Below, in pieces: positions 1-64,000 of a stretch of DNA of 64,000 nt (its first letter is position 1; every line of letters starts with the position of its first letter). The DNA is taken from assembly GCF_018860365.1 (NCBI RefSeq), contig NZ_JAHKPO010000003.1, forward strand, positions 558,001 to 622,000. Reading direction: 5' to 3'. Origin of the DNA: Arenibacter algicola. GTDB lineage: Bacteria; Bacteroidota; Bacteroidia; Flavobacteriales; Flavobacteriaceae. The notes beneath the pieces were generated by a model. That model did not search any database and was not told the origin of the DNA. It was given only the letters and a program-made list of their open reading frames with translations. A program made the position numbers and the translations under genes.

Positions 1-467
1 ATTTTATTAAAATATTCCATTGTTTTAAAAAACATAATTTCCCCTGCATAGATATTTTTTATTTCTGGTTTTATATCTGCCTTCTTATAATTGGCTAGGA
101 AGAAATTCAAATCCCTGACATTTTCCCAATTCCACCCACCTGTTCCGGCTTGACTTGGAATTACATAAAGACCATTTACCATTCTACCTGTAGAAAGGTT
201 TTCTGAAAGTGCATTGTCCGAATGTAAATCCCCATAAGGAATTGAAGAACCTCTATATCCATATGGATTACGTATACCAAGGGTGTTGTCAAACCCCTCT
301 ATATATCGACCGTAAAAAGAATTCGCAAATAGTTTTAAATCTGATTCATTATTCCAATAGTTTTGGTCAACAACACTATCCAGGGGATAAAGCTCAAGGA
401 AATCATCATCGCAGCTTGATATAAGACCAATAGCAATAAAAAATATTATAATATATTTAGTTTTCAT
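1..467 (-). CDS. susD: SusD/RagB-family outer-membrane glycan-binding lipoprotein (N-terminal part, cut by window edge)
   Basis: Only the first ~155 codons are inside the window; the gene runs off the left edge. Translation from the ATG at 467 gives a short hydrophobic leader ending in a lipobox-like LISSC followed by acidic residues (CDDDF), as expected for a surface-exposed Bacteroidota lipoprotein. The segment QNYWNNESDLKLFANSFYGR is the characteristic SusD N-terminal signature (a helix entering the TPR-like fold). It lies 24 bp downstream of the SusC gene on the same strand, the standard susC-susD order. By family it forms the lid of a SusCD pedal-bin transporter and binds oligosaccharide. 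The substrate cannot be read from this fragment; the neighbouring pectate lyase suggests a pectic glycan (inference). Confidence 0.93.
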   Translation of the reverse strand, partial: MKTKYIIIFFIAIGLISSCDDDFLELYPLDSVVDQNYWNNESDLKLFANSFYGRYIEGFDNTLGIRNPYGYRGSSIPYGDLHSDNALSENLSTGRMVNGLYVIPSQAGTGGWNWENVRDLNFFLANYKKADIKPEIKNIYAGEIMFFKTMEYFNK

Positions 468-491
468 CGAAGTTCATTTTGAAGTTAATTG

Positions 492-3400
492 TTAAAAAGT
501 AGCTTGTACGCCAATAGTGAATGATCTAGTCAAAGGATACGCATCGTTCAAGTTTTCTGGGTCCATAAACTTTGGCACCTTTGAAAAGGTCAATAAGTTG
601 AAGCCAGAAGTAAACAAACGAAGTCTTTCTATTTTTACTTTTTTTGTTATTTCATCTGGAATTGTAAAACCAATAGTTATATTTTTCAATCGCACAAATG
701 CAGCATTCAAAAGGTATCTAGATTGTATCTCCATATTTTTAAATGCTGGCTTATAGGCAGGAAAGAAGGCGTCCTGTCGTTCCGGCGTCCAAGAATCATA
801 GTACATCTCAGGAGTGCCAATGCCCCCATGGATGTTTGAACCACGAATCAACCCCCAATAGAGATAACTGTTTGTCCAATAATCTCTTTTCGCAGTTCCT
901 TGCCAAAACATATTAAAGTCAATATTTTTCCAACTAATATTTGTATTTAGACCATATTGGAATCTTGGTAGTGAATTACCAACAATCTGCTTGTCACCAG
1001 GATTGGAGACCGTGGACTCACCATATGATATTTTTCCATCTCCATCAATATCTTCATATTGCACATCGCCTGGGCGCCAGACTCCACCATCAATTTGTGA
1101 TTGACTTGGAGAAACATCAACTTCCTGATCTGATTGAAAAATTCCAACCGTTTTCAACCCCCAAATTTCTCCCATTTTTTTGCCTTCATAAAGGGAAGAA
1201 ACTATTTTTTGCGGATTACCTGAAAATCTAACAACTTCCGACTGGCTATCAGAAAGAACGAAGGAAAAATCATAATTTATTCCATTTTTTAATCGATCAT
1301 TCCATTTAGCAGAAAATTCCCAACCTTCAGTTTTCATAATTCCTGTATTGCTATTAGGAACACTCGTTCCTAAAACAGAAGGAAGCTGTTCGGCAGTTGT
1401 TAAAATATCGCTAGTTTTTCTTTTGTACCAATCGAAATTAACTCCTAACTTATTCCATAAGGTCAAATCCATTCCAAAATCGACCGTGGTTGCCGTCTCC
1501 CATGTCAATTGGGGACTTACCAAGCCGGGGGAAGTAATTCCAATTGGTCGCATTCCATTCATTAAATAGGGCACCTCGAGAGTAAGTCCATAAGTTGATA
1601 TATAGGCATAGTTAGCGACATCTTGATTACCCAAGCTCCCAAAGGAGGCTCTAAGTTTAAGATTGCTTATTCCTTCTGATAATCCTTTCATAAAGTTCTC
1701 TTCAGAAACTCTCCACCCAGCTGAAATGGAAGGAAAAACCTTGTATCTATTCCCCCTGGGAAATTTGGAGGTGCCATCATATCTTGAATTAATCTCGACA
1801 AGGTATTTATCATCGAAATTATAATTCAGCCTGGCGAACGCTCCACGAACACCCCAATGCGATTCATTATCGGAGGAAGTCTTGGCTCCTGTAGCAAGTT
1901 TTAAACTTGGTATCTCATCCGATATCAAATCATTTCCTTGGGCAGTTAAATCACGGTATTTAGATAATTCTTGATTAAAACCTAAAACTCCGGAAAAACT
2001 ATGTTTGTCCTTGATAGTTTTATGAAAATCAAAATAAGCATTGAAAACTGTGTAATCACTTTTGGAAAATGTTTTACTAATAGTACTGAACCCTTCTGCA
2101 AAAGGGGTCCATGACTTTTCTATACGATATACTAAAGGCAAATGCATTTTAAGATTTTCATTAATAGACTTATATGCATAGTTTGTCTTAAATTCAAGTC
2201 CCTTGAATAACCTTACAGTTCCTTCAATTTTCATTAATAAGTTTGAATTCTGAGTAGTTATGTTGCCATCATTTATGAAGGCATTTAGCTGTGTATGGGT
2301 TGGCATTACGCCTACAGGAGAATCCTCTGGCGTAAATCTGGGAGTCATTAATGCACGCCAACCAATCCTAGATAAGAAATCGAAGTAATTATCCGAATAT
2401 GCTGAATACCCCCCTTGTCCATGTGGACGTTTTGTTCCAGTATTTGTGTAAATAACTTTGGTGTCAATATTTAACCATTCCGATACATCCGCATTGAATC
2501 CAATCATTGCATTGTACGTCTTTCTCCAATCATCCCCAAGTGCCACCAACCCTTCTTGATCCCTATACCCAAGAGAGGCATAATAACTACTACTATCAGT
2601 TCCTCCTGAAATAGATAGGTCATGGGTCTTTAAAGGGGCGGATGATTTCAGAAACTCGTCCCAAGGATCTACATTTGCAACCCAAATGTTTGTTCCCCCT
2701 GATACATAGTAACTAGGGGCAGTATCAGGGTTATTAAAATAATTCTTGACTTGTTGAAGTTTGTATTCATCATCTGATGAAGGTACCCCCCCATCTAAAA
2801 TTTGAGCATTCATCAATGATTCCTGATATTCGACCGAATTTAAAAGTTTGGGCTTCGTTATGGCTTGTTGACTCTGGTAGCTAGAAGAATACGTTATTCT
2901 GGGTTTCATGCCTTTACTACCTTTCTTCGTAGTCACAAGTATGACACCATAAGCAGCTCTTGCACCATAAATAGCTGCTGAAGCGGCATCCTTTAAAACC
3001 GAAATGCTTTCTATATCAGAAGGATTGAGATTATTAATTTCCATGGGAATACCATCTACCAGAAAAAGGGGGCTGCCACTCTTGAAACTTCCGCCTGAAA
3101 ATGATGTGCCTCCCCGTATATTGAAGGAAGGATCCTTAGTTGGATTACCGTCTGAAAAAGAAATGTTTAAATTAGGAACCACACCTTGTAATGCCTGTCC
3201 TAGGTTAGCTACAGTTTTTGTTTCCAATTGTTCGGAAGTAACTTGGTCAACCGCTCCTGTAAGATTTACTTTCTTTTGGGTTCCGTAACCAACTACTATA
3301 ACCTCATCCATTCCGACTGCACTTTCTTCTAAAATAACTGAAATGGTGGTTTGTCCTTCAAGACTTATCTCCTTGGTTCCAAAACCAATATAAGAAACTA

Positions 3401-3965
3401 CTAAAATAGCATTATTATCGCCTACTTCAATTGTAAATTTACCGTCAAAATCTGCTTGAGTTCCATTGCTTGTGCCTTTTTCTAGAATGTTTGCACCAGG
3501 TAGAGGGCTGCCGTCCTTGTCTGTTATTGCACCGGATATCTGAAATTGAATCGGTTTATTTCTGGGCTCATTTATCGGTAATTTTGGAGAAGGATATGTT
3601 ATGGTCTTACTCTTTCTTAGAACTATCTGTTTATTTAATATCTCATAAACTACATCTGTATTTGAGAACAATTTAGATAAGATACTTTTGATTTTTTGTT
3701 GCTCTACCTTAATAGAAACTTTTCTACTTAGATCAACATCCTTTCTATTCAGAAGAAATTTAAATTCAGATATGGCTTCTATTTCATGAATAATGGTTTC
3801 CACACTAGTATTGGAAAAATCCAAGGATATTTTCTTATTCTGAGAATATGTATTTGCTTGTATCTGAAATAAAGCAGCGATTGTCAACAGTAGCGTTAAC
3901 TTCATTTTTAAGCTTAATTTAAAGGGGAATATTAAATACCCCCCATAATTAAAGAGTTTTTTCAT
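492..3965 (-). CDS. susC: SusC/RagA-family TonB-dependent outer-membrane transporter with N-terminal STN domain
   Basis: The 1157-residue protein has a hydrophobic signal region, then an STN (secretin/TonB short N-terminal) domain at about residues 48-115, a carboxypeptidase-regulatory-like beta-sandwich at about 142-215 (SGAITDKDGSPLPGANI), the SusC plug start DEVIVVGYGTQKK near 220, and a long C-terminal barrel ending in an aromatic residue (QATF). The STN domain marks it as a transducer: on ligand import it would signal to the FecR protein encoded just upstream. It forms a susCD pair with the lipoprotein gene 24 bp downstream. The leader is long; a second start at residue 21 (MKLTLLLTIAALFQ) would give a more typical signal peptide. 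Uptake of plant or algal oligosaccharide is inferred from family and context. Confidence 0.96.
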   Translation of the reverse strand: MKKLFNYGGYLIFPFKLSLKMKLTLLLTIAALFQIQANTYSQNKKISLDFSNTSVETIIHEIEAISEFKFLLNRKDVDLSRKVSIKVEQQKIKSILSKLFSNTDVVYEILNKQIVLRKSKTITYPSPKLPINEPRNKPIQFQISGAITDKDGSPLPGANILEKGTSNGTQADFDGKFTIEVGDNNAILVVSYIGFGTKEISLEGQTTISVILEESAVGMDEVIVVGYGTQKKVNLTGAVDQVTSEQLETKTVANLGQALQGVVPNLNISFSDGNPTKDPSFNIRGGTSFSGGSFKSGSPLFLVDGIPMEINNLNPSDIESISVLKDAASAAIYGARAAYGVILVTTKKGSKGMKPRITYSSSYQSQQAITKPKLLNSVEYQESLMNAQILDGGVPSSDDEYKLQQVKNYFNNPDTAPSYYVSGGTNIWVANVDPWDEFLKSSAPLKTHDLSISGGTDSSSYYASLGYRDQEGLVALGDDWRKTYNAMIGFNADVSEWLNIDTKVIYTNTGTKRPHGQGGYSAYSDNYFDFLSRIGWRALMTPRFTPEDSPVGVMPTHTQLNAFINDGNITTQNSNLLMKIEGTVRLFKGLEFKTNYAYKSINENLKMHLPLVYRIEKSWTPFAEGFSTISKTFSKSDYTVFNAYFDFHKTIKDKHSFSGVLGFNQELSKYRDLTAQGNDLISDEIPSLKLATGAKTSSDNESHWGVRGAFARLNYNFDDKYLVEINSRYDGTSKFPRGNRYKVFPSISAGWRVSEENFMKGLSEGISNLKLRASFGSLGNQDVANYAYISTYGLTLEVPYLMNGMRPIGITSPGLVSPQLTWETATTVDFGMDLTLWNKLGVNFDWYKRKTSDILTTAEQLPSVLGTSVPNSNTGIMKTEGWEFSAKWNDRLKNGINYDFSFVLSDSQSEVVRFSGNPQKIVSSLYEGKKMGEIWGLKTVGIFQSDQEVDVSPSQSQIDGGVWRPGDVQYEDIDGDGKISYGESTVSNPGDKQIVGNSLPRFQYGLNTNISWKNIDFNMFWQGTAKRDYWTNSYLYWGLIRGSNIHGGIGTPEMYYDSWTPERQDAFFPAYKPAFKNMEIQSRYLLNAAFVRLKNITIGFTIPDEITKKVKIERLRLFTSGFNLLTFSKVPKFMDPENLNDAYPLTRSFTIGVQATF

Positions 3966-4013
3966 AATTTTGTAGTGTTAATTGGTTTAAATTTTTTTAA
4001 ATCATTTTTTACT

Positions 4014-4045
4014 AAATCGGGAAATGTGTCCGCATTTTCCGATTT
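4014..4045 (-). terminator. Hairpin between FecR and SusC genes
   Basis: An inverted repeat of about 13 bp (AAATCGGGAAATG / CATTTTCCGATTT, one wobble pair) with a 5-6 nt loop sits in the 154-bp gap between the FecR stop and the SusC start. Read on the minus strand it is followed by an AT-rich tract with several T runs. It could be a weak terminator or attenuator, or an RNA processing/stabilising site that lets susCD accumulate independently of fecR. Only the inverted repeat is seen; its role is inferred. Confidence 0.5.
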
Positions 4046-4119
4046 TTAACTTAAAATGATTGTGGTTTAGTTTACTTAAAAGTGTTACTTCATTTATTTT
4101 AGATTTAAAGGATTAAGTT

Positions 4120-5277
4120 CTATTTAATAATTACTTCGTTTTCTATAATATCATATTCGATAGCCCAACTTTTGTTAAATGATTCTAAAACTTGGTCAAT
4201 TGTTTCTACATCAAATGTGGCATCGAACAATTGCTCCTCCAATTCCTTATTGCTATTGTTTATAATAACGTTATAATGTCTCTGTAGGGCTTCCCTGATT
4301 TGTTTGAACGTGGTGTTACGGAAAACCAATTTCCCTCCTAGCCAAGCTGTATAAAGACTTGTGTCTACATTAAGTACAGTTATGTGATTATTATCCTTGT
4401 TCCATTCCCCTTTGTGGCCAGGTTCCAACATTACAGAATCTAAATTGGAAGACTTTTTCTCTGTCCTCTGTAGTTTTACAACGCCTTCAACCAGAACTGT
4501 ATTAATATTGTCATCTTCTGGGTAGTTAGAAACATTAAATTTTGTTCCGAGTACTTGAATGTCTATTGCATTGGTATTCACTATAAAAGGATGTTTTTTA
4601 TCTTCGGTAACATCAAAATAAGCCTCTCCTGTTAAAAAGACTTGTCGGCTAGCTCCTCGTATAAAAGAAATGGGATAACGAAGGGAGGAACCTGAATTCA
4701 AATAAACATGGGTCCCATCCGATAGAACCACATCAAATTTTTTACCATAAGGAACATTCAGGGTATTGTAAATCAATTTTTGGTTTTCAGCTTTACCTGC
4801 ATAGTTCAATTGAGAATTGTTCTGCGTACTAATTATATTGCCGTCTTCATCTTTCACATTCCTATTTTCATTGGCTCTTAGTGTTTCTATTCTCCCATTA
4901 CCCAATATAATTGTTATAGCCTCTTCTTTAGGGATCAACACATCGGTTTCATCAGCTAAAGAGCCCACTTGTTGGAAGAATAAGCCTAAAGAAATAAGTA
5001 ACAAGCCGATAGCAGCATATTTCATAAATCCCGTCAAATTCCTTCGGAGTTTATCCCTTTTTATTTTCTGCAATAATTTTTGCTTAATCTTATCCGTATC
5101 AGGTCCGTTCATACTGGTAATTATCTCAAAATGTAATTGAATATATTCCTGAAAAATCTTTGTATTGCCTTCTTTTAAAATCCAATCGGACAACGCATCA
5201 AGTTCCTTGGCGGTTGCATTGTTTGATAGATATTTAAGAATAATTTTTTCTTCCTCTGATCCAGCCATTAGGTTCAA
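4120..5277 (-). CDS. FecR-family anti-sigma factor
   Basis: The 385-residue protein has a cytoplasmic N-terminal sigma-binding region (~1-80), one membrane segment near residues 86-104 (KYAAIGLLLISLGLFF), a periplasmic FecR domain (~170-275; VPYGKKFDVVLSDGTHVYLN and the GEAYFDV motif) and a C-terminal DUF4974-like domain (~310-385; FRNTTFKQIREALQRHYNV). It is the inner-membrane half of a TonB-receptor to anti-sigma to ECF-sigma relay. The sigma gene starts 107 bp away on the opposite strand, and the STN-bearing SusC gene follows on the same strand. A second ATG three codons in (at 5268, MAGSEEEK) is an equally good start. Confidence 0.95.
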   Translation of the reverse strand: MNLMAGSEEEKIILKYLSNNATAKELDALSDWILKEGNTKIFQEYIQLHFEIITSMNGPDTDKIKQKLLQKIKRDKLRRNLTGFMKYAAIGLLLISLGLFFQQVGSLADETDVLIPKEEAITIILGNGRIETLRANENRNVKDEDGNIISTQNNSQLNYAGKAENQKLIYNTLNVPYGKKFDVVLSDGTHVYLNSGSSLRYPISFIRGASRQVFLTGEAYFDVTEDKKHPFIVNTNAIDIQVLGTKFNVSNYPEDDNINTVLVEGVVKLQRTEKKSSNLDSVMLEPGHKGEWNKDNNHITVLNVDTSLYTAWLGGKLVFRNTTFKQIREALQRHYNVIINNSNKELEEQLFDATFDVETIDQVLESFNKSWAIEYDIIENEVIIK

Positions 5278-5384
5278 TCTTTATAGTAATGACATAGCTA
5301 TTTTGCAATACCCTTACTTTTTGTTGATTTTTTTTTCATATTTGCAATAACCATAGCAGTATTTTGCGACTAACCAAGTTTTTT

Positions 5385-5975
5385 ATGAATATCGATGATA
5401 ATGCGTTTTTAATAAAGCGCCTTCAAAAGGGGGATGAAAAAGCATACGTATATCTAGTGGACTTATATAACCGGAGACTATTTGGTTACGCACTATCTCT
5501 TACCAATGACCATGCACTTGCAGAGGACATTCTGCAGAATGTTTTTCTAAAAACTTGGGAGAAAAGAAAGAAGCTCAATGTACATACTTCATTGCAAAAC
5601 TATTTATTCAAGTCCGTTTACAATGAATTTATAAATGCCTACAAGAGAAAGCGTTCCACAATGATTTTGGAACACAAATATTTCGAAGGTCTGGAAAGAG
5701 CAATTAATTTACACAGTGAGCAATCCTTTGAGCCAATTATTGCTCAAATTACCAAAGAGATTGAAAACCTTCCTCCGAAATGCCAACAAATTTTTGTATT
5801 GAGCAAAAAAGAAGGCCTTACCAACATCGAAATATCGGAATACCTAAATGTTTCCAAAAAAACAGTTGAGGCCCAAATAACCAAGGCATTTGGAATACTT
5901 AGGGAAAGATTGGGAAAAAAATATGATATGCTATTGTTTATCTTTTTTGGTAGAAGAACTAACAGATTGGTTTAG
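5385..5975 (+). CDS. ECF RNA polymerase sigma factor (PUL-type), divergent from its FecR partner
   Basis: The ~196-residue protein has sigma region 2 (LFGYALSLTNDHALAEDILQ, then NVFLKTWEKR) and region 4 (IENLPPKCQQIFVLSKKEGL, then an HTH with EISEYLNVSKKTVEAQITKA). The reading frame opens at a TTG (5364), but the in-frame ATG at 5385 gives the usual short N-terminus before ALIKRL-type residues, so I choose it. Its divergent position opposite the FecR gene, with STN-SusC and SusD beyond, is the standard arrangement in which the sigma factor activates the susCD promoter when substrate is being imported. Target promoters were not identified here. Confidence 0.94.
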   Translation: MNIDDNAFLIKRLQKGDEKAYVYLVDLYNRRLFGYALSLTNDHALAEDILQNVFLKTWEKRKKLNVHTSLQNYLFKSVYNEFINAYKRKRSTMILEHKYFEGLERAINLHSEQSFEPIIAQITKEIENLPPKCQQIFVLSKKEGLTNIEISEYLNVSKKTVEAQITKAFGILRERLGKKYDMLLFIFFGRRTNRLV

Positions 5976-6338
5976 GTTCACCTCTAAATAATTAGTATGT
6001 TTTGTGGGTAAGGATTTGGGACCGAGCTAAGATAGAAAAACGTACTATCGAAATGTGGTTGAACCAACTGGTTTGGTTAATAGGGATTTGTTTCAATACG
6101 GACCCATTTTGCGAGCAGGGCTTATTTGGGTACAGTACACTAGGCTAATTTTAGCACAATATTTACCCTGACTTTGTCGCAATATTTTTAGAAAATCACC
6201 TTTACTTTGTTACAAAAAATTTAAAAGCTTACTCCTTCACTGTTAGAAATAATCGTCGAAATTTTCCTATAAGATCACTTTAAAAGATGATTACTCATTG
6301 ATTTTGAAAATAATTTTTGATATATATGAGTATTAATA
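5976..6338. other. Intergenic region between sigma factor and hipBA module
   Basis: About 360 bp with no convincing reading frame on either strand. It is AT-rich, and its right end carries the inverted repeat and promoter-like box described for the HTH gene that follows. It is the left junction of the toxin-antitoxin module with the polysaccharide-utilisation genes. No direct repeats or attachment-site-like sequence were recognised. Confidence 0.5.
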
Positions 6339-6363
6339 TCCCCATAATTGTTATATTTGGGGA
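6339..6363 (+). promoter_or_regulatory. Candidate hipBA promoter/operator
   Basis: TCCCCA (6339-6344) and TGGGGA (6358-6363) form an inverted repeat with a 13-bp spacer directly before the HTH gene (ATG at 6378). TATATTTG inside it (6352-6359) fits the Bacteroidota -7 consensus TAnnTTTG. The inverted repeat overlapping the core promoter is what an autorepressing HipB-like protein would need. No good -33 TTG was found at the ideal distance. Repression by the downstream HTH protein is inference from HipB biology. Confidence 0.45.
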
Positions 6364-6377
6364 AAATAATACCCATT

Positions 6378-6665
6378 ATGAAGAATAAGAAAGCTGTCCT
6401 TTTTCCAAAATACCAGAGGATAATGGGGCAATTAGGAGAGAATATAAAGCTTGCCCGTAAACGAAGAAAGCTTACCACTATTCAAGTATCTGAACGGGCA
6501 GGTATAGATAGAAAGACTTTGTATCAGATAGAAAAGGGGAATTCAAAGGTAGCGATTGGTTCATATTTTAATGTTCTGATTGCACTTGGTTTGCAAGATG
6601 ATTTCTTGAAGTTGGCAACAGATGACGAATTCGGAAGAAAACTTCAGGACTTGGATTTATTATAA
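6378..6665 (+). CDS. hipB: HipB-like XRE-family HTH antitoxin
   Basis: The 95-residue protein contains an XRE helix-turn-helix at about residues 15-70 (LGENIKLARKRRKLTTIQVS, then ERAGIDRKTLYQIEKGNSKV). The frame is open from a TTG at 6348, but the ATG at 6378 lies downstream of the promoter-like box and gives a normal length. It is followed after 9 bp by a HipA-type kinase, so the pair is a hipBA-like type II toxin-antitoxin operon: the HTH protein should bind the kinase and repress the operon. Length and gene order match the family. Gene symbol assigned by family and order only. Confidence 0.88.
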   Translation: MKNKKAVLFPKYQRIMGQLGENIKLARKRRKLTTIQVSERAGIDRKTLYQIEKGNSKVAIGSYFNVLIALGLQDDFLKLATDDEFGRKLQDLDLL

Positions 6666-6674
6666 CAGGGAAGA

Positions 6675-7940
6675 ATGGCACAAGGTAAATTTGAGATATA
6701 TGTTTATGCACATTGGCAAGGAATGCCAGAAGCTAAGATGATAGGCGTTCTTACAGCCCATTATGCCAAGGGAAAAAAAGCCTTTAGCTTCGAATACGAT
6801 AAGGATTGGATAAAATCGGAACAACAACTATTGTTGGACCCTGATATCCAGTTTTATTCGGGTCCACAATACCCAAATAAGAAGGAAAACTTTGGTGTCT
6901 TTTTAGATAGCATGCCAGACACCTGGGGAAGAACCTTGATGAAAAGACGTGCAGCCCAACTATCTAATGAGAAAGATCGAAAAGCTACTACTTTATATGA
7001 AATCGATTATCTGCTTGGAGTTTATGACGAAAGTAGAATGGGAGCTTTACGTTTTAAAACAGACCGTGACGGACCATTCTTGGATAACAACGAAGAGAAT
7101 CCTACTCCCCCTTGGTCGTCAGTGAGAGAACTTCAAGAAGCTGCCAAGCACTTTGAGAATGACACGGACAATGAAGAAGCAAAAAAATGGTTGGCAGTTC
7201 TTATGGCACCTGGATCTTCATTGGGAGGTGCCAGACCCAAAGCCAATATTTTGGATGAATATGGGAATCTTTGGATAGCAAAATTTCCTTCAAAGAATGA
7301 TACCATTGATAAAGGAGCATGGGAATTTTTAGCATATCGATTGGCAATAAATTGTGGAATTGAAATGGCACCCTCCCATATTGAAAAAATTACTGGAAAC
7401 TATCATACCTTTTTTACACAACGCTTTGATAGGATAAGGAAAGAACGTATCCATTTTTCATCGGCCATGACTATGACAGGAAATAATGAGGATACCATCC
7501 GGGATAGCCCAGCAAGTTATCTGGACATCGCCGAATTCATTCAAACAAATGGGGTAAACATTGATAAAAACCTACATCAACTATGGCGTAGGATTGTTTT
7601 TAATATCGCGGTTTCGAATACCGATGACCATTTGCGTAATCATGGTTTTATCCTAACCCCCAAGGGTTGGATACTTTCCCCTGCTTATGACATTAATCCT
7701 TCCATAGATAAAGATGGATTGGCACTTAATATTGATATGGATAACAATGCTTTGGATTTGGAATTGGCAAAAAGGGTAGGGGAGTACTTTCGTTTGGACG
7801 AAAAACTAATGGATGCTATTGTTGATGAGGTTACCAAATCAGTTAGCCGTTGGAAGGAAATAGCCGGAGAGATTGGAATTTCACGAGCAGAGCAGGAACT
7901 TATGGGCAATGCCTTTAAATATGGTATTGGTTTAAGTTAG
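6675..7940 (+). CDS. hipA: HipA-like serine/threonine kinase (type II toxin)
   Basis: The 421-residue protein has an N-terminal HipA_N-type domain (~1-110), a nucleotide-binding Gly-rich segment PGSSLGGARPKANI near residues 177-190, the catalytic loop SNTDDHLRNHGF (N315-D317-D318-H319, N322) and the metal-binding motif PAYDINPS. All the core kinase motifs are intact, so the protein looks active. E. coli HipA phosphorylates glutamyl-tRNA synthetase; the target here is unknown. It lies 9 bp behind the HTH gene. The module is on the plus strand between minus-strand PUL genes and is followed by a repeat-rich stretch, which suggests it was inserted into the locus. Domain proportions are closer to the long YjjJ/HipA branch than to split HipS/HipT systems. 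Confidence 0.92.
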   Translation: MAQGKFEIYVYAHWQGMPEAKMIGVLTAHYAKGKKAFSFEYDKDWIKSEQQLLLDPDIQFYSGPQYPNKKENFGVFLDSMPDTWGRTLMKRRAAQLSNEKDRKATTLYEIDYLLGVYDESRMGALRFKTDRDGPFLDNNEENPTPPWSSVRELQEAAKHFENDTDNEEAKKWLAVLMAPGSSLGGARPKANILDEYGNLWIAKFPSKNDTIDKGAWEFLAYRLAINCGIEMAPSHIEKITGNYHTFFTQRFDRIRKERIHFSSAMTMTGNNEDTIRDSPASYLDIAEFIQTNGVNIDKNLHQLWRRIVFNIAVSNTDDHLRNHGFILTPKGWILSPAYDINPSIDKDGLALNIDMDNNALDLELAKRVGEYFRLDEKLMDAIVDEVTKSVSRWKEIAGEIGISRAEQELMGNAFKYGIGLS

Positions 7941-8128
7941 GTTTTGCATTTGGCTATAGTTAGATATTTTTTGTAATTTTATCTCGTAACTAACACACAA
8001 TCAATACGTTCTTGAGCTATGTATAAATCGAGTGTCCAAAAAGGGATTTGATTAGGATTATACATTTAAAATACTGAAAATCAATTATTTGTAACGATAT
8101 GGTGGATGCTGTCATCCCGACCAAGCAG

Positions 8129-8158
8129 AAAAGTGATTTGCAATAGCAAATCACTTTT
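8129..8158 (+). terminator. Perfect 13-bp hairpin with T-run downstream of hipA
   Basis: AAAAGTGATTTGC / GCAAATCACTTTT with a 4-nt loop (AATA) is followed by more T. It could terminate hipBA transcription, though it lies ~190 bp after the stop codon. It also forms the left part of the adjacent repeat element, so it may be a component of that element rather than a dedicated terminator. Confidence 0.55.
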
Positions 8159-8173
8159 TTTGTTTCCAATGGA

Positions 8174-8279
8174 GCCAAACGTAGTTTGTGCGAACATAGG
8201 AAACAAAAAAAGTAGGAAGGCGTTAGCCTTCACTTTTCTATTTTCAGCAAAGGGTTTATTGGGATTCTGTAAATCCTGT
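8174..8279. repeat. Direct repeat unit 1 (~106 bp, hairpin-bearing)
   Basis: The unit begins GCCAAACGTAGTTTGTGCGA and ends ATTCTGTAAATCCTGT. It is repeated 118 bp further right with about 90% identity. It contains a small palindrome GAAGGCGTTAGCCTTC and the tract AAACAAAAAAAGTA. This is an intergenic repetitive element of REP-like character; no transposase is present. Confidence 0.85.
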
Positions 8280-8291
8280 TCTGATAAGTTT

Positions 8292-8396
8292 GCCAAACGC
8301 AGTTTGTGCGAACACAGGAAACAAAAAAAGTACGAAGGCGCCGGCCTTCACTTTTCTATTTTCAGAGAGGGTTTATAAGGATTCTGTAAATCCTGT
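8292..8396. repeat. Direct repeat unit 2 (~105 bp, hairpin-bearing)
   Basis: This is the second copy of the unit, offset by 118 bp from the first. Its central palindrome is GAAGGCGCCGGCCTTC: the stem-forming ends match unit 1 while the middle differs (GTTA versus GCCG), a compensatory pattern that preserves the hairpin. This suggests structure rather than coding is conserved. It ends in CCTGT followed by CGTCCCGAGG. Confidence 0.85.
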
Positions 8397-8545
8397 CGTC
8401 CCGAGGAACTACTTATCAAGTAAAACCAAGTTTTTGTCGATTATCAAGTTACAGATCAATTTCTTCCCTGGTCAAATGCCGGACCATACCCTATACGGTA
8501 TCTGTAATCCATAGAAATGGGCTGCCATTAAAGTGTTGAATGTGA

Positions 8546-8688
8546 AAATCATACCATGGAACACTCATCGCCTATTTCACCATCTGAAGTCACAATTATT
8601 CGCGGTTTTTTTGCTTTGACTTTTTACCTCTGACTGGGCCGTGAATAACAGAATGATAAGGCTTATAAATACAAGTTTAGTTATTTTA
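8546..8688 (-). pseudogene. Relic of an Sde182/DUF1593-family gene (signal peptide plus first domain strand)
   Basis: Reading the minus strand just downstream of the neighbouring DUF1593 gene gives a signal-peptide-like stretch (KLVFISLIILLFTAQSEVKS). A frameshift of one base in an A-run leads into PRIIVTSDGEIGDECSMV, and then a TGA where this family normally has Arg-Phe. That second stretch is the canonical start of a divergent Sde182-type nucleoside-hydrolase-like domain. There is no ATG at the expected place, and everything after it is lost. It is a fourth, dead member of the adjacent three-gene tandem set, probably of a different subfamily (DGE rather than DIE). Confidence 0.8.
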
Positions 8689-8695
8689 CAAATTG

Positions 8696-10120
8696 TTATT
8701 CTTCAATGGTAACTATTACCCTTTCATATCGTGTTAATCGTGGCGAACCATGGTCTGTTACCGCAAGAATAATATGCATGGTTCCCTTCCCTGAACCACC
8801 GATTCGACTCTTTGGAACGGTAAACCAGGCTTCAGGTTGGTCAAAGTTTTGAATGGTCAAAGGTTGTCCACTACGTGCGCTGGAGACTGAAAATGTGCCA
8901 GCTTCTTCATAAAAAAACCAATGGTATGAGAGGGCATCTCCATCGGGATCCTTGGAACCTAGGGCACTTAAAAGTATTTTGTCTCCTTTTTTTGCGACAA
9001 GATTTTTTTTATGGGTTAGTTTAACTTTGGGCGGGTGGTTGGCATTATCGTATGGCTTTATGGTCCAATCCATTCTGGCTGCAAAATCGTTTTGAAAATC
9101 TTCTCTCCAGCGCCATATAGTTTCGTGGTTGCCCGAGTGCCATCGGCCATCAGTACCTAAGACTTCGTCTACAGCATCGGAAAAGATAGGTCTGGTCTCT
9201 GGATATAAAAACCACTTTTGCATCCTTGGGGTGTAGAGTTCGTATCTGCCTCCCCAGCCGCCCCATTCCGGGTGTTCCGGATAACTTAGGCCGTTATTGA
9301 TCAAGCCAAGGAAAGAGGGTGTGTCTCCTTCCATTAAATAATCCCATCTGGGGTACTCGGCCCCTAAAGGCCCTTTTTTCCGTATATTCCGATCTAACCA
9401 TTCGTTTGTAACGATGCTAAAATCGGCTCCGTCGCAACGGGCATGAAAAAAATCACCGCTTATTCCACTCCAAGTGGCATGATGATAGCCGCCACCTGCA
9501 TTAAAACCAGGACTCACAATGTAGAATAGTTCTGGAAATTCCTTGCGAATCCATGGGCCGCTATCGTCCTGATCGGAAATAGTGTAAACCCGTAATTTCT
9601 TGACAAATTGTTCCAAATCTTTTTTTGAACGTGTTTCCCTAACTTTCCAGAGCGCCTGTGCCAATACATTTGGCCCTCCCCAAACCGTTACCCATAAAGG
9701 CCTTGTGTCATTTTTGTCGACTGCTTTAATTAATAATTCGGAGGCCGGGGAATCTTTTCCAACCCCAATTGCTTTTACTCCGTACTCTGGTAGTCCTTCT
9801 GTAATCTTTGATTTTATATGGTCTCCCGAAGGAAAACCTGATTCGTGTTTTTCAAGGTTATCCCTTACCTTATCATAGGCATTTACAATTTCTTGAATAC
9901 GATAGGTTGCTACCTTATTTTGTTGGTGAACAGATGTAGTAGCGGCCAATCCTTCAACGTCATAGTGATTTGCATAAACCAAAAAACGGACCATCGACAT
10001 GGCATCATCCGGTTCATTTTCTATGTCGGTAAGCACAAATACCCTAGGCTTTTCTTGTGCAATGGCGGTAGTTGTTAGTAAGGCTATGCCAACTATTGCA
10101 ATGAGGTTGTTAATTTTCAT
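8696..10120 (-). CDS. Secreted Sde182/DUF1593-family nucleoside-hydrolase-like protein (copy 1)
   Basis: The start is set at the ATG at 10120 ([15 protein letters not shown]), which gives a clean signal peptide ending TTAIAQ; the frame extends 9 codons further up. The N-terminal nucleoside-hydrolase-like domain (~25-300) carries [19 protein letters not shown], the acidic metal-site motif, and [14 protein letters not shown] and [17 protein letters not shown]-terminal Ig-like domain (~365-470) carries [16 protein letters not shown]. Family: Sde182_NH-like (PF07632) with its C-terminal partner domain, common in plant-cell-wall-degrading bacteria but of unproven reaction. The start codon lies 5 bp after the stop of copy 2, so the copies form an operon with the pectate lyase. 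Confidence 0.9.
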
Positions 10121-10125
10121 CCTTT

Positions 10126-11406
10126 TTATTTGTTTATTGATTGCCACCTTTTAGCCCAATCCATTAAATAGGCTTCCCGATGTTTTGAAATTGTTTTCGC
10201 GCCTTGCTGATCTCCGATAAAAAGGTCGGGAGCTGGCTTGTCGCTATACCAATTGGAACCAAGAGGGTAATCATTGGGAGTTGTTTTTCCTGGCCATGGG
10301 GTTATACTAACAAACTGACCTCGTTGGGCATCCAATTCGGGTATGGCACTTTTGGTGAAATAGCTGCCGGTTTCCGGTTTTTTGGAGGAGTAGCGTACCC
10401 CATAAATTCCATTGCCAAGATAATATCCTGGCCATGACTGATTGGAAATCTCCAATGTAAAACAAGTGGAATCTTGCGGAATGGGCAGGTCAGGCCCTTT
10501 AAATCTCCATTCCAATTCGGCATAGGCGGCTACCGTATCTTTCTTGCTGCTGTTTCCTTCAAAAATAGTTCGTGAGCTATTTTTGATCGGGGTAAAACTT
10601 CCGCCCCAACTTTCGCCTGTAGGATTATCTGCATCACCATTCATCAGATAGGCCAAGGAAGGGGTGTCGCCCATTTTAATTTCGCCCTTATAGTGGTTTT
10701 TAAAATTTTTCCCTAAGGCCCCTCTTCCCTGGATATAGTTGTTGTAATAGGATTTGCCTTTGAGTTTATTGGGTGATTCTGAATCCATGAACCAGCCTCT
10801 GTAAGTTGAATTAGCTTCGATTATCCATAGGTTGGGATGATTTTTTACAATGTAGGCATAGGCATTGATGCTCCATTTTTTATTTGGACCACCAATCCAA
10901 TATACCCTTATTTTTTCTTCAATTCCAGGTGCATCATGTAGCGCCTGTGCCAAATCTTCCAAACCGCCCCAGACCAAAATCCATAGGGGTTTGCCGGTTG
11001 TTCTATTGGCGCATTTAATGATCCATTCCGAACCTTCCGTGGCTTTATCGTATCCTTTGTAAGGGGCCTCTAGTATTGTTCCCTGTTTGCAAACGGCCCT
11101 GAGTGAATCTGGATGGGACAAGTTCGGGGTATATCGTTTTAATTCAGGTAAATCCTTTTCATAAAGGTCAATCATATTCAGAAAATCCTTTTTTCGACCT
11201 TTGCCAAAGGGGGAGGAAACCAGGCCCTCTATTTGGAAAAGGTCGGAATACATCAATAAATGTATCATGGATTGAAAGTCATCGGGATCGGTTCCACCAA
11301 TATCCGAACTGATCAATATTCGAGGTTTTTCTACAATTTGCTTGCTGTTTTTAGATGCACAACTTTGTAGAATTAAGAAGGAAAATATAAAAATTAGTTT
11401 ATTCAT
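10126..11406 (-). CDS. Sde182/DUF1593-family nucleoside-hydrolase-like lipoprotein (copy 2, shorter)
   Basis: The 426-residue protein starts [19 protein letters not shown], a lipoprotein signal with Cys16. The N-terminal domain has [20 protein letters not shown] (acidic motif) and [16 protein letters not shown]. Unlike its neighbours it lacks the C-terminal Ig-like DPDGD domain. Instead its C-terminal third contains a [17 protein letters not shown] segment and ends in a basic helix. It is therefore a divergent paralogue rather than a recent duplicate, probably surface-anchored and with a different specificity. It is the middle gene of the three-gene tandem set, 58 bp from copy 3 and 5 bp from copy 1. 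Confidence 0.9.
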
Positions 11407-11464
11407 GGTCGTTTTGTTTTATTCCCAATGGTTGGATCGATGTCTTCCAATTGGTAAGTACCGA

Positions 11465-12892
11465 CTATTTTGGAAGAACCGTCACTATTACACGCTTGTA
11501 TCTTGACAACGCAGGGGTGCCCTTGTCCGATAGTTTCAAAATGAAATGAATGGTCTCCTTCTTTTTTACTATCGGAGCCCTAAGGTTTACAATATGCACG
11601 TTCTCAGCACCCAAATCTATTTTTTCTTTATATGAACTTTCCTCTGGATAATGGAACCACAAATAACTAAGATTATCGCCATCAGGATCCCTAGATTTAA
11701 AAGCATCTAGGCTAAAGGCTTCGCCCGACTTTACCGTTAATCGATCGGAATGGGTCAGTTCCGGTACGGGTGGGTGGTTGGCTTCCTCATAGGTTTGGGT
11801 ACACCAATCCATACGGGCCGCAAAATCATTTTGAAAATCTTCCCTCCAGCGCCATAACGTTACTTTGTTATCTTTGAATGTAATGGTATCCTTTTTAACG
11901 GAACGGCCATATTCCTTAGGAACGTAAGGGGTGTAATTATCATCGGTATTGGTCCAAATTGCCCTGGTCTCAGGAGCAATTTTTACAATGGAGCTTCCTT
12001 TTTTTGTTTTTGAGAAATTGGGTTTGTACAATTCATAGCGTCCGCCCCATGCACCCCATTCCGGATGTTCAGGTTCGTTAAGTCCGTTGGGTATTAACGA
12101 TAAAAATGCGGGTGTATCTCCTTCTACGCCCCAAGCAACATCCGGATATTCAGCTCCTAAAGGTCCATGATTCTGTTGAATGTTTTGGGCTATCCAGATG
12201 TTGCTGATCGAGCTGTTGTCTATTCCTTTTATATAGCTATTGATGCCCGTCCAAGTTGCAGTGCCGTAATAATCTCCCGGACTAACGATATAAAAAAGCT
12301 CAGGAAAATTGTTCCGTATCCAAATACCGCTATCATCTTGGTCCGAGATGGTATAGACTCGGAGTTTTGAGATAAGTCTTTGGGCCTCCTTCTTACTTTT
12401 GGTTTTCCGAATTTGGTCAAGGGATTGGGCCAAAGTATTAACACCGCCCCAAACTGAAATCCACAATGGGCGATCATCTTTTTCTTCCAATACTTTGATT
12501 ATCCACTCGGAACCCTCTGAATTTTTTCCGTCACCAACCCCCTTCATACCATATTCCGGAAGGCCGTTTTTAATTAATGCTGCCAATGCTTCTGGTTTGG
12601 GAAAACCAGCTTCATGTTTTAAAAGGTTGGGATGTACTTTGCCATAGGCCTGAATGACACGTTCTATGGATTCTGGGGCTATTCTATGCTGTAACCAACA
12701 AGACGTTGTGGCGACAATTCCCTTTATGTCAATTTGGTTGGAATACAAAAGCAAACGCACCAAAGACTGAGTGTCATCGGGGTCGGCTTCAATATCGGTT
12801 AAAATAATTACCCTATTTTTTTGATCTATTTGGGCAAAAGTTGTGATAGAGGATACCAAACAAAAGGAAATAAACAGATAAAATGTTTTCAT
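11465..12892 (-). CDS. Secreted Sde182/DUF1593-family nucleoside-hydrolase-like protein (copy 3)
   Basis: The 475-residue protein has a signal peptide (MKTFYLFISFCLVSSITTFA), then the nucleoside-hydrolase-like domain (ILTDIEADPDDTQSLVRLLL, SVWGGVNTLAQSLD, SDQDDSGIWIRNNFPELFYI) and the C-terminal Ig-like domain (KSRDPDGDNLSYLWFHYPEE). Residue for residue it is much closer to copy 1 than to copy 2. Conservation of the DxxxxDD cluster argues for a retained metal site and ring-hydrolysing fold. A role in pectin or glycan-conjugate breakdown is inferred from the PL10 lyase directly upstream in the same operon. Confidence 0.9.
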   Translation of the reverse strand: MKTFYLFISFCLVSSITTFAQIDQKNRVIILTDIEADPDDTQSLVRLLLYSNQIDIKGIVATTSCWLQHRIAPESIERVIQAYGKVHPNLLKHEAGFPKPEALAALIKNGLPEYGMKGVGDGKNSEGSEWIIKVLEEKDDRPLWISVWGGVNTLAQSLDQIRKTKSKKEAQRLISKLRVYTISDQDDSGIWIRNNFPELFYIVSPGDYYGTATWTGINSYIKGIDNSSISNIWIAQNIQQNHGPLGAEYPDVAWGVEGDTPAFLSLIPNGLNEPEHPEWGAWGGRYELYKPNFSKTKKGSSIVKIAPETRAIWTNTDDNYTPYVPKEYGRSVKKDTITFKDNKVTLWRWREDFQNDFAARMDWCTQTYEEANHPPVPELTHSDRLTVKSGEAFSLDAFKSRDPDGDNLSYLWFHYPEESSYKEKIDLGAENVHIVNLRAPIVKKKETIHFILKLSDKGTPALSRYKRVIVTVLPK

Positions 12893-12963
12893 ATCAATGA
12901 AATTAAGGGTTTTTCAATTATGGATTAATTGTTATCCTAAAATTCTTCAAAGGTTAGGCATGT

Positions 12964-14079
12964 TTATTTATTTCTTGATAGATTTATGTTTGCCAACCAT
13001 TCCGGGTATTTTTTTAGTACCTTTTCCGGTGCATTTGTGTACCAACTATAACCGTTCCTTCTATTGTCGCTTATGTCTGCGAGCGAGTTTCTTTTGACAC
13101 CATCCCGACTACAGAAATATATAGTGCTGGTTTCTAAATCATAAAAGCGTCCCCATAAGGTGGGTGCATTTTTATCTTCCACAACAATTCTATTCTTTCC
13201 TCCGTCCTTGTTGATTTCCGTCTCTATTTTTATACCCTCAATTCGGTTGTTTTCAAACCATTGTACAGCCCCGTTTACAGAAGTAACAATTTCTTTGGAA
13301 GGATTATCTATGTCCATCAATAATAGTACAATCCCCACGGATTCTGAACCGCTAAACGAAGGAAGTTCGTAACTACGGGCCTTTGCAGGGGCCAGTGTCA
13401 CTGAATCATGCTGGGCACACCAGACCGCTGGTTTGCCTTTGTATATTATTTGTGTATCAAGAAAACATTGAATGCCCTTATCGTACGCTTTTTTGGCTTC
13501 TTCCCTTATGTTGGCACTTAATTGAAGTGATGCGTATTCTTTGTTATCCGAACTAATTCCTTTTAGGAATTTCATGATATTGACCATGGCATCGTCGTTA
13601 TAAGTGATATGGCCAGAATAAGCTACACTCCCTTGGCGCACTGGAAAAAATTGTGGCCATCCGCCATTTTCGTATTGTGCCTCAATGATGTAATTGAGTC
13701 CCTTTTCAAAAGCTTTTTTGTACTGATTATCCTGAATTTGTGAATGTATTTTAGCCAAGAACCTAAGTTCTGTTATGGTGGCACCATTATCGAAGGTTGC
13801 TCCAATTTCATCCTTGTTATTTTTATAATGGGATTTCTCTGCCTCAGAAAATGGATGATGGTAGTCTTTGTTTTTCTCCCATCCTCCGATTGCTTTTTGA
13901 CTTAGGATTACATTTTCTGCAACCAATTGCGCTTTATTAGACCCATACCACTCTAAAGGCATGCCTGTGGCAACATCCCCCCATCTCATACTCAGATAGT
14001 CAGTGGTTTTGTTTTGAGTGTAGCCCACAGTTGTGATTAAGGTCATTACTGCTATTGTAATAAGTTTAATTAGTTCCAT
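12964..14079 (-). CDS. pelA: Secreted pectate lyase, polysaccharide lyase family 10
   Basis: The 371-residue protein has a signal peptide (MELIKLITIAVMTLITTVGY) and the PL10 (alpha/alpha)3-barrel signatures in order: KAIGGWEKNKDYHHP, ATFDNGATITELRFLA, QYENGGWPQFFP, GHITYNDDAMVNIMKFL, PAVWCAQHD, ARSYELPSFSGSESVGIV, PTLWGRFYDLETSTIYFCS and RRNGYSWY. These include the conserved Asp and Arg residues of the calcium and substrate site. It would cleave polygalacturonate by beta-elimination in the periplasm or outside the cell. It is a single-domain enzyme with no carbohydrate-binding module. It is the first gene of the operon that continues into the three Sde182-family genes and is the best evidence that the locus targets pectin. 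Confidence 0.95.
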   Translation of the reverse strand: MELIKLITIAVMTLITTVGYTQNKTTDYLSMRWGDVATGMPLEWYGSNKAQLVAENVILSQKAIGGWEKNKDYHHPFSEAEKSHYKNNKDEIGATFDNGATITELRFLAKIHSQIQDNQYKKAFEKGLNYIIEAQYENGGWPQFFPVRQGSVAYSGHITYNDDAMVNIMKFLKGISSDNKEYASLQLSANIREEAKKAYDKGIQCFLDTQIIYKGKPAVWCAQHDSVTLAPAKARSYELPSFSGSESVGIVLLLMDIDNPSKEIVTSVNGAVQWFENNRIEGIKIETEINKDGGKNRIVVEDKNAPTLWGRFYDLETSTIYFCSRDGVKRNSLADISDNRRNGYSWYTNAPEKVLKKYPEWLANINLSRNK

Positions 14080-14204
14080 GTTTTTATTTTTTGAAAATGA
14101 TTTGAATTTCTGTCTATTGACAGATAACTCTGATTAATTTTTTATGAATTCGGCAATATGTCATCGAATTCTACTACTCGATTGAGTCGGTTATAATCTA
14201 ATTC

Positions 14205-14300
14205 TTAGTTTCGAAATGAATCGAAGTTGTTAATGCAAACTACGTACCCGGCAACCTCCGGTCCATTTTTCATATTCGTAAGTGCAAATAACCCAGTTTT
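14205..14300 (-). pseudogene. Second Sde182/DUF1593-family relic, upstream of the pectate lyase
   Basis: The minus strand between the lyase and the AraC gene translates as LFALTNMKNGPEVAGYVV followed by CINNFD and a stop. It lines up with the domain start of intact copy 1 ([20 protein letters not shown], then LVYANHYD), with about four residues deleted. At DNA level roughly 45 bases (ATTTGcacTTAC...AAAATGgACCGGA...TTGCC) match copy 1 well. The metal-site aspartates are lost (DIENEPDD to NMKNGPEV), so it cannot be functional. With the relic at 8.6 kb it brackets the operon. Confidence 0.65.
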
Positions 14301-14445
14301 ACAACTGTTGGTAATGGTTTAGGGTAATACTCACTTACAAGGTGAAAATTAAAATAATCGGATACCCCTATTTCAAAATGCTAAGATATGCTCGTAATTA
14401 TACACATACTTCCTATATTTGAATAAATACCTATCACTTTCCTAT

Positions 14446-15291
14446 ATGTTAAAGCATTTCGATGAAAAAAGAGAAGATTTAGCCCCCTATGGTCTTACCT
14501 GTGAAGTTTGGCGGCCCAATGTAATGAGAAGGGCCGATAGACATAATGAAATAGAAATTAATTATTTACCGGAAGGATCTATCACCTATTTGATCCATGA
14601 CAAAAAAATACATGTGGAAAAGGGCAGTTTTGTTGTTTTCTGGGCATTGTTACCACATCAAATTGTTGATTATGAAGGTGATGCGCCATATTTCGTAATT
14701 ACTATACCCTTTGGATTGATATCTCAATGGAATATGTCCAAATCATTTTTGGATCTACTATTTAAGGGACGGATACAAATGTTTGAAACAGTGCAGAACC
14801 TCCAAATAACAACGGCCCTGTTTAAACAATGGGTACTTGACCTGGAAAGCAAATTATCCTATCTAAATGAGGTTTGCGCCCTTGAAATTCAGGCCTACCT
14901 AAAGCGATTGATGTTTCAAAAATCGAATAATGACGAAATAGAGCTTAAGATGGAACTGCCGCCAATGAACCTTGTAGAGCAAATGGCCATATTTATTGCC
15001 CAAAATTTTACAAAACCAATTAAAGTCACTGATGTTTCCCGCGCTGTGGGAATTCATTCCGATTATGCCAATGCTATTTTTAAAAAGGCCTTTGATGTAT
15101 CGCTTTCCCATTACCTTATTCAGCAACGGGTATTATACGTACAGAGAAAACTAACCATCACCATGGATCCAATTACTTCCATAGCCTATGAAGCTGGTTT
15201 TAATTCCATAAGTAGATTTAATGCCAGTTTTCTAAAATTCGTGGGCATGACACCAAGGGAGTACCGAAAAATAATCCAGTCGGACATATAA
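14446..15291 (+). CDS. AraC-family transcriptional regulator
   Basis: The protein of ~281 residues has an N-terminal cupin-like sensing domain (HNEIEINYLPEGSITYLI, then an HVEKGSFVVFWALLPHQ turn) and a C-terminal double HTH (VTDVSRAVGIHSDYANAIFK and PITSIAYEAGFNSISRFNAS, ending FVGMTPREYRK). The frame opens at a TTG (14419); the ATG at 14446 is preferred. It is divergent from the pectate lyase operon, with a ~370-bp shared upstream region, so it is a natural candidate for that operon's activator, probably sensing a pectin breakdown product (inference from position). Confidence 0.92.
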   Translation: MLKHFDEKREDLAPYGLTCEVWRPNVMRRADRHNEIEINYLPEGSITYLIHDKKIHVEKGSFVVFWALLPHQIVDYEGDAPYFVITIPFGLISQWNMSKSFLDLLFKGRIQMFETVQNLQITTALFKQWVLDLESKLSYLNEVCALEIQAYLKRLMFQKSNNDEIELKMELPPMNLVEQMAIFIAQNFTKPIKVTDVSRAVGIHSDYANAIFKKAFDVSLSHYLIQQRVLYVQRKLTITMDPITSIAYEAGFNSISRFNASFLKFVGMTPREYRKIIQSDI

Positions 15292-15390
15292 AACGAAGGT
15301 TTTATGGACAATTTTACTCTAGAGGGGTAAATATCCCAAGAATTGCCTAGTCAATACATCGTTAGAGCTTGTAAACGGGTGCCTTTAAAG

Positions 15391-15675
15391 TTATTTAATA
15401 TCAACCCCATGAACAAGAGTCTCTTTAAATGTTGAGTTTTGTCCCGGAACAAAATCTCTTAATTTACTTTCCCTATTAAGAAATTCTCCTTGACTCAATA
15501 TGATTTGGGCGTTGAACTTCTCAAAACTATTTTTTGCCAAGTATGCACCAATTGGTCCAACAGCACTTCCATAGGCAATATCTTCCTTGGAGCAGGAAAC
15601 AATGCCAAAAGTGATAATACCAAGGACTCTAATTAATAAAATAGACTTTGTTTTCTTGAAACACTTAAATATAAT
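15391..15675 (-). pseudogene. Start-less small lipoprotein reading frame (probable gene remnant)
   Basis: A 94-codon open frame between stop codons reads KKTKSILLIRVLGIITFGIV followed by SCSKEDIAYGSAVGPIGAY and ends LVHGVDIK. The hydrophobic leader plus SC lipobox is convincing. There is no ATG, GTG or TTG before the cysteine (the frame begins ATT-ATA-TTT-AAG). It is probably the preserved 5' end of a former lipoprotein gene whose start has been lost, or a gene starting at a very unusual codon. I do not recognise a family. Confidence 0.45.
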
Positions 15676-15868
15676 TCAAAGATTGGGGTCAATTTTAATA
15701 GGCGGGTAGAAGGCGCAATTTGTTGTACAGAGGATCAGTTTCCATTTAATAATGGATAGACCGCTCAATTTTGATCTTCTATCTACGAAAGTTCGTTGTT
15801 CGTCATCAAATTTTTCCATTTGGAGTAGATTGTTTAACTTTAATAGAGACTTTATGTAAACGGAACTT

Positions 15869-16945
15869 ATGGGCACCCTGCGTCGATTCCAAGATTCCAT
15901 CTGTCTGAAAACAATCGGGCTGCACCTTGTTTTTTGGGTTTTTATCGTCACCTATTTCGCGTGGGGTTTTGGCCTTAATGTAAATCCAAAAAAGTCTTTT
16001 ATAAACTCCATGTATTTTTTGCCGGGACATATTATTATGGTGTATTCCCTGCTCTACTTTTTGGTCCCCAGATTTTTGCTTAAAAGCAAATTTTTACAAT
16101 TTTTTATTGGGCTATCAATTGTAATGTTGTTCTGCATTCTCTATACTATTTTGGCCCAATTACAATTGTCATCCAGTATTGACGATTTTAAGGGTATTAC
16201 CTTTACCGTGGGCAGGAACGTATTGCCTTTTCTGCACGTTGCGGGGATAGCTCTATCCATTAAGCTCTTAAAATACTGGTATTTGCAAAGGAAGAGGACC
16301 ATTGAGGCCGAACAACAGAAAACAGTTGCTGAATTAAAACTGTTGAAAGCGCAGTTGCATCCCCATTTTTTATTCAATACTCTTAATAATTTGTATTCAC
16401 ATACGTTGGAGGCGTCACCGAGATCCCCTGAGATAGTGCTGAAACTTTCTGGGCTCCTGCGGTTTATGATCTATGATAGCAACGTTCCAAAAATCTCCTT
16501 GGTGAAGGAGATCGAATTGTTGCAAAACTATATATCTCTAGAAAAGTTGCGTTACGGTGATAGGTTGGATTTATCCATGACCATTACTGGTGACATTGGG
16601 CGATTTCAGATTGCACCGTTACTATTACTTCCTTTTTTGGAAAACACCTTTAAGCATGGAACCAGTAGACAGGTAGAAACAAGTTGGATAAGTTTTCATC
16701 TTTCTATGCAGGGTTCCACCATGTACTTCAAATTGGTGAACAGTGTAGATGCCGATGAGGCAAAAACCAGAATTGGGGGATTGGGCCTTCAAAATGTACG
16801 GCAAAGGCTGGAACTTTTATATAAACATAACCACACTCTGGAAACGGTGATGTTGGACGAAGTTTTTGTTGTAACCCTAGAAATCAATTTGGAAGAATTG
16901 GAGAAACAATATGAGGACGAATTGGTTTTAAGCATATCAAATTAA
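15869..16945 (+). CDS. LytS-type membrane sensor histidine kinase
   Basis: The 358-residue protein has about four membrane segments in residues 10-135, then a linker coiled coil (QRKRTIEAEQQKTVAELKLL) and a His_kinase (PF06580) domain with AQLHPHFLFNTLNNLYSHTL. The phospho-accepting H is H164. A HATPase region follows with LLPFLENTFKHG (N-box) and GGLGLQNVRQRLELLY (G-box). It would phosphorylate the LytTR regulator encoded 119 bp downstream. No periplasmic ligand-binding domain is present, so the signal is probably sensed in the membrane. It is adjacent to the pectin genes and to a haloperoxidase-like gene; its regulon is unknown. Confidence 0.93.
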   Translation: MGTLRRFQDSICLKTIGLHLVFWVFIVTYFAWGFGLNVNPKKSFINSMYFLPGHIIMVYSLLYFLVPRFLLKSKFLQFFIGLSIVMLFCILYTILAQLQLSSSIDDFKGITFTVGRNVLPFLHVAGIALSIKLLKYWYLQRKRTIEAEQQKTVAELKLLKAQLHPHFLFNTLNNLYSHTLEASPRSPEIVLKLSGLLRFMIYDSNVPKISLVKEIELLQNYISLEKLRYGDRLDLSMTITGDIGRFQIAPLLLLPFLENTFKHGTSRQVETSWISFHLSMQGSTMYFKLVNSVDADEAKTRIGGLGLQNVRQRLELLYKHNHTLETVMLDEVFVVTLEINLEELEKQYEDELVLSISN

Positions 16946-17064
16946 TCTATATTTTGAAATGTTCCAATCCAATTATCGATAGTAATCCGACCAGAATTTA
17001 AAGTGCTAGCGCAGCTTGAATTTGGGAATATCTCTTGTCAGAAGAAACTATTAACCATTGACAG

Positions 17065-17787
17065 ATGAAATATAATTGTATTATTGTGGATGATGAGCCC
17101 CATGCGATCAAGATCCTTGAAAGCTACATAAGGTCTACGGATCAACTAAAGATTGTCGGAACTTGCAGTAATGCATTTAGAGCAATCAATATTTTGAACA
17201 ATGAAAAGGTAGACCTTATATTTCTTGATATTAATATGCCAAAATTGCTTGGCACGCAATTATTGAAAACACTTCAATATCCCCCGAAGGTTATTTTTAC
17301 TACGGCCCATAAAGATTATGCTATTGAGGCATTTGAACTGGATGCCATTGATTATCTGTTAAAACCTATTTCCTTTGAGCGGTTCTTAAAGGCGGTGAAT
17401 AAGTTTTGCCATACAACAACTGTTGAGGTGGCTCCTGCTAATCATGGACCGGGCTTCTTATATTTTAGGGCAGACCGTAAAATGGTAAAAGTATTTTTAA
17501 AGGATATTTTTTACATAGAAAGTTATAAGGACTATATAATTATCCATAAAAAAACGGATGTGGTCAAGGTAAAGCTAACGATCAGTGCCGTTGAAAAAAT
17601 GTTGCCACAGAATTTATTTTTGCGGATCCATCGTTCCTTTCTGGTGGCTATCAACCAAGTAACCGCGTATACGAAATACGATGTTGAAATTGGGATAATT
17701 GAACTACCCATTGGTAGGAGCTTTTCCTCCGTAATTCAAAAGTTGACGGATAATACCTCAATCATTGCTAACTTGGATAGTCCATAG
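17065..17787 (+). CDS. LytTR-family DNA-binding response regulator
   Basis: The 240-residue protein has a receiver domain (~1-120) with IIVDDEPHAIKIL, phosphorylation site D55 in DLIFLDINMP, T in FTTAHKDYA and K in DYLLKPISF. A LytTR DNA-binding domain (~140-235) carries FYIESYKDYIIIHKK and FLRIHRSFLVAINQV. It pairs with the upstream LytS-like kinase. A strong hairpin (17805-17836) follows the stop, so the two-gene operon ends here. Confidence 0.95.
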   Translation: MKYNCIIVDDEPHAIKILESYIRSTDQLKIVGTCSNAFRAINILNNEKVDLIFLDINMPKLLGTQLLKTLQYPPKVIFTTAHKDYAIEAFELDAIDYLLKPISFERFLKAVNKFCHTTTVEVAPANHGPGFLYFRADRKMVKVFLKDIFYIESYKDYIIIHKKTDVVKVKLTISAVEKMLPQNLFLRIHRSFLVAINQVTAYTKYDVEIGIIELPIGRSFSSVIQKLTDNTSIIANLDSP

Positions 17788-17804
17788 ATAACCGGGTTAA
17801 AACC

Positions 17805-17836
17805 AGGATCCAGTTTTATTTCTAAAACTGGATCCT
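17805..17836. terminator. Bidirectional hairpin between convergent genes
   Basis: AGGATCCAGTTTT / AAAACTGGATCCT is a perfect 13-bp stem with a 6-nt loop, placed 18 bp after the response-regulator stop and 28 bp from the stop of the convergent haloperoxidase-like gene. Internal T and A runs on both sides suit terminators in both directions. Confidence 0.85.
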
Positions 17837-17863
17837 ATTAAGTTCAATATTCCGATGTGGATT

Positions 17864-19240
17864 TTAAGGTAGTTCCCTTAAATTGTTTTCAAATACAAAT
17901 TTTGACAATTGTCTTCCCATTTTTTTTCCTTCGATTATATCTTGTCGAAAATGATAGCCTATATATATCCTGGAAAGCGAAATTTCATCTGCAAGTTGAG
18001 AAAAGCTTTTATAACTTCTTTTTGTTCCAGGCAGACTAATACTTTCAATGGTAAATGATTTTTTGTCTTTCCCGAAGAACAATTTGAACAACTCTGCAGC
18101 AGCTCCTCCGTTGGCAGCGTGGGAGGAAGGGTAAGACGGTGTTGGTGGTGTTACTCTTACCTCGGGCCGTTGAGGTATATTCCAGTTGGTGTCTCCGGCC
18201 GTGTTATTATTTCCGTCGTTCTCTCCTTCTCTAATCGCAGTTATGGGTCTCCAGCTATTGTAGTAATATTTGGCCTCAAAAATGCTTATATGTGCATCGG
18301 CTTGAACCATATGGGTAAGGGCTAGAAGTCTGGCAGTCTCGAATCCGTTAAGTTTATCCCCGACTGCCAATAATCTGGCTATACGGTTCATGGCACTTGG
18401 AGAATTTTCAATAAAGAAGGCTCCTAGGTCTAATTGCTCCTGGGTTCGATCAGGGCAATCGTTGCACCCTAATAGCTTAACTTCATCATAATCGGAAGCA
18501 TATTCCGGCGAAGTGATTGGATATGTTGGACCAGGTCTAAACTGTTTCCCCGAAGTTATGCCAAATGGCTCAACATTTCCCCAATCTGGAGCATAAACGG
18601 CATTTGCTGGCCAAATGGGAAGATTGGCGATTGTCCATGGCATATAGGATCTATATTCACCCGGCAGTGTCCCTTGAGTGGAAGCCGTGAACATGGGCCT
18701 TAAATCTTTTTGCCTTTTTTCCAAAATAGCGGCTGCTGCCTCTTCACCAATCTTAATTCCTTTTTCTTTGAATTCCGAGTCTTCAATTTTCGAGAGGCAT
18801 TCAACTAAGAGATCATCGGCATTTAACTTCCAACCTGGAGCCACAATGACTAGTACGTCATGTGCAGCTTGTGCCACTGCCGCATCCGCGATTTGTACTA
18901 TTTTTTTCTTTGGGATATCTTTAGGATTCACCAGACTATTATCTAGAGCGTAGGGTTCATATTTAGGAACAATATTATTCAATGCGTCGTGTATGGCCAA
19001 TGTTACCATTGCATATGCTCTTGATTCCGGAGGAGGTGGACTTAAATTATCAATGGCCAAACCAATGGCATTGTCCCATTTCAACACCATTTCATTGTTA
19101 TATGATTTTATCATTCCATTATACATTAATTTCCAATCGGAAACAAGAATCGGATCTTCTTCAAAATTGTTCGTTTCGCAAGCAACGATTGCGAGAAACA
19201 ACATTACAATGTGCCCAAAAAGCTTAACATTTTTTTTCAT
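17864..19240 (-). CDS. Vanadium-dependent haloperoxidase/PAP2-superfamily lipoprotein
   Basis: The 458-residue protein has a lipoprotein leader with lipobox LAIVAC. All three PAP2/vanadate-site motifs are present: K-x6-RP as KYYYNSWRP (K324, R331), PSxH as TPSYPSSHAANGG, and SR-x5-H-x3-D as SRIYIGYHFRQD (S423, R424, H430, D434). The spacing and the YYYNSWRP context match bacterial vanadium haloperoxidase-like proteins rather than lipid phosphatases. The canonical PSGH is PSSH here, which may shift it towards phosphatase or a different halide specificity. It is a periplasmic or surface enzyme. Marine flavobacteria such as Zobellia carry iodoperoxidases of this family; activity here is inferred. 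Confidence 0.9.
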   Translation of the reverse strand: MKKNVKLFGHIVMLFLAIVACETNNFEEDPILVSDWKLMYNGMIKSYNNEMVLKWDNAIGLAIDNLSPPPPESRAYAMVTLAIHDALNNIVPKYEPYALDNSLVNPKDIPKKKIVQIADAAVAQAAHDVLVIVAPGWKLNADDLLVECLSKIEDSEFKEKGIKIGEEAAAAILEKRQKDLRPMFTASTQGTLPGEYRSYMPWTIANLPIWPANAVYAPDWGNVEPFGITSGKQFRPGPTYPITSPEYASDYDEVKLLGCNDCPDRTQEQLDLGAFFIENSPSAMNRIARLLAVGDKLNGFETARLLALTHMVQADAHISIFEAKYYYNSWRPITAIREGENDGNNNTAGDTNWNIPQRPEVRVTPPTPSYPSSHAANGGAAAELFKLFFGKDKKSFTIESISLPGTKRSYKSFSQLADEISLSRIYIGYHFRQDIIEGKKMGRQLSKFVFENNLRELP

Positions 19241-19638
19241 GACAGTATATTTTTAGGATTTCATGCTAAAAATATTGCATTCCACGTTTCAGAAATTTTT
19301 GTTATGATGTATAACCTATTTTATGGTAAGAAGGAAGTGTTTTGATCGACAAACGGAATCGATAATTCCATCTAAAAACATTCCGATTTTAATATTGGTC
19401 ACCTAGCTCTAATTATTCCATGAAAAGGCAAAGTAAGAATCTCCCAGAATGGCGTTTAAGGTGTGATAGTTTATTTTGCCATAGTCAAGTATAACGTACA
19501 TTTTATTTTTGGACCAACGAAATTGGCAATTGGAATATTAAGAATAAGAATTGAATTGGGTTTTGCTCCCAACAATATCTTTTCATGTTTGCAAGCCACT
19601 AATCAGAAGCGCCTTTTTCAAAATGGGCAAAAACAATA
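19241..19638. other. Intergenic region, haloperoxidase-like gene to YihY gene
   Basis: About 400 bp AT-rich DNA upstream of the minus-strand haloperoxidase-like gene and downstream of the YihY gene. Short hydrophobic frames on the minus strand near 19490-19600 lack starts and recognisable motifs. I see no RNA gene. Confidence 0.4.
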
Positions 19639-20550
19639 TCAACAAGGGTCCTTGTCCCTAACGGCCCTACTATTTGGCTTAATACCGTACCCAAACCTTT
19701 CGGAATAGTTGTAGGTGAACTCGGCCCCGAAAAATAAGATGAGACAGGAGTAGGATACCCATAATAGTATTAATACAATAGTACCTGCCGCACCGTAGGT
19801 AGATCCTGGTTCTGCCTGTCCGAAATAATACCCCAAGGCCGATTTCCCCAAAACGAATAAGAGAGCCGTTAAAACGGCACCTATCTTCACCGTAGGCCAT
19901 TTTACCTTGGCATCGGGCAGGTATTTGAACATTAGTCCAAAAAGAACCGATATTATGGCTATGGAAATCAGAAAATCAAAAGCATAGGCGGCGTAAAGTA
20001 ACACATCGGGCAAAACCTCCCGAATAAAATCGTTAAGGATCGATATGGCTGCCGTAACTATGAAACTGATGAGCAATAGAAAACCTATAGCCAGAATAAA
20101 GGCAAAACTTAATACACGGTCTAAGATCACTTTTTTTATTTTCGCCTGCGGGTCCGATTTAATTCTCCAAATGGCGTTCAATGAAATTTTTAAGTGATAC
20201 ACTACTCCAGTAGCTGCAAAAAGAAGAATACCGATACCGATAATGGAGGATAAGGTACTTTTTTGTTCGCTCTGTGTTTCCTCTATCATAGCTTGGATAG
20301 ATGTTGCAGCGTCACTACCCAGGGCCATGGAAAATTCTTCTGTAAGTTTTCCCTGTACTATTTCCGTTCCCCAAACTGCCCCAATAACATTTACTATAAT
20401 GACCAAAAGGGCGGGGAGGGAGAGTATGGCGTAATAGGCTACCACTGCACTGGACCTAAAAGGGTCGTGGGACAACCATGACTTATACGTGTCAGCGATT
20501 AAGCTGGGTATGGCTTTGAAAGAAAATTTTTCGGAATTATCGTTGTCCAT
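19639..20550 (-). CDS. YihY/virulence factor BrkB-family integral membrane protein
   Basis: The 303-residue protein has about six membrane segments: near SSAVVAYYAILSLPALLVII, SSIIGIGILLFAATGVVYHL, VLSFAFILAIGFLLLISFIV, a segment around 190, one around 215-235, and GTIVLILLWVSYSCLILFFG. The motifs KSWLSHDPFRSSAVVAYYA, KISLNAIW and FFGAEFTYNYSERFG are typical of the YihY/UPF0761 family. This family is of unknown biochemical role and is not RNase BN, as once annotated. It begins a run of small stress- and envelope-type membrane proteins. Confidence 0.93.
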   Translation of the reverse strand: MDNDNSEKFSFKAIPSLIADTYKSWLSHDPFRSSAVVAYYAILSLPALLVIIVNVIGAVWGTEIVQGKLTEEFSMALGSDAATSIQAMIEETQSEQKSTLSSIIGIGILLFAATGVVYHLKISLNAIWRIKSDPQAKIKKVILDRVLSFAFILAIGFLLLISFIVTAAISILNDFIREVLPDVLLYAAYAFDFLISIAIISVLFGLMFKYLPDAKVKWPTVKIGAVLTALLFVLGKSALGYYFGQAEPGSTYGAAGTIVLILLWVSYSCLILFFGAEFTYNYSERFGYGIKPNSRAVRDKDPC

Positions 20551-21065
<515 letters not shown>

Positions 21066-21348
21066 TATTTTGCAATTTAAATAGCTTGGAGCTCATTGTG
21101 CGTATATTGTAAGTTCCCAATTTTATATCCAATAATGCAAAAGCTGAACTGGAGACCATTTTAGGGAACAGTCGGATTATGTATTTATCAGAATAGTAAT
21201 CTTGGGATTTTTTTAGAATGTATTATACTATGGATTTCTAGGCCCATTGTAATTTAAGGTATTCACTGTAATGATCATATAGAAGATAATAAACACATAA
21301 AATAACTTTTAAATATATATTGACCTTATTTAATTGGGCAATCCTACT

Positions 21349-22371
21349 ATGACGCATATCAATCCTAAAGTAATTCGACAAATATTTAGCTTACTCCTTA
21401 TTATTATGTTGGGAGGCCTAATATTTCAGGCGATACTTCCTTATTTTTCCGGTGTTTTGGGAGCCATAACCATTTATGTGCTTTTGCGTGCACCCATGTC
21501 CAAGCTTGTAAAAAAAGGGTGGCCTCCAAATTTGGCTGCCGTTGTTTTACTTATAGGATCATTCGTTTGTATTTTGTTACCTGTTTCCGGAATTGTCCTT
21601 ATGTTGGGAAATAAGGTGGAGAGTGCCATTCAAAATTCGGAAAAAGTAATTTCTGCTGTGGAATCCCAACTCGCAACTTTGGAGAGTAAATTCGGATATG
21701 ATTTTACTTCCCAAATTGATCCCAGTGGGGTGTCTACATGGCTTTCCAACAACCTTCAAGGCCTGGCAGGTGGAACCTTTAATGTTTTTATTGCTGTTGG
21801 TATCATGTATTTTATGCTTTTTTATATGCTGACCAATCGTCGGGAATTACAAGAGTCCTTATTTAGGTATATTCCAATTAGCCAGGAAAATCTAAAAATT
21901 ATCAGCGATGAAATTGGGACTATGGTACGTTCCAACGCTCTGGGAATCCCTTTGGTGGCCCTGGCACAAGGGATAATTGCGCTAATTGGGTTTTTAATAT
22001 TTGGGGTTCAAGCTCCGTTCTTCTGGGCTGTTATAGTTACCATTGGTTCTATGGTGCCCTTCATTGGGGCGTTGTTAGGGATATTACCTGTATTTATTCT
22101 TTCTTTTGCTGAAGGCAACAATTTTCAGGCTTGGGGAGTTCTGCTTTATGGTCTCATCGTTGTTGGGTCTACCGATAATTTGTTCAGGCTCTATGTACTT
22201 AAAAAGTTGGATAACGTACACCCCTTAATTACATTGATCGGAGTAATTGTTGGTGTGCCCATTTTTGGATTTATAGGACTGATATTTGGTCCCCTGCTTA
22301 TTAGTCTTTTCCTGATTATTGTGCGAATGTACAAAAAGGAATACGCTAAGGACAATACGGATAAGCTATAA
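21349..22371 (+). CDS. AI-2E family transporter (TqsA/PerM-type permease)
   Basis: The protein of ~340 residues has eight predicted membrane segments. It starts MTHINPKVIRQIFSLLLIIM (the in-frame TTG at 21334 is rejected). It carries the family's conserved C-terminal features: LVALAQGIIALIGFLIFGV, VTIGSMVPFIGALLGILPVF, GLIVVGSTDNLFRLYVLKK and VHPLITLIGVIVGVPIFGFI. PF01594 members include proton/sodium antiporters and the putative autoinducer exporter TqsA. The substrate cannot be assigned from sequence. Confidence 0.94.
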   Translation: MTHINPKVIRQIFSLLLIIMLGGLIFQAILPYFSGVLGAITIYVLLRAPMSKLVKKGWPPNLAAVVLLIGSFVCILLPVSGIVLMLGNKVESAIQNSEKVISAVESQLATLESKFGYDFTSQIDPSGVSTWLSNNLQGLAGGTFNVFIAVGIMYFMLFYMLTNRRELQESLFRYIPISQENLKIISDEIGTMVRSNALGIPLVALAQGIIALIGFLIFGVQAPFFWAVIVTIGSMVPFIGALLGILPVFILSFAEGNNFQAWGVLLYGLIVVGSTDNLFRLYVLKKLDNVHPLITLIGVIVGVPIFGFIGLIFGPLLISLFLIIVRMYKKEYAKDNTDKL

Positions 22372-22571
22372 GTGCTGTTTTAATTAGGTCTTTTTTTAAC
22401 AGTTATCAACTTTCTTTTCTACTAGCCTTTTTTTTGCGTTAGGCCTGTCTGTGGTGGGCAGGGACCGCCTAAATAATTAAGCAAAACCTTACTGAAATAC
22501 AGATTCTCCTAATTTTTAATATTGGCTCTTGCCAAGGTTTAGGCATGATTCATTACTACTCTTCGTAAAAA
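22372..22571. other. Intergenic region between AI-2E permease and CsbD gene
   Basis: About 200 bp between convergent genes. It holds an imperfect GC-richer inverted repeat (TTAGGCCTG near 22439 against CAGG...GCCTAA near 22472) that may terminate the permease gene, then AT-rich sequence up to the CsbD terminator. Confidence 0.4.
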
Positions 22572-22601
22572 AACAACCCCTACAAGATTGTAAGGGTTGT
22601 T
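22572..22601 (-). terminator. Rho-independent terminator of the csbD gene
   Basis: AACAACCCCTACAA / TTGTAAGGGTTGTT forms a near-perfect stem (one mismatch). On the minus strand it is followed by a run of seven T (plus-strand A at 22567-22573). It lies 30 bp beyond the CsbD stop codon: a textbook intrinsic terminator. Confidence 0.88.
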
Positions 22602-22631
22602 GCAATAAGATTTCAACTTATAAGTTCGACT

Positions 22632-22817
22632 CTATAGATTGTCGATCTCTTCTTTTAATTGCTCTTTTCTCTTTCCGGTTTTTTCTTGTAACCGGCCTAA
22701 GAATTCGTCGAACTTACCTTCTGAATAAGTTAGGTCGTTGTCGGTTAGATCACCGTATTTCTGTTTAAACTTACCTTTGACCTGTTTCCATTTTCCTTCT
22801 AATTGATCACTGTTCAT
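22632..22817 (-). CDS. csbD: CsbD-family stress protein
   Basis: The start is set at the ATG at 22817 (MNSDQLEGKWKQVKGKFKQK), giving 61 residues; the frame extends eight codons further up. The sequence GKWKQVKGKFKQKYGDLTDN and GRLQEKTGKRKEQLKEEID is the CsbD fold signature, highly charged and lysine/glutamate rich. CsbD proteins are small cytoplasmic general-stress proteins of unknown mechanism. Its own terminator follows, so it is monocistronic. Confidence 0.93.
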   Translation of the reverse strand: MNSDQLEGKWKQVKGKFKQKYGDLTDNDLTYSEGKFDEFLGRLQEKTGKRKEQLKEEIDNL

Positions 22818-23000
22818 AGTATTTTTATTTAAGGTCTGCAATAAAAAGCAGACAGGTTAATAATTTATCTTAATTAAAATTAGCCCTAAATATCGATGGT
22901 CAATAGTTCAAAAGATTGAATTTTTGATCCATTTGATTGATAATGAAAACTTTATGATTTCTTTAATATAACAATGTGGCTTCTTAAGCTTTAGGAACTG

Positions 23001-25328
23001 TTAAAAGGGATATCCGATGGCAAAATTGAAGATGAGATTGTTGCTGCCACCATCCAAGAATGGGGTCCTGATGCGCTCCCCCTCCGGTAGGTAGGGAATT
23101 TGTAAGGGAGAAGCAAGATCAAATCGTATTACAAAACTTTGGATATCTACCCTAAGGCCCAAACCCACGCCAATCCCCAATTCCTTGGCCCAATTGGAGC
23201 TAAATTTTCCTTTGGCATGCAATTCTTCGTTGAACTCGCGACTCTCTGCAGGTTCGTCCTCTGGAATCTCTATTTCATTGGTAAGCCAAACGTTTCCGGC
23301 ATCGGCAAAAATAGCTCCTTTAAAATAGGACCATATTGGAAATCTGTATTCCAGATTGGCTTCCAATTTTAGATTACCAGATTGGTCGAAAAACGAAGAG
23401 GTGCCATCTTCCACTGAATTGAAGGTGCCAGGTCCTAGCGATCTAATATTAAATGCCCTTACACTGTAGGGTCCGCCAGAAAAAAATTGTTTTACAAAGG
23501 GTAGGGTAGAGGAGTTTCCAAAAGGAATACCCCATCCACTATAAAGTCGGGCCACCAAAGCCTGTTCTTTTTCCCATTTTATATAATACCTCAAATCAAT
23601 ATCGGCTTTGGCATATTGGGCGTATTCAAGTCCAAAGATGCTGGTCTTTGAACCGCTAAGGAGATTTAAAGTATTGCCGGCAATATCCAAACTTGTAGAG
23701 ACGAAAAATGGATTTCTTTTACTGGGGTCTACCAATTCGTTGTAGGTAAAAGTATAATTTAATCCAGCAATAAACTGCTGTTCAAAGCTTTGTCTTAGAA
23801 ACGGATTTTTTTCCAAAATGGCCGTAAATTCTTCAGAGGTATTGGAAAGATTTACATAATTTACATTAATTGGGTTGAGTTCGTGGTAAGCAAATTTATT
23901 GGCATTCCATGTATATCCAAAGGAGGTATTGAACGAGCTTAGGGTATATAATTTGCTCCTTTTTAGGAAATCGGTTCCCAAGCTAATTTTCGTCTTGGGT
24001 ACGGCGTATTTAAATTTTTTAGGGGAAAAGGGAAGGAGTCTAGGGATGATCAGATCCGTTTTTAGTCCTCCGGCTATACTATTGAGGCCAGTGTTCTTTC
24101 CTCCTAAAAGCTGGGTCTCATAGGCAAAGTTTCCGGTAATGCCAAAGGTCTCGCCCCCCTTGAACAAATTTCGGTTATTGTAGGTGACGGCTACCCCTGG
24201 ACCGGCAAAACCATTGGATTTGGTTACGGCCTGCAATTCTGCACGTACAGACCTCTTGGTCAGGGGCGAAAGGTATATGTCCGCGGACAAAGATCCTACA
24301 CTATCGGTAGCCGTGGTGTCTTTTTCATTGAATCTAATGTTCACGAATTTATAGGTACCTAAAGAGGATAGGCGATTGCTTGTTAGGCGGGCCGTTCTTG
24401 AATTATATTTTTGACCTGGCCCGAAAAGGAGGTAAGGTTCCAGTTTTTTTGGTTTAAAAAATTCTTCTTTCTGAAAAAAGCTTATACCGTTGATCGTTGT
24501 GGCTCTGGAAGGAGTAAGGGTATCCGTATTGATTGAATAGTTCGGGAATACGGAAATGGAATCAATGGTATAGGGAATAAGGGACTTTTTGGGAACATTT
24601 TTTTTAAGCCTCAAAAAAAGATCGAACTTCTTGTTGTCATAGCGATTGGTATCGACTTCAAAAATCAAAAAATCTGGATTAAAATTGTAATAACCTTTTT
24701 GCTTTAGTTCCTGATCTATACGTTCCCTCTCGTATTTCATAAGTTCCAGGTCGAACCGTTGTCCAAGCTTTATTTCTGTTCTGGTCAGGGTCTTGGATAT
24801 ATCGTTATAAATTGCCAGGGAATCTTTATCCAGCTTAAATTGTTCAAGGGTATAGGGTTGTTGGAGCTCCGCATGGTACCTAAGGGCCGCATGTTTTTGG
24901 GTACTGTCTATTTCTGACGATACTTTGCTGTAAAAAAATCCACGATTGTCCAAACGGTTCAACATGAGTTGCTCTATACGTTGTGGATTTACATCGGATA
25001 AATATATTGGTTCTTCTCCAAATTTTTTATTGAGCCATCGGTTTAGAAAACCTGGGTTTTTCTTCTGGGATTTATAATGGAAGTACAGCCCTGGCCTTAG
25101 CCCCAGAATTTTGGAATTGGGTTCTGGTTCCAGAAGGGTATGCAGTTCTTGGGAGACCTTTTTGGTCTTCCCTATTTCTTTATTGGCTGCAATGCCCATC
25201 TCGGAACCTGTATATAAGGATTCCCCATTTGGTATAAATTTACTTACACCGCAGGAGTATAGGCTAGCTAGTATTAGCAGTATCAGCGCATAGTAATATG
25301 TTTTGGTTGCCATCAAAATCCTATTCAT
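23001..25328 (-). CDS. tamL: TamL: lipoprotein TamA/BamA-like Omp85 outer-membrane assembly protein
   Basis: The 775-residue protein has a lipoprotein signal with lipobox LASLYSC (Cys26), the feature that separates TamL of Bacteroidota from proteobacterial TamA. Periplasmic POTRA-like repeats follow (~45-380; LNRLDNRGFFYSKVSSEI, KQKGYYNFNPDFLIFEVDTN), then a C-terminal 16-strand Omp85 barrel. The loop-6 motif is GGPYSVRAFNIRSLGPG (VRAF in place of VRGF/Y), and the C-terminus ends in an aromatic residue (IGYPF). Its ATG overlaps the TGA of the TamB gene (ATGA), so the two are translationally coupled. Role: insertion or translocation of outer-membrane components together with TamB. Confidence 0.93.
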   Translation of the reverse strand: MNRILMATKTYYYALILLILASLYSCGVSKFIPNGESLYTGSEMGIAANKEIGKTKKVSQELHTLLEPEPNSKILGLRPGLYFHYKSQKKNPGFLNRWLNKKFGEEPIYLSDVNPQRIEQLMLNRLDNRGFFYSKVSSEIDSTQKHAALRYHAELQQPYTLEQFKLDKDSLAIYNDISKTLTRTEIKLGQRFDLELMKYERERIDQELKQKGYYNFNPDFLIFEVDTNRYDNKKFDLFLRLKKNVPKKSLIPYTIDSISVFPNYSINTDTLTPSRATTINGISFFQKEEFFKPKKLEPYLLFGPGQKYNSRTARLTSNRLSSLGTYKFVNIRFNEKDTTATDSVGSLSADIYLSPLTKRSVRAELQAVTKSNGFAGPGVAVTYNNRNLFKGGETFGITGNFAYETQLLGGKNTGLNSIAGGLKTDLIIPRLLPFSPKKFKYAVPKTKISLGTDFLKRSKLYTLSSFNTSFGYTWNANKFAYHELNPINVNYVNLSNTSEEFTAILEKNPFLRQSFEQQFIAGLNYTFTYNELVDPSKRNPFFVSTSLDIAGNTLNLLSGSKTSIFGLEYAQYAKADIDLRYYIKWEKEQALVARLYSGWGIPFGNSSTLPFVKQFFSGGPYSVRAFNIRSLGPGTFNSVEDGTSSFFDQSGNLKLEANLEYRFPIWSYFKGAIFADAGNVWLTNEIEIPEDEPAESREFNEELHAKGKFSSNWAKELGIGVGLGLRVDIQSFVIRFDLASPLQIPYLPEGERIRTPFLDGGSNNLIFNFAIGYPF

Positions 25329-28300
25329 TTTTTTTGATCTCCCTTCTCCTTGTCATCTGTTGTACCTGTTTCTTTCAGGGGATTGAATAACTGACTGAAT
25401 TTATTGAATTCCCTGTTGAAAATTAGGGCTATTCCCGTGACGATCAACTGACCGTCTATAATATTTTCGTACTCGTTCTTTCTAAAACCCCTAAGCCTAT
25501 AGCGGCCATCTTTGGTAAGTAAATACTCTAGGCTTACGTTCCCAATAATCGGGGTTTCATCTTGACCGGGCTGCGCACTTCCTTCCACATCCACAGCACT
25601 GCCGGCAGTAACCACCAACCTATCATCGAACAATTTTTTCTTGGCATTGATGTTCAATTGGGTGCGATCCTGTGGACTATCTCCTTGATAATCCGTAAAA
25701 CTGTCCAGGTCAAAATCGACCTCAAATCCTGATTTTCCAAAAACCTTATCAGAAAAGGCATTGATCTGTCCAGATAGCACCTTGTTTACATTGTCCCTTG
25801 CAATGGCTGCCGTACCGCCCATACTTCCATCACTGCCAGAATCGGGATAAAATCTATTAAGTGCCAACAAGGAAAACACTTGTTTGTTCAACTCTGCCTC
25901 TTGTTGGTTCAACTGTTGAACCCTACCGTAAACAGCCCCTCCAAGGGAACCCTGTTCGTCTTCGGGCATATCCAGCCTAAAGGACAATTTTGGCTGCAAC
26001 AATTCGCCATCAACATTAAGGTATACCAAAAAGGGTAGTACTTGGCGGTATTTGTTGATAACACTTATATCTTCACCGGAAATAACGGACGACATCAGTG
26101 GTGTTGCGGAAGTTTCCACCTCATACACTGCCGTCACGTTCAGTTTTGCATCCGTTGGGTCGCCCTGCCAGACAATGGTACTTCCCGGGTTGATTTCAAA
26201 TCTTCGCTTTACCAGATTGTATAAAGAGGTCTCATAATGCCCAGAATTTAGTTCGTATCGGCCGGTGAGATTTGTTGAGCCATTAGGTTTTATATTGAGA
26301 TTTAGCGTTGCGTTACCAGATACTTTAAGGTTATCACCGGTACGTTCATCAATGATGATGTTAAAATCCGAATCGTCCGCGATTTCCAGAATAACATTGA
26401 CATCCATGCCGGAAAAAAAAGCGGGGGTTTCTTCCTGGTCATTTCTGGTAAGAATGGCATCGGGGTTTTCACGGTTAACAAAAAGGACCACTCCTTCACG
26501 CTCCTGCACATCCAACTGCTCTTTGGGGACTACATAGGTAATATCGGTTATTTTGCGGACTCTGATTCTCCCTTCTATTATTGGGAGCTTTAAATAGCCT
26601 TTGACACTCAAGTCCAGATCAAAACTTGACTTGCCATAAAACAATTCGTTGTCGTCCTTTGTGGAGTTTAGGGCTTGAAACTGTTCGGCATTTAGGCTGA
26701 TATTGAATTTTGGATTTGTTAATTCTTCAGTGCCAATGGAACCGTTCATTTTAAAGTTGCTGCCATTGGCGTCCGTAATCTGAAAATTGTCCAAATAAAT
26801 TCCTTTGTTATCAATTTTAAGGGTTTCATCGGAAATCCTGAATACGGAATTCAAAGTTGCCACATTAAAATCGACGTCGTGAAAATTAACAGAACCAGAA
26901 TATATGGGGGAAGTAGTTGTCCCGGAAACATCAATATTTCCGGATAGCGTTCCATGAGAATCTTTCAAATTTCCTTGGGAGAATTTTTCTATAAACTGGA
27001 GGTCTATCCTATTTAGATCCATATCCAAATTTAGTTGTGCACCAGTTTCGGATGCGGCATAATCCCCGTTAAGGTCAATATCTGCGCCACCGCCTTTTAA
27101 AGCTAGATTAAAATCGTAGGTTCCATTTGTTTTGGAATTGGCATTCAAACTTAGATTGCCAAGGGCATGTTCCAAAATTTCTAAATCGGTTACATTAAAA
27201 TCTGCCACAATCCCAGTGGCTCCAAATAGATTTTCAAGGGTAAAATCCCCGTTCACTATTCCTGAAGCCAAAGGCCTATCTGGGTTTAGCATGCCTATAA
27301 AGGTCTGTAGTTTAAATTGCTCGAAGGTTAGCCTAAGAGGTTTTTCCTCCGTTTCGGAAGATACACTTACAAGACTCAATTTTTGTATATTTCTTTCCAA
27401 GGTTACCTTATTGAATTCCAAAAAGTTTTCTGCTATGGATATTTGATTGTCTTCTGGAATAGTCCATTCTTTTTTATTAAATATTAATTCCAAGGGATCG
27501 ATATGGAGTAAGGTGGTATCCTTGGCCAAGGTCATTTCGGAAGCAATGTGCGTTATTTTTTCATTTCCATCATAAGAACTGAAATCCAGTAATAATTGCC
27601 TATTGTCCAACCTGCCCTCCAAAGAGGTTCTTCCAAGGTCTACCGGATCGGCCAGGAGGTTGGCCAGTCCTGCCTTAAAATTGAGATTCGTGGCATCTCC
27701 GTTTATAGAAAAGCTTAAACTATCAAGTGTCATTCCATTATATCTGGCATAGGGTATTTGTAAGTCCGACACCAAGGTTCTATTGGCCGCATCAAAACTG
27801 GCGTGTGCACTTATAGAGTCCAATTGTTCAAGATCTTTTATAAATACCTCAGTGAGAATGGAATTCGGAATCAATTTTAAATCCATTTTTAGTTTTAAGG
27901 TATCGGCAGCGGAGGTAGGTACTATAGAATCTTGAAAATAATTTTTAAAGTATTGTTTTAAGGAAGTGTTTATGCCTTGGGGAGAACCGTTGGAATATAA
28001 GTTCCCAGTCAGAAAATCACTTATTATTGCAATCTCCGTATTCAGGGTATCTATTTTGGATTTAATCTCCATTTCACCTATTTGGTATTGTTGCCCATCA
28101 TATACGGCAACCCCATTTTTCACTAAAGCATTCAATGAAAAGTCTTTTGGATTACCGGTAAAATCGGCTTCCATATCCAGCCCTGCCTTTATATTTTCTG
28201 TGGTAACCCCAAGGGCTTGAAGGTCTGCACCAATGACATTTAGATTTAGGCCATATTTTGAATTGGAGGAATCCAGATCCACAACTGTTTGGGAAGTGAA

Positions 28301-30310
28301 ATTTAGATTCTCATCCTTGAAATTGAGGTTTATGTTGCCTTTTCCGTTACGGATTTTCCCATTGAGATCCAGATTGGCAAAATCGTAATTTTTGTAGGTA
28401 AGTTGGTCGAATTTGGAATCCATTTCAGCATTCAAGGTATTGAGGCTGCTACCGCTTCCGGATGCATTTATGGTGAATGCCATGGTGCCCAGTTGATCAT
28501 TTTTTAGCAACTTGCCCAATTGTAGATCGCTTACTTGCAGGCTTCCGCTGAAGTTTATCGTATCCAAGTTGGAATAGTTTCCCGTGATTTGGGCAGTGCC
28601 TTCTGGAATTTTTACAAGCGCCTCTCCTGAGACGTTTTTTAAACCGCCCTGTGCCCGGGCCTCGACCAAAATAGTCTGGGGCAGGGACATGTTCAGGTCC
28701 TTTTCGGTTACAAATAACTGTAGGTCGGCAATGGTGGAGGTAGCTTTTAAAGTTGAAATATCAAAAGAAAGTGAATCGGACTCAGTAAGCTGGAATAGAT
28801 GGCCTTCACCTGTCAAGGTAGTGTTGCTCCAATTTAAATTTAATTTAGGCAGGTTCAAATCATTTATTGTCCCCTGTATATTTAAATTTCCAATAATAGG
28901 ATGTTGTTGGCCAATGGTAAAATATTCATTTTCTGCTAGCGCAGGCTGAAAATAGAGGGCGTCCTGAAGTGCCAGTTTTATCTCTTTCAATTGCAGGTCT
29001 ACCTTGGTATTCCCCGGGGAATCTATCAGTTTTTGAATTGAGGGATAATCCAATGTGAACTCTCCATTTAAAACACTTGAAGCAGTCTGCATTTTTAATT
29101 CGGAAATGGATGCCGAGGTATCATTTAAACTGGCGTGCATGGCCAATTGGTTTAGAACGAAGCCACTTTTTTCCATGAATAAAAACCGGTCTATATTTAG
29201 ACTGGCATTTTTAGGTTGATAGTTGAGGTCTGTTGCGTTCAAAGTAAGATTGGATAGCGCTACATTGTTGGGGTTGAAGTGCCCTGCCTCTGATGTAGCG
29301 TTATTTAACCGGTATTGGACGGAATTGTTTTCGAGCGAAATTTTATTTGCCACTAATGCGAAATCGGGCCACGAAAAGTCTGACTTTTTTATGGCGATCG
29401 CCGAAGAATCTGTAACCTCCAGATTATCTTTTTGGAGTTGTAGGGAGAAGTCCGAGTTTTTTAGGGAGAGCAATTCAATTTCCACCTCGTTTTTTGTGAG
29501 ATCGGCTTTGGGGAGGTCCAATCTAAATTCTCCCAATCTTACCGCTGCTATTACATTGTCTGGAATGGAATTGTAATCTAATAAAATATTGTTGAAATTA
29601 AGTTCGTTGACCACCAAGAAGGGGAGTTTAGTTTCGGGATTGTCCTGGGGTGCAAAAGGTTTGCTTTGTTTGTATTGGATTTTGGTATCCGATAGTGCCA
29701 CTTCGTCCAACTCATAATGCATGGTTTCAAGATCGGTCTTATTGGCATTTAAATATAGGGTACCCATGTCCAGTTTGGCCTCTAAACCCGAAACCCTATC
29801 ATTATAGGATATTTTAAAGTCGGAAAAATCAAGAGTCCCTATTTTTACCTTCATAGGTGCGGTATTGGACTGTTGGGAAATGGTATCTTCCGTGGCCAAG
29901 GCATCTATGAGAAATTGGTAATTAAATTTCTCCGAATCCGATTTTCGTTCAATCTGAGCGCGTAAACCTTCCCATTTAAGGGACTTTAAATTCAGTTCAT
30001 TTTGGAATAGCAAGGTTCTAAGAGGTATATTGGCCTCTAATGATTTGGTATACAATAAGGTATCTCCCTTTTTATCCTCCAGATATAATCCTTCCAAAAA
30101 AGCGTTTCCTGAAAAAGTTATAAATAGTTGGTCTATTTCAACCTTGGTATTGGTCCTGCTGGATATGTAATTTGTTGCTTTGTTTACTATGAAATTCTGG
30201 GCCCATGGGCTTCTAATAATAAGTACCAATACGATAAAAAGCAAAGAAAGTACCAAAACAACTTTGGCGGCCCTCCTAAAAAATCGATATTTTGACTTGG
30301 TTGTTTTCAT
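25325..30310 (-). CDS. tamB: TamB-like translocation and assembly module protein
   Basis: The protein of ~1661 residues is read from the ATG at 30310 (MKTTKSKYRFFRRAAKVVLV). One membrane anchor lies near residues 15-38, then a very long repetitive beta-rich periplasmic region (beta-taco), and a C-terminal TamB (DUF490) domain at about 1180-1600 (TDITYVVPKEQLDV, GRYELNSGHYETSLYNLV, LPFLVYLNVDGELLQPKLSF). Such proteins span the periplasm and are now thought to move phospholipids or assist outer-membrane assembly. It is directly upstream of and overlaps the tamL gene. Length is typical for Bacteroidota. Confidence 0.94.
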   Translation of the reverse strand: MKTTKSKYRFFRRAAKVVLVLSLLFIVLVLIIRSPWAQNFIVNKATNYISSRTNTKVEIDQLFITFSGNAFLEGLYLEDKKGDTLLYTKSLEANIPLRTLLFQNELNLKSLKWEGLRAQIERKSDSEKFNYQFLIDALATEDTISQQSNTAPMKVKIGTLDFSDFKISYNDRVSGLEAKLDMGTLYLNANKTDLETMHYELDEVALSDTKIQYKQSKPFAPQDNPETKLPFLVVNELNFNNILLDYNSIPDNVIAAVRLGEFRLDLPKADLTKNEVEIELLSLKNSDFSLQLQKDNLEVTDSSAIAIKKSDFSWPDFALVANKISLENNSVQYRLNNATSEAGHFNPNNVALSNLTLNATDLNYQPKNASLNIDRFLFMEKSGFVLNQLAMHASLNDTSASISELKMQTASSVLNGEFTLDYPSIQKLIDSPGNTKVDLQLKEIKLALQDALYFQPALAENEYFTIGQQHPIIGNLNIQGTINDLNLPKLNLNWSNTTLTGEGHLFQLTESDSLSFDISTLKATSTIADLQLFVTEKDLNMSLPQTILVEARAQGGLKNVSGEALVKIPEGTAQITGNYSNLDTINFSGSLQVSDLQLGKLLKNDQLGTMAFTINASGSGSSLNTLNAEMDSKFDQLTYKNYDFANLDLNGKIRNGKGNINLNFKDENLNFTSQTVVDLDSSNSKYGLNLNVIGADLQALGVTTENIKAGLDMEADFTGNPKDFSLNALVKNGVAVYDGQQYQIGEMEIKSKIDTLNTEIAIISDFLTGNLYSNGSPQGINTSLKQYFKNYFQDSIVPTSAADTLKLKMDLKLIPNSILTEVFIKDLEQLDSISAHASFDAANRTLVSDLQIPYARYNGMTLDSLSFSINGDATNLNFKAGLANLLADPVDLGRTSLEGRLDNRQLLLDFSSYDGNEKITHIASEMTLAKDTTLLHIDPLELIFNKKEWTIPEDNQISIAENFLEFNKVTLERNIQKLSLVSVSSETEEKPLRLTFEQFKLQTFIGMLNPDRPLASGIVNGDFTLENLFGATGIVADFNVTDLEILEHALGNLSLNANSKTNGTYDFNLALKGGGADIDLNGDYAASETGAQLNLDMDLNRIDLQFIEKFSQGNLKDSHGTLSGNIDVSGTTTSPIYSGSVNFHDVDFNVATLNSVFRISDETLKIDNKGIYLDNFQITDANGSNFKMNGSIGTEELTNPKFNISLNAEQFQALNSTKDDNELFYGKSSFDLDLSVKGYLKLPIIEGRIRVRKITDITYVVPKEQLDVQEREGVVLFVNRENPDAILTRNDQEETPAFFSGMDVNVILEIADDSDFNIIIDERTGDNLKVSGNATLNLNIKPNGSTNLTGRYELNSGHYETSLYNLVKRRFEINPGSTIVWQGDPTDAKLNVTAVYEVETSATPLMSSVISGEDISVINKYRQVLPFLVYLNVDGELLQPKLSFRLDMPEDEQGSLGGAVYGRVQQLNQQEAELNKQVFSLLALNRFYPDSGSDGSMGGTAAIARDNVNKVLSGQINAFSDKVFGKSGFEVDFDLDSFTDYQGDSPQDRTQLNINAKKKLFDDRLVVTAGSAVDVEGSAQPGQDETPIIGNVSLEYLLTKDGRYRLRGFRKNEYENIIDGQLIVTGIALIFNREFNKFSQLFNPLKETGTTDDKEKGDQKK

Positions 30311-30334
30311 AATTTGTACACCAAAGATCATCAT

Positions 30335-30625
30335 TAGTGGAATAGGAAATGCGCTTTTACGATACTTATGCTAACTTATTAAATAAAATATACGGGCAAA
30401 GGGAATTTGTACAAATATATTGGTCAATAATTGTGAGGTTTGGTTAGAAGCTAAAGGTGTATTGGGGCAAAATTGGAATTTTTTGAGCCTTGGTTTTTGA
30501 GGAAAAGGACCTATTCTTGTAATTAAAATGTAGGTGTAGAAATTATAAAATATATTTGCGGGCATGGAGCGGTAGCATGTGGGTGAAAAAAGAACAAAAT
30601 AATTTAATAAAGGAAGTGTAATTAT
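30335..30625. other. Divergent intergenic region between TamB and DUF808 genes
   Basis: About 290 bp AT-rich sequence holding the promoters of both divergent genes. No reading frame of note and no clear operator. Confidence 0.4.
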
Positions 30626-31522
30626 ATGGCATCAGGATTTTTTGCTTTACTGGACGATATTGCCAGTTTAATGGATGACGTAGGGGCTATGACCAAAATT
30701 GCAGGTAAGAAAACGGCCGGTATTTTGGGTGATGATCTGGCGGTAAATGCCGAAAAGGCTTCTGGTTTTGTTTCCTCACGTGAAATTCCAGTGCTTTGGG
30801 CCATTACAAAAGGGTCCATACTGAACAAATTGATCATTCTTCCCATAGCTTTTCTGCTCAGTGCTTTTTTTCCATTGGCAATCACTGTGATTTTGGTATT
30901 GGGCGGACTTTATCTGGCGTATGAAGGGGCAGAGAAGATTTATGAATTTTTTGTACCTCACGAACATCCAAAAGAAGAGAAAGTAAAAACCTATTTAACC
31001 AAAAAAGAAATCCTGCTTTTGGAAAAGGAAAAAATTAAGTCGGCCATTATAACCGATTTTATTCTCTCCGTAGAAATAGTAATCATAGCCTTAGGAACGG
31101 TAGTTCAGGAGCCTATTTGGACCCAGGTAATGGTAGTTTCCATTATAGCCTTGGTGGCAACGGCCGGGGTTTACGGTATAGTTGCGCTTATCGTTAGGAT
31201 GGACGACTTTGGATTAAAGCTTATTGAGCTTAATGGCAAGAAGAACAGTATATCCGATTCTATTGGCAGGTTTTTAGTAGGAGCACTGCCTGTAGTTATA
31301 AAAAGTTTATCGGTAATAGGAACCATCGCCCTGGTTCTGGTGGCCGGAGGGATTTTTGTACATAACCTAGAATTTCTTCATCATTGGCTAGAGGCATTGC
31401 CGGCAATAGTGGGGGAATTTTTAGCCGGTCTGGTTATAGGTTTCCTTTGTTTATTGGTGGTAATGGTATTTAAGAAGGTTTTAACCGTGTTACGGCCAAA
31501 CCGCAAAACCGACCACAAATGA
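30626..31522 (+). CDS. DUF808 (YedI-type) integral membrane protein
   Basis: The 298-residue protein begins MASGFFALLDDIASLMDDVG, then KIAGKKTAGILGDDLAVNAE, the unmistakable DUF808 N-terminus. About six membrane segments follow, and the C-terminal motif HHWLEALPAIVGEFLAGLV. Function is unknown; in E. coli the homologue is YedI. A truncated copy of the last fifth of this gene lies at 39.6 kb in the same orientation. Confidence 0.94.
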   Translation: MASGFFALLDDIASLMDDVGAMTKIAGKKTAGILGDDLAVNAEKASGFVSSREIPVLWAITKGSILNKLIILPIAFLLSAFFPLAITVILVLGGLYLAYEGAEKIYEFFVPHEHPKEEKVKTYLTKKEILLLEKEKIKSAIITDFILSVEIVIIALGTVVQEPIWTQVMVVSIIALVATAGVYGIVALIVRMDDFGLKLIELNGKKNSISDSIGRFLVGALPVVIKSLSVIGTIALVLVAGGIFVHNLEFLHHWLEALPAIVGEFLAGLVIGFLCLLVVMVFKKVLTVLRPNRKTDHK

Positions 31523-31579
31523 ATACTTGTTCGTACACGTTTTATAACTAGGAAGAAGCCTTTTGCCAATTACTAATAT

Positions 31580-31795
31580 TTAATCCAAATTGGATTGCAG
31601 CGCTAAATTATTTCTTAGCTCCATGTCCGATACCCATTGGAAATTTATCGGATACCATTGGTCTTTGAGGGTTTTTCCATTTGAGGATTCGATCATATTT
31701 CTTTTTAGGAAAACTTGATTGTCCTCTGAAAATACATGTTGGGTCTCAATAACATCATGGCAGATGCAGCAAATGCTTTTAGTTGTATTTTTCAT
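31580..31795 (-). CDS. Small CxxC-containing hypothetical protein
   Basis: The 71-residue frame starts at an ATG 1 bp after the stop of the outer-membrane gene upstream. It begins MKNTTKSICCICHDVIETQH and has a WYPINFQWVSDMELRN segment. The CCxxC/H cluster could bind a metal ion. Tight coupling to the sigma-factor operon supports its being real, as the last gene of that operon. Composition is normal protein-like. No family recognised. Confidence 0.5.
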   Translation of the reverse strand: MKNTTKSICCICHDVIETQHVFSEDNQVFLKRNMIESSNGKTLKDQWYPINFQWVSDMELRNNLALQSNLD

Positions 31796-31796
31796 A

Positions 31797-32465
31797 TTAT
31801 ATATTCTTTTTATACCTATTCCTTCCCATATTAAAAATGCCCACTTTGACTCCTATTCCTGCGGAAAAGCCGTTTATGTCCTTAATGGGGGCAAAGCTCT
31901 TGGCATCGTTGAATTTATTCGAAAATCGATACTTTACTCCAGCCTCCAATTGTAAGTACCTGGAAATATTGAACAAGGCGTTGATACCGGGTTCAACTAT
32001 AAAAAAGGCCTGTGCGTTATCTTCAAATTCTTGCTCGTCAAAATCATGGTCGCTATAATTGTCATCTATATAGCCCATGCCCCCAGCTCCTATCAATACC
32101 GGAAATGAGAGGTTAACGAGGTTTTTGCTAAAAAAAATAGGTTCTAAATGCAGTCCTCCATAAGCGCCAATAAGATCTTCATCGTACATGGACAGACCCC
32201 TATAAATATTTTGGTCCGAATAGAAGAAGGTGCCCACAAAACCTATTTCAAATTGTTGGTTGGCCACATATGCGACTTGCAAACTTGTGAAGAAGGTGTC
32301 CTTATCCTCAATTTCTCCATAGTGGGTCGTTAGACCTAGGTAGACCCCATGCACTACATTATTTCGGTCATTAAACTCCACATAATCGCCAGAAGTGTCC
32401 TGGGCAAAGGTTGGAATAATGAACCCCAATAAAAGGGGAAGTAAAATTGCTGTGTTTAATTTCAT
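31797..32465 (-). CDS. Outer-membrane beta-barrel protein
   Basis: The start is placed at the ATG at 32465 (MKLNTAILLPLLLGFIIPTF, cleavage after FAQ), giving ~222 residues. The rest alternates hydrophobic and polar residues as in a small barrel: GVYLGLTTHYGEI, EIGFVGTFFYSD, LIGAYGGLHLEPIFF, QLEAGVKYRFSN and a final strand GFSAGIGVKVGIF. It resembles OmpW/OmpX-sized proteins of unknown ligand. It is the fourth gene of an operon with an ECF sigma factor, its presumed anti-sigma factor and a DUF4097 protein. Confidence 0.82.
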   Translation of the reverse strand: MKLNTAILLPLLLGFIIPTFAQDTSGDYVEFNDRNNVVHGVYLGLTTHYGEIEDKDTFFTSLQVAYVANQQFEIGFVGTFFYSDQNIYRGLSMYDEDLIGAYGGLHLEPIFFSKNLVNLSFPVLIGAGGMGYIDDNYSDHDFDEQEFEDNAQAFFIVEPGINALFNISRYLQLEAGVKYRFSNKFNDAKSFAPIKDINGFSAGIGVKVGIFNMGRNRYKKNI

Positions 32466-32552
32466 GCTCTTTGATTTTTGATTGATGATGTTATAGTAGA
32501 CAACAAACTCTGTAAAAAGTTGCATTTTTTTTCACTTTTTTTTTAATTTAAA

Positions 32553-33641
32553 TTAAAGTTCCTTTAAAAGTATTACCCCTTTTTCACCTGTAATGGAAAT
32601 GGAACCCAGTTTGGAATTGCCGTAAGTAGCCTTTATATCGCGTATTCTTTTTCCCTTATCTATCATTTGGGTTTCTACATTTTCGAAGGTTTTAGGAAGA
32701 CGCAACAATCCTTCCTCCAAGGTTGCATTAAACCTAAAGGAGAAATCCTGAACATTAAGAACTATTTCCGAGGATTGTTGCTGAATTTTGATCTTGGCAT
32801 CCGCACTATGAATGTTCGATACTTTAAATTCCGCGATTTTCATGACCAGATCAATTTCATCGTCCACATTCTCCAATGCTACGTTGGAGAATTCCAATGC
32901 CCCGTGTATGTCTTCCACGGCGTCAATGGTAATTTCATCTTTACTGGAATAGATTTCCAAGGAGGTAATCTCCTCTATATCTATAGCTGAACCGCTACTG
33001 GTGAGTCTTAAATCCTTGGATTTGCCAAGGGATAAACTGCCATTTTTTAAATTGATACTTCCAAAGTTTATATTCTTGGCCTTCAGCTTACCATATTTTA
33101 GGACAATGTCTGCGTTTTTAAGGTTTTTGTTGATCCAAATATCGCCATGCTGTACGTCTATTTTTAATTTGCCGGTCCAATCCTCTAAAATGACATCCCC
33201 AAACTTATTATTGATGTCCACCACCGCATTGGCGGGTAAATAAATGGAGTAATTTATCTGTATATTGCTTCGGTCAAAGTCGAACGGATTTGCCTTGTTG
33301 AAATACTCGGCCAAAAAACCTTTGTTTTTTTCTGCAATTTCCGAACTAATAGTCACAAAATCGGTCATGGATTTAATTCTAGGCTCAATACGATCCAATA
33401 GGTTTTGTGCGTTCTCCCTTTTTTTATGCGTGGTAGTAATATCTACAGCAATCGAAATATTGTTCTTGGACCACCCGTGGATAGTTATGTTGCCATATTT
33501 GTTGTCCACTTGGAGTTCTCCGGCATTGGACATTTCAAAAGTCTCCGATATGGTTTTCGATACTTTTTCCTGGGCTAGCATTAAATTGGCCATTAGGACC
33601 ATGGCTAGACATAATAGCGAGTTTTTATAAGGTGTATCCAT
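32553..33641 (-). CDS. DUF4097-like beta-repeat secreted protein
   Basis: The ~362-residue protein has a signal peptide (ending NLMLAQ), then a repeated beta-helix-like pattern (AGELQVDNKYGNITIHGW, INNKFGDVILEDWTGKLKID, HGDIWINKNLKN, LKYGKLKAKNINFGSINLKN) typical of DUF4097/adhesin-like proteins. Start at the ATG at 33641 (MDTPYKNSLLCLAMVL). It overlaps the presumed anti-sigma gene upstream by 17 bp. In Bacteroidota such proteins often sit in ECF-sigma operons and probably act as periplasmic or outer-membrane sensors; that role is inferred. Confidence 0.82.
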   Translation of the reverse strand: MDTPYKNSLLCLAMVLMANLMLAQEKVSKTISETFEMSNAGELQVDNKYGNITIHGWSKNNISIAVDITTTHKKRENAQNLLDRIEPRIKSMTDFVTISSEIAEKNKGFLAEYFNKANPFDFDRSNIQINYSIYLPANAVVDINNKFGDVILEDWTGKLKIDVQHGDIWINKNLKNADIVLKYGKLKAKNINFGSINLKNGSLSLGKSKDLRLTSSGSAIDIEEITSLEIYSSKDEITIDAVEDIHGALEFSNVALENVDDEIDLVMKIAEFKVSNIHSADAKIKIQQQSSEIVLNVQDFSFRFNATLEEGLLRLPKTFENVETQMIDKGKRIRDIKATYGNSKLGSISITGEKGVILLKEL

Positions 33642-34170
33642 AATCGTCATTTATCATTTTTGAATCATTTATTTGCCTCAATAAGTTTTCTATGAGTTCT
33701 ATCCTTTTTTTGTAATTGCCAATAATAGCCTCCAAGACCCTTTCGTTGCCGAGGTTTTTTTCCATTTCCAATTTTAAAACTCCGTATTCTTCATCCAATT
33801 CGTCCATGAACGATAGAAATTCGTCTTTGTCTTCCTGTGCTAGGTCGGGATGATTTTTTACTAATTGTACTTGATGCTGTACCAAGTTGCTATAATGCAT
33901 ATCAATATCCAGGAGTTCTTGGGAGACCACACTGTTCTGCGAGCCGGAGAGCTGTCCGCCATACACTGTAATACCGATTAGGATAGACAAAAGCAAGACC
34001 AACACAATACTGGCTGCCACACGAAATAACGGGGATTTCCACAACGGAACTACCTTTGGCTTCGTATTGGACAGTTCGGATTCTATTTTGGCCCACATTT
34101 TAGATCTGTCTGCCTTGTGTTCATCGAACAATGCCTTGTTGTCCCTTATATGTTTTTCAAAATAATCCAT
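33625..34170 (-). CDS. Probable single-pass anti-sigma factor
   Basis: The 181-residue protein has a charged cytoplasmic N-terminus (MDYFEKHIRDNKALFDEHKA), one membrane segment near residues 50-72 (VAASIVLVLLLSILIGITVY) and a periplasmic coiled-coil-prone C-terminus (QVQLVKNHPDLAQEDKDEFL, EKNLGNERVLEAIIGNYKKR). No FecR or zinc motif is present. Gene order (start overlapping the sigma stop as TAATG) makes it the anti-sigma partner. The similarity of the periplasmic part to CpxP/Spy-like helical hairpins is only suggestive. Confidence 0.75.
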   Translation of the reverse strand: MDYFEKHIRDNKALFDEHKADRSKMWAKIESELSNTKPKVVPLWKSPLFRVAASIVLVLLLSILIGITVYGGQLSGSQNSVVSQELLDIDMHYSNLVQHQVQLVKNHPDLAQEDKDEFLSFMDELDEEYGVLKLEMEKNLGNERVLEAIIGNYKKRIELIENLLRQINDSKMINDDYGYTL

Positions 34171-34709
34171 TACATTTCTTTTATAATTTCAAGTAACTTT
34201 TTCTTAGCCCTGTGGTACTGGGATTTAGAGGTGGATTTTGATATTTCCAATACTTCCCCAATTTCTTCATGATCGTATCCTTCTATCAAGTATAGGTGTA
34301 TAATCTGCTGGTAACCCGGTGGAAGCTGTTTAATGCCTCTTTTTACCTTTTCTATATCTATGTCCTTTACGTTTTCAATTGGTTCTTCAGTGAGATGATA
34401 TTCATGGTCAATTATTGGCACTAAGGGAATCCGTTTTAATTTTAAATGGTTGATACTTTTATTGATTACAATTCTTTTTAGCCAAGAACCAAATGTGCTC
34501 TCATATCTAAAATTCCCCAAATTCTTGAAAGCTTCAACAAAACTGTCCTGAACGGTATCTTCAGCATCTTCCTTACTGCACAACATCCTCATACTAACAT
34601 TGTACATAGCATCTACATACTGTTCATACAATTGAAACTGTGAGTTTCGGTCGCCCAACTTGCTCTTTTCAACAAGTTCCTGGTGTGTAAAACGGATATT
34701 GGTTTTCAA
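34170..34709 (-). CDS. ECF sigma factor (RpoE-like)
   Basis: The 179-residue protein has sigma region 2 (YNVSMRMLCSKEDAEDTVQD, then SFVEAFKNL), the linker FRYESTFGSWLKRIVINKSI, and region 4 (GIKQLPPGYQQIIHLYLIEG, then EIGEVLEISKSTSKSQYHRA). It heads a five-gene operon: sigma, anti-sigma, DUF4097 protein, outer-membrane barrel, CxxC mini-protein. Likely an envelope-stress response system; the inducing signal is unknown. Confidence 0.94.
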   Translation of the reverse strand: MKTNIRFTHQELVEKSKLGDRNSQFQLYEQYVDAMYNVSMRMLCSKEDAEDTVQDSFVEAFKNLGNFRYESTFGSWLKRIVINKSINHLKLKRIPLVPIIDHEYHLTEEPIENVKDIDIEKVKRGIKQLPPGYQQIIHLYLIEGYDHEEIGEVLEISKSTSKSQYHRAKKKLLEIIKEM

Positions 34710-35596
34710 CTAAAAAAATGGTTTTAACGGTCCAATCAGGGGGGATTTCAAATTAATAGACAAACAATAGTGGAAAAAGTTGCATCTAAACAGAAAAATA
34801 TTTTTGGACAATTTAATTTCACCCATACTCCTTTACCCCAAAAGCCACTAAATAGGGCATGTTTTAGCGGAATAAACTTGGCAGCTGAAAATTGAAATAA
34901 TTTTTTTTAGGGAAGATATGCAACCTTTATTTTTTTCGGATGTCAATAGGCCATATCATAAACATGAATATCAAAAATTGAAATCAAGAAATCAAAATAG
35001 AGAATTAGCATCCTTTGTTGAGGGGGGCAGTTTATTATTTTTTAGGTGGTTGGTAATAGAAAGTGTTATTGCCAAAATTACAAGTAGGCCTAGGAAAGGT
35101 ATAGTGCATCTATATTCTGGAAACGGATATTCCCATAGAGGCTCTTGGTCCACATTACTAAATTCCAACATAGCCTCTAGCCGAATTGCAAATCCCAATG
35201 AAACACTATTCTCAAAATAAGGTTCGGATTTTCATTACGGAACGTTTGAAAGGAAATGAATTCACAATTTTGCCGAGGAATTATGGAAAGAATCTTGACA
35301 GTACCTAATGGAACCATCGGTTTATTGGGTTGGACCAACCAGGGAAAAGATAATGTAGGCACATGCCTATTTGGTAATATGGATTAAGAAGGAACAAAAA
35401 AATAAATTTTAACCACTGTAAGTATAAAGCAAATTAGATGTAGCAAAAATTAACAAGTAATCAGCAGAGGTACCCAATACACTTAGGAGGTTTATTCATC
35501 AATCAAAACTACAAGGTAACGGCATAGGGCTGTCATAGGTACTTATTAAAAAAGAACAAACGAACAATCATTAAAGAAATATTCAATAATCAAAGA
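34710..35596. other. Long intergenic region without a convincing gene
   Basis: Almost 890 bp between divergent transcription units. Small frames on both strands (for example 34918-35220 plus, 34992-35198 minus) overlap one another, lack family resemblance and are probably chance or decayed sequence. A minus-strand stretch near 35040-35110 is hydrophobic. Upstream of the TonB receptor at 35.6 kb there should be a promoter, but I found no confident match. Confidence 0.5.
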
Positions 35597-37963
35597 ATGA
35601 AAAATATTTTTCTAACATTTTTATTATTCACAACAGTATTATCCGCTCAGGAAAGGTATACCGTAAGTGGTGCCATTGCGGATGGGAGTAATGGGGAGGC
35701 CCTTTTTGGGGCTTCTGTTTTTTTGGAGGGGACCACGATAGGTGTTACCACCAACGAATATGGTTTTTACTCCCTTACCGCTCCAAAAGGGAATTACAAA
35801 ATTATTATTTCCTATATCGGTTTTACTGAATTAAAAAAGGAAATAGTCCTAGATCGGGATCAAAAAATAGATTTTGAAATCATGGAGTTTTCTACCCAAC
35901 TGGACGAAATTGTGGTGACTGCCGAGGAACCGGAACGTGCTATCCTTAGAAAGCCGGAGATGAGCGTTTCCAAACTAAACATTAAAACAGTAAAACAAAT
36001 GCCAGTGGTATTAGGGGAGTTGGATATTATAAAATCCCTACAAATGCTTCCAGGAGTTACCAATAATGGCGAGGGCTCCAGTGGGTTTCATGTTAGAGGT
36101 GGTGCGGCAGACCAAAATTTGGTACTCTTGGACGAGGCCATTATTTACAACACATCCCATTTACTAGGATTCTTTTCGGTCTTTAATGCAGATGCCATCA
36201 AGGATATTAAATTGTACAAGGGAGGTATTCCTGCGCGATTTGGAGGAAGAACCTCTTCAGTTTTGGATGTACGCCAAAAGGATGGGAATAGCAAAAATTT
36301 TGCCATGACCGGGGGAATCGGAATTATTTCTAGCAGATTGGCCTTGGAAGGCCCTATGTTCAATGAAAAAGGTTCTTTCTTAATTGCTGGAAGAGGATCA
36401 TATGCCCATTTGCTGTTGAAGGCTGCAGGAAAAGACAACAGTGCAAATTTTTATGATTTGAATCTTAAGACCAATTACAACCTTAATGGGAATAACCAGC
36501 TCTTTCTTTCCGGATATTTTGGTAGGGATGCCTTTGAATTAGGGGAAAGTTTTAATAGCAGTTACGGAAACTTGTCGGGAAATTTGCGATGGAACCATAT
36601 TTTTAATGATAGATTGTTTTCCAACCTATCATTGATATATAGCAAGTACGACTATGACCTGGGTATTGTAATTGAAGAGTTCGATTGGATTTCCTCTATA
36701 AACAACTACAATATAAAATATGATTTAAAGTATTATACCAGTGAAAAATTTAAACTGGATTTTGGGGCAAGTGGTATTTATTACGATTTTGATCCGGGGC
36801 AAATTCGGCCTACTTCAGAATCATCGGAAATTAATCCATTGTCCCTGGACCGTAAAAAAGCGTTTGAAAGTGCACTGTACATTAATGCGGAACATAAGCT
36901 AACCGATAAGTTAACGGTACAGTACGGCCTTCGTTATAGCACATTTAGTCGCATGGGAGGGCAGGCAATGACAGAATATGCGGATGATAAACCAGTGGTG
37001 TATAACCAACTATTGGGTATTTACGAAAGAGGTACTGCAGTAGGGGAGACCTATTATGGGAAAAGTGAAACTATTAAAACTTTTGGCAATTTGGAACCAA
37101 GGCTTTCCCTTGCATTTCAGTTGAACGATTTGTCTTCAGTAAAGGCCGGCTATTCACGTGCAGCACAGTATATTCATTTATTGTCCAATACCACTTCGGT
37201 TACGCCTCTGGATGTTTGGACACCCAGCGGCAAATTTGTAAAACCACAATTGTCGGATCAATATGCCTTGGGCTATTTTAGAAATTTCAACGATAAAATG
37301 TATTCCATGGAGGTGGAAGCCTATTACAAGACCACGGATAACAGAATAGATTATATAGACGGATCTGATTTAATAGGGGCCAACAATATTGAGACAGAAA
37401 TTTTGAATGGGGAATCAAGGGCTTATGGGCTTGAATTTTTGGCCAGGAAAAATGAAGGTAGGTTTACCGGATGGTTTGCCTATACCTTGGCAAAATCTGA
37501 ACAACGAACTCCAGGAGGCAATGCAGGAGGTTTGGGAATCAGTGATGGAAAGTGGTACAACACCGCTTATGACAGGACCCATGATTTTTCTTTGACAGGG
37601 GCCTATGAATTAAATGAGAAATGGTCGTTTGGGACCAATCTGGTCTTTCAAACAGGTAGACCGGTTACTTATCCCAACGGTCAGTATACCTATGAAGACC
37701 TGTCCATTGCCAGTTACTCGGATAGAAATTCCGATCGCTTGCCAGCGTATCATAGATTGGATGTTTCCGCTACTTATAGACCCAATAGAAAACCCAATAA
37801 TAGATGGAAAGGGGAGTGGGTCCTAGGTTTATATAATGTTTATAATCACAAAAATGCAGCTTCCATCTCTTTTGGACAGAATGTGGATACGGGAGCCAAT
37901 GAAGCCACCAGAACGGCAATTTTCGGCATTGTGCCATCAGTAACCTATAACTTTAAATTTTAA
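35597..37963 (+). CDS. TonB-dependent receptor with carboxypeptidase-like N-terminal domain (DUF4249-linked type)
   Basis: The 788-residue protein has a signal peptide (MKNIFLTFLLFTTVLSA), a carboxypeptidase-regulatory-like domain (~22-105; GASVFLEGTTIGVTTNEYGF), a plug (~125-230; SLQMLPGVTNNGEGSSGFHV, then RGGAADQNLVLLDEA) and a C-terminal barrel ending TYNFKF. It is shorter than SusC proteins and lacks the SusC plug signature. The downstream gene, 6 bp away, is a DUF4249 lipoprotein, its regular partner in Bacteroidota. Substrate unknown; this pair type is not necessarily glycan-directed. Confidence 0.94.
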   Translation: MKNIFLTFLLFTTVLSAQERYTVSGAIADGSNGEALFGASVFLEGTTIGVTTNEYGFYSLTAPKGNYKIIISYIGFTELKKEIVLDRDQKIDFEIMEFSTQLDEIVVTAEEPERAILRKPEMSVSKLNIKTVKQMPVVLGELDIIKSLQMLPGVTNNGEGSSGFHVRGGAADQNLVLLDEAIIYNTSHLLGFFSVFNADAIKDIKLYKGGIPARFGGRTSSVLDVRQKDGNSKNFAMTGGIGIISSRLALEGPMFNEKGSFLIAGRGSYAHLLLKAAGKDNSANFYDLNLKTNYNLNGNNQLFLSGYFGRDAFELGESFNSSYGNLSGNLRWNHIFNDRLFSNLSLIYSKYDYDLGIVIEEFDWISSINNYNIKYDLKYYTSEKFKLDFGASGIYYDFDPGQIRPTSESSEINPLSLDRKKAFESALYINAEHKLTDKLTVQYGLRYSTFSRMGGQAMTEYADDKPVVYNQLLGIYERGTAVGETYYGKSETIKTFGNLEPRLSLAFQLNDLSSVKAGYSRAAQYIHLLSNTTSVTPLDVWTPSGKFVKPQLSDQYALGYFRNFNDKMYSMEVEAYYKTTDNRIDYIDGSDLIGANNIETEILNGESRAYGLEFLARKNEGRFTGWFAYTLAKSEQRTPGGNAGGLGISDGKWYNTAYDRTHDFSLTGAYELNEKWSFGTNLVFQTGRPVTYPNGQYTYEDLSIASYSDRNSDRLPAYHRLDVSATYRPNRKPNNRWKGEWVLGLYNVYNHKNAASISFGQNVDTGANEATRTAIFGIVPSVTYNFKF

Positions 37964-37969
37964 TAGAAA

Positions 37970-38815
37970 ATGAAGACATATATAACACTTGCAATTATTT
38001 CCATCCTGATTACCTTTAGTGCCTGTACAGATGTAATAGATGTTGACGTGCAAACGGCACCGGCAAGATTAACTATCGAAGCCTCTTTGGATTGGGAAAA
38101 AGGAACTTCAGGGAATGAACAAACTATTAAGCTAAGCACTTCCATGCCCTATTTTGGCAACAATAACAATTCCAGTGTAACCGGGGCCTCCGTTATCGTC
38201 ACTAACAACGCTAATGGGGCAACATATGCATTTGAAGACCAAAACAATGGGGAATATACCACGACATCTTTTGTACCGGTATTAAACGGGACATATACCT
38301 TGGAAGTTATTTATAATAATGAAACCTATACGGCCACGGAGAAATTAATGCCGGTAGTAGATATTTCAGACCTTACCCAATCCCGAAAAAAAGGTTTTAA
38401 CGATGAGGATCTTGAAGTTAACGTTATATTTACTGATCCCGAAGAGGAAGAAAATTATTACCTTTTTAAGTTCAAAGAACGGGGCGATCTTTTGCCTTAT
38501 CTGGAGGATGCGGATGATGAATTTATAAACGGGAACGAAATTAGTTGGTATTTTGAAAAGGAGGAAGATGAAAGCACGGATAAAATAGAGGCATTTGTTC
38601 CTGGTGATATCATTGATATCGAGTTTTACGGTATCTCCGAACAGTATTCCAATTTCATAGGGATACTTATAGAACAGTCGGGAGGTACTGGTCTTTTTAG
38701 TTCTACTCCCGTCCCCCTTAAAGGAAATTGTGTCAATGTTAGCAATCCGGAAAATTATGCATACGGATACTTTAGACTATCGGAGATGGTGAAAAAAAGT
38801 TACACTTTTCAATAA
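37970..38815 (+). CDS. DUF4249-family surface lipoprotein
   Basis: The 281-residue protein has a lipobox ITFSAC and an acidic post-cysteine region (CTDVIDVDV), then beta-rich sequence with RLTIEASLDWEKG, TYTLEVIYNNETYTATEKLM and ENYYLFKFKE typical of DUF4249. Gene order immediately after the TonB receptor suggests it works as the receptor's lipoprotein partner, analogous to SusD with SusC. The C-terminus ends normally at MVKKSYTFQ. Confidence 0.9.
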   Translation: MKTYITLAIISILITFSACTDVIDVDVQTAPARLTIEASLDWEKGTSGNEQTIKLSTSMPYFGNNNNSSVTGASVIVTNNANGATYAFEDQNNGEYTTTSFVPVLNGTYTLEVIYNNETYTATEKLMPVVDISDLTQSRKKGFNDEDLEVNVIFTDPEEEENYYLFKFKERGDLLPYLEDADDEFINGNEISWYFEKEEDESTDKIEAFVPGDIIDIEFYGISEQYSNFIGILIEQSGGTGLFSSTPVPLKGNCVNVSNPENYAYGYFRLSEMVKKSYTFQ

Positions 38816-38837
38816 TTATGGCCAATTTAAGGACAAG

Positions 38838-39569
38838 ATGATAAAAGCAATAATTTTTGATCTTGATGGAACCCTGGTACATACCGAAATATTAAAGGCG
38901 GAATCCTATGCCCAGGCCATTCAGATTTTGACAAAGGGGTCGGTGTTACAAAAAATGGTGATGGACAGTTTCGGGAAGTATGTGGGGCTTCCCAGGGCCG
39001 GAGTTGTGGATGGACTTTTTGAGGAATACAAAAAGCCCTTATCGGAACATTTGGACGGCCTTGATTCAGAAACTGTCAAAGAGAGGATTATTACAAGCAG
39101 GCTTGCCATATACCATCAAATGCTCAACGATAAAAACCTCCTATCCGGTCATTTTTGTAAGTATAACCTTGATTTGCTACGTAGAGTTCACGGGGATAAT
39201 TTTCGAACAGTGCTGGCCACCATGTCGCATTGCCGTGAGGCTGAAAAGGTGATCGAGGCCATGGGAATCCGGGGAAAATTAGATTTTATCCTTACCAGCG
39301 ATGATATTGTACAGGGAAAGCCGCATCCGGAGATATACCTTAAAGTTAAAGATATGCTCAAAATGGAACCTGAAGAATGTTTGGTAATTGAAGATTCGCT
39401 AAATGGGATTAAGGCCGGAATTGCGGCAGGGATGAACGTCTTTGCCGTAACCAACAACCTTACCAGACGTGAGGTGCATGCTGCGAACATACTTGCCCCT
39501 TCTTTTATAATAGACGATCCCAAGGAACTTCTCAACAGGATCTACCATTTTATAGGGGAAAATAGTTAG
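38838..39569 (+). CDS. HAD-superfamily hydrolase, beta-phosphoglucomutase-like
   Basis: The 243-residue protein has motif I IIFDLDGTLVHTE (D8, D10), an alpha-helical cap (subfamily IA), motif II near LATMSHC, motif III GKPHPEIYLKV and motif IV VIEDSLNGIKAGIAAGM. It is a cytoplasmic sugar-phosphate phosphatase or phosphomutase type; the exact substrate cannot be inferred. It is followed by the truncated DUF808 tail, so the sequence downstream has been rearranged. Confidence 0.92.
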   Translation: MIKAIIFDLDGTLVHTEILKAESYAQAIQILTKGSVLQKMVMDSFGKYVGLPRAGVVDGLFEEYKKPLSEHLDGLDSETVKERIITSRLAIYHQMLNDKNLLSGHFCKYNLDLLRRVHGDNFRTVLATMSHCREAEKVIEAMGIRGKLDFILTSDDIVQGKPHPEIYLKVKDMLKMEPEECLVIEDSLNGIKAGIAAGMNVFAVTNNLTRREVHAANILAPSFIIDDPKELLNRIYHFIGENS

Positions 39570-39605
39570 CGGAGCGGCCAGAGGTTTGGAAAGAAGTCAA
39601 AGCCG

Positions 39606-39809
39606 AATGGCCTGGTTCTAGTGGTCGGGGGCATTTTTGTGCATAAAATTGAATGGCTACATCATTGGCTTATTGGCATACCGGCTATTTTGGGCGAATT
39701 TATTACCGGTCTCGTTATTGGTTTTTTGTGTTTATTGGTAGTTATAGCCATCAAAAAGATTTGGAAGGCTTTTGGGCCAGGGGTTAAGCGGGCTGACACT
39801 ACGGAATGA
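39606..39809 (+). pseudogene. Truncated C-terminal fragment of a DUF808 gene
   Basis: The frame reads NGLVLVVGGIFVHKIEWLHH, then WLIGIPAILGEFITGLVIGF, matching the last ~65 residues of the intact DUF808 protein at 30.6 kb (ALVLVAGGIFVHNLEFLHHW and onward). Everything before ALVLV is missing and the upstream bases are unrelated. DNA similarity is strong but diverged (many synonymous changes), so it is a duplicated or deleted older paralogue rather than an assembly error. It has GTG codons but no sensible start or membrane topology of its own. Confidence 0.85.
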
Positions 39810-39882
39810 TTTATGTGAATTATTTAAGAGTAAGGAATTTTGGATGGCATTAAGGACTTAGAATAGTATAAGTTGGCATCTT

Positions 39883-40599
39883 TCATCTAATATTTTTATA
39901 GAGATCATAGGAATCCATATAACATTCAATTGTAAAAGGATTCATATACCGTTGGGGTTGGGAAATTTTTCGCTTTTTGTAATTCCTATCCGGTTCCCCG
40001 CGCCATTCCGGAATTTGTAATTTCTGTCTTACATATTTGCTCCAAGCATACAATTGGTAGCCTAGGCCATGTGCTATACAACTGCGATCGGTACGGTATT
40101 CAAATTTATCTACATTTTTGGAGCGTATCAGTTTTAGGAACAGGCCCAACAATTGCCAGTTATTTTTAGTACCATAATCTGAAATATGTGCCAATTCATG
40201 ACCTAAAACCCCAATTTGTGTATTGTAGGGCAAATTTGAATACAGAATTGGGGTTAGTTTTTTGCTGGACAAGGAACTAATGGTAATAATGTATGTGCGA
40301 TTTTCTTTTTTCTTTAATATACTCCAAATACTTGGTCGCGAGCTAAGAGGGGTTTTCCTATCACGATTCCTAAAGATAATTTTCGTCGTACTCAGTTGGG
40401 GATAAAAGGAAAGTGCCACTAATACTTGAGAGGTTAAATCAATGGGTATTATTTTATTGGCGGTAAATTCTGAGTATTGTTCAAGGTCAAAATCACTTTC
40501 ATTGAATTGCTTTTTTGGAATCTGACCATAGCCGACTGTATATAGTAAAAGGAATAAAAAAAATGTTCTAGGCAGAGAAATAAATGGAGGCATATTCAA
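39883..40599 (-). CDS. Secreted HExxH metalloprotease-like protein
   Basis: The 238-residue protein has an N-terminal signal sequence (TFFLFLLLYTVGYG). The zinc motif GHELAHISDYG (H134, E135, H138) sits in a GVLGHELAH context, with a conserved-looking downstream segment KFEYRTDRSCIAHGLGYQLY that could supply a third ligand. This is the gluzincin/M48-like layout, but the family is not certain. It is the last gene of a tight six-gene minus-strand operon (1-bp gap to the gene upstream). Target unknown. Confidence 0.75.
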   Translation of the reverse strand: MNMPPFISLPRTFFLFLLLYTVGYGQIPKKQFNESDFDLEQYSEFTANKIIPIDLTSQVLVALSFYPQLSTTKIIFRNRDRKTPLSSRPSIWSILKKKENRTYIITISSLSSKKLTPILYSNLPYNTQIGVLGHELAHISDYGTKNNWQLLGLFLKLIRSKNVDKFEYRTDRSCIAHGLGYQLYAWSKYVRQKLQIPEWRGEPDRNYKKRKISQPQRYMNPFTIECYMDSYDLYKNIR

Positions 40600-40600
40600 C

Positions 40601-41188
40601 CTACTTATTTAGGGAAAGTACATATTGTACCGTAACACTGGCTATCCAATCCTGTGCTACCTGTTTCCCGTCCACAATGGTGTTGATTTCCCTGCCAAAA
40701 CCAGTAGTTATTCCAATTTTTGAGTTGGAGTTTTTAAGATGGAAAAAATAACCGGTCTCCAACCAAGGTTGTAAGACCAAGGTATAGGTGGTGCCCGATG
40801 TCATATTTTGAAAGGGTAATTTGTCTCTCCAGTCAATCCATAGGTTCCAGACATCCATATTTATGCCTGCAATAATTTCTCCATTCTGCAATGGATAGTG
40901 AATTCGATACCCTATGGAAGCTCCAAATCCCCCTCCCTTTTCCTCATCATTTTCGGTACTAAAATCTTGGCGGTCCACTATATTGGCGCCTAGTCGGTAG
41001 ACCAGTGAGGAACGTTTTGTTAAATATTGTTCCAGGTTAACCGTTGGGATAATACCTGCAGGATAAACTTGAACGGATAATCCTAAATTTGTCACTTTTA
41101 GATTCAATTCTTTATTGTCTGATTGTGCCTGGGCTATGGTATTCAGAAAAATCGAAATCATAAATGTGTAAAGGAAATGTGTGTTCAT
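40601..41188 (-). CDS. Small outer-membrane beta-barrel protein
   Basis: The 195-residue protein has a signal peptide (ending IAQAQ), then amphipathic strands (KVTNLGLSVQVYP, LVYRLGANIVD, FGASIGYRIHYPL, EIIAGINMDVWNLWIDW, TTYTLVLQPWLETGYFFHL, IGITTGFGRE) and a final strand SVTVQYVLSLNK. Barrel of about eight strands; no family recognised. It lies between the ATP-grasp and metalloprotease genes with 1-bp gaps on both sides. Confidence 0.75.
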   Translation of the reverse strand: MNTHFLYTFMISIFLNTIAQAQSDNKELNLKVTNLGLSVQVYPAGIIPTVNLEQYLTKRSSLVYRLGANIVDRQDFSTENDEEKGGGFGASIGYRIHYPLQNGEIIAGINMDVWNLWIDWRDKLPFQNMTSGTTYTLVLQPWLETGYFFHLKNSNSKIGITTGFGREINTIVDGKQVAQDWIASVTVQYVLSLNK

Positions 41189-41189
41189 T

Positions 41190-42233
41190 TTAAATCAATT
41201 TCAACTGTGCCTCCAGTTTGCTATTTGCCCGCAACATTTTCCGTCCGTCTTTGAAGCTAAGGTATTTGTGACCTTTACTATGGTTTATCCGGCTAATCTG
41301 ATACAGCAGTTTCCAATGTCTTGAGATTTCCTTCCATGCAAAGAACAGGGAATGTTTGGGGTCATAGATATGGGTAGGTTCGCTACCAGCTCCGTTTATT
41401 TCAATTATGCTAAAATTCTTTCCGGCGGATAGTTCTTCAAAAGAATCGTAACGAATATCCAATCTCCCGAAGTAAAATCCTGGAATCTGTACACAAATAT
41501 TGTTGATGGTTTCTAGTAATTCATTGTTTATTTGATGGGATACGTCCAGAAATTTTGCTCCACGAGTATGACTCCCATAAGGCACTAAAATAAAATTTTC
41601 ACCGGCTTTCAATATTTGACCCAAGGCCTGTCCATACTTTTGTTTTAAGGATGCCAACTGAAAATAACTTCTTGGATTCTGTTGGATCAATTGTAGTATT
41701 GAGTCCTGCCCATTACCTTTAACGGCTAAAAATTCCTTGGAAACAATGCCAGTTATAGTACCCTTATTTTCATCAGGAAACCGAACATAGAACAATCCTA
41801 TTTCGTTAGGATATTCAATGAGTTCCTGAATCAGGAAATCTTTTGAAGATTTAATCATATAAGACAGAAGATCGTTACTATTTTCCAATTTTTCAACACC
41901 TAATGCTTTCAAACCTATATCGGGTTTGGCAATCATTGGAAAATTGATTCCGGCCGCCAATGCTTCTTGCAGTATATTTTTTAAGAGCGAATTTTTTTTG
42001 ACCAATAATGTTTTTGGAATGTATTGGGAAGGGATAATATCGTAGATTTCTTTTTTTGATTCCATGGCCATTCCTCCATTTTTAATGTTTGGATTTACGG
42101 CATTAAAGAAAAAAAAGGATCTCGCCTTGATCGCGAAAAAGGCCCATATTGGGAAAATAGGGTAGTATATTGCCCACATGGGCCAATATTCCCAATGTTT
42201 TAAACGAAATATTTTTAATTGTAGATAATTCAT
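41190..42233 (-). CDS. ATP-grasp family ligase-like protein (D-Ala-D-Ala ligase-like)
   Basis: The 347-residue protein has an N-terminal hydrophobic patch (PMWAIYYPIFPIWAFFAIKA). The ATP-grasp core carries FPMIAKPDIGLKALGVEKLE, a DFLIQELIEYPNEIGLFYVR nucleotide-binding section and the metal-binding segment FGRLDIRYDSFEEL followed by FSIIEINGAGSEP. Such proteins join a carboxylate to an amine or thiol using ATP; the substrate is unknown. The hydrophobic N-terminus suggests membrane association, unusual for this fold. Its ATG overlaps the stop of the NRDE gene (ATGA). Confidence 0.82.
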   Translation of the reverse strand: MNYLQLKIFRLKHWEYWPMWAIYYPIFPIWAFFAIKARSFFFFNAVNPNIKNGGMAMESKKEIYDIIPSQYIPKTLLVKKNSLLKNILQEALAAGINFPMIAKPDIGLKALGVEKLENSNDLLSYMIKSSKDFLIQELIEYPNEIGLFYVRFPDENKGTITGIVSKEFLAVKGNGQDSILQLIQQNPRSYFQLASLKQKYGQALGQILKAGENFILVPYGSHTRGAKFLDVSHQINNELLETINNICVQIPGFYFGRLDIRYDSFEELSAGKNFSIIEINGAGSEPTHIYDPKHSLFFAWKEISRHWKLLYQISRINHSKGHKYLSFKDGRKMLRANSKLEAQLKLI

Positions 42234-42958
42234 ATCAACTGTTTTGTCATTAAACCGAGGCGCATTAAAATTGAATGTTTCCCTTTGTTCAGTAGGTCCA
42301 AATGATTTAAGGAAATTTCATTCTCTTCAAAAACCGCCTGGGTAACGCTAAATGTTCTTAGGGCATTATTTCTATTGATGACGAAGCCATTTTCGTAATC
42401 GTCATTATTCTCCATATGAAAATCGATAATCTTGTCTTCATCCAGTTTTTCCGTACCGTTTATAAATTTTGTAAAAAGGGCTTCACGGCCACGAATTACA
42501 GGAGGGTCGTACAGTGTGGATGAGGACCAAATGTGATTTTCTTCCATATCCATTTCCTTAAAGTGCTTATTGGTACCATCCCAACGAAATTCAATCAATA
42601 TTTCAGCGTCGAATAGAATAAGGGTAAAGGGTTCTATGTTTTCCAAGGCTATTTCAGATATGCATAAGAAAGGATTTGCATTGCTGATGATGTCCAATAA
42701 CAATAAACCCCTGCTCCTTGAATAATTGTCTTTAGGGATGTGCTTTTGAAAAGCGCCATTGAGCAAAACAGCGATCATGCCATTTTCTTTAATGGCAAAC
42801 CAGGTTCCCCCTGCCTTGGGGTCCTTGGGGTATATTATCTTACTGCCATTAATTATTTCTTCCTTGGGCTCAATAGCCGTGGGACGTGAGGTATGTTCAT
42901 CCCGATTGGAGGTGATAATAAATTTATTGTTTGTCGAAATAAAACTTACTGTGCACAT
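42230..42958 (-). CDS. NRDE (TANGO2-like) family protein
   Basis: The 242-residue protein starts MCTVSFISTNNKFIITSNRD, giving the NRDE motif with the N-terminal Cys that defines the family. Further motifs are KAGGTWFAIKENGMIAVLLN and SRGLLLLD. It has an Ntn-hydrolase-like fold by family. The eukaryotic TANGO2/HRG-9 relatives are implicated in haem trafficking; bacterial roles are unproven. It overlaps both neighbours (13 bp with DinB, 4 bp with ATP-grasp), so expression is coupled. Confidence 0.9.
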   Translation of the reverse strand: MCTVSFISTNNKFIITSNRDEHTSRPTAIEPKEEIINGSKIIYPKDPKAGGTWFAIKENGMIAVLLNGAFQKHIPKDNYSRSRGLLLLDIISNANPFLCISEIALENIEPFTLILFDAEILIEFRWDGTNKHFKEMDMEENHIWSSSTLYDPPVIRGREALFTKFINGTEKLDEDKIIDFHMENNDDYENGFVINRNNALRTFSVTQAVFEENEISLNHLDLLNKGKHSILMRLGLMTKQLI

Positions 42959-43431
42959 TGTTTTCTGTATTTTAATGTAGAAGGCGCTACCCCAAAAGAA
43001 TCAGGGAGCTTAATGTCCGTTAAGAGATTGATGCCCACCTTTATTAGGGCCTCATGATGTATGGTATGTTCCAGATTATACATTACTTCCCGAAAATAGT
43101 TGGATTCCAATTCTTGTTCGTGTCCATTCAAATCAAAGGATATATTCAATTTTTTATTTGGTTTCTCAAGGCTGATCTGAATTTGCACTAGTTGAAAAGT
43201 GGCAAAATGCACATCGGTCTCTATCCTTTTGTCCCTTTGGCGCCTATCATAGGAAACCGATCCGGTCCCATATCCCTGTACAAGGCACTGATATAGTTCA
43301 ATAATATGTCTTGTGTGCTGTCCAATGGTGGCATTGGATAAGATTGGACACGGTTTGGTGTAAATAGCCTCCGGAAGTTGCGTAAGCACTTCCTTGAACG
43401 ACTCTAGAGTTTGAAAAGAGGAATTGAACAT
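42946..43431 (-). CDS. DinB-family four-helix protein
   Basis: The 161-residue protein shows GQHTRHIIELYQCLVQGYG and NLEHTIHHEALIKVG: the spaced histidines are the metal ligands of DinB/YfiT-like proteins. Members include thiol S-transferases and metal-dependent hydrolases; this one cannot be assigned. The 3' end overlaps the NRDE start by 13 bp. It is preceded by the LysE gene with a 5-bp gap. Confidence 0.88.
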   Translation of the reverse strand: MFNSSFQTLESFKEVLTQLPEAIYTKPCPILSNATIGQHTRHIIELYQCLVQGYGTGSVSYDRRQRDKRIETDVHFATFQLVQIQISLEKPNKKLNISFDLNGHEQELESNYFREVMYNLEHTIHHEALIKVGINLLTDIKLPDSFGVAPSTLKYRKQCAQ

Positions 43432-43436
43432 AATTA

Positions 43437-44090
43437 TTAAGTTATAATTGGTTTTAGGTGTTTTTTATAGTACAAAAACAGTAGATATGTTGAAAAGACT
43501 AGGTATAGAGCACCAGTGCCATACGATATTATATATTGGAAATGCTGGTAGTTTTGAAAAACATATTTACCGGTAAGAATAAAAATGAGCAATCCCAATG
43601 TAGAGCCTAAACCTATTCCGAGAATGTAAAAGGAATACATGCCCCTGTTGTTGTTTAATTTATTTTTGGATACCAATATGCTATTCCAACCCATCCAAAA
43701 CGGAATGTGCATAGGATTAAGGGCACTCAACAACAATCCCAAAATAAAAGAGGATTTTACCATAGGGATTACATTGGTATTGGCTTTTAAATCCAAGGGA
43801 TGCCCAATAGTACTAAAACTTGAATAGGACATATACATTAAAAGAAGTACGGCCAGTGGCATCAGATATAAAAAAATTCTATTTCCCAGATCCAGGGTTT
43901 TTGCTCCCATTAGGGTAAGCCTAACCACAACCAATTCTACAAGAACAACACCAAGGGAGAAGGTAATGGCATTCCAAACATTTTGAAAAGCGGCAATTTG
44001 AAAAGCAGTAATATTTAAGGTTCCCAAAGGGAGCGAACCTAAAAAACTGATCAACAGTCCAATCAATGCTATTCTTAAATATTGTTCCAT
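43437..44090 (-). CDS. LysE/RhtB-family amino-acid exporter
   Basis: The 217-residue protein has about six membrane segments. GLLISFLGSLPLGTLNITAF matches the LysE signature (LGxxLPxG...), followed by LGVVLVELVVVRLTLMG, a GLLLSALNPMHIPFWMGWNS segment and C-terminal hydrophobic helices. It exports amino acids or similar small molecules; the substrate is unknown. It heads the six-gene operon and sits 28 bp downstream of the YceI gene, so transcription may run through from the ECF-type promoter at 45.2 kb. Confidence 0.9.
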   Translation of the reverse strand: MEQYLRIALIGLLISFLGSLPLGTLNITAFQIAAFQNVWNAITFSLGVVLVELVVVRLTLMGAKTLDLGNRIFLYLMPLAVLLLMYMSYSSFSTIGHPLDLKANTNVIPMVKSSFILGLLLSALNPMHIPFWMGWNSILVSKNKLNNNRGMYSFYILGIGLGSTLGLLIFILTGKYVFQNYQHFQYIISYGTGALYLVFSTYLLFLYYKKHLKPIIT

Positions 44091-44118
44091 GGTGTTGTTA
44101 TTGAAAATTATTTTAAGG

Positions 44119-44682
44119 CTACTGTTTGGCGTATATGGACTTGACGGTAACCTCTACCTCTTTTGCTATGTTGGTAGATGGTTTACCTCCGGAAAAAGTT
44201 ATACCGTAATCCGCCAAAACTATAGTCATTTTGGAGTCGAGGGTTACCTTTTCGCCTTCTACGGAAATGGTTGCTTTTTCATTTAAGACCTTTGTTTCGC
44301 CTTTGATGTCAAGGTTACCGGTTACAGTTGCTGTGTAGGTGCCATCTTTTGAAAAATCAATATCCCCCAGATTCCCTATTTTTCCCGTAAACTTAGCTTT
44401 TGGATGTTTTTTCGTATCCAGGAATTTATTGCTGTTAAAATGTTTTTGCATAAGCGCTTTTTCAAATTCGAAGCTCTGCATTGGCACCGAAAAGACGACG
44501 TCTCCAGTTGTTTTGTCAAGAGTACTTACTACCTTGTAGTTATTGGCCGTTATGTCCTCTAAAGCGGTATGTGAAAAGAAACTGATATGGCCATCCTTAC
44601 TCACTAATTTGTCTGCCAACGGCTTAAAGGCATACAATGATACAATTGCAAATACTACTGCTATTACTGATACTTTTTTCAT
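44119..44682 (-). CDS. YceI-family periplasmic lipid-binding protein
   Basis: The 187-residue protein has a signal-anchor (MKKVSVIAVVFAIVSLYAF), then the YceI lipocalin-like strand pattern (KDGHISFFSHTALEDITANN, DVVFSVPMQSFEFEKALMQK, HFNSNKFLDTKKHPKAKFTG). YceI proteins bind isoprenoid-like molecules in the periplasm, often under stress or acid control. It lies 28 bp after the OB-fold gene. Second gene of the presumed sigma-controlled operon. Confidence 0.94.
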   Translation of the reverse strand: MKKVSVIAVVFAIVSLYAFKPLADKLVSKDGHISFFSHTALEDITANNYKVVSTLDKTTGDVVFSVPMQSFEFEKALMQKHFNSNKFLDTKKHPKAKFTGKIGNLGDIDFSKDGTYTATVTGNLDIKGETKVLNEKATISVEGEKVTLDSKMTIVLADYGITFSGGKPSTNIAKEVEVTVKSIYAKQ

Positions 44683-44710
44683 TTTTTACTGTTTTTAAAT
44701 TGTTATTAAT

Positions 44711-45181
44711 CTATTTTGATACTAAATCACATTTTTCCAAAATAACATCTTCATATAGGTCCAGGTCTTCATCAAACCCGGCTCCTGACCTTATTACGCC
44801 TTTAACCTTTACAGTTTGGCCAATTTGTAGGTGTTCTGTGTTCTGGTTCGTTTCTGCTGTGAAGGTGCAACTCACTCCTGCCTTGTCCCCACTGTTTTTT
44901 AGCAGAATTACTTTTTGATTGTTCAGGTCTTCACTAATGGATACGACGGTTCCGGTAATGGCCAATATTTTGGAGTCCCCTTCTTCCTGCAAGTATTTCG
45001 CATTGGCCAAAGCGGCATCGGCCAGGTATTCATTTACAATATCGGTAGACGAAACACTGAAATCTGTTTTAGCTGATTGTACATCGCGTTTGGGCATGTT
45101 GAACATATAATATGCAACCGCAATGGCTATAACTAGTCCAACCCCTAATGTTAAGGATATAATTTTTATTGTTTTCTTCAT
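44711..45181 (-). CDS. Single-pass membrane OB-fold protein (tRNA_anti-like)
   Basis: Start set at the ATG at 45181 (MKKTIKIISLTLGVGLVIAI), giving ~156 residues; the longer frame would run through the promoter motif upstream. A membrane anchor at ~5-25 is followed by an OB-fold domain: KILAITGTVVSISEDLNNQK, GVSCTFTAETNQ, LQIGQTVKVKGVIRSGAG, and DLYEDVILEKCDLV. It matches the bacterial tRNA_anti-like/OB-fold lipoprotein group (PF12869-like). Its ligand is unknown. The ECF-type motif at 45208-45234 sits about 27 bp from the ATG. Confidence 0.82.
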   Translation of the reverse strand: MKKTIKIISLTLGVGLVIAIAVAYYMFNMPKRDVQSAKTDFSVSSTDIVNEYLADAALANAKYLQEEGDSKILAITGTVVSISEDLNNQKVILLKNSGDKAGVSCTFTAETNQNTEHLQIGQTVKVKGVIRSGAGFDEDLDLYEDVILEKCDLVSK

Positions 45182-45207
45182 GTTGTATTTAATTATTGTG
45201 AATGAAC

Positions 45208-45234
45208 AGACGGTCATTAAATTAATCCTGACAA
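45208..45234 (-). promoter_or_regulatory. ECF-type promoter motif TTGTCAGGA-N13-CGTCT (OB-fold/YceI operon)
   Basis: On the minus strand TTGTCAGGA (45234-45226), 13 bases, then CGTCT (45212-45208), 27 bp before the ATG of the OB-fold gene. The spacing between TGTCA and CGTC is 16 bp, as in typical ECF -35/-10 pairs. The same two blocks with identical spacing occur three more times in the following 2.3 kb. The neighbouring ECF sigma gene is the obvious candidate to recognise it (inference). Confidence 0.72.
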
Positions 45235-45434
45235 GCATTCCAAATAATTTTAATTTAATCACTGATTCAATACCTAAGATATTGTCCTCAAGTACCTTGG
45301 TTAATAAGGAATTTTACAGACTCTGTAAGGGAAAGTATTATTTGGAGTCCAATTGTTTGAGGTATTGGCCGAATAGTTAACCAATATTTTACTTTATACT
45401 GCTATGGATAGTTTCATCAATTAATATTTTTAAG

Positions 45435-46016
45435 ATGCCAGATGTTAGCGAAACAAATAAAACAATGGAGAACTGGTTCAATCTCTATTCCGATGCCTTG
45501 TTCGGCTGGGCTTATCATAAAACATCTTCAAAAGAAGTAGCAGAAGACTTGGTGCAGGAAACGTTTTTGTCGGCGGTTAAAGGTTTCAAAAATTTCAAGC
45601 ACAATAGTCAGCCCAAGACCTGGCTTTTTGCCATACTAAATAATAAATTAATAGACCATTATCGAAAAAAGGCCAAATCCGCTACCAAAGCAAATAAGGG
45701 TGCAGAATTGAAGTTCATAAACCAAACCAACTCTTTTTTTGATTCCCATGACAATTGGTTACCTTCAGCTAAGGAGGTGGCATGGGAAGAAGAAGTTCAT
45801 CTTCTGGACGACGAGGAATTTAAAGGAATAATGGAAAATTGTGTAGGCAATTTACCCGATAAGTGGCAGTTGGCCATAGTTTCCAAGTATCTTTCGGATA
45901 AAAGTGCGGATCAAATATGTCAGGAAATGAAGGTAACACAGTCCAATTATTGGCAGATCGTGCACCGCGCGAAATTAATGCTTAAAAAATGTATAGACTC
46001 CAATTGGATTCGTTAA
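45435..46016 (+). CDS. ECF sigma factor with zinc-binding anti-sigma partner
   Basis: The 193-residue protein has sigma region 2 (YSDALFGWAYHKTSSKEVAE, then DLVQETFLSAVKGFKNFKHN), the segment PKTWLFAILNNKLIDHYRKK, and region 4 (VGNLPDKWQLAIVSKYLSDK, then QICQEMKVTQSNYWQIVHRA). The ATG at 45435 sits in an AT-rich leader. The next gene, 25 bp away, encodes a zinc-binding anti-sigma-like protein. It is divergent from the OB-fold/YceI operon whose promoter carries the ECF-type motif. Confidence 0.94.
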   Translation: MPDVSETNKTMENWFNLYSDALFGWAYHKTSSKEVAEDLVQETFLSAVKGFKNFKHNSQPKTWLFAILNNKLIDHYRKKAKSATKANKGAELKFINQTNSFFDSHDNWLPSAKEVAWEEEVHLLDDEEFKGIMENCVGNLPDKWQLAIVSKYLSDKSADQICQEMKVTQSNYWQIVHRAKLMLKKCIDSNWIR

Positions 46017-46041
46017 AACTTTTGGATTAAATAGAATTGCA

Positions 46042-46323
46042 ATGTATATAATCAGAAGAATTTTGGGTAGCGTAACTTTTTCCTGTAAGAGGATTACTGA
46101 AATGGTGGAATTAGAAGAAACTGCCAAATTATCTTTTACGGAAAGGTTAAAGTATAGAACGCACTTAGCCTTTTGTAAAACATGTCGATCATATGAAAAA
46201 CAATCCGCTTTGATAGGTCGGGCTCTTTCGCGATTGATGTCTTCGACCCCAAAAGATTCTGTATCCATGGACGATACGGCCAAGAAAAAAATCTTGGACA
46301 AAATAAAACGAAACGAAAACTAG
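46042..46323 (+). CDS. Zinc-binding anti-sigma factor (ZAS-like), soluble
   Basis: The 93-residue protein has the ZAS pattern C15 ... H41-x3-C45-x2-C48 (SCKRITEMVELEE, then YRTHLAFCKTCRSYEKQS). There is no membrane segment, so it would act as a soluble, redox- or zinc-responsive anti-sigma factor in the style of RsrA/ChrR. It overlaps the 3' end of the convergent DUF547 gene by 4 bp. The partner is the upstream sigma factor. Confidence 0.87.
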   Translation: MYIIRRILGSVTFSCKRITEMVELEETAKLSFTERLKYRTHLAFCKTCRSYEKQSALIGRALSRLMSSTPKDSVSMDDTAKKKILDKIKRNEN

Positions 46324-47126
46324 TCCTTTTCGTTTAGGCTCCAATCGTATTCCTTATATTTAATTCTTGCATCCGGTGCGATTATCACTGTGGTATATGG
46401 CTTTATGTATTGAAGAAGGTCCCCATCTAAAAAATCATTTTTGTACCATTTGAAGATACGGGATAAGTGCAACTCTTTTTTACCAATGTTGTTATTGTCC
46501 GAATTGATAAAACCATGGGCGGCTTCTTCCAATTGGTCGTCCAGTTTTTCTGGCAAATAAGCCTTGTTAAGCAATTTTGGACAGGAGCCCGAGGCACAGT
46601 TAATGGCAAAATGAATCCTTGGTTCGTTCATTTTTCGGAGGATACTGTGCTCCAATGCGCCTAGGGAGAGTTCTTTGTTGCCTATTTTTATAAACTCAGT
46701 TGTCCAGGCCCCATCAATTTCTTTTATACTCTTTACTGGATAATTCTGGATAATTAGATTTACTGTATGTGCATTATATAGATTAATGTAGTACGCTAAT
46801 TGTTCTTGTACGGACCAGTCATTGTTAGGGAGCTGTTTTGAAAGATATTCCAAGTAATTATTCAATTCGTCTTTTTCATTTATGAAGCCGTCGTAGTCCA
46901 CTTTACCATCCTCCTCCACATATTTATTGAGTAAAGAATGCCATTTGGAATGATCAATTTTGATAAAGGAAATTCCGGAAGCATTTGCCAGGTTGCCCTT
47001 TACGACTTTAGCGGGCAGTCCCTTTCCATTGAGTCCTGCCATGGATAGCAGCCCGAAGCGATTGTTTAAGTAGATTATTGCTACAAAAAAAAGTATGGCA
47101 CTGCTAACTAACAATATTTTTTTCAT
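46320..47126 (-). CDS. DUF547 domain-containing secreted protein
   Basis: The 268-residue protein has an N-terminal signal-anchor (MKKILLVSSAILFFVAIIYL), then the DUF547 domain: KWHSLLNKYVEEDGKVDYDG, QLAYYINLYNAHTVNLIIQN, EHSILRKMNEPRIHFAINCA and SGSCPKLLNKAYLPEKLDDQ. The HFAINCASGSCP motif is diagnostic. Biochemical function is unknown. It converges on the sigma/anti-sigma pair and has its own copy of the ECF-type motif 51 bp upstream. Confidence 0.92.
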   Translation of the reverse strand: MKKILLVSSAILFFVAIIYLNNRFGLLSMAGLNGKGLPAKVVKGNLANASGISFIKIDHSKWHSLLNKYVEEDGKVDYDGFINEKDELNNYLEYLSKQLPNNDWSVQEQLAYYINLYNAHTVNLIIQNYPVKSIKEIDGAWTTEFIKIGNKELSLGALEHSILRKMNEPRIHFAINCASGSCPKLLNKAYLPEKLDDQLEEAAHGFINSDNNNIGKKELHLSRIFKWYKNDFLDGDLLQYIKPYTTVIIAPDARIKYKEYDWSLNEKD

Positions 47127-47176
47127 GTTTTATTTTTTCAGAATAAGGTCGCACATGCGTTTGTATTCCCACTACT

Positions 47177-47203
47177 AGACGAAGAAATAAGTAATCCTGA
47201 CAA
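47177..47203 (-). promoter_or_regulatory. ECF-type promoter motif (DUF547)
   Basis: Minus-strand TTGTCAGGA (47203-47195), N13, CGTCT (47181-47177), 51 bp upstream of the DUF547 ATG. It shares TTGTCAGGATTA (12 bases) with the OB-fold promoter. Confidence 0.72.
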
Positions 47204-47242
47204 TTGCCATAATATTTAAAGGTTTGTTTTTTATTTATGAAT

Positions 47243-47269
47243 TTGTCAGGAAGTTGTTGGGCCACGTCT
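47243..47269 (+). promoter_or_regulatory. ECF-type promoter motif, copy 3
   Basis: Plus-strand TTGTCAGGA (47243-47251), N13, CGTCT (47265-47269). It faces right but has no gene directly downstream for ~415 bp, and a second motif lies in between. It could drive a small RNA or a long leader of the YjeF-N gene. Confidence 0.55.
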
Positions 47270-47508
47270 GTTTAGTAAACAAAGCCAAGAAGAGTATTAC
47301 GAATGTCTTAAACTGTATTCCAATCGTTTTTTTTTGTTGGTTTGAAAGACCTAGAAGTTTGGGATATCGATATAAACTTCACAAATTATTTCGATATTCC
47401 TCTTTTAGGCTCAACAAGGTGATTGGTAGTTTTAGTGAATTTTATTCTCTCCAGAAATATGGTCAATAACCGCCTGGGCCAAAATATTTAAAATATTATC
47501 CAAGAATA

Positions 47509-47535
47509 TTGTCAGGAAGATTCTTAGGCCCGTCT
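47509..47535 (+). promoter_or_regulatory. ECF-type promoter motif (YjeF-N / Rieske-GOGAT operon)
   Basis: Plus-strand TTGTCAGGA (47509-47517), N13, CGTCT (47531-47535), about 150 bp upstream of the YjeF-N ATG at 47686. Confidence 0.62.
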
Positions 47536-47685
47536 ATTTCTAAAAACACGCTTTTCCAATCGTTGTAATTCTTAAGGCTTCAATATTTGCAGTTTAGGTG
47601 AGGTTGTGATTTTTAAGGAACCTGAGATGTATTTCAATTTAAGTATCTTTAAGAAAAGCATAAATATGGATCAAAACCAAGTTAT

Positions 47686-48432
47686 ATGAATACTTATATA
47701 AAGGGCAGCTACACCAATTTCTTAAAGATCAACACACCTCAAATGATTGAGGTAGACCGATTGATGACAGAAGAATATCATATTGAATTGATCCAGATGA
47801 TGGAAAATGCTGGCCGTTGTCTTGCCATTCTTGTCAAGGAACGATTTTTGGACGGGGACGTATCGGGAAAGAGTATAGTGGTTCTGGCCGGAACCGGTGG
47901 AAATGGGGGAGGAGCCTTGGTAGCGGCAAGACGCTTACACAATTGGGGAGCAAAGGTCAGGGTATTTACCACTGCCCCCTACGAACGATTTACTCCAATT
48001 CCCGCCCATCAATACACTATTTTAAAACGGATGGGTGTATCCATAGAATCGGAAACTGGGATGGACAAGCTTATCAAGCCCGATGCCATTCTTGACGGGA
48101 TAATTGGATATAGTTTAAAGGGAAATCCTCGTAGTTCGGCTGCTACTATGATACATTGGGCCAATAACCAAAATACTCCTATTGTGGCCTTGGATACACC
48201 ATCAGGACTGGATCTAAACCGTGGCACACTTTACGAACCTGCCATTCGGGCCTTGGCAACTTTGACTCTGGCTATGCCGAAAATGGGATTGTTTGCAAGT
48301 GATGCAAAAAGTGTGGTAGGTGAGTTATATGTTGGAGATATTAGTGTCCCACCTGAACTTTACCAAGAAGAAAGTCTTGGTTTGGAACCAACAAATATCT
48401 TTAGATATTCGGACATTATACGGATTAATTGA
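47686..48432 (+). CDS. YjeF N-terminal domain protein (NAD(P)H-hydrate epimerase-like)
   Basis: The 248-residue protein has the YjeF_N Rossmann-like fold: TPQMIEVDRLMTEEYHIELI, GTGGNGGGALVAARRLHNWG (nucleotide loop), DAILDGIIGYSLKGNPRSSA and ALDTPSGLDLNRG (active Asp region). It lacks the C-terminal dehydratase domain of the usual bifunctional Nnr protein, so it is a stand-alone epimerase-like protein. NADHX/NADPHX repair is the family reaction; the RG rather than TG after DLN and the divergent context leave substrate identity open. Confidence 0.85.
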   Translation: MNTYIKGSYTNFLKINTPQMIEVDRLMTEEYHIELIQMMENAGRCLAILVKERFLDGDVSGKSIVVLAGTGGNGGGALVAARRLHNWGAKVRVFTTAPYERFTPIPAHQYTILKRMGVSIESETGMDKLIKPDAILDGIIGYSLKGNPRSSAATMIHWANNQNTPIVALDTPSGLDLNRGTLYEPAIRALATLTLAMPKMGLFASDAKSVVGELYVGDISVPPELYQEESLGLEPTNIFRYSDIIRIN

Positions 48433-48540
48433 TTTAGCTAATTTTTGTAACAAGCAACAGTTTTAGGAGTCGGTATTACCATTTAAACTTAATTGAAAAT
48501 TTCAACTACTATAAGGGAATAGGTAAACAAATAATCACAT

Positions 48541-50154
48541 ATGAAAAAACCAATAGAAATTGCTCTCCTAGACGATTTAGAAAATAAAAAACCGGTCCAC
48601 GCATTGGTCAACGATCTTGATCTTGTCATTGTCAAATTTGATGATACTCTTTCAGTACTGTATGGCAGATGCCTCCACCGAGGAGCATTGATGGCCGACG
48701 GCCATATAGACGGTGATAACCTCATTTGTGGTGTTCATGGATGGGATTATCGTTATGATACCGGGGTTTCCGAGTACAATAACGAAGAGGTTTTACATAA
48801 ATTCACCACCAAAACCGATGGTGGAAAGCTGTATGTAGATGAAGCGGAAATTAATGCTTATTTGAGCAAAAATGCGCAGCCCTTCAAGCGGGACGAATAT
48901 TTGGGGGCTTATGCCGATACGCATCCCGAAGATACAGAACCTTACACAGGTTATATAAAGGAGCTTGCCAAAAACGGCCTAAAAAATTTGGGTCACCATG
49001 GGCCTTCCGCATCAATGGGAGTAGATAGAAATACCCTTCCTAAATGGAACGATATCCAATTCTTGCCGGCCCAATTGGCAAGCAGACCCCTGTTGGACGA
49101 AGAGAAGGTCGTCACCCGAACGGTCATCGGGCCCAACGCCAAGAAACCCTTGAGTCTCGCTATTCCACTATTCGTTAGCGATATGAGCTTTGGGGCACTT
49201 TCCCGTGAAGCAAAAATAGCCCTATCGAAGGGGGCTGAACTGGCAGGCACCGGTATTTGTTCTGGGGAAGGCGGTATGCTGCCCGAGGAACAAGCCAATA
49301 ACAACAACTATTTTTATGAGTTGGCATCGGCACAGTTTGGATTTTCTTGGGATAAATTGGATAATGTACAAGCTTTCCACTTTAAAGGCGGTCAAGGTGC
49401 CAAAACGGGCACAGGAGGCCATTTGCCAGGCACTAAAGTAAGTGCGGAAATCGCTGAAGTTAGAGGGTTGAAAGCAGGGGAAACGGCAATTTCTCCAGCT
49501 GCCTTTCCCAATTTCCATGGCGTGGAAGATTTTAAAGCTTTTGCTAAAAAGGTGCGGGAGCGAACGGGAGGCATTCCCATAGGATTCAAAATAGCGGCCA
49601 GCCATATCGAAAAGGATATCCAGTTCGCCCTTGATGTTGGCGTTGATTATATTATTCTTGATGGTCGTGGTGGCGGAACAGGTTCTGCCCCGACAATTTT
49701 ACGTGACAATATCAACGTGCCTACAATTCCGGCATTAGCGCGAGCCAGAAAATATTTGGATAAGGTCGGTGCCGACCATGTGACTTTGATTATTACCGGT
49801 GGACTCAGGGTCGCCGAGGATTTTGCCAAGGCCCTAATGTTAGGTGCCGACGCTATAGCCGTCTCTAACGCTGCTCTTCAGGCCATTGGATGTCTGGGCA
49901 TGCGTGCTTGTGGCAGCAACAATTGTCCGGTCGGCATCGCTACTCAAAAAGAGTCGCTTCGCAGTAGGTTGATAATCGATTCTTCTGCGAAGCAATTGCA
50001 AAATTTCTTTGATGCGACAAATGATCTCATTAAGGTAATCGCTCGGGCATGCGGTCATGACGATATTACAAAGTTCAATTTTGATGACCTATCGACATTC
50101 GATTATGATATGCATCGCTTAACTGGAATTAACTATGCGGGTATAACCCCTTAA
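48541..50154 (+). CDS. Rieske [2Fe-2S] – glutamate-synthase (FMN) domain fusion oxidoreductase
   Basis: The 537-residue protein has an N-terminal Rieske domain with C44-x-H46 and C63-x2-H66 (GRCLHRGALM ... LICGVHGWDY). The C-terminal ~400 residues are the glutamate-synthase central/FMN TIM-barrel domain: PLFVSDMSFGALSREAKIAL, GICSGEGGMLPEEQ, KGGQGAKTGTGGHLPG, DGRGGGTGSAPTILRD, LIITGGLRVAEDFAKALMLG. A 3Fe-4S cluster motif follows, C451-x5-C457-x4-C462 (GCLGMRACGSNNCPVG). It lacks the glutaminase and FAD/NADPH modules of GOGAT, so the Rieske domain probably delivers or accepts electrons. The reaction is unknown. Confidence 0.92.
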   Translation: MKKPIEIALLDDLENKKPVHALVNDLDLVIVKFDDTLSVLYGRCLHRGALMADGHIDGDNLICGVHGWDYRYDTGVSEYNNEEVLHKFTTKTDGGKLYVDEAEINAYLSKNAQPFKRDEYLGAYADTHPEDTEPYTGYIKELAKNGLKNLGHHGPSASMGVDRNTLPKWNDIQFLPAQLASRPLLDEEKVVTRTVIGPNAKKPLSLAIPLFVSDMSFGALSREAKIALSKGAELAGTGICSGEGGMLPEEQANNNNYFYELASAQFGFSWDKLDNVQAFHFKGGQGAKTGTGGHLPGTKVSAEIAEVRGLKAGETAISPAAFPNFHGVEDFKAFAKKVRERTGGIPIGFKIAASHIEKDIQFALDVGVDYIILDGRGGGTGSAPTILRDNINVPTIPALARARKYLDKVGADHVTLIITGGLRVAEDFAKALMLGADAIAVSNAALQAIGCLGMRACGSNNCPVGIATQKESLRSRLIIDSSAKQLQNFFDATNDLIKVIARACGHDDITKFNFDDLSTFDYDMHRLTGINYAGITP

Positions 50155-50165
50155 AAGAAATTATA

Positions 50166-50918
50166 ATGGAAAACATGATGCACTTGGCTGCACAGTACTT
50201 GGCCACGGCCGGAATTAGTTTTTTGGAAAAAAAGAAAGATGATAGCCATACCAACTTAGGGTTCGATGCCAATACCGGGTATTTGGAAACCTGGCCCTTA
50301 AATGATAACGGATTCAAAATTGCACTGGATTATGTACAATTTTCATTGCATTGGATAAGCAACGATACCACACGGATGACCATATACCTCGATGGAAAAT
50401 CGCATCGTGAAATTGTAAAATGGATAAAGGAGGTTACAAAGACATTGGGTGCGTCTAAAACCTATAGTTACAAACTTCATTATGAACTGCCCTACGGTAA
50501 GATGACCGATGATTTTGTATTTTCAAAACCTCTGCAAGATGACTTGGACAAGATGCTGGGTTATCGAAAAATTGCCCAACGCGCCCTAGAAAGCGTAGTC
50601 AATAAAATGATGCTGAGTACAACTATTCGCGTATGGCCCCATCATTTTGATACAGGGGGCTACGAAATTATTGGCACTAGTAATCCGATTGGAGTAGGTT
50701 TTGGAATGGCCATTCCTGATTCTATCATAGATGACTTTTATCTGTACACCTCCGGTTATAAAGGGCATGAAAGTATTGATACCAGTGAATTTGATGCGAT
50801 TACTTACGGCGACTGGATGAATGAAGATTTTAAGGGGGCAGTGCTACCCATGAAAAATGTCGACGAAGCAATGGCTATTACTTTTTTTAATGAAAGTATC
50901 AGTAAAATAGTTCAGTAA
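50166..50918 (+). CDS. DUF5996-like hypothetical protein
   Basis: The 250-residue protein starts 11 bp after the Rieske-GOGAT gene. It has no signal peptide. Segments such as DYVQFSLHWISNDTTRMTIY, IRVWPHHFDTGGYEIIG and GVGFGMAIPDSIIDDFYLYT recall DUF5996, whose members carry a WPxHFD motif, but I hold the family call as tentative. Close spacing makes it a likely functional partner of the oxidoreductase. Confidence 0.72.
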   Translation: MENMMHLAAQYLATAGISFLEKKKDDSHTNLGFDANTGYLETWPLNDNGFKIALDYVQFSLHWISNDTTRMTIYLDGKSHREIVKWIKEVTKTLGASKTYSYKLHYELPYGKMTDDFVFSKPLQDDLDKMLGYRKIAQRALESVVNKMMLSTTIRVWPHHFDTGGYEIIGTSNPIGVGFGMAIPDSIIDDFYLYTSGYKGHESIDTSEFDAITYGDWMNEDFKGAVLPMKNVDEAMAITFFNESISKIVQ

Positions 50919-51020
50919 GAGGAAAAAGGCAATAAATTTTTTATGGTAAATGGGTGTATTTACATAGCATTGCCATAACAGGACCAATTTAAAATTGATT
51001 GGAACAAAAAGTATAACGTT

Positions 51021-51671
51021 ATGGACGAATCACAAAAAGAGACCAAGAAAATAAACAAAGTAATAGACCATCAACTAATGGAAGAACTTGGCATTGATAA
51101 AAATAGGCTCAAGGAACTTAAAAAGAAACTGGCAAAAGTAGAACCAAGATCTGAGCGTGGGGCCGAAACACTCTTCCGGTTGGTGTCCAAAAATCATTAT
51201 ACGTTGAATACCATGATCGACCGAAAATCTCATATTCTAATAACCATAAATGCCTTGATTCTTTCCATAATTATAGGTACCGTAATGCAGCAATTGGACA
51301 AGGATCCACATTTAATTTTCCCTGCGGTTATGATGCTTCTTACTAATTTAATATCTATAACTTTTGCCGTTTTGGCCACACGACCAGAACTCACGCATGG
51401 CAATACAAAAGTTGCCAATTTATTGTATTTCGGTAATTTTCACGGTATGGAGGAAAAGGAATATTCCGACCAACTGACCAATTTAATTTATAAAGGGGAC
51501 GACCTCTATAAATCAATAGCTTTGGATACTTTTTATCTTGGGAAATCAATTGATAGAAAACACAGGCTTTTGCGAAAATCTTTTGATGTTTTTTTAATAG
51601 GTATAATCCTTTCGGTTATCGGGTTTATTATTTGCCACTTGTTTTTTGGCAGTATGTTTCAACCATCGTGA
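51021..51671 (+). CDS. PycTM/DUF5706-like membrane protein (Pycsar effector-type), orphan
   Basis: The 216-residue protein has a charged N-terminus (~1-50) and then the PycTM-like core: ETLFRLVSKNHYTLNTMIDR, KSHILITINALILSIIIGTV (membrane segment 1), a second segment MMLLTNLISITFAVLATRP, and a C-terminal segment LIGIILSVIGFIICHLFF. Related proteins are membrane-damaging effectors of Pycsar anti-phage systems, normally next to a uridylate/cytidylate cyclase. No cyclase or HD domain is seen nearby. It could be an orphan effector or a family member with a housekeeping role. Confidence 0.72.
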   Translation: MDESQKETKKINKVIDHQLMEELGIDKNRLKELKKKLAKVEPRSERGAETLFRLVSKNHYTLNTMIDRKSHILITINALILSIIIGTVMQQLDKDPHLIFPAVMMLLTNLISITFAVLATRPELTHGNTKVANLLYFGNFHGMEEKEYSDQLTNLIYKGDDLYKSIALDTFYLGKSIDRKHRLLRKSFDVFLIGIILSVIGFIICHLFFGSMFQPS

Positions 51672-52015
51672 ATTATAACGAGGATGACTAATTTTTAAAA
51701 TGCCTTTTAACTTGTCAGTAAGTGGTTTGGGTGATATGGAACTATTGTTGGTAATGCACCGTCAATTTTAAACTGAATTACCTCTAGTACGTTATAATGA
51801 AGAACTTACCTACGTCCTATAAACATTTTAATCATTCGTAGTTATTCGGTATGAATTAGTAAGTCCCAATGACACCCGACAATAGTACAATTAAAGCGGA
51901 AGGGGAAGAACAAAGGCAATGAATAGAATTCATGGTAGGGCGTCAGTTGTACGTGTAGGTTGGCTTATTTACAGAAATATAAACCTAAATACATATCTTA
52001 ATTTCAGCACCAATA
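51672..52015. other. Intergenic region before LacI gene
   Basis: About 345 bp between convergent genes. AT-rich; no reading frame, hairpin or repeat of note seen. Confidence 0.4.
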
Positions 52016-53062
52016 TCAAACTTCACCCAGCAGAACCTCTTTGGTGGATTGCCGTTTAATTAGGCCTGTTTCCAAAACAATGTCCTTATAAACAATGGCT
52101 TCTTTATTTTTCACCTGTTGCATTTCCTTGTAAAGTTGTTTAAAAGCTGCCTTTCCCATCTCATACCCTGGTTGGTCTATCGTGGTTAAACTTGGGGAAA
52201 TTACGGAGGACATAAACCAATTGCTAAATCCTACGACCGCAATATCTTCTGGAATTTTTACACCTTGTTCATTGAATTCAGTAATGGCGCCAATAGCAAC
52301 TAAATCCGTATTTATAAAAATACCATCCACATCCTTGTGGTCTTTTAGCAATTGGCGCGCATTCATTTTTCCCTCTTCAAAACTATTATCTCCACATTCG
52401 CATATATAGACCAGAGAAGGATCGTACGGCATATTATTATCCAATAGGGCCTTTTTGTAACCAAGAAACCGGTCAATGGAATTTTGAGGCAAAAGGGCGC
52501 CTCTGAAATGGGCAATTCGCTTACAGCCTGTATCAATTAAATGTTGTGTTGCCACATAGGCTGCTTTTCTGTCATCGATGATAACCTTGGAGCATTTTAC
52601 CAATTTGGCAATCTTATCGAACATTACCAAGGGTTTATCCTGGGCCAGAACATCGGTAAGGTGATTATAATCTGCAGTGCCATTGGCCAAGGATATTAAA
52701 ATACCATCAACGCGTTGCCTCAATAACAGTTGAATCTGTTTTTTTTCCAATTCATAGGATTCATTGGACTGAAGAATTATGACCAGATATCCTTTTTTTT
52801 CTGCCTGGGCAACAATGCCCTTGATAACGCTGGAAAAAAAATGGTGTACAATTTCTGGAATTATCAGGCCAATGGTCTTGGATTCCTTGGTCCTTAGGTT
52901 TACGGCAAAAGCATTGGGCTTATAGTTCAGGGTCTGGGCCAACTCTTTCACCAAGGCCTTGGTTTTTTTACTAATGTCCGGATAGTCCTTTAGGGCTTTT
53001 GAAACAGTAGTCACAGAAATATTAAGTTGATCTGCTATTTCTTTTAAGGTAACAGGTTTCAT
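52016..53062 (-). CDS. LacI-family transcriptional repressor
   Basis: The 348-residue protein has an N-terminal LacI HTH (MKPVTLKEIADQLNISVTTV, then SKALKDYPDISKKTKALVKE) and hinge NYKPNAFAVNLRTK, then a periplasmic-binding-protein-like effector domain (TIGLIIPEIVHHFFSSVIKG, DGILISLANGTADYNHL, AVVGFSNWFMSSVISPSLTT). It is divergent from the sugar transporter, kinase and phosphorylase operon. Two matching operator-like palindromes lie 45-80 bp upstream of its own start. The inducer is probably a sugar, perhaps sucrose or its product (inference). Confidence 0.95.
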   Translation of the reverse strand: MKPVTLKEIADQLNISVTTVSKALKDYPDISKKTKALVKELAQTLNYKPNAFAVNLRTKESKTIGLIIPEIVHHFFSSVIKGIVAQAEKKGYLVIILQSNESYELEKKQIQLLLRQRVDGILISLANGTADYNHLTDVLAQDKPLVMFDKIAKLVKCSKVIIDDRKAAYVATQHLIDTGCKRIAHFRGALLPQNSIDRFLGYKKALLDNNMPYDPSLVYICECGDNSFEEGKMNARQLLKDHKDVDGIFINTDLVAIGAITEFNEQGVKIPEDIAVVGFSNWFMSSVISPSLTTIDQPGYEMGKAAFKQLYKEMQQVKNKEAIVYKDIVLETGLIKRQSTKEVLLGEV

Positions 53063-53105
53063 CTTGGGTGTGGATTTATATTAAATATACTAAAAAATAG
53101 AAAAT

Positions 53106-53119
53106 CTAAAACGTTTTCG
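53106..53119. promoter_or_regulatory. LacI-family operator 1
   Basis: CTAAAACGTTTTCG, built on the perfect palindrome AAAACGTTTT. It fits the LacI-family pattern CGAAAnCGnTTTCG with one mismatch. Its centre is 21 bp from operator 2, two helical turns, so dimers would bind the same face. Confidence 0.75.
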
Positions 53120-53126
53120 TTCATTT

Positions 53127-53140
53127 CGAAATCGTTTTCG
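53127..53140. promoter_or_regulatory. LacI-family operator 2
   Basis: CGAAATCGTTTTCG, matching CGAAAnCGnTTTCG exactly. Located about 65-78 bp upstream of the LacI start codon. Confidence 0.75.
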
Positions 53141-53708
53141 TTAATCAATTTAATATTTAAAGCCAATTTTAGATATAACTTACACCAAGATTGTTCCAAA
53201 ACTTACTAAATATTGATGCTCCAAAATCGTTCAAAATCCCTTTGTTAAATAGTCAATTGAGAAACGATTTTTGGTTGGTGGGACAGATGGTGAAAAGATG
53301 TAAATAACTAGGTTGGAATACCATCATCTTGATGGACAGGAAGGCCTGGGACGAAATATAGATTTTTTAGGTTGGTTGATTGTTTTTTCGATTGAAATGT
53401 AAATAGAGTTGATGTTTAGGTGACTAAGGTCAGCTCTTTTACTTTTTATTCCTTATTTCGTTATGACCTCCATGAAACTAGAGGACTGCTACCCATCTTT
53501 ATAGGGACGACTTTTAAAAAAAAACAAACAAGATTATCAAATGAAATGCATAGCTTTAGTAGGTTCTTTTGATACGATATTTTGGAGATAGGGCATGTAT
53601 CTTTTGGCCTTTACCTGCTTATTGAAATGGAAGGATAACCTTGAAGAAGGTTCCAATAAACTTTTGACATATTAAGAAAATAATATTCTAACCTCCATCA
53701 ATATACCT

Positions 53709-55043
53709 ATGTTAAACAAACCTAAGTTAAGTTTCTGGCAAATTTGGAATATGAATTTCGGATTTCTGGGTATTCAGTTCGGATTCGGTCTGCAACAGGC
53801 CAACATGAGTCCTATTTACAGATATTTAGGGGCAGATGAGGCGCAAATTCCGTGGTTGTGGCTGGCAGGACCGCTTACAGGATTGTTAGTTCAGCCCATC
53901 ATAGGGGCCATGAGCGATAAAACTTGGACAAAATTGGGACGTCGACGCCCGTATTTCTTAGTGGGTGCTGTTATAGCGAGTATTGCCCTGATTTTTATGC
54001 CCTATTCCTCCACGCTTTGGATGGCGGCAGGACTGTTATGGATTCTGGATGCCTCTATGAACATTGCCATGGAACCCTTTAGAGCTTTTATTGCGGACAA
54101 ATTACCACAGGAACAGCGAACCTTAGGGTTTTCGGTACAGAGTTTTTTTGTTGGCCTAGGACAATTTTCAGCAAATATTATGCCTTGGATACTAGGTTTA
54201 TTGGGAATCATAACCCTTGGGGCATATGGCGAAATCGTTGAGCTCGAGAATGCCAATGGGATTCCGAATTTTATAAAATATTCCTTCGTCTTAGGGGCAA
54301 TGGTCATGCTGGGTACTGTGTTATGGACCATTTTTACCACGGACGAATATCCTCCAGAGGATATTGAAAAACTAAAGAGGGAAAAAGGAAGTATTGCCAA
54401 AGTTTTTACTGAAATCAAGGAGGCATTTCAGGATATGCCCAAAATAATGAAACAGCTGTGGTGGGTCATGTTCTTTGTTTGGTACGGCCTGCCGTTAATG
54501 TGGCAATATCTTTCCCTGGCCATTTCACGCCACGTATTTGGTGCTGCATCACCGGAACATCCGGATTTTGAAAAGGGAGCCTTTTATGGGGGTATAAGTC
54601 TGGCCATATTTAGTGTGGCCTGCTTTACAATTTCCTTTGCCATTCCATGGATAGGAAAAAAATTGGGACATAGATTAACGCATGCCGTTTTCTTAATGAT
54701 AGGGGCCATTGGTTTTATTGCTATGCAAATTGCGACCACGACCACCATGTTTTATATATGTATGTTTATGGTGGGGGTTGCTTGGGCATCCATTATGGCG
54801 GTGCCTTATGTTATTCTATCGTATTCGGTTCCCAAGGAGCGTATGGGGGTATACATGGGCATTTTTAACATGTTTATAGTGGTTCCCCAATTTATAAGTA
54901 TGGCTACCGTACCATTTTTTTATGATTCATTGTTTTTGGGCGATCCAAGAAATGCATTGGCTTTTGTAGGGGTCTGTTTTATCCTGGGTGCCATTTCGTG
55001 TTTCTTTATTTCCAAGGATTATGCCAAGGTACAAGTTGATTAA
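53709..55043 (+). CDS. MFS sugar transporter (SLC45/GPH-like, sucrose/maltose type)
   Basis: The 444-residue protein has 12 membrane segments. The SLC45-type N-terminal motifs FGFLGIQFGFGLQQANMSPI and YRYLGADEAQIPWLWLAGPL, then QPIIGAMSDKTWTKLGRRRP (motif A: GAMSDxxxxxLGRRRP) and later PYVILSYSVPKERMGVYMGI are clear. Such carriers import sucrose or maltose in symport with protons. First gene of the operon opposite LacI; the downstream kinase and phosphorylase fit sucrose use. Confidence 0.93.
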   Translation: MLNKPKLSFWQIWNMNFGFLGIQFGFGLQQANMSPIYRYLGADEAQIPWLWLAGPLTGLLVQPIIGAMSDKTWTKLGRRRPYFLVGAVIASIALIFMPYSSTLWMAAGLLWILDASMNIAMEPFRAFIADKLPQEQRTLGFSVQSFFVGLGQFSANIMPWILGLLGIITLGAYGEIVELENANGIPNFIKYSFVLGAMVMLGTVLWTIFTTDEYPPEDIEKLKREKGSIAKVFTEIKEAFQDMPKIMKQLWWVMFFVWYGLPLMWQYLSLAISRHVFGAASPEHPDFEKGAFYGGISLAIFSVACFTISFAIPWIGKKLGHRLTHAVFLMIGAIGFIAMQIATTTTMFYICMFMVGVAWASIMAVPYVILSYSVPKERMGVYMGIFNMFIVVPQFISMATVPFFYDSLFLGDPRNALAFVGVCFILGAISCFFISKDYAKVQVD

Positions 55044-55111
55044 ATAGGAGGACGGACAGACGTATTGAATAGTATTGATTGATTTTACCAAGCATTGGGG
55101 TTTAAGGCCTA

Positions 55112-56071
55112 ATGTATTACAAGAATAATAAATTGAAAGATAATATGGGAAGCATAGACATTCTATGTATTGGAGAAGTACTTGTAGATTTTATTGGGCA
55201 CCAAACAGGGGTGAATATCAACGAAACAAGGGATTATCATAGATATTTGGGCGGATCTCCTACCAATGTGGCCATGAATTCCGCTAGATTGGGACTGAAA
55301 TCGGTTTTGGTAGCCACGGTGGGGAACGATGCTTTTGGGGATTATGTTTTTAAGCGACTAAAAGAGGTAGGGGTCGATACAAAATATATCAAGACTGTAG
55401 AGGGCAAGCCTACCAGTGTTATTTTTGTTTCAAGGACCGAGAGTACTCCAGATTTTATTCCTTTTCGGGAAGCCGATTATCGTATTACCGAAAACCAGAT
55501 CAGCAAGGGTGTCCTTGAAAGCACCACCATATTTCATACTACCTGTTTTGCCCTAAGTAAAGATCCGGCCCAAACCACCATTTTAAAAAAGGCAGAGGAA
55601 GCATACAATTTAGGCTGTAAATTGAGCATAGATGTAAATTATGCCAAAAAATTGTGGGACAGTCAGGCAAGGGCGCTAGAAGTGATAAAGGCGTATTGTA
55701 AGTTCGATCCTTTGGTAAAGATAAGCGAGGACGATATGTTAAGGCTTTTTGAGAAGAAATTGTCGCATGATGAAATATTTAATTTCTTTCATGAGGCAGG
55801 TGTGGGAACCGTATGTCTTACCCTGGGCAGCCTTGGGGTTAAATTATCGCAAAAAGGAAAAGAAATTATTCAATTGCCTGCTATAAAGGTAGATAATGTG
55901 ATGGATGCCACTGGTGCCGGAGACGCATTCTGGTCAGGGTTTTTGTTCGCCTATATCAAAGAAAAGCCTATTGAAAAATGCTTGGAGGTGGCCTTGCAAC
56001 TCGCAGCCCTAAAACTGCAGAACGTGGGTAGGTTGCCGGACAACATCAATATATTATCCGAACTACTATAA
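55112..56071 (+). CDS. PfkB-family carbohydrate kinase (probable fructokinase)
   Basis: The 319-residue protein (or 308 from the ATG at 55145, MGSIDILCIGEVLVDFIGHQ, which fits homologues better) has a ribokinase-fold N-terminal signature HRYLGGSPTNVAMNSARLGL and the C-terminal PfkB signature DATGAGDAFWSGF with the catalytic Asp (D271 of the long form) and anion-hole GAGD. It phosphorylates a sugar using ATP. Located between a sucrose-type carrier and a GH13_18 phosphorylase, fructose is the likely substrate (inference). Confidence 0.92.
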   Translation: MYYKNNKLKDNMGSIDILCIGEVLVDFIGHQTGVNINETRDYHRYLGGSPTNVAMNSARLGLKSVLVATVGNDAFGDYVFKRLKEVGVDTKYIKTVEGKPTSVIFVSRTESTPDFIPFREADYRITENQISKGVLESTTIFHTTCFALSKDPAQTTILKKAEEAYNLGCKLSIDVNYAKKLWDSQARALEVIKAYCKFDPLVKISEDDMLRLFEKKLSHDEIFNFFHEAGVGTVCLTLGSLGVKLSQKGKEIIQLPAIKVDNVMDATGAGDAFWSGFLFAYIKEKPIEKCLEVALQLAALKLQNVGRLPDNINILSELL

Positions 56072-56118
56072 ATTTTAATCCATTAACTGAACGGTTAGTA
56101 TTGAATTCGCAAAAGTAA

Positions 56119-57867
56119 ATGTCCGCAGAAATCAAATCAAACAGCAAAACCATTGATAAAGGTGTCATGATCAATGCCTATCCAGATAGCATTGGAACTA
56201 ATCTGAACGACCTGATTACGATGTTAAAAATGCCAGAGTTCAAAGATGTGTTCTCTTTGTTCTATGTATTGCCTACTTTTTTTAACAGTGATTTGGATAG
56301 AGGGTTTTCCATTATAGATTATGATTTAAATAAGGAATTGGTTTCCGAAGATGATCTAAAGGCATTGGATAAGCTAAATATAAAGCTGAAGTTTGATATT
56401 GTTCTAAACCATTTATCGGTAGCCTCTCCTCAGTTCAAAGATTTATTGAAACATGGGGATGACTCAAAATTCAAGGACTTTTTCATCAACTGGAACGAGT
56501 TCTGGGAAGGCAATGGGAAAATGGGGGAGGATGGAGTGATAATTCCCAAGGAGGAGTTCCTGTCCAAACTTTTTATGAGGAAATCCGGATTGCCCATTTT
56601 AAAAGTGCTTTTCCCCGATGGAACGGAAAGGCCCTATTGGAATACCTTTTATCAGCATGTTGATTATGGGGTAATTACTCCAGACCATTTGGTAAGTTTA
56701 AAAGGGTTATCAAGAGGTCAGGGTTCATCAATCTGTGACAAGGTAAATAGGGCTATCGAAATAGGTGAAGATTTTAGCAACCTGGATTTTGGCGACTGCA
56801 ACCAATTCAAAAGTGAAATCCTGCAAATCGTAAATCGAAATCGCTCCTATTTGGGGCAAATGGATGTCAACGCCAAATCTCCCTTGGTTTGGGATTTTTA
56901 TGAGGAAACCTTGGAAAAAGTAAAGGGTTTTGGCTGTAAAATTCTAAGGTTGGATGCTTTCGCCTATCTGCATAAGGAGGTGGGGCAATCCAACTTTTTC
57001 AATAAGCCGGGTACTTGGGAGTATCTGGATCGCATAAAGCAAATAGCGCAAAAGAACGATTTAATGTTGCTGCCGGAGATTCATGCAGAATACGGACTTC
57101 ATCTACATGATGAGGTGGCCGCAGAAGGCTATTATATCTACGATTTTTTCCTGCCGGGACTCACCATTCACACCCTGGAGAATGGTACCAACAAGGCACT
57201 GTTGGTTTGGGCCAAAGAAATAATAGGGAAAGGCTACAAAACCGTAAACATGTTGGGATGCCATGACGGGATACCTGTTTTGGATCTAAGGGGCAAGGAG
57301 GTAAATGGTGTTTATAGCAAAGGTTTGTTGTTGGATAAGGAGATTGAGGATATCATGAACAAGATTATGGAAAGGGGAGGAAGGGTCAAAAATTTGTATG
57401 ATCCATCAGGGAAAAAGATTTCCTATTATCAGGTAAACGCTACCTTTTTTAGTGCCTTGGGGGAAAATGAACAGAAGCTGTTATTGGCAAGAGCTATACA
57501 ACTGTTTATGCCAGGGATTCCACAGGTGTGGTATTTGGATATTTTTGCCGGAAAAAACGATTATGAGGCTGCTGATAAAGGAGGTAGTGGGGGGCATAAG
57601 GAAATTAACAGAACAACTTTGTCTTTGCAGGACGTTGAAAATGGACTAAAAAAAGATGTTGTGATCGGTCAATTGGCAATGATGAAGTTGAGAAATACCT
57701 TAGAGGCATTTAAGGGTAAGGTAACAATTAATGATTCCCCGGACAGTGAATTGGACATACTGTGGACCAATGGGAAGGAGTACGCGCAGTTAATGGCCAA
57801 TCTTAAAACCCTTACCTTTACTGTAAAATATACGCTAGATGGTATTACCAAAAAAATGGTATTCTAA
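56119..57867 (+). CDS. GH13_18 glycoside phosphorylase (sucrose phosphorylase-like)
   Basis: The 582-residue protein has the GH13 catalytic triad in sucrose-phosphorylase context: nucleophile D279 in KILRLDAFAYLHKE, acid/base E320 in LLPEIHAEYG, and D383 in MLGCHDGIPVLDL. DIVLNHLSVASPQF (region I) and LFMPGIPQVWYLDIFAGKND are also family-like. The active-site word is CHDGIPV where many sucrose phosphorylases have THDGIG; together with length (582 versus ~490) this leaves open sucrose-6'-phosphate or glucosylglycerate phosphorylase. With a fructokinase and an SLC45-like carrier, sucrose is the simplest substrate. Confidence 0.88.
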   Translation: MSAEIKSNSKTIDKGVMINAYPDSIGTNLNDLITMLKMPEFKDVFSLFYVLPTFFNSDLDRGFSIIDYDLNKELVSEDDLKALDKLNIKLKFDIVLNHLSVASPQFKDLLKHGDDSKFKDFFINWNEFWEGNGKMGEDGVIIPKEEFLSKLFMRKSGLPILKVLFPDGTERPYWNTFYQHVDYGVITPDHLVSLKGLSRGQGSSICDKVNRAIEIGEDFSNLDFGDCNQFKSEILQIVNRNRSYLGQMDVNAKSPLVWDFYEETLEKVKGFGCKILRLDAFAYLHKEVGQSNFFNKPGTWEYLDRIKQIAQKNDLMLLPEIHAEYGLHLHDEVAAEGYYIYDFFLPGLTIHTLENGTNKALLVWAKEIIGKGYKTVNMLGCHDGIPVLDLRGKEVNGVYSKGLLLDKEIEDIMNKIMERGGRVKNLYDPSGKKISYYQVNATFFSALGENEQKLLLARAIQLFMPGIPQVWYLDIFAGKNDYEAADKGGSGGHKEINRTTLSLQDVENGLKKDVVIGQLAMMKLRNTLEAFKGKVTINDSPDSELDILWTNGKEYAQLMANLKTLTFTVKYTLDGITKKMVF

Positions 57868-57944
57868 ACCTGGCAAGTCTTAAAAATTATAAAGCCCTGA
57901 AAGCACCTAAAATCCCTGAAAACGAAGAGGAAAGAATAAAGGAT

Positions 57945-59099
57945 TTGAAATCCTATTCTATCCTGGACACCCTTCCGGAGTCCGATTATGACAATATAAC
58001 CAAGATTGCTGCAGAAATATGCGGAACTCCAATTTCGCTTATTAGTCTTATTGATGATAAGCGGCAGTGGTTTAAATCCCATTACGGTTTGGATGCCTCC
58101 GAAACCCCTAAGGAGTATGCCTTTTGTGGCCATGCCATTAATACTCCAAACGATGTGTTTATAGTACAGGACGCCAGAAAGGATGAGCGTTTTCATGATA
58201 ATCCATTGGTTACAGGTGACCCACATGTTATTTTCTATGCGGGCGTGCCATTGGTAAGTGCGGCCGGACTTCCGTTGGGAACCCTGTGCGTCATAGACAA
58301 TAAGCCCAATTTATTAAGTCAAAGTCAAATAGGTTCTTTGTCCGCCCTTTCCAACCAGGTGATAAATTTACTGGAACTCCGAAAAAACAAGCAGCAATTG
58401 GAAAGGACCATTATGGAACTGGAGGAAAAAAATGAGGACCTGGAACGCTTTGCCCAAGTTGCCGCCCATGACCTTAAAACGCCCTTGATAAATATCTCCA
58501 GTTTGGCACAACTTTTCCGGGAACAATATAAGGGCATTCTGGATGCTGATGGTTTGGAAATGTTGGAAATGATCATTGGCTCCTCCGGTAATCTTATAGG
58601 GTTAATTGATGGTCTGCTACAATACAGTAAGTCCGAAAGTCTATTACGCGAGGGAAAATCCAATATAGACCTACAAAGGTTGAAAACCGATTTAGAGGGA
58701 CTTTTTAATTATGATCACCAATTAAAACTAGTTTTAAAATCGGACTTGACACATATAAAAGTGCATAAAACGGCCTTACATCAAATACTTATTAATTTGA
58801 TTACCAATGCCATTAAATACCATGATAAGGAAATAGTTGAAATTGAATTGGGGATATCGGAATCTGATACCCATTTCCTCTTTTACGTAAAGGACAACGG
58901 ACCTGGTATTGCAAAAATTCATCAGGATAAAATATTTAATATTTTCGAAAAATTGGCCGCAAAGGATAAATTTGGGGTTCGTGGAAATGGAATAGGCCTG
59001 GCAACGGTCAAAAAAATTGTGGAAAAATTAGATGGAGCTATAAGTGTGGAATCAGCGTTGGGAGAGGGGGCGAAATTTATTTTTTCCCTTGAAAAATAA
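57945..59099 (+). CDS. GAF-domain sensor histidine kinase
   Basis: From this TTG the protein has 384 residues: a GAF domain (~15-150; ILDTLPESDYDNITKIAAEI, SLIDDKRQWFKSHYGLDASE, YAFCGHAINTPNDVFIV, GVPLVSAAGLPLGTLCVIDN), HisKA with H175 (FAQVAAHDLKTPLINISSLA) and HATPase (DNGPGIAKIH, GNGIGLATVKKIVEKLDGAI). Homologues begin about 16 residues earlier with a PENEEERIK-type lead-in, and that stretch is in frame here (KAPKIPENEEERIKDLKSYS) but has no ATG, GTG or TTG before it. A CTG at 57897 is the best-placed candidate. No response regulator is adjacent. Confidence 0.88.
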   Translation: MKSYSILDTLPESDYDNITKIAAEICGTPISLISLIDDKRQWFKSHYGLDASETPKEYAFCGHAINTPNDVFIVQDARKDERFHDNPLVTGDPHVIFYAGVPLVSAAGLPLGTLCVIDNKPNLLSQSQIGSLSALSNQVINLLELRKNKQQLERTIMELEEKNEDLERFAQVAAHDLKTPLINISSLAQLFREQYKGILDADGLEMLEMIIGSSGNLIGLIDGLLQYSKSESLLREGKSNIDLQRLKTDLEGLFNYDHQLKLVLKSDLTHIKVHKTALHQILINLITNAIKYHDKEIVEIELGISESDTHFLFYVKDNGPGIAKIHQDKIFNIFEKLAAKDKFGVRGNGIGLATVKKIVEKLDGAISVESALGEGAKFIFSLEK

Positions 59100-59110
59100 G
59101 TAAAACGATT

Positions 59111-59148
59111 ACCCGTAAAGATTATAGATTTCATAAGTCTTTACGGGT
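59111..59148 (+). terminator. Rho-independent terminator of the histidine kinase
   Basis: ACCCGTAAAGA / TCTTTACGGGT is an 11-bp perfect stem, extended by TTAT/ATAA, with a short loop. It is followed by CGGTTTTCTATTTT and lies 11 bp after the stop. It also shields the convergent lipoprotein operon. Confidence 0.88.
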
Positions 59149-59173
59149 CGGTTTTCTATTTTGATATTTTAGA

Positions 59174-59746
59174 TTACTTCAGTTTGGTTGCTATTAAATT
59201 TGAAACTTCAATGGCTTTTTTCATGTTTTCCTGATCTTCGTTAGATACTTTAACGTGAACATGGAACATATACCCTTGGGAAAGGAAGGACAATTGTGAC
59301 ATTCTTGAGTCCCAAACGGCCATATCGCCTAAATTGGGAATTTCTTGAGGTTGTTTATACACCTTGGTAGACCTTTTGTACATGTCTTCTGTACACCCTT
59401 TTACCATGACAATTAAGACTTCACTTGGCATTGTCAATTTAAGTTCTTGATCGGCAATTTTCCTAACACTAAACACCTGCCCATCTTCCCACTTATAAAT
59501 ACAGGTAGGATACGTCAGAACCTTATCCTCCGTTTCAATGGGGAAGTCTGCTGTAACGAACATGGTTTTTATATCCTCCAAGGAAATAAGTTCGCATGGG
59601 GAATCAATGGAGGAGGGTGTTTCTGCTTTTTTATCTTTATCGGCTACGGCGACTTGATTGGTATTGGATTTGTTTTCTTTATTGTTACAGGCCAAAACAA
59701 ACAATAATGTAATGGCCATTGGGATATTAATTTTGGTATTTTTCAT
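59174..59746 (-). CDS. Lipoprotein of unknown function (Cys-containing domain)
   Basis: Start set at the ATG at 59746 (MKNTKINIPMAITLLFVLAC), which places lipobox Cys20; the frame is open further up but without a signal peptide. The ~190-residue mature protein has CELISLEDIKTMF, YPTCIYKWEDGQVFSV, a VKGCTED Cys, and NLGDMAVWDSRMSQLSFLSQ. The pattern is that of a DUF3558-like single-domain secreted protein with possible disulfides. Last gene of the right-hand lipoprotein operon, 19 bp after the next gene. Function unknown. Confidence 0.75.
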   Translation of the reverse strand: MKNTKINIPMAITLLFVLACNNKENKSNTNQVAVADKDKKAETPSSIDSPCELISLEDIKTMFVTADFPIETEDKVLTYPTCIYKWEDGQVFSVRKIADQELKLTMPSEVLIVMVKGCTEDMYKRSTKVYKQPQEIPNLGDMAVWDSRMSQLSFLSQGYMFHVHVKVSNEDQENMKKAIEVSNLIATKLK

Positions 59747-59765
59747 GCTATAGTGATTAGAAAAT

Positions 59766-60704
59766 TTAATATTGTACGGCAGATCTAAAGAAATAAGTGG
59801 CATCATTTGGTACGGAAGCAATAGTGGTGTGCTTATGCTTTTTATATCTGGATCTGTCCTCTTCCGGTGCATTTGGAAATTCGTAGGTACCTATGACTTC
59901 AGTTTTTACCATATTCCAACCAGGATTAAAATCCAGGTTATAAACAACATTGGTTTCCACCATTATTGGAGTTCCGGTATTGCTTAAATCCCCGCTCCAA
60001 TTTTCATTGGCCTTTATGGCGCAGGCTTCATCTACATATACCCAAGACAGGATATATCCCTCATCCCCAAAATAGAGATCGCCTGGGGTTAATAGGTTTA
60101 GGGTTACTTTTGCAGAATTACCAATCGTTAAGATCCCGATCTGTTGCCCGTCTTGGTACACCAATAAATAAGGGTTGAGCTTAAAGCCAGCTTTTTCATT
60201 ACTGTATTGATAGGAATCCGGATTATGGATATCAAAAAAATTATTGCTGTTTTTAAAGTTGTTCAAGGGTTGTAACACAGGAATTTTGTCTGTAGGATTC
60301 AATTCAATACTCCCATCTACCTTAATAGCCCCAACTTTCACATAATTTATTTTATCATTTCTGGAGTCATATGCATAGTTGAAGACAAGATCTGCAGCTC
60401 CCTTGTTCCAATTTTTCAATTTCTTATCCTTATCACTGGCCAAGGTATTTTTCCAATATTTATCTTCACTTTTTGCGGCAGTAGGGATGGGGCTTGTTTT
60501 GGTATTGGCTTTCTTGTCCAGTTCCACTTGTTTCTGCTGCTGATCTGCCTGCTTTTGTACGTCTTCAAGGTTAAGGATCTCCATGATGCTATCGCGCATT
60601 TTCAATGCCTTATCTATCATTTTCTGTTGCTCAGGTGTTTGGGCGAAAGACTGGAACCCTATAAGCAAAAGTAGTATGGGCAAAATATGATTTCGTGTTT
60701 TCAT
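59766..60704 (-). CDS. Secreted hypothetical protein with coiled-coil N-terminus
   Basis: The 312-residue protein has a signal peptide ending FQSFAQ, a helical region (EQQKMIDKALKMRDSIMEIL, QKQADQQQKQVELDKK) and a beta-rich C-terminal domain (FNYAYDSRNDKINYVKVGAI, YILSWVYVDEACAIKANENW, YNLDFNPGWNMVKTEVIGTY). The last segment resembles YDLQLKAGFNFIEYKIESIL of the next protein upstream, so the two share a domain. No known family recognised. Confidence 0.72.
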   Translation of the reverse strand: MKTRNHILPILLLLIGFQSFAQTPEQQKMIDKALKMRDSIMEILNLEDVQKQADQQQKQVELDKKANTKTSPIPTAAKSEDKYWKNTLASDKDKKLKNWNKGAADLVFNYAYDSRNDKINYVKVGAIKVDGSIELNPTDKIPVLQPLNNFKNSNNFFDIHNPDSYQYSNEKAGFKLNPYLLVYQDGQQIGILTIGNSAKVTLNLLTPGDLYFGDEGYILSWVYVDEACAIKANENWSGDLSNTGTPIMVETNVVYNLDFNPGWNMVKTEVIGTYEFPNAPEEDRSRYKKHKHTTIASVPNDATYFFRSAVQY

Positions 60705-60716
60705 AGGGTTTCTTTC

Positions 60717-61439
60717 TTAAAAGTATTTTCCGATCCACTTTGTTGTTGGCGGAACTGTTTGTGTTGAAGTAACTTTTATTTTACTAGGCTTCATTATGTT
60801 GTCAAAAGCACCTTCTTCGTACATACTGGGAACAGCATGCTCAAGTATACTTTCAATTTTATATTCAATAAAATTAAATCCGGCCTTTAACTGCAGATCG
60901 TAGGTGTAAGAGGTTTCAATAGTGTCCTTTTCTGTATTGGATACTGTGGAAGTGCATTCTCCTTGATAATTAAAATCCGATTCTATATAAACCAGTTCAA
61001 AATAGGATCCGGTTACGGCGTTATTGGAATAGGTATCTTCCAGCCAAGGGATCAACGCTTCATCTGTAACCAAAAAGATCAGACCCGCATAAGGATTATC
61101 CTTTGAGCTTATTGAAATGTACCCAGCATTGACGGCTTTACCATTTTTATCTTCTGATAGAATGTCATAACTATTATCACATTTGGAAAATAGGGTAAAG
61201 GCCGTGTCCGACATAAAATTCGCTTTTGTTTCATCAGAAATAGAATTTAGATCTTTTGGAAATTTAAAATTCAATTCACCAGAATCGGAAATAGTTCCTA
61301 TGGTAAGCGGGTTGTCCATGCCGAAGGAAAACAACACTAGATCCATAGCTTTCAACGGATAATCCTCCATTGTGGGATTGGTTTGGGCCATGCCAACTTG
61401 AAAGGCACAGGCTACTAAAAACAAAACTGATTTTTTCAT
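60717..61439 (-). CDS. Secreted hypothetical protein, paralogous domain to its neighbour
   Basis: The 240-residue protein has a signal peptide ending QVGMAQ, then beta-rich sequence with PLTIGTISDSGELNFKFPKD, NPYAGLIFLVTDEALIPWLE and YDLQLKAGFNFIEYKIESIL. It parallels the neighbour's IGILTIGNSAKVTLNLL, VYVDEACAI and FNPGWNMVKTEV segments, suggesting an old duplication. Ends TKWIGKYF. 12 bp separate it from genes on each side. Function unknown. Confidence 0.72.
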   Translation of the reverse strand: MKKSVLFLVACAFQVGMAQTNPTMEDYPLKAMDLVLFSFGMDNPLTIGTISDSGELNFKFPKDLNSISDETKANFMSDTAFTLFSKCDNSYDILSEDKNGKAVNAGYISISSKDNPYAGLIFLVTDEALIPWLEDTYSNNAVTGSYFELVYIESDFNYQGECTSTVSNTEKDTIETSYTYDLQLKAGFNFIEYKIESILEHAVPSMYEEGAFDNIMKPSKIKVTSTQTVPPTTKWIGKYF

Positions 61440-61451
61440 AATAAATGTGTT

Positions 61452-61937
61452 TTACCGGTTAGAAAAATAATCTATGATCTCTATTATTATAGAAGGGTTG
61501 TAGAAGGACACAGCTCCCAATAAAAAAAGTAGGAACAGTAGTAACAAGGCACCCATTACGCCATCTTTTCTCCCTGGTTCCAAGGTGGATATCCTGGGGT
61601 TTGACGGATTGTAGAAAACATTTACTTGTTTTCCAAGAGTATATTTGGCAATTAATCCTGAAGCTTTCTTTTGTGAAAATTTCTTGAAGGAATTGGCAAA
61701 AAATGGCTCTTTTCCTGAATAGGTGGCGCCATTGAGTTCATAGGTATATAGAAAATCGATTATTTTGGATAGGGGGAAATCGAGTCCCTTCGTAACCACT
61801 CCATTAACTTTCGGCCATTGGAGGGATTGTTTTGCCCACCACCAACGGCGAAGGGCCAAAAATAAAAATGGCAGAAGTACCAATTGCAGAACAAGGCCTG
61901 CTATTTGAAACTGATTAAGGGATTCAAAGTATTCCAT
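61452..61937 (-). CDS. DUF3592-like two-helix membrane protein
   Basis: The 161-residue protein has a membrane segment near residues 12-30 (QIAGLVLQLVLLPFLFLALR) and another near 130-150 (MGALLLLFLLFLLGAVSFY). Between them is a DUF3592-like domain: WPKVNGVVTKGL, FLYTYELNGATYSGKEPFFA, LGKQVNVFYNPSNPRISTLE. The VxVxYxPxxP pattern is the family hallmark. The only membrane protein among the soluble secreted proteins of this operon. Function unknown. Confidence 0.82.
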   Translation of the reverse strand: MEYFESLNQFQIAGLVLQLVLLPFLFLALRRWWWAKQSLQWPKVNGVVTKGLDFPLSKIIDFLYTYELNGATYSGKEPFFANSFKKFSQKKASGLIAKYTLGKQVNVFYNPSNPRISTLEPGRKDGVMGALLLLFLLFLLGAVSFYNPSIIIEIIDYFSNR

Positions 61938-61957
61938 AACTTTAGGTATTATTCATT

Positions 61958-62584
61958 TTAATTTTTAAAACCACCCAAATTATCAATGCCCATGGCTTTC
62001 CAAAGTGCATCGGTGTCCATCCCCTTGCCTTCCAGGGTTACATAAAATCTATTGGCGTAAAGAAACCTAAGGTCGGATTGAAAATCTGCTTTTGTATCTG
62101 CATCCCGATCGGTACCAAAGGTTAAAATTCCGTTGCGCTCTACTTTGGAATATCTTATGGTATTGTTGCTTTCTGAAGTTATCTTGTTGAGGTGCAACAT
62201 TTTTAAGGGTATTATGGCACCAACGGCCTTCTGCCCGGCGGCATCCAAAATTTCCATTCTAATAGTATCATCTCCAAAGCTGCCGGAAACAAGTTGGGTA
62301 TCGGTAATTTCAGGTTCTATTTTGTTCTGTTCTGATGGATCTAAACTTAGATTGCTCAATTTTTTTGGGAATGCCTCTATTAGTTGGGCATTGGTAAGAG
62401 GTGTTTTGGTGCCTAAATCTTCGCGTAGATTATCATATTTTTTATTGATATCGTCATTATTTCCAATAACTTCATTTATAGCCCCATCCAAAATCTTGGA
62501 TGCTGATGGGTCTGAGGTTTTTGGGGTTTCTTTACATGAAGCCAAAAGCAAGATGATTGGTATTAGTTTTAGTATATTTTTCAT
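61958..62584 (-). CDS. Lipoprotein of unknown function (paralogue of 63.3 kb lipoprotein)
   Basis: The 208-residue protein has lipobox LLLASC (Cys17) and the segments LTNAQLIEAFPKKLSNLSLD, GSFGDDTIRMEILDAAGQKA, and FLYANRFYVTLEGKGMDTDA, then LWKAMGIDNLGGFKN. The layout matches the lipoprotein two genes upstream (LSSEQLLPYLPKMINGH, YNFSIEDGAGSKAIVKN, FIYNNRFRISLEGPDKAIDL). Both seem to be one unnamed family: lipoprotein, a PLTxxxLxxxLPK helix, then a beta-sheet with DAAGxKA and a final W-x3-I/M segment. Confidence 0.75.
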   Translation of the reverse strand: MKNILKLIPIILLLASCKETPKTSDPSASKILDGAINEVIGNNDDINKKYDNLREDLGTKTPLTNAQLIEAFPKKLSNLSLDPSEQNKIEPEITDTQLVSGSFGDDTIRMEILDAAGQKAVGAIIPLKMLHLNKITSESNNTIRYSKVERNGILTFGTDRDADTKADFQSDLRFLYANRFYVTLEGKGMDTDALWKAMGIDNLGGFKN

Positions 62585-62714
62585 TTTTATATGATTTTAA
62601 GATTTATTTTATTCGTTCTGCAATAATTAGTCGTGCCAAGGCAATGGTTTTTTGTAATTCAGAATAGCATCAAATTACATCCAATACAATATTTTTAACA
62701 ACAATACATAACAA

Positions 62715-63263
62715 CTACTCTTCTAGATTATAGAATTCTGCTAATTGGTTGTAGTTGTTTACATCTATACCGTTTTTTTCTAGGGAAGCAAGGATTTCGT
62801 TATTACTATTTTTAGAAGTAGCTGTATTATTTCCAGCAATGATTACCAATTTAATATCTAAATCATGTTGCTCAATGTAATTAGCGTTTATTATAATCTC
62901 ATTCTGCGTTATGCTATAAACACTTATTCGATTATCATCCCGAAAGAAGGGCAATGAGTACCAAAAATTTGGATCAGTGAATAGATCTGGCTTATTGGAT
63001 ATACGAAAATACACTAGTACGGCTCCGTAGTCCAAAATTTCTTGGGTAATAGCATTAACATTAAATATATTATCACCAATAATAAGGGAAGTATTTTCTA
63101 GTAACACCGTAGTAACATTGGCATTACCGTCAATACCATTTTCGCCATTTTGCCCATCAGCTCCTGATGGTCCTACAGCCCCATCTTCTCCACTACATGA
63201 AATTAATAATATGATTACTAGTATTGGAAAGGCATAAATTAATGTATTCTTGAAGTTTTTCAT
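62715..63263 (-). CDS. Lipoprotein with short collagen-like Gly-X-Y tract
   Basis: The 182-residue protein has lipobox LLISCS, then GEDGAVGPSGADGQNGENGI: about seven Gly-X-Y triplets after the lipid anchor. A beta-rich region follows, with TTVLLENTSLIIGDNIFNVN and DYGAVLVYFRISNKPDLFTD. Bacteroidota lipoproteins often carry such a collagen-like spacer, presumably to hold the domain off the membrane. C-terminal domain not recognised. 130 bp separate it from the next gene down, so a promoter may lie there. Confidence 0.78.
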   Translation of the reverse strand: MKNFKNTLIYAFPILVIILLISCSGEDGAVGPSGADGQNGENGIDGNANVTTVLLENTSLIIGDNIFNVNAITQEILDYGAVLVYFRISNKPDLFTDPNFWYSLPFFRDDNRISVYSITQNEIIINANYIEQHDLDIKLVIIAGNNTATSKNSNNEILASLEKNGIDVNNYNQLAEFYNLEE

Positions 63264-63287
63264 GATTTTTATTTTGGTTCGATTTAA

Positions 63288-63884
63288 TTAATCTAATTTT
63301 TTAAGGTTTTCAAAGTCGATATAGGACCAAAGGTCAATAGCTTTATCGGGACCCTCCAAGCTTATCCTGAACCTGTTGTTGTAGATAAAAGAAATTTGGT
63401 TCCTACTGATTTTAGGCTGTAAAAAGGCAATGGTCTCGTAACCGTCACGTTCCAAATAAATGTATTCGGTTTCTACAGGTCCTTGTAGTCTAAGTTTATA
63501 GCTATTGAAAAAGTTTTTTACTATGGCCTTGGACCCGGCACCATCTTCAATGGAAAAGTTGTACTGATTGTCTGCGGGGCCATAGCCCCCGGTAGCCATT
63601 TGCCCGCCCCCTGGGTAGGCATATTGATTTGCCATTTTGTGGCCATTTATCATTTTTGGCAAATAGGGTAGAAGTTGCTCGCTACTTAATGGTGTGGTGC
63701 TCTTTAAGGCTTTCCAAACATCTTTGTTGCTAGGTTCTTGTTCTTTTATATTCTCTTTAGCCTTGGCCATTTCTACTACAGAAGTAGCGGGTTGACCTAA
63801 ATCGTCCTTGTTTTCTGCTTTTGGGCCATCTTGGCAGGCGCCTAAAAATAGCGCGATCAATAAATAAATTACATTGGTTTTCAT
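63288..63884 (-). CDS. Lipoprotein of unknown function (paralogue of 62 kb lipoprotein)
   Basis: Start at the ATG at 63884 (MKTNVIYLLIALFLGACQDG; the upstream ATG adds two residues), with lipobox LGAC. Key stretches: LKSTTPLSSEQLLPYLPKMI, YGPADNQYNFSIEDGAGSKA, YLERDGYETIAFL, FIYNNRFRISLEGPDKAIDL. It shares its architecture with the lipoprotein at 62 kb. 12 bp from the partial gene upstream. Confidence 0.75.
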   Translation of the reverse strand: MKTNVIYLLIALFLGACQDGPKAENKDDLGQPATSVVEMAKAKENIKEQEPSNKDVWKALKSTTPLSSEQLLPYLPKMINGHKMANQYAYPGGGQMATGGYGPADNQYNFSIEDGAGSKAIVKNFFNSYKLRLQGPVETEYIYLERDGYETIAFLQPKISRNQISFIYNNRFRISLEGPDKAIDLWSYIDFENLKKLD

Positions 63885-63896
63885 GGGCATAGTTGA

Positions 63897-64000
63897 TTAT
63901 TGTATTAATTTGAAATGTTCTTCCAATACTTTATTGGGTCTTTTGTCCCTGTATATGTATGTTGCCTTAATATATGCCGAGGGGTCGGCATTGTTTTGGC
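63897..64000 (-). CDS. C-terminal end of an unidentified protein (cut by window edge)
   Basis: The last ~34 codons are visible: QNNADPSAYIKATYIYRDKR, then PNKVLEEHFKLIQ and TAA at 63897. The stop is 12 bp before the next ATG, so this is an upstream member of the same operon. Too little sequence for a family. Confidence 0.6.
   Translation of the reverse strand, partial: QNNADPSAYIKATYIYRDKRPNKVLEEHFKLIQ

Follow-up and report, generated by a model that had tools for sequence, protein, structure and literature searches.

What reads the four exact copies of the bipartite motif TTGTCAGGA-N13-CGTCT that are found in the window (the whole 64,000-nucleotide stretch of Arenibacter algicola DNA analyzed here), all of them within 2.3 kb around a single ECF sigma/anti-sigma gene pair? 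The initial annotation had proposed that they are ECF -35/-10 promoters of a local regulon of the sigma factor in the middle. A motif scan confirmed the four copies together with their coordinates and strands, and the sequence comparisons described below indicate that they are very probably promoters read by the sigma factor of the locus. The whole explanation, which combines sigma-read promoters, a sigma factor held by a ZAS anti-sigma, a local regulon, and an intragenic feedback in the wider family, is in our judgement highly likely.

The sigma gene (45435..46016, plus strand) encodes a TIGR02943-like protein of 193 amino acids (122.4 bits, below the cut-off of 162.2), whose domain matches are to sigma region 2 (Sigma70_r2, 59 bits), region 4 (Sigma70_r4_2, 24.1 bits, just below the cut-off of 25.7), and PhyR_sigma2 alone. 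The gene for the anti-sigma (46042..46323, plus strand, 93 amino acids) starts 25 nt after it. Its product carries C15-X25-H41-X3-C45-X2-C48, which fits the ZAS motif C/H-X23-26-H-X3-C-X2-C (also as quoted in PMC7907618) and backs the earlier description as a zinc-type anti-sigma; its match to NF052368 (antisigmaE) reaches 46 bits, below the cut-off of 50. A PDB sequence search returned only distant ECFs for the sigma factor and no match for the anti-sigma. The predicted targets on the minus strand encode an OB-fold (tRNA_anti-like) protein (44711..45181, PF12869), a YceI-like protein in the same run (44119..44682, PF04264), and a DUF547 protein (46320..47126, PF04784). On the plus strand they encode a YjeF-N protein (NAD(P)H-hydrate epimerase-like; 47686..48432, PF03853, with TIGR00197 above cut-off) and a protein combining Rieske and glutamate-synthase-like (FMN) domains (Rieske-GOGAT; 48541..50154, PF00355 and PF01645). 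The gene families that had been named are thus backed by Pfam matches, with only sigma region 4 falling just short of its cut-off.

All four sites are intergenic among the recognized genes and each is directed at a gene. P1 (45208..45234, minus strand) and P2 (47177..47203, minus strand) point leftward, and their CGTCT boxes lie 26 nt from the ATG of the OB-fold gene (45181) and 50 nt from that of the DUF547 gene (47126), respectively. P3 (47243..47269, plus strand), which is divergent from P2 with 39 bp between the two, and P4 (47509..47535, plus strand) point rightward to YjeF-N and Rieske-GOGAT. The YjeF-N ATG (47686) is 150 nt from P4 and 416 nt from P3, the latter distance being a point against the explanation. 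Mechanically called ORFs overlap P1 (44711-45262 with a GTG start, and 45123-45380) and P3 (47224-47469, with a TTG start). The core boxes GTCAGGA and CGTCT are present at all four sites, the full -35 box reads GTCAGGATT at P1 and P2 and GTCAGGAAG at P3 and P4, and CGTCT is followed by GTT, AGT, GTT, and ATT from P1 to P4. The distance from TGTCA to CGTC is 16 bp at each site, as had been claimed, and it was also confirmed that the motif is missing directly upstream of the sigma gene in the window.

When up to two mismatches were allowed, the window yielded the same four sites only (0.10 expected from shuffles). A scan of the whole genome (5,746,756 bases) with N13 fixed, which had been suggested as a check, found the exact motif four times, namely at P1 to P4; with up to two mismatches, 28 matches compare with 31 of the reversed pattern used as control. 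A genome-wide regulon is not visible with this consensus, and this control-level count does not support one of dozens of genes.

The boxes resemble a published promoter. The neisserial sigma-E consensus is GTMAGBWTT - 12-13 nt - CGTCTAAH; six nt downstream of it, a conserved A marks the mapped start (PMC2893595). Its -35 core is found at the window sites, where the final TT is missing at P3 and P4 and the AAH end is not exactly matched; the spacer of 12-13 nt in Neisseria compares with 11 at the window sites and 12 in most relatives. Together with the 16-bp spacing, this match supports the reading as ECF -35/-10 promoters. Likened by promoter boxes and ZAS motif alone, the window motif would be of the neisserial sigma-E/ZAS type. 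As far as the available text of PMC2893595 and PMC3240639 goes, Neisseria meningitidis sigma-E/MseR shares the boxes, a ZAS anti-sigma directly downstream, and a very small regulon; there, however, the rpoE operon is autoregulated and the targets are this operon and msrAB. The promoter type was therefore already published in 2010 (PMC2893595), and "undescribed", as the regulon had been called, applies to its Bacteroidota form: no description of this regulon or its genes was found in the literature searched, outside the main ECF classification (gkaa1229) with its group motifs. The likeness to the TGTCA...CGTC type that had been pointed out, which is that of ECF41, proved superficial. ECF41 promoters share the TGTCA and CGTC cores about 16 bp apart but read TGTCACA, and ECF41 factors have a fused regulatory C-terminal domain (the available part of PMC3426412); the assignment was rejected, as all four sites read TGTCAGG and the 193-residue sigma factor is without such a domain.

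Homologues outside the species show how widely this arrangement is used. The best 80 of 510 confirmed homologue loci, collected by peptide patterns of sigma region 2, were scanned, with ORFs called by a crude ATG-based script. A fuzzy noncoding scan gave 62 matches at gap 15 (control 10), 14 at gap 14 (4), 7 at gap 13 (9), and 14 at gap 12 (4), seven of the last being second readings of gap-15 matches. With the stricter pattern TGT[CA]AGG[AT]...[CA]G[TA]CTA and one mismatch, 51 noncoding matches (41 loci) were found at gap 15 against none in the control, and 8 (6 loci) at gap 14 against one. Enrichment upstream of genes, proposed earlier as a check, is evident from these 59 matches against 1 in the control: 54 lie at most 300 bp upstream of an ORF in the same direction, at a distance of 18-55 nt in about 40 cases. 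Most relatives have a 17-bp spacing and often CGACT, and the window lineage has 16 bp and CGTCT. On the sigma strand, 29 of the 59 matches fall within 1.5 kb past the sigma start and only two lie at most 400 bp upstream of sigma, so the absence of a copy before the sigma gene is the rule in the family.

For the genes behind these sites, 108 of 120 downstream proteins were scanned; the 12 omitted were sigma and anti-sigma factors, doubtful ORFs, proteins with mostly non-Bacteroidota matches, and one L212 gene. Among the first 25 of 77 families, the commonest are OB-fold (7), YceI (7), DUF6789 (7), and DUF547 (6), next to cytochrome P460 (6), DUF3179 (5), glycosyltransferase 2 (5), Por secretion tail (5), MbnB/TglH/ChrH (4), CMD (4), Redoxin (4), and YHS (4). 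Going by these family names, the targets may share a theme of envelope and redox or thiophilic-metal stress.

The earlier regulon reading stands in part, and it had overlooked a further copy of the motif. In most of 75 sigma genes of the family, an in-frame promoter copy occupies codons of the region-4 helix-turn-helix, upstream of the anti-sigma gene, and 51 of the 56 coding matches at the homologue loci are found at this place. Since the loci were picked through region 2, the region-4 codons were unselected. Of 84 loci that entered the codon work, 9 failed alignment, and the expectation was taken from codon usage in the other ORFs of the same loci. At the motif positions, Gln is always encoded by CAG (34/34, 12.9 expected), and Lys, where it replaces Gln, by AAG in 26 of 28 cases (9.5 expected). 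TGT is used in 61/68 (37.1 expected), a codon of the form xCG precedes the Ser/Thr codon in 44/57 (10.6), TCT is used in 25/41 (7.8), and ACT in 15/27 (5.5). The largest z at 22 other Pro/Thr/Ala/Ser positions in the gene is 2.1, compared with 11.8. CAG or AAG by itself is no proof, given that z comes to 4.2 and 4.0 at other Gln positions and to 2.7 at one Lys position. Weight matrices for intragenic scoring were built from 62 intergenic sites only; upon synonymous resampling, 55 of the 75 genes have p<=0.05 and 25 reach 0.005 (Stouffer z 17.6), and the remaining 20 fall short of 0.05. The idea that the intragenic matches are a codon artifact of the peptide C-Q-E...S-N was rejected by these codon-usage tests. 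These genes are related and do not count as independent observations, although at such distances their synonymous sites are expected to be close to saturated.

In the window, the intragenic copy (45918..45947, plus strand; codons 162-171 of the sigma gene) reads TGTCAGG-N15-AGTCC, with a degenerate -10 (AGTCC) and a spacing of 17 bp next to targets spaced at 16. Its resampling p is 0.036 (0.004 in G289 and 0.005 in G225), and by this measure it is only weakly above expectation and may be weak or decaying there. Codon constraint is visible, too, in a sigma paralogue (34-39% identical) present in all 18 species of the genus. Its five motif codons, TGT AAG GAG ... CCG TCT, are invariant in 18/18 congeners and most codons between and around them vary. 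Only 9 of its 113 amino-acid-conserved columns are single-codon, five of the nine being the motif codons, with a chance of about 1e-6 in a calculation that ignores relatedness. In the paralogue regulon scan, exact TGTAAGG-N15-CGTCTAA was found once per genome, this being the intragenic copy, and the one-mismatch matches in the genus (37 against 36 in the control) gave no sign of a regulon of the paralogue.

The constraint reaches another phylum. In the order of Nitrosomonas, 124 genomes had a match; 30 loci (L216, L247-L275) were scanned and 26 parsed. In these homologues, with a G+C content of up to 66%, TGT is used in 22/23 (5.9 expected), AAG in 21/21 (10.5), xCG in 24/25 (7.8), ACT or ACC in 21/24 (15.0), CAG in 4/4 (2.6), and AAT in 13/26 (10.9).

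Natural controls tie the intragenic copy to the neighboring anti-sigma gene. In 70 of the 75 loci a ZAS anti-sigma lies at most 800 nt from the sigma start, and the median intragenic score is 21; in the other five the median is -17.6, four being below 0 and L064 scoring 16.1 (Mann-Whitney p 0.0017). Among the 70 loci with the anti-sigma nearby, seven have a sigma gene without a recognizable intragenic copy (score below 0). The loci L067 and L069 are sisters on the tree; in both, a different gene follows sigma, an intergenic copy stands before that gene, and the intragenic copy is lost. L084 and L111, where the motif lies upstream of the sigma gene, are both without an intragenic copy. Moreover, the variants TGTC/TGTA and CGTCT/CGACT in the intragenic copies tend to match those of the intergenic copies, with exceptions: 38 loci are concordant and 4 discordant for the -35 base, and 36 and 10 for the -10 base (Fisher p about 1e-7 and 4e-7, relatedness ignored). 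On the tree, 5 changes of the -35 base and 7-8 of the -10 base were counted. Most of the supported independent pairs agree, but their number does not allow a sign test; the covariation of intragenic and target copies was rejected as proof and is no more than suggestive.

It could be argued that the intragenic copy is not the promoter of the anti-sigma gene and that its codons are kept for translation pausing, RNA structure, or a 3'-derived small RNA. We consider this unlikely: such promoters can yield small RNAs too, but what is retained is the -35 and the -10 box at the spacing of the family, the spacer codons vary, and the box variants tend to track the intergenic copies, albeit with exceptions. 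It is probable, in our estimation, that in a large ECF family of Bacteroidota and proteobacteria of the Nitrosomonas order the sigma gene carries a dual-coded promoter in region 4 that drives the downstream anti-sigma gene and constrains the protein. Part of this reading is that the specificity changes TGTC/TGTA and CGTC/CGAC would be Gln/Lys and Ser/Thr changes in region 4.

Among closer relatives, the motif largely travels with the sigma factor. Within the genus (18 species), the local sigma factor is found only in the window species and in G400 (94% identical). The Rieske-GOGAT gene (E <= 1e-100) is present in the same 2 of 18 species, and the cluster therefore behaves as an accessory island. 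The 16 congeners without the local sigma factor have no exact copy of the motif, and their one-mismatch matches equal the control (17 vs 17). In a family sample of 397 genomes, at least 7 have a sigma match (E <= 1e-38), namely G000 (the window species), G120, G225, and G289, all with at least 59% identity, and three more at 35-38%. The exact motif was found in nine of the 397 genomes against one match of the reversed control, with four copies in G000, two in G289, and one in G225; as a counter-point, the other six genomes, with one copy each, are without a detected sigma factor.

Across the five genomes that have the sigma factor (G000, G400, G225, G289, and G120), the extended pattern TTGTCAGG-N14-CGTCTRTT has 15 matches with at most one mismatch, every one of them either no more than about 10 kb from the sigma gene or in a G289 cluster of similar genes (G289:C49); 16 of the 18 two-mismatch matches lie elsewhere, and the control total is 21. 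In all four related sigma-bearing genomes the motif precedes at least one of the same genes, which supports the claim of a local regulon. It stands before OB-YceI in G000, G400, G289:C6, and G120, before DUF547 in G000, G400, G225, and G289:C49, and before YjeF-N in G000, with G400 retaining P3 with CGACT instead of CGTCT. Further copies precede a gene of unknown function followed by a DUF3179 gene in G400 and G289 (assigned in G400 from the likeness of the sequence start), DUF6789 in G289, and, with TGTCATGA, an AhpD-like CMD protein in G225.

These observations bear on what binds the sites. A repressor or activator for which the motif is an operator common to the cluster is very improbable: a bipartite motif could bind a dimer, but the half-sites are not palindromic, their spacing of 16 or 17 bp is that between an ECF -35 and -10, the sites aim at genes with leaders of mostly about 20-55 nt, the motif co-occurs with sigma, and its consensus is that of a published ECF promoter. 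Slightly less probable still is that the motif is read by a different sigma factor, for example the paralogue on contig 28, and that the local one is a bystander. In favor of this, a similar motif (TGTAAGG...CGTCTAA) lies inside the paralogue gene, which all 18 congeners have; against it, the 16 paralogue-only congeners lack exact TTGTCAGGA-N13-CGTCT, and Rieske-GOGAT goes with the local sigma.

With the local sigma factor as the reader of P1 to P4, we infer from the sites, their placement and conservation, and the codon constraint how transcription, signal, and feedback may be connected. The small zinc-binding anti-sigma would keep the sigma factor inactive until a signal arrives, most likely stress from an oxidant or a thiol-reactive compound, and the freed sigma factor would then transcribe a small local regulon of OB-fold/YceI, DUF547, and YjeF-N/Rieske-GOGAT. 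Meningococcus itself was not seen to respond to H2O2, diamide, or singlet oxygen, according to the available part of PMC2893595. No promoter of this type precedes the sigma gene, which probably depends on another one. In the wider family, the most likely role of the intragenic copy is to drive the anti-sigma gene that comes next. Such a sigma-dependent promoter, some 50-100 nt upstream of the inhibitor gene, would deliver more inhibitor without raising sigma, so that sigma activity would increase its own inhibitor, a negative feedback without self-amplification.

Similar circuits have been described. As presented in the accessible text of PMC3489674, sigH of Corynebacterium glutamicum is transcribed from housekeeping promoters, and a SigH-dependent promoter within it transcribes only the gene of the anti-sigma RshA, which is the circuit predicted here. 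A sigma-dependent intragenic anti-sigma promoter is thus already known, but with other boxes (GGAATA / GTT type), and codon-level conservation across phyla is not reported for SigH/RshA in that text. For Sinorhizobium meliloti RpoE6/EcfR6 (ECF26), the authors suggest a sigma-dependent promoter in the sigma ORF for the anti-sigma; this is, in the part of PMC6180224 available, a single-gene suggestion in another ECF group. The Haemophilus influenzae pair RpoE2/HrsE shares the small cytoplasmic ZAS anti-sigma, neighboring genes as targets, and very limited self-induction, but its targets are msrAB and dmt, and no promoter motif was found for it in that text (PMC7907618, as far as available).

According to the accessible portion of PMC7406223, only 6% of Bacteroidetes ECFs have adjacent class I anti-sigmas, and ECF promoter prediction relies on known pairs and autoregulated ECFs (PMC8103513, likewise in part). 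With the motif described here, a Bacteroidota ECF family gains a promoter code that can be put to the test. Prediction based on autoregulation would fail for this family, whose motif is seldom upstream of the sigma gene but stands after it and within it. If the intragenic reading holds, a promoter has been retained within protein-coding DNA across phyla and may have had a part in shaping the domain with which its own sigma factor binds DNA.

At the right end of the target group lies a gene for a conserved protein without Pfam match (50166..50918, plus strand), which adjoins Rieske-GOGAT in G289:C49 too and possibly belongs to the same transcript as the genes upstream of it. P4 is located within sequence that is missing from G400, and its spacer is like that of P3, possibly the trace of a local duplication.

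All 18 congeneric species encode a paralogous ECF sigma factor (G000:C28:287747-288274 in the window genome, covered by loci L138 and L173; further loci L121-L137), and in a quick check a ZAS anti-sigma gene followed it in 17 of them. In each of the 18 genomes, the sole exact copy of TGTAAGG-N15-CGTCTAA lies within the paralogous sigma gene itself. A near-identical site with one mismatch to this motif, TGTAAGGAAAAGGnnAAATAATTGTCTAA, is repeated in six of the 18 congeners (G397:C28, G373:C1, G401:C43, G404:C17, G405:C33, and G409:C23); it is a possible target of the paralogous sigma factor.

In the genome G289, which carries the window-type sigma, the sigma gene also occurs a second time as an interrupted copy (L213, contig G289:C44, 9824-10237), for which neither a motif match nor an anti-sigma match was found in the 20 kb retrieved.

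Close to sigma/anti-sigma pairs in Bacteroidota, genes with DUF6789-like starts are repeated predicted targets (L046, L047, L061, L063, and L067); DUF6789 was matched by 7 of the 108 downstream proteins scanned. In G225, another family genome with the window-type sigma, an AhpD-like target is followed by genes for an ArsR-type regulator, a MerTP-type transporter, and a pyridine-nucleotide oxidoreductase (L139 1566-4591), a gene set that hints at thiophilic-metal stress.

Family-2 glycosyltransferase genes lie downstream of DUF547 in three relatives (L140, assigned by Pfam, and L139 and L172, assigned by sequence-start likeness), whereas none follows DUF547 in the window. The L139 glycosyltransferase (398-1096) matches TIGR04283 above the cut-off; this family is named arsenosugar biosynthesis glycosyltransferase.

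Downstream of Rieske-GOGAT, the window contains a gene for a PycTM (Pycsar effector-like) membrane protein (51021-51671), whose position after Rieske-GOGAT is conserved in G289:C49 (L140 102-629; 75% identity).
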